The notes below the pieces were generated by a model. The model saw nothing but the letters and a program-made list of their open reading frames with translations, did no database searches and had not been told where the DNA came from. This document shows positions 1 through 11,219 of a stretch of DNA of 11,219 bases, one piece after another. The position numbers and the translations under genes are program-made. The DNA comes from Lachnospiraceae bacterium (GTDB taxonomy: Bacteria; Bacillota_A; Clostridia; Lachnospirales; Lachnospiraceae): assembly GCA_017960415.1 (NCBI GenBank), contig JAGCZE010000495.1, positions 1 to 11,219 on the forward strand. Direction: 5' to 3'. How positions within the stretch are numbered: position 1 is the first letter of the stretch; the number at the start of each line of letters is the position of its first letter.

Positions 1-1270
1 ATTCCTTGATTGTCTTCTTAAACAGCTTCTTTATGTCTTTATCTTTATATAATCCGTCTTTATTCTGCTTGATGCCGCTAAACTCAAGATGACATACCCC
101 GGGGGAGTTTTCAAGGTCAAGAAGCGGCTGGTTCCGCAGCTGTTCCGTTGATTGGTAGACAAGATCGACAGACCAGTACAGGTTGCCTTTTTTAGTTTCC
201 CATTTTGAAAATACAAGCTTGCTTCCTATCGGAACGGATGACTCGATAGCACCGGGCAGTTTGTATTCGTCGGCTTTAAGCGCACCGAGCACACTTACGA
301 TATTGGAATCGTGGCCGCACAGGAAAGTGAAAATACGTCCCTCAGTGCAGATCTCGGAATACATCTCTTTGATCAGCGGATTGGCGACATTTACCGAGAT
401 CATGGGCGATCCGAACAGAACCTCGCCGTAGGTTTCCTTGATCTCGGAAATATCCTGCCACTGCTCAAATGTCAGTTCTTTGCCGAATGCCGCTTTCACA
501 GGATCACTTTCTTCGTAATACTGAAGAACGAGCGCATCGCTTATCTGCGTTCCGAGGCGGAGAGGGCCTTTTACGGCAGGCTCGCTGCCAATATTGAGGA
601 CCAGTTCGTTCTCCTGCGAAAAATCATAGTCCTTATACGATCCCGACCGGTCCATGTCGATAACATCTGCCAGAAGCTCATAATTGTCGCTCAAGGCCTT
701 GATCCGGTCACCCCAAAGATTGAAGACCTCTTTTGTTGCTGCTTTTGTGTATGCCGTACCTGTAAAATTGAGTGCGGGAGTAAAGACAGGATCCATCAGA
801 TCGAAATCCATGTGATATTCGACATCGATATTTGCGGTCGGAGCAAAGCCTGCGGTAAAATATTTTGCGGTCGCTATGGTCCTTTGTTTGGAATTCGAGT
901 ATATCCGTACTTCACCTGCCTGTGGTCTGTAGTTTTCGGGTATCAGGCCCTCGGATTCCATCCATTTTCTGAAATACTGACCCATTTCGGTCTCAAGAAC
1001 TCCGCCCCTTAAAGACAGTTCGCTTGCGTTTGATGACCATTTATACCAGGTATTGGGCGTAACCTGCTCAAGGACCGAGCCTTTTGTCGACAGCGGAGCC
1101 CTGATATTGTGTCTTGACAGAACAAGAACCTGCTTCAGGGTATAGCCTTCATCTGCGAAGGAGAGTTCTGCGGCATTTGCCGTAAACGGACTGAAAAGGC
1201 AGATCAACAGAGCTGTTATAACGACCAGTACAGACATCTTTGCAGTCATATCATTTCTTCCCGTGTTCAT
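1..1270 (-). CDS. agp: Secreted histidine acid phosphatase, Agp (glucose-1-phosphatase)-like; C-terminus cut by window edge
   Basis: The reading frame is open on the minus strand from ATG at 1270-1268 to the left edge (about 423 codons, no stop reached). It starts with a signal peptide (hydrophobic stretch at residues 13-30, likely cut after ANA at 31-33), so the enzyme should be exported. The histidine-phosphatase signature is SRHNIRAPL, with nucleophile His54 and phosphate-binding Arg53 and Arg57. The proton-donor motif GHDSN is at His320-Asp321. Asn at the third position of RHN, plus GSVLEQ, MDPVF, VKGPL, LQYYE and YQSTEQLRN, match what I remember of E. coli Agp, which releases phosphate from glucose-1-phosphate and has some phytase activity. 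The visible end (IKKLFKKTIKE) aligns with the last residues of Agp, so only a few residues are missing. A GGAGGT ribosome site (1278-1283) lies 7 nt before the ATG. The likely role is phosphate or sugar scavenging outside the cell; the exact substrate is inferred. Confidence 0.9.
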   Translation of the reverse strand, partial: MNTGRNDMTAKMSVLVVITALLICLFSPFTANAAELSFADEGYTLKQVLVLSRHNIRAPLSTKGSVLEQVTPNTWYKWSSNASELSLRGGVLETEMGQYFRKWMESEGLIPENYRPQAGEVRIYSNSKQRTIATAKYFTAGFAPTANIDVEYHMDFDLMDPVFTPALNFTGTAYTKAATKEVFNLWGDRIKALSDNYELLADVIDMDRSGSYKDYDFSQENELVLNIGSEPAVKGPLRLGTQISDALVLQYYEESDPVKAAFGKELTFEQWQDISEIKETYGEVLFGSPMISVNVANPLIKEMYSEICTEGRIFTFLCGHDSNIVSVLGALKADEYKLPGAIESSVPIGSKLVFSKWETKKGNLYWSVDLVYQSTEQLRNQPLLDLENSPGVCHLEFSGIKQNKDGLYKDKDIKKLFKKTIKE

Positions 1271-1314
1271 ATGCGATACCTCCAAGAGAATTAATATTGT
1301 CAGATATTATTTTG

Positions 1315-1323
1315 ATTATAACA
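1315..1323 (-). promoter_or_regulatory. Extended -10 promoter for the agp-like gene
   Basis: Read on the minus strand, 1323-1315 is TGTTATAAT, an exact extended -10 (TG-n-TATAAT). No good -35 is visible (TGGAAT at 17 bp spacing matches 3 of 6), which is common for extended -10 promoters. Transcription would start near 1308, giving a leader of about 38 nt that contains the GGAGGT site. Confidence 0.6.
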
Positions 1324-1359
1324 GAAAAACGGCCGTAATTCCATAACATTTACCCGGGT

Positions 1360-1377
1360 GGTTACTTGACAGTAACC
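1360..1377. repeat. Perfect 7-bp inverted repeat, candidate operator
   Basis: The arms GGTTACT (1360-1366) and AGTAACC (1371-1377) are perfect complements around a 4-nt TGAC centre. The flanks ACC (1352-1354) and GGT (1378-1380) are also complementary. The dyad lies about 50-70 bp upstream of the predicted agp start and about 25 bp upstream of the first rightward -35, so it could serve either gene as a regulator site. No regulator gene is in the window. Confidence 0.4.
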
Positions 1378-1400
1378 GGTAAGCGGTGCATCGAAAAAAC

Positions 1401-1429
1401 TTGATATTTCGACCGTTTCAATGTAAAAT
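1401..1429 (+). promoter_or_regulatory. Sigma-A-type promoter P1 for the EFR1 gene
   Basis: TTGATA (1401-1406) and TAAAAT (1424-1429) are separated by 17 bp, each matching 5 of 6 consensus bases. Transcription would start near 1436, leaving a leader of about 160 nt before the ATG at 1598. Confidence 0.55.
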
Positions 1430-1454
1430 AGCGTATGTAACAGACGTATTTGGT

Positions 1455-1483
1455 TTGTATCTTTCTAGACTCGGTCATATAAT
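1455..1483 (+). promoter_or_regulatory. Sigma-A-type promoter P2 for the EFR1 gene
   Basis: TTGTAT (1455-1460) and a perfect TATAAT (1478-1483) are separated by 17 bp. It would start near 1490 with a leader of about 108 nt. It competes with, or acts in tandem with, P1 54 bp upstream; the sequence alone cannot say which is used. Confidence 0.5.
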
Positions 1484-1552
1484 TGTTCCCTTATCACTAT
1501 AAGAATTTAAAATACCTTGTTAACCAATACTTGTGCAAGATCTTTATCGAAA

Positions 1553-1567
1553 GGGGTGTGAAACCCC
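1553..1567 (+). other. Small GC hairpin in the EFR1 leader
   Basis: GGGGT (1553-1557) pairs with ACCCC (1563-1567) around a 5-nt loop, about 20 nt before the ribosome binding site at 1587-1592. It has no following T run, so it is not a terminator. It could affect mRNA stability or translation, but a chance 5-bp stem is also possible. Confidence 0.3.
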
Positions 1568-1597
1568 ACCGAATGTTTGAATGTATGGAGGTAACCT

Positions 1598-2335
1598 ATG
1601 ATCATTTATTTTTCGGGAACCGGAAATTCGCTATATGCGGCAGAATATCTGCTTGAAGAGAATGAAAGACTTGTTTCGCTGGCAGAGCTGATCAGACAAC
1701 AGAACTATACCATCGGATTGGAGAATGGCGAAAGACTCGGACTCGTATTTCCCGTGTATTTTTATACTGTTCCTTCGATCGTCAGGGAATTTCTTGAGAA
1801 AGCGGAAATAAGGAATGCCGGCTATGTGTTTGGCATAATGACCTGCGGAGGCGGTACGGCGCAGGCATCGGCGGTATTGAAAAAGATACTGGCAAAAAAG
1901 GACATTACGCTTTCATATTTCAAGGAGCTTCTGATGCCTGATAATTCAATGCTTTTTTATCAGATACCGGGTCCCGAGAAGGCCGAAGGCAGGATCAGGG
2001 ATGCTGCAAAGGTGCTGGAAGGGATCAAAAAGGATATCGGGGATAAGAAAACAACCGCAATCGGCAATAATACGCTTATCTCATCACTGATGGGGCTCGG
2101 ATACGATCTCTGCTCTGGCACAGAGAAGTTTTACGCCGGGGAAAGCTGTATCGGTTGCGGGCAGTGCGAGCGCAACTGTCCGATGCAGATCATCCGGATG
2201 CAGGACAAAAAGCCTGTCTGGACCCTCAAGAAGTGTTGTAAGTGCAGCGCCTGTATAAACAGATGCCCCGTAAAGGCGATACAGTACGGCAAGGCAACGA
2301 AGAAGAGAAACAGATATGTTAATCCTATGGTGTGA
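1598..2335 (+). CDS. EFR1-family protein: flavodoxin domain fused to a 2x[4Fe-4S] ferredoxin
   Basis: This 245-residue protein begins with the FMN-phosphate-binding loop FSGTGNS (residues 5-11) of the flavodoxin fold, followed by the strand-loop FPVYFYTVPS (51-60) and the flavin-side segment MTCGGG (81-86). The C-terminal part holds two cysteine clusters, C184-x2-C187-x2-C190-x3-C194-P and C213-x2-C216-x2-C219-x3-C223-P, which are standard ligands for two [4Fe-4S] clusters. Length and order fit the EFR1-type ferredoxins of anaerobic Firmicutes. It should be a cytosolic electron carrier passing electrons between FMN and iron-sulfur centres; its partners are unknown. The start is clear: GGAGGT at 1587-1592 sits 5 nt before the ATG. 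The next gene overlaps its last 20 bases, so the two are probably co-transcribed. Confidence 0.9.
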   Translation: MIIYFSGTGNSLYAAEYLLEENERLVSLAELIRQQNYTIGLENGERLGLVFPVYFYTVPSIVREFLEKAEIRNAGYVFGIMTCGGGTAQASAVLKKILAKKDITLSYFKELLMPDNSMLFYQIPGPEKAEGRIRDAAKVLEGIKKDIGDKKTTAIGNNTLISSLMGLGYDLCSGTEKFYAGESCIGCGQCERNCPMQIIRMQDKKPVWTLKKCCKCSACINRCPVKAIQYGKATKKRNRYVNPMV

Positions 2336-3461
2336 TGCAAGGGTAGCTGCAGCCAGAATGCAGGATCTGATCGATGAATACAATGCCAAACAGATAACCG
2401 AGTCATATCTTATCGAGAGATATGACCAGCTTAAAGATATGATGAGCAGACCGGAGTACAGTCATCCAAATGAGCTTCCTAAGATCATCAGCGATGATCC
2501 TCAGCAAAGGTATGAGGACATGAAGGTTATCAACGGTAATGTCCTTGGAAATGTGTGGAAGGGCCATCTGAAGGATGTTGAAAGCTACATTAAATATCGG
2601 CTGGACAGTGATCCGAACCTGGACAGAGGCGATCTGAGCAACGAGGAATGGCGTGAGTCATGGAGAAACGCAATAAAGTTTGAAGCTATGGAGCTTCGCG
2701 GAAAAGCTGATCTTCCGTTAGGCGTGCTGAACCCTGAGGATATTGAGAATACGATCGATCAGGATGACATGCTGCAGGAGGCAGATCCCGAAGAACTTAA
2801 GGAAAGAGAAAAGAAACTGAAGGAAATCGCCGAAAGCAGGCATCATAAGGAATTTTATGATGACATCGTTTCAGGGCTCGGTAAAACGGATAATGAACGG
2901 AGGATGGAAGTTAGCGGACAGGAAAAGGAAGCACAGCTTCTGAGCATGCCGCAGGCGATCTATGAGAATATCACCGAGCTTGGAAAGATCGATAAAGAGC
3001 TGTATATGGCTGTCGCCCGTCCCGTAGCACTCCAACTGGTAGAGATAAGGGGAGGCAAGATACCCGGTAATATGAAGCTGGAACAATTTACCGAAAAACT
3101 TGCCAGGGATAAGAGCTTCAGAGCAGTCTTAAAGCCTTTGTTTGATGAGATCCACAACGAGAAAACCGCAAATGACAAAGCTGAGAAGCTTGAATCCGCA
3201 GAGCATCTTATCGGCATGGTCAAAGACGGAACCATTCTTCACGCATTTGGACTTGAAACAAGGACGGCGAAGATGGGTAAAGCCGGTGAGGGCGTAAAGC
3301 ATGCCAAAACTCTTGCTCAGGTTAAGGAGGAAGAAAACAGGCTTAAAGCGGCCGAAGAAGCACGAAAGCAGAAAGCGGCCGGCAATGGGCCTCAAAAAAA
3401 TGCAGCCGGTAACGGGCAAAAACAGGCCGATAAGGGGAAGAAACAGCCCGAGAGGGTCTGA
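2316..3461 (+). CDS. Unrecognised charged protein with coiled-coil segments and a KxAAGNG tail
   Basis: I do not recognise this 381-residue protein. It has no signal peptide and no clear membrane segment. It is rich in Glu, Lys and Asp, with helical or coiled-coil character around residues 143-175 and 328-353. Its C-terminal tail (353-380) is low complexity and basic and contains two AAGNG units. A central part (about 55-310) looks globular. Two starts are possible: ATG 2316, overlapping the EFR1 stop by 20 bases, or ATG 2358 (residue 15), 22 bases after that stop. Neither has a strong ribosome site (AAGGG at 2339-2343 is 14 nt from the second), so translational coupling to the EFR1 gene is likely. 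The text before Met15 (DARVAAAR) reads like coding sequence, hinting that this may be the C-terminal part of a longer ancestral protein. It could also be a complete cytosolic scaffold or structural protein. Confidence 0.7.
   Translation: MLILWCDARVAAARMQDLIDEYNAKQITESYLIERYDQLKDMMSRPEYSHPNELPKIISDDPQQRYEDMKVINGNVLGNVWKGHLKDVESYIKYRLDSDPNLDRGDLSNEEWRESWRNAIKFEAMELRGKADLPLGVLNPEDIENTIDQDDMLQEADPEELKEREKKLKEIAESRHHKEFYDDIVSGLGKTDNERRMEVSGQEKEAQLLSMPQAIYENITELGKIDKELYMAVARPVALQLVEIRGGKIPGNMKLEQFTEKLARDKSFRAVLKPLFDEIHNEKTANDKAEKLESAEHLIGMVKDGTILHAFGLETRTAKMGKAGEGVKHAKTLAQVKEEENRLKAAEEARKQKAAGNGPQKNAAGNGQKQADKGKKQPERV
3375..3417 (+). repeat. Two imperfect 16-bp direct repeats encoding AAGNG
   Basis: Positions 3375-3390 and 3402-3417 match at 13 of 16 bases and encode the tandem AAGNG units in the tail of the charged protein. 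All three mismatches are transitions at third codon positions, so the peptide is conserved. Confidence 0.55.
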
Positions 3462-3482
3462 GATCAGCTCTTTATCTGATCT
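3461..3482. terminator. Weak dyad between convergent genes, possible bidirectional terminator
   Basis: AGATCAG (3461-3467) and CTGATCT (3476-3482) form a 7-bp stem with an 8-nt loop. The stem starts in the stop codon of the plus-strand gene (3459-3461), and the loop carries the stop of the minus-strand MATE gene (3472-3474). There is no T run on either side, so intrinsic termination is doubtful. Confidence 0.25.
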
Positions 3483-4839
3483 GAGGATCTGATGATTCGC
3501 CAAGATGCCGGTCCTCTCCTTTTCGCCACCACCATATGATGCATATTAACGATACAATGCCGGCCAATATTTCTGAGCTTAGACTTGTCATCCATAATCC
3601 ATCGACACCGATAAGGAGGGGCAACAGCCTGATAAAGAGCAGAGGTCCTATAAGTCCTCTTGCCAGTGCGATGACAAGAGAAGCAGTACCTTGGTTGACA
3701 CCTGTGAAATAAGAACCGGCATAGACTGTGATACCGTTCAGCAGGAAATACAGGCAGACGAGTCTGAACGCATGAACAGATATGCCGGTCAGAATTTCAT
3801 CATAACCTACAAAAAAACGCACGACGGCATCTGCCGCAAGAAGGCACAATCCGGTAATGCAAACTCCGATGGAAGCCATCAGCAGCATTCCCTTATGCCA
3901 CAGATGGTGGAGTTCTTCCTTGTTGGATTTTCCGAGATGATATCCCGCCACCGGAATGATGGTCATGCTGATGCCGTAGAATACCGCATTGAAGAACCCT
4001 GATGCATATTCACTGACAGCATAAGCCTCAACACCGGCATTGCCGAGATAGCGGATAAGCTGCAGATTAAAGATTACTGCTACGAAAGCGTAAGCGGCAG
4101 AATCGACCATTTCCGAGACGCCGTTATACATGGAGCCGATAAGAGCCTTTAAGTTTGCGGAAGGTCGTACAAAATGCAGACTATTGCTCCTTTTCATAAA
4201 GAAAACCAGAGGGATCACGGCGCTGACACACCAGGCTAAACCCGTAGCAAGGGCAGCACCGCGCATTCCCCACCGGAAGCCGGCAACGAATAACCAGTCC
4301 AGCAGTATATTTACGACTGCATTTGAGATCGTAACCGTCAGACCCAGACCGGGGCGCTCTGCTGCGATGAGCAACGGATGAAAGGCCATGGATAATACCT
4401 GGAAGGGCATAAACAGGGCAAGTATATAGCTGTAATCGAGACAATAGGGTAGAAGGTCTTCTGAGACGCCGGTCAGGCGGGCAATGGATGGCATCAGGAA
4501 AAACATGACTGCTGAAAGGACAATTCCGATAGCCCCAAGAACGATGATCAGGAAGGAGAAAAGCTGATTGGCTTTCTCTTTGTGTCCTTCACCGAGTTCT
4601 TTGGCGAGAAATGCGCTTGAACCGCTGCCGAACATGAGACCGATGCTCATGATGATCATGATCGGCGGAAAGATCAGGTTCTCTGCACCGAAGGCATCAG
4701 CACCAATGTAATTAGAGATAAAATATCCGTCTGCCACCTGGTAGGTATTATCTACGATCTGCATTCCGATGCTGGGCAGGGAAAATAAAAGAAGACGGGA
4801 GATCGTGAAATGATCCGACAGTTGGATTTTTTGCTTCAA
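3472..4839 (-). CDS. MATE-family efflux transporter
   Basis: This 455-residue protein has about 12 hydrophobic segments in two halves, the usual size and shape of MATE exporters (Na+- or H+-driven drug and metabolite efflux in the cytoplasmic membrane). Typical MATE stretches are visible: LPSIGMQIVDNTYQVADGYF (residues 20-39), FGSGSSAFLAKELGEG, and NAVVNILLDWLF in the first half. The second half begins near NGVSEMVDSAAYAF and carries YGISMTIIPVAGYHLGKSN. The start is TTG (4839-4837): the next Met is residue 25, inside the first helix, and GGTGAT (4851-4846) gives a ribosome site 6 nt upstream. It is transcribed away from the NRPS, with 104 bp between the two starts, and may export the NRPS product. 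That link is by position only, since MATE proteins also handle unrelated toxins. Confidence 0.9.
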   Translation of the reverse strand: MKQKIQLSDHFTISRLLLFSLPSIGMQIVDNTYQVADGYFISNYIGADAFGAENLIFPPIMIIMSIGLMFGSGSSAFLAKELGEGHKEKANQLFSFLIIVLGAIGIVLSAVMFFLMPSIARLTGVSEDLLPYCLDYSYILALFMPFQVLSMAFHPLLIAAERPGLGLTVTISNAVVNILLDWLFVAGFRWGMRGAALATGLAWCVSAVIPLVFFMKRSNSLHFVRPSANLKALIGSMYNGVSEMVDSAAYAFVAVIFNLQLIRYLGNAGVEAYAVSEYASGFFNAVFYGISMTIIPVAGYHLGKSNKEELHHLWHKGMLLMASIGVCITGLCLLAADAVVRFFVGYDEILTGISVHAFRLVCLYFLLNGITVYAGSYFTGVNQGTASLVIALARGLIGPLLFIRLLPLLIGVDGLWMTSLSSEILAGIVSLICIIWWWRKGEDRHLGESSDPQIR

Positions 4840-4845
4840 TTTTAT

Positions 4846-4851
4846 ATCACC
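4846..4851 (-). promoter_or_regulatory. Ribosome binding site that supports the TTG start of the MATE gene
   Basis: On the minus strand this reads GGTGAT, complementary to the 16S rRNA tail and 6 nt before the TTG at 4839-4837. It favours the TTG over the internal ATG at residue 25, which would delete the start of the first membrane helix. Confidence 0.5.
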
Positions 4852-4858
4852 GGCCTTT

Positions 4859-4876
4859 CTTCAAATGAAGTCTTCA
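4859..4876. repeat. Interleaved CTTCA/TGAAG arms, candidate operator
   Basis: The arms CTTCA (4859-4863), TGAAG (4866-4870) and CTTCA (4872-4876) give two overlapping dyads; the right one, TGAAGTCTTCA, is a perfect palindrome. They lie over the predicted transcription start and leader of the MATE gene, and just upstream of the possible NRPS -10, so a bound protein could affect both divergent genes. Confidence 0.4.
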
Positions 4877-4884
4877 GTACATTC

Positions 4885-4890
4885 ATTATA
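4885..4890 (-). promoter_or_regulatory. -10 element for the MATE gene
   Basis: On the minus strand this is a perfect TATAAT, with a weak TTCTCC -35 (4913-4908, 3 of 6) at 17 bp. Transcription would start near 4878. The overlapping plus-strand TATAAC (4889-4894) could be the -10 of the NRPS promoter, but I find no convincing plus-strand -35. Confidence 0.45.
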
Positions 4891-4930
4891 TAACATGCAA
4901 ATAAAAAGGAGAATACTTTAGGGTAAAAAA

Positions 4931-4936
4931 AAGGAG
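4931..4936 (+). promoter_or_regulatory. Ribosome binding site of the NRPS gene
   Basis: AAGGAG ends 7 nt before the ATG at 4944 and fixes the start. A second AAGGAG-like site at 4906-4911 is not followed by a useful start codon. Confidence 0.7.
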
Positions 4937-4943
4937 ATCGGAA

Positions 4944-7900
4944 ATGGCTAAAAATATAAACAATCTGAAATCTGTTCCTGAAATGATAGCACAGATCGCA
5001 AGGGAGAACCCGGATAAAACAGCTGTTATTGCCGTTGACAGGATACTTACATACAGAAATCTGGATGAACTCTCCGATAAGGCGGCTTACAGTATAATGT
5101 CGATATGTTCCGATCTTAAGGAAGGAACTCCCATAGGACTTCTTTTAGACAGAAAATCTTATGTGTTTCCTTTGGAGATAGGTCTTGTAAGGGCCGGTCT
5201 TGCCTACCTTCCCATGACGGATGAATATCCTGTTGAGAGGATCGAGTATTGTCTGAAAAATGCGGACAGCCCGGTTTTGATCACAACAAGGGATATTTTG
5301 GACCAAAAGCAGGGGATAGACAAAGGAAGTTTCAGAATCTTATTTGCGGAAGATATCCTGTCATACGAAGGAGATCCTGTGGATCTTCCCGGGATCGGCA
5401 TGGACAGGCTCTCTCACATTTTTTATACCTCAGGCTCCACAGGGGTTCCCAAGGGGGTAAAGAATACTGTCAGAGCCGATGCGGAGACCGTGACCGTTAC
5501 AGATGACAAAGTGGCGTTGTATGAATATTTTACAACACCGGTCTGCCTTGCAGTCACGCAGATCTCTTTCATAGCATCCATGTATGATTACGGGGTGTTA
5601 TGTAACGGCGGCTCGATAGTATTTGCTGGGGAAAAGCTGTTCAGGGATATGTCGGCCCTTGCGGATACGATGCTTGAGTACGAAGTTCAGGGCCTTTTTG
5701 CTACGCCGTCATTTATAAAAAACCTTCTTTCGATAAAGGCTGCAAAACCGGCTTTTGCAATACTGGACGTGGTAATTTCAGTGGGAGAAAAGCTTGATCC
5801 GGTTATCCTTGATCCTTTGTTCAACCTTAATCCCGGGCTTCATGTTATTAATGCCTACGGACTTACGGAAACCAACTCAGGTATCGCTGGCAGACTGATA
5901 ACCGCTGAAGACCGGAGCGACAGTATAGGCTGTTTCAGTCCCATTGTGGAAGCTGTTGTACTTAAAGAAAACGGGGAGCCGGCTTCAAGTGATGAGAACG
6001 GAGAACTCCTTATAAGCGGCAACGTCGTTACAATGGGATATCAGAAGCTTGAAGAACGTAACAGATCATCATTTGTCGATATCAATGGGAAAAGATATTT
6101 CAGAACCGGAGATGTGGTCAACAGGGACAGGACCGGGGAATACCGTATTGTAGGCAGAAACGATGATATGGTCAAGTATCACGGCCAGAGAGTAGAGCTG
6201 GGTGAGATCGAAACCCTTATAAGACAGTTTGACGGCATAAGGGATTGCAAAGTTATCCTGAGAAACAACGGGAAGGAAGACTTCCTTGCGGCTTTTTATA
6301 CCGCTGACTGTGATATAAAAAACAGGGAAGCAGCATCATTTCTTAAGGAAAAACTGCCTGCTTATATGGTACCCGGTGTTTTTGTAAGGCTTGATGAAAT
6401 GCCCCTGAACCGGAACGGGAAGCTGGACCGTATAAAGCTGATGGAGATGGAGCTTGCTTTTGAAGGCGCGGATTACGAGGAGCCTGATACCGAGCTTGAA
6501 AAGACTGTATGTGAGGCTTTTGCGCAGGTACTGGGGAGCGAACGCTTCAGTGTCACAGGGGATTTCTTTGACTATGGCGGGACCTCACTGTCGGTATCAA
6601 GCCTGATATCCGTTCTGGGTGATGAAGGATACACGGTGTCCTATGGAGATGTATTTTCAAATCCTACGCCCAGAATGCTTTCAGGATTTATTGAAAATAA
6701 AGATAATGCCACAGATATACCGCCACTGGACCGGGATGAGTATCCCCTCACCAAGACCCAGCTTGGTATTTACCTTGAGGGGATCACCGGCGGAAGCAAA
6801 GAGACCTATACGGTTCAGTATATGATGGAGGCTGATCCGGACGTTGATGAGAATATGCTGATCGCTGCGGTCAATACTTTGTTTGAAGCCCACCCGGCAT
6901 TAAAATATCACATAAGGTGCAGAGAAAATGAACTTCCTTACATGACTTTGGTTCCTGATGCCGTGACAGAGGTGCCGGTTTTTGAAGGAGAGAAGGACAA
7001 GAGGATAGAGTTCATCAGCAGTTATATGCCGGTTGTTAAGGTGCTGGACAACCTTCTGTTTAACTTTGCCGTATATAAAACAAAAGAGTGCTGCTATCTG
7101 ATACTTAAGAGTCACCTTATTGCCACTGACGCAACTTCATTAAGCCTTATCATATCAGATCTTAACAGAACTCTCGGAGGTATCGGCCTGTTAAGGGAAG
7201 ACTGTACGATCCAGCAGGCGGGCATGTATGAGCAGCGGCTTATTGAAAATGGGGCACACGAAAGAGCAAGGGAGTATTATGCAAATCTGTTTTCAAAAAT
7301 GGACAGCATGGATGCTCTTACGGGTGACCTTAACAATCCGTTGACGCCCGGTATCAGCACAAACTACAGATATGAACCCGGAACGCTTAAGGTTGAAACC
7401 GTCAAAGAGTTTTGTGATAAAAACAGGTTTTCCGAGAGTGCCTTTTTCATGGGTGCTATGGCGCTGCTTCTCAGTAAATATTTATACACGGATCATGTAT
7501 CCTTCTCAACTGTATATAACGGAAGATCCCTGAAGGAGATGGAGAATACCATAGGAACTCTTATAAAGAGAATTCCTGTTTACGGGGATGTATCAGGGAA
7601 TATTGACGTTAAAGCCTTTCTTTCGGGAATAGGAAAACAGATCTTTGCCAATATGAGTAATGACATTTACTCTTTTGACGAGGTTTTGAAAACATGTCCT
7701 GTAAATGAGGATGTAGAGCTTATTTTCCAGGGCGATATGTTCACCGATAATATGGGGATGGCTGCAGGTAAACAGAAGCTAAGGAGCGATTCCTATTTTA
7801 TGGAGCACTATCATACGGGAATGGTCACAGGCTGCATGTCGATTCAGCTCTTTGCGACAAACGGCTTCTATAATATGACCATAGAGTACAGAAACGAGCG

Positions 7901-10900
7901 ATTCTCCGAAAAATGGATAAAGAGATTTGCGGACCACCTTTTCCTTATTGCCGGGCAGCTTCTTACCTGTGAAAACATAGGCGATATAGTGATGATGGCT
8001 GACGAGGATACGGAGCAGATCGCATCTTTTAACAATAAAGCTGTGGATTTTGACTTTATTCCCGTTCACAGGCAGATATCGGAATATGCGCATCTGACAC
8101 CTATGAAAAAGGCTGTTATCTGCGCCGGAAAAACCCTTACCTTTTATGAGCTGGATCTTCTGTCAAATCAGCTTGCAGATTTTCTAAATAAAAAGAATGT
8201 CGGAAAAGATGTTCCTGTGGGAGTCCTTTTGGACAGAAGTATCCTGGTTTATGTGACAGAAAACGGAATATTGAAGGCCGGAGGCGCATTTGTACCTTTT
8301 ATCCCTGAGTATCCCGATGAAAGGATCGATTTTTGTATGCAGGATGCGGATATTCCCCTGCTCATAACTACCCGGGATATCAAAGAAAACAGAAAAAATC
8401 TGTGCAGCAGGGATTATGAGCTGATCACGCTCGAAGAGATCTTTGGAGTCCCCGATCAAAACTGCATAAAACCGGATGAAAGATTTATGAACATCCGGAC
8501 AGCACCTTCATCTGAAACAGACCTGGCATACTGTATCTATACTTCGGGGTCTACAGGAAGACCAAAGGGTGTTATGATCGAGCATTCGAACATAGCCAAC
8601 TATGTTAACAGAAATCAGAGATCGGTTGAGATCATGCATTATGCCGGTGAAGGACGGATCAGCCTGGCGCTGGCATCCTTCTCCTTTGACGTATCGGTGG
8701 TAGAGGAATTTGTACCGCTCTGTAACGGTAATACGGTTGTTATAGCCACAGAAGAAGAGATACATGACCCGGATCTTCTGGCAAGGCTCATCATAGAAAA
8801 TGATGTTAACGGTATTACATGTACGCCCACATATTTATCGAGCCTGCTTTCCATACCGGCTTCAAGGGAGGCATTAAGGAATATTACATTCTTTGATATT
8901 GGCGCGGAGGCATTTCCTTCTTCTCTGTATGAGGCTCTGCGAAGCATCAGGGATGACAGCGTTATCCTTAATGTTTACGGTCCTACAGAATGTACAATGG
9001 GATGCTCAGCTGATATTGTGGACGGTTCCGGGGTCGTTACTATCGGAGAGCCGATGGCCAATACTGCTTTTTATATTTTTGACAGATTTGGCAACGAACT
9101 CCCTGCAGGTATAAGAGGCGAACTGATAATAGCCGGAAAGCAGGTAGGAAGAGGCTATGTGGGACTTCCGGAAAAGACCGCCGCAGCGTTCTTTGAGTAC
9201 AATGGAATGAAGGCTTATCACAGCGGGGATCTCTGTTCCTGGACGGCAGATGGCAGGATCCGTATATTCGGGCGAATAGATAACCAGATCAAGCTTCGCG
9301 GATTCAGAATCGAGCTTGATGAAATAGAGAGGGTTATGACCGAATTTGAGGGTATAAAGGCAAGTGCCGTGAAAGTCGTAAAAAATGGGAAAACCGAGTT
9401 TCTTGCAGGATACTTTGTTTCAGAAGCAGAACCCGAATGGGATGTTTACCGGGGATTCATAAAAGAAAAACTCCCCGGGTATATGGTTCCGCAGATCATC
9501 CGCAGGATCGAAGAAATGCCTCTTACAGTAAATGGAAAGATCGACAGGAAGGCATTGCCCGTGCCGGATATTTCTGAGCTGAAGGCAGAATATGCAGCAC
9601 CTGAAAATGAGATCGAGAGAAGGCTGTGTGATGCTTTTGCCGGGGCTCTTTCTCTGGAAAAGGGTTCTGTGGGGACAGCAGATGATTTCTTTGAACTTGG
9701 CGGGGATTCGCTGACGGCTATGGCGGTGCTTTCAGATGCTGCCATAGAAGGACTTACCGCTGCAGATGTATTTCAGAAGAGAAATCCGAAGGAAATAGCA
9801 AAAGCCGTAGAAAAAAGGATCTTACAAGGAAATCCCGATGAACGGGAATCCGGATCGAGAAGAAGGCCGCATGCCCTTACTCCGATGCAGATAAAGATGA
9901 TCGATTACCAGCTCTTTAAGCCCGGTTCTTCCATGTGGAGCAATATGCACTTCCTTGCAAGATTTGACAGAGGTATAGATGCGGAAAGGCTTTGCAGGGC
10001 TGTAAAGACAGCTATAAAGAATCACCCGGGGCTTTGCGTGGTATTTGAATACAATGAGAATTCAGATCTTCAGCAGAGGTATGATGAAAACATTATGCCT
10101 GACATCAGGGTAGAAGATGTGACCGAGGAGGATATCGGGGAGCTTAGGAAGACCCTTGTAAAACCTTTCGGGAAAATACTTAAGTCCTGTCTTTTCAGAA
10201 CAAGGATATTCAGAACTGCCGACAATGCATATCTGTTTTTTGATGTACATCACCTCCTTATGGACGGGGGTTCAATAGGCGTTCTTCTGCAGGATATCAC
10301 TGACGCTTATTTTGGAAGAGAGCTCAAAAAGGATTATTATTTCCTGCTTCTTGATAATGCGGATAAGGCAAAAGAAGATGGAACATGCGAAGCGGATAAG
10401 AAATATTTTGAAGGACAATACGGTAAGGACGCCGTGGAGTATAAGATAATCCCGACACCCGATCACAAGTCCAATAATAATTCTGCCGCCGGGCGGATAA
10501 AGCGGCTTCAATTTGATGCGGAGCAGGTTAAAAAAGCTGAGGATTACTGGGGTGTCACTCATTCCTGTATGGCTGTAACAAGTGCCCTTATTGCCTTAGC
10601 GCGGCATGAAAACGCTGATAAGGTAATGTGTAACTGGATATTCAATGACAGGCTCTCACCTGAATCTGAACATGCGGTAGGACTTCTTATAAAAAATCTT
10701 CCGGTGGGAGTTAACTTAGAAGATTTTGAGAATATGAGAGATATCCTGCAGGACGTAAAGCGTCAGATCGGTGAAGGCATTGCCCATTCGTCCTATGATT
10801 ATTTCATGGGATTTGATTCGGCCTTCAATACAGATCCTATGGAAGTTAACCTGCAGCTTGGGATCAATGCAGATGAGCTGGATGAGCTGTCAGCGGAATT

Positions 10901-11093
10901 ACTGGAACTTGAGGATCCTTATGCTGCAGCCAGCGCCCGTCTTGAACTTGAACTTCTGGAGAATGAGTATGGTGACGGCGGATTTGATGCAGAGCTTGAA
11001 TATGTAAAGGAAATCTATGACGAGGATAATATAACAGCTTTCCATGACAGTTATGTATCGATCCTGGAATCGCTAGTCAACTGCAGGGGTTAA
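4944..11093 (+). CDS. Non-ribosomal peptide synthetase, A-T-C-A-T-C
   Basis: This 2049-residue multidomain enzyme has two adenylation (A), two thiolation (T) and two condensation (C) domains in the order A1 (about 8-500), T1 (512-586), C1 (600-1030), A2 (1045-1540), T2 (1551-1625), C2 (1642-2045). A domains activate acids as adenylates and load them on the phosphopantetheine arms at Ser548 and Ser1589; C domains join them. There is no N-terminal C domain, so module 1 is a loading module. No thioesterase, reductase or epimerase follows, so release must use the terminal C2, a partner in trans or hydrolysis. Oddities: A1 has Ile in place of the amino-binding Asp, and C1 has HLIATDA in place of HHxxxDG, while C2 has an intact HHLLMDG. 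The gene ends in tandem stops TAATAA. No phosphopantetheinyl transferase or MbtH-like gene is in the window, so the former must be elsewhere. The product cannot be named from sequence. Confidence 0.95.
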   Translation: MAKNINNLKSVPEMIAQIARENPDKTAVIAVDRILTYRNLDELSDKAAYSIMSICSDLKEGTPIGLLLDRKSYVFPLEIGLVRAGLAYLPMTDEYPVERIEYCLKNADSPVLITTRDILDQKQGIDKGSFRILFAEDILSYEGDPVDLPGIGMDRLSHIFYTSGSTGVPKGVKNTVRADAETVTVTDDKVALYEYFTTPVCLAVTQISFIASMYDYGVLCNGGSIVFAGEKLFRDMSALADTMLEYEVQGLFATPSFIKNLLSIKAAKPAFAILDVVISVGEKLDPVILDPLFNLNPGLHVINAYGLTETNSGIAGRLITAEDRSDSIGCFSPIVEAVVLKENGEPASSDENGELLISGNVVTMGYQKLEERNRSSFVDINGKRYFRTGDVVNRDRTGEYRIVGRNDDMVKYHGQRVELGEIETLIRQFDGIRDCKVILRNNGKEDFLAAFYTADCDIKNREAASFLKEKLPAYMVPGVFVRLDEMPLNRNGKLDRIKLMEMELAFEGADYEEPDTELEKTVCEAFAQVLGSERFSVTGDFFDYGGTSLSVSSLISVLGDEGYTVSYGDVFSNPTPRMLSGFIENKDNATDIPPLDRDEYPLTKTQLGIYLEGITGGSKETYTVQYMMEADPDVDENMLIAAVNTLFEAHPALKYHIRCRENELPYMTLVPDAVTEVPVFEGEKDKRIEFISSYMPVVKVLDNLLFNFAVYKTKECCYLILKSHLIATDATSLSLIISDLNRTLGGIGLLREDCTIQQAGMYEQRLIENGAHERAREYYANLFSKMDSMDALTGDLNNPLTPGISTNYRYEPGTLKVETVKEFCDKNRFSESAFFMGAMALLLSKYLYTDHVSFSTVYNGRSLKEMENTIGTLIKRIPVYGDVSGNIDVKAFLSGIGKQIFANMSNDIYSFDEVLKTCPVNEDVELIFQGDMFTDNMGMAAGKQKLRSDSYFMEHYHTGMVTGCMSIQLFATNGFYNMTIEYRNERFSEKWIKRFADHLFLIAGQLLTCENIGDIVMMADEDTEQIASFNNKAVDFDFIPVHRQISEYAHLTPMKKAVICAGKTLTFYELDLLSNQLADFLNKKNVGKDVPVGVLLDRSILVYVTENGILKAGGAFVPFIPEYPDERIDFCMQDADIPLLITTRDIKENRKNLCSRDYELITLEEIFGVPDQNCIKPDERFMNIRTAPSSETDLAYCIYTSGSTGRPKGVMIEHSNIANYVNRNQRSVEIMHYAGEGRISLALASFSFDVSVVEEFVPLCNGNTVVIATEEEIHDPDLLARLIIENDVNGITCTPTYLSSLLSIPASREALRNITFFDIGAEAFPSSLYEALRSIRDDSVILNVYGPTECTMGCSADIVDGSGVVTIGEPMANTAFYIFDRFGNELPAGIRGELIIAGKQVGRGYVGLPEKTAAAFFEYNGMKAYHSGDLCSWTADGRIRIFGRIDNQIKLRGFRIELDEIERVMTEFEGIKASAVKVVKNGKTEFLAGYFVSEAEPEWDVYRGFIKEKLPGYMVPQIIRRIEEMPLTVNGKIDRKALPVPDISELKAEYAAPENEIERRLCDAFAGALSLEKGSVGTADDFFELGGDSLTAMAVLSDAAIEGLTAADVFQKRNPKEIAKAVEKRILQGNPDERESGSRRRPHALTPMQIKMIDYQLFKPGSSMWSNMHFLARFDRGIDAERLCRAVKTAIKNHPGLCVVFEYNENSDLQQRYDENIMPDIRVEDVTEEDIGELRKTLVKPFGKILKSCLFRTRIFRTADNAYLFFDVHHLLMDGGSIGVLLQDITDAYFGRELKKDYYFLLLDNADKAKEDGTCEADKKYFEGQYGKDAVEYKIIPTPDHKSNNNSAAGRIKRLQFDAEQVKKAEDYWGVTHSCMAVTSALIALARHENADKVMCNWIFNDRLSPESEHAVGLLIKNLPVGVNLEDFENMRDILQDVKRQIGEGIAHSSYDYFMGFDSAFNTDPMEVNLQLGINADELDELSAELLELEDPYAAASARLELELLENEYGDGGFDAELEYVKEIYDEDNITAFHDSYVSILESLVNCRG
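4965..6443 (+). other. NRPS domain A1 (loading adenylation)
   Basis: Core motifs are present: YTSGSTGVPKG (161-171), NAYGLTE (303-309, Leu for the usual Pro), RTGD, GRNDDMVKYHGQRVELGEIE, and the catalytic NGK with Lys493, so it should be able to adenylate. By hand alignment to GrsA the specificity residues read I-A-Y-F-V-S-A-S-G-K. The first is normally Asp235, which holds the amino group of an alpha-amino acid; here it is Ile210 in the segment FIASMY. This suggests a substrate without a free alpha-amino group (aryl, fatty, hydroxy or keto acid), or an unusual amino acid. Confidence 0.8.
6477..6701 (+). other. NRPS domain T1 (thiolation)
   Basis: DFFDYGGTSLSV carries the phosphopantetheine serine at residue 548. 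The motif is YGGTS instead of the usual LGGDS or LGGHS, but the spacing to the DVF helix is normal, so it is probably functional. Confidence 0.85.
6741..8033 (+). other. NRPS domain C1 (condensation, degraded active site)
   Basis: It opens with YPLTKTQLGIYLEG (C1 motif) and has NGRSLKEMENTIGTLIKRIPV (C4/C5 region). Where HHxxxDGTS is expected, it reads His724-Leu725-Ile-Ala-Thr-Asp729-Ala730-Thr-Ser. The second, catalytic His is therefore Leu and the Gly is Ala, while the structural Asp and the following TSL stay in register. The domain is full length with no frame break, so it is kept as a protein but may not catalyse normal condensation. Confidence 0.8.
8076..9563 (+). other. NRPS domain A2 (adenylation)
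   Basis: All core motifs are close to textbook: YTSGSTGRPKG (1199-1209), FDVSVVE (1248-1254), NVYGPTE, HSGD, GRIDNQIKLRGFRIELDEIE and NGKIDR with Lys1532. The hand-derived specificity code is D-V-V-T-F-I-V-M-G-K. Asp at the first position (Asp1249) says alpha-amino acid. The rest matches no standard code I remember; the lining looks hydrophobic, so an aliphatic or aromatic residue is a weak guess. Confidence 0.85.
9594..9818 (+). other. NRPS domain T2 (thiolation)
   Basis: DDFFELGGDSLTAM (1580-1593) is canonical, with phosphopantetheine attachment at Ser1589. Confidence 0.9.
9867..11078 (+). other. NRPS domain C2 (terminal condensation, intact)
   Basis: It opens with ALTPMQIKMIDYQ and has an intact HHLLMDGGS (His1769, His1770, Asp1774, Gly1775) and VGLLIKNLPVGV (C5 region). 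The domain runs to the end of the protein; its last 100 residues are strongly acidic. In known families, terminal C domains can release the chain by condensation with a free amine or by cyclisation, or pass it to a partner synthetase. Confidence 0.85.
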
Positions 11094-11130
11094 TAAGTGT
11101 CTGCTTTTCGCAGAAAAAAACTTAAAAAAT

Positions 11131-11149
11131 GCTGATAAATACAGCTTTT
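11131..11149 (+). terminator. Weak terminator-like stem after the NRPS
   Basis: GCTG (11131-11134) pairs with CAGC (11142-11145), followed by TTTT (11146-11149), which could extend the stem by pairing with the preceding A run across a bulged T. A nearby hairpin (TCTGC 11100-11104 with GCAGA 11110-11114) is followed by A residues, not T. Neither is strong. Confidence 0.25.
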
Positions 11150-11161
11150 CAGCGCTATATA

Positions 11162-11170
11162 TGGTATAAT
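11162..11170 (+). promoter_or_regulatory. Extended -10 promoter pointing out of the window
   Basis: TGGTATAAT is an exact extended -10 (TG-n-TATAAT). No good -35 is seen at 16-18 bp. Transcription would start near 11177, so the gene to the right probably begins a new transcription unit, separate from the NRPS. Confidence 0.45.
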
Positions 11171-11219
11171 GGAAGTGCAAAGAAATACCAACATTTTCTA
11201 TAAAAAGCTTGCATTTCCG

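Follow-up and report, generated by a model that had tools for sequence, protein, structure and literature searches.

A two-module bacterial peptide synthetase family that ends in a distinct clade of condensation domains, with a predicted thioesterase-free release

Nonribosomal peptide synthetases (NRPSs) that end in a condensation (C) domain are known from fungi and from bacteria. The fungal enzyme AlSidE has the order A-T-C-A-T-CT, makes fumarylalanine, and was shown to yield fumarylazlactone (PMC11101550). For VftPS, also fungal, the authors propose cyclo-L-Trp-L-Leu as the product, like that of its relative PboA. In bacteria, the rhabdopeptide/xenortide NRPS Kj12ABC is a docking-domain line of single-module subunits, and the terminal C domain of Kj12C, a separate protein, hands the chain to a free amine (PMC6195595). 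A survey of 8,160 rumen genomes counts 5,346 NRPS clusters (PMC8241843). In the literature passages retrieved, the string A-T-C-A-T-C mostly denotes fungal enzymes, and its bacterial cases are longer lines. Two further designs are the A-T-C-A-T-R NRPSs of the gut, which make dipeptide aldehydes, and Ebony-type enzymes, which are A-T-amine-selecting; the last domain of Ebony is not known to be a PF00668 C domain. Our literature search, which matched titles and the start of abstracts and covered few subscription journals, found no published description of the NRPS family reported here.

The window analyzed is an 11,219-nucleotide stretch of DNA from a Lachnospiraceae bacterium (contig JAGCZE010000495.1). 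Its NRPS gene has an ATG start codon with a GGAG box upstream, and a stop codon is present. Pfam, run on the whole protein and on six pieces, gave the domain order A1-T1-C1-A2-T2-C2. In the piecewise searches, AMP-binding (184.9 bits for A1 and 240.8 for A2), PP-binding for both carriers, and Condensation (PF00668; 113.7 bits for C1 and 132.6 for C2) were all over their gathering scores, with the AMP-binding_C piece of A2 just under its cut-off (22.6 versus 24.5 bits). Profile match and fold both place the C domains in PF00668. A previous reading made from the sequence alone had described a synthetase of this order with no thioesterase, reductase, or cyclase and with an intact HHLLMDG motif in C2. 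Pfam bears this out, finding none of these domains and no NAD-binding or other release domain in the whole protein or its pieces, and the motif starts at residue 1769. Promoter scans, terminator scans, and Rfam gave no matches. Elsewhere in the window, an EFR1-family ferredoxin (NCBIfam, 239 bits, cut-off 75) adjoins a 381-aa ORF without a Pfam or NCBIfam match, and neither recurs beside relatives. The window ends 126 bases past the NRPS stop codon, and downstream context was therefore taken from the loci of relatives. Coordinates are collected in Table 1.

Table 1. Features of the window and of related loci; positions without a locus name are those of the window.
Feature	Position	Strand	Evidence or remark
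NRPS, A1-T1-C1-A2-T2-C2, 2049 aa	4944..11093	+	ORF, Pfam, homologue lengths
A1 adenylation domain, Ile at Asp235 position	4971..6452	+	237 bits to TIGR01733, cut-off 317
T1 carrier domain, Ser548 (GGTSL)	6504..6692	+	PP-binding 42.0 bits; Ser 113/113
C1 condensation domain, non-canonical, HLIATDA for HHxxxDG	6732..8021	+	
A2 adenylation domain, Asp235 kept, code DVVTFIVMGK	8085..9564	+	352 bits to TIGR01733, cut-off 317
T2 carrier domain, Ser1589 (GGDSL)	9618..9809	+	PP-binding 36.7 bits; Ser 113/113
C2 terminal condensation domain, HHLLMDG at nt 10248, protein end right after fold	9873..11078	+	
MATE family exporter, 455 aa, divergent from NRPS	3472..4839	-	PF01554 106.9 bits
EFR1-family ferredoxin and adjoining 381-aa ORF	1598-2335 and 2316-3461		
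Second NRPS+MATE pair in a Selenomonas genome, A-T-E-C-A-T-C	L100:4243-13014		
Metallo-beta-lactamase-superfamily hydrolases	L001:4163-4969 (upstream); L015:11478-12452 and L056:8446-9432 (downstream)		L015 and L056 form one similarity cluster
FMN reductase-transferase fusion	L004:12641-13945; L041:12641-13945; L007:3664-5019		Pfam
MATE fused to HATPase_c_2	L061:11223-12998; L062:9652-11412		
HGSNAT-like membrane acyltransferase	L017:8522-9778; L032:11265-12461		

A search of 5.8 billion proteins with the C2 region returned 231 homologues. Of 120 that were listed, 113 have lengths of 1900-2110 aa and are alike in domain motifs, and all alignment counts below refer to these 113. The other seven (1199-1722 aa), which lack the N-terminal part and align from window residues 353-857 onward, were left out before motifs were counted. 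Because 113 of 120 listed homologues share one length class, the A-T-C-A-T-C NRPS is, judged by its sequences, a recurrent family, and neither a broken assembly line nor a chance ORF. When 84,980 species genomes were searched with a C2 alignment, 116 relatives were found, from which 79 loci were kept, L065-L079 being distant relatives. The nearer loci come from Butyrivibrio, other Clostridia, Anaerovibrio, and Selenomonas, and also from single bins labelled Prevotellaceae, Synergistaceae, Chloroflexi, and Riflebacteria, in which stray contigs are possible. A host animal is named in 20 titles among L001-L064, and all 20 name a ruminant; the hosts are goat, roe deer, water buffalo, yak, water deer, and reindeer. 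Within the genus of Butyrivibrio sp. MC2021, the gene is patchy, a C2 match at E <= 1e-40 being present in 12 of 79 genomes. Genomes titled as isolates carry the NRPS in Butyrivibrio and Anaerovibrio and the single-module form described below in Selenomonas. A plasmid search gave 26-28% identity in the best 25 of 2825 records.

The two adenylation domains differ in their substrate pockets. The ten specificity positions, for which we assume GrsA numbering, were placed by eye, with position 235 backed by an alignment to LgrA. Asp235 is the binding residue for the alpha-amine of an amino acid (PMC11355689). This position is Ile, Val, or Leu in A1 of all 113 aligned homologues and Asp in A2 of all 113. 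The window's A1 code is off by one at 299 and 301 between two alignments, with 235 the same in both. A1 has 66 distinct ten-letter codes among the 113, against four for A2, where the code is almost invariant (DVVT[FY][IV]VMGK). Over eight pocket positions, the mean entropy of A1 is 2.11 bits where 1.42 was expected (a value reached by 1.3% of random draws over the same stretch), and that of A2 is 0.08 bits where 0.60 was expected (0.6% of such draws were as low). A1 retains the core motifs YTSGSTGVPKG, YFRTGDV, and NRNGKLDR; its score falls below the cut-off of the amino-acid adenylation model TIGR01733, and that of A2 lies above it. On the state of Asp235, the model scores, the code counts, and the entropies, A1 probably loads a strain-dependent carboxylic acid that is not an alpha-amino acid, and A2 probably loads one fixed amino acid. 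Glu at position 299 occurs in 15 of 113 A1 domains, and these pockets might bind an omega- or beta-amine placed elsewhere. A comparison of the A2 code with DltA gave no likeness: the stand-alone matches (L102, L110, and L113) are below the DltA cut-off, and their codes are unrelated.

C1 carries HLxxxD, with Leu at the second, catalytic His in 113 of 113 homologues, the first His kept in 112, and the Asp in all 113. The sequence-only reading had mentioned neither this motif nor the loss of Asp235 from A1. Since every member lacks the second His, the first bond would be formed without the canonical catalyst. Across the retrieved loci, 50 of 181 C domains have Leu at this position, one per locus and all of them the C1 of this family (two are duplicate entries). 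Mean pairwise identity is 0.68 for C1 and 0.64 for C2. This greater conservation, together with the retained His and Asp, suggests that C1 is in use.

C2, by comparison, keeps its HH motif in 112 of 113 homologues. The C2 of locus L008 reads SNLLMDG in place of HHxxxDG and is possibly an inactive copy. From the HH motif to the protein end there are 281 residues in the window and 163 to 306 among the 112 homologues, and none of these lengths leaves a C-terminal docking extension. In a tree of 49 C domains, C2 falls in a clade of 20 rows with full support (100/100) and a stem of 1.16, and in none of the 20 does another NRPS domain follow the clade domain. Four kinds of enzyme, the A-T-C-A-T-C synthetases included, contribute to it. 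The second is a single-module A-T-C with an A2-type code, which accounts for 43 of the 50 proteins P0121-P0170 and for eight loci (L044, L045, L047, and L049-L053). The third is an A-T-C whose A domain lacks Asp235 (P0166-P0169); the remaining three of these 50 proteins are P0164 and P0165, both cut short in A, and P0170, an unrelated NRPS. The fourth, in sister position, is the end of a 2471-aa A-T-E-C-A-T-C protein from the Selenomonas genome that also contains L053; this protein has its own MATE gene 18 bp downstream, and its E domain was assigned by tree position beside E references. In the rows checked, the protein continues for no more than 11 residues past the C profile envelope, P0169 excepted; residues 973-1159 of P0169 form a 187-residue tail past the terminal C domain, without a Pfam match and by eye acetyltransferase-like. 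Two further A-T-C loci, L061 and L062, have a different code, DFEA[FY]IVIIK.

The earlier reading held that grouping of C2 with ordinary elongation C domains would count against a release role. In a first, separate tree, the clade is distinct from five LCL and three DCL references, all from one Bacillus cluster with types assigned from domain order. It is also apart from three E references, and the C2 motif HHLLMDGGSI lacks the DGxSW found in these three. Structural comparison against the PDB, for both C2 and C1, placed several kinds of the C superfamily within about two Z units of each other and so did not separate the subtypes. The C2 profile matched bacterial C, E, and heterocyclisation domains and fungal PKS-linked C domains, and no fungal CT was among the 49 matches listed. 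The acceptor-gate Arg, a feature that reportedly comes from work on FscG, was tried as a subtype marker and rejected, as it is missing in C2 and equally in C1.

By tblastn, 50 of 59 loci (the window and L001-L058) have a MATE gene no more than 700 bp from the NRPS, and among the window's other genes the MATE gene alone falls in a neighbor cluster of more than two of the 65 loci compared. Of the nine loci without it, four (L006, L028, L038, and L054) are cut by a contig end on at least one side, in L007 the MATE gene stands 1.5 kb away behind one intervening gene, L037 carries an MFS transporter instead, and in L013, L042, and L043 none was seen near the NRPS. Several other neighbors were observed in subsets of loci. 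Beside the NRPS and MATE in L004, L041, and L007 is a fusion of an NADPH-dependent FMN reductase with a leucyl/phenylalanyl-tRNA protein transferase, which might add tRNA-derived Leu or Phe to an amine of the product. An HGSNAT-like membrane acyltransferase, possibly a tailoring enzyme, is directly downstream of the NRPS in L017 and L032. Next to the single-module A-T-C of L061 and L062, the MATE protein is fused to an anti-sigma kinase-like HATPase_c_2 domain. In eight Selenomonadaceae loci (L024, L027, L033, L035, L036, L040, L042, and L055), the order is STAS protein, NRPS, MATE if present, and SpoIIE-type phosphatase with a sensor region; these genes, assigned by Pfam for L035 and by similarity for the other seven, may form a partner-switching operon.

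Built on the observed domain order, motif states, A1 and A2 pockets, terminal position of the C2 clade, and MATE linkage, our preferred reading is a self-contained two-module synthetase with intermolecular release by C2 and export by MATE, to which we give a probability of about 0.5. A1 would adenylate the strain-dependent acid, without the usual alpha-amine, and place it on T1, while A2 would put its one alpha-amino acid on T2. C1 would then couple the two despite its missing His, giving an acyl-aminoacyl-T2, and C2 would pass this chain to a small free nucleophile and so release it, with the adjacent MATE protein carrying the product out. An amine would be the most likely nucleophile, by analogy with known terminal C domains (PMC6195595). 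Intermolecular release is the simplest account for the whole clade, because the lone aminoacyl- or acyl-T of an A-T-C cannot itself form a diketopiperazine or an azlactone. Thioesterase-free release by C2, as the sequence-only reading had proposed, is supported by a clade that is terminal in every row examined and that also stands behind a lone A-T, and by the rarity of a further NRPS gene downstream in relatives' loci (1 of 42). The single-module relatives may share the logic of Ebony, with one amino acid loaded and joined to a free amine, though their last domain, in contrast to what is known of Ebony, belongs to PF00668. AusA, the aureusimine synthetase and the best NCBIfam model for the NRPS (1044 bits, cut-off 2500), likewise has two modules with A first, and ends in a reductase where C2 stands here; given this difference and the absence of Asp235 in A1, no aldehyde or pyrazinone chemistry is expected. 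In favor of the preferred reading, Pfam found no decarboxylase and no annotated thioesterase family among 32 genes that flank or lie near the NRPS in relatives' loci, two kinds of companion that the sequence-only reading had suggested looking for. Against it, none of these neighbors hints at a nucleophile, C1 lacks the canonical catalyst for the assumed first bond, and hydrolysis by C2 would suit the same architecture. The three hydrolase genes described below, the A1 pockets with Glu at 299, the second NRPS gene of L042, the tail of P0169, and the undecided fold comparison also weigh on that side.

The fungal enzymes offer the closest parallel to this domain order, with a terminal C domain replacing the thioesterase in both. 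As in AlSidE, C2 could close the N-acyl-aminoacyl thioester to an azlactone (oxazolone), which would be hydrolyzed to an N-acyl amino acid or would acylate other molecules non-enzymatically. AlSidE also takes an acid without an alpha-amine (fumaryl) and then an amino acid (PMC11101550), the same pairing that is predicted here from A1 and A2. We nevertheless consider such a route unlikely: the same clade follows a single aminoacyl- or acyl-T in the A-T-C enzymes, where there is no N-acyl group from which an azlactone could form. The present enzymes differ further from fungal CT systems in being bacterial and in their HL motif in C1, hypervariable A1, single-module A-T-C kin, and MATE partner, and the sequence matches of C2 are led by bacterial C domains.

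Water could also be the acceptor. Hydrolysis by C2 would fit an identical domain anatomy and would yield a plain N-acyl amino acid, and terminal C-like hydrolases are known (crocacin). The lack of an acceptor-making gene among the 32 scanned neighbors speaks for hydrolysis, and three of the 32 are metallo-beta-lactamase-superfamily hydrolases, all below every NCBIfam cut-off. Some proteins of this superfamily are thioesterases, and release in trans by the neighboring hydrolase is possible in the strains of L001, L015, and L056. However, these genes are present in just three of the loci looked at, and a single-module aminoacyl A-T-C that hydrolyzed its thioester would only return the free amino acid, which would be futile beside an exporter. 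On balance, hydrolysis appears less likely again than azlactone formation.

A hand-over of the chain to a carrier on a partner protein whose gene lies elsewhere in the genome would follow precedent, since C domains do end proteins of multi-protein lines; PlpE of the pelgipeptin line ends in C. A further protein is said to follow PlpE in that line. Here, six-frame HMM scans covered 61 loci, of which 42 extend 5 kb or more past the NRPS; 41 of these 42 had no other gene with C and T domains and one, L042, had such a gene about 5 kb downstream, with profiles trained mostly on this NRPS family that could miss distant carriers. The same scans found lone AMP-binding enzymes in L030 and L061. A downstream partner NRPS, which the earlier reading had named as evidence against release by C2, is thus nearly absent beside the relatives. 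There is also no docking tail, and C2 lies apart from the LCL and DCL references, which together make a hand-over improbable. Nor are the proposed likeness to the rhabdopeptide kind and an amine as the free acceptor supported as they were put: a terminal C domain as last catalytic domain and the lack of a thioesterase are common to both, but all domains here sit in one protein, and no docking tail in the window or partner at 41 of 42 relatives' loci points to a multi-subunit line.

The order of VftPS would also fit a cyclodipeptide synthetase releasing a diketopiperazine, which we regard as very improbable: both A domains of the fungal cyclodipeptide synthetases take alpha-amino acids, whereas A1 here fails at Asp235 in 113 of 113 homologues, so its first unit probably lacks the ring-closing alpha-amine, and the single-module A-T-C relatives cannot form a diketopiperazine alone. 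Equally little weight falls on a dead C1, in which case C2, as the only condensation catalyst, would couple the acid on T1 with the amino acid on T2, perhaps between the subunits of a dimer, and release would take another route; the universal Leu in C1 beside a canonical C2 would suit it, but C1 is the more conserved domain, retains its first His and Asp, and C2-type domains are present where T1 is absent.

With release by C2 to a free nucleophile as the preferred reading, a wider interpretation can be put forward tentatively, and we hold it to be possible rather than probable. C2 may be a portable terminal-C release module that Clostridia and Negativicutes of the rumen share, along with other phyla if the bin labels hold. 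An unvarying amino acid and an unvarying release partner would make a constant head, and a fast-evolving A1, with a C1 that forms the amide without its catalytic His, would supply strain-specific acyl tails, with export by MATE proteins and STAS/SpoIIE wiring in Selenomonadaceae. As the gene is present in isolate-titled genomes of Butyrivibrio and Anaerovibrio, and in single-module form of Selenomonas, a direct search for the product is possible. The constant A2 beside the variable A1 is a natural experiment in the evolution of A-domain pockets, and the universal HL motif of C1 would probe the extent to which the second histidine is required. The enzymes would add a bacterial thioesterase-free route via a condensation domain beside those of the rhabdopeptide type, in a compact single protein that suits biochemistry. 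If the wider interpretation is true, the rumen would hold a chemical family that extends across its bacteria, with one head and many tails.
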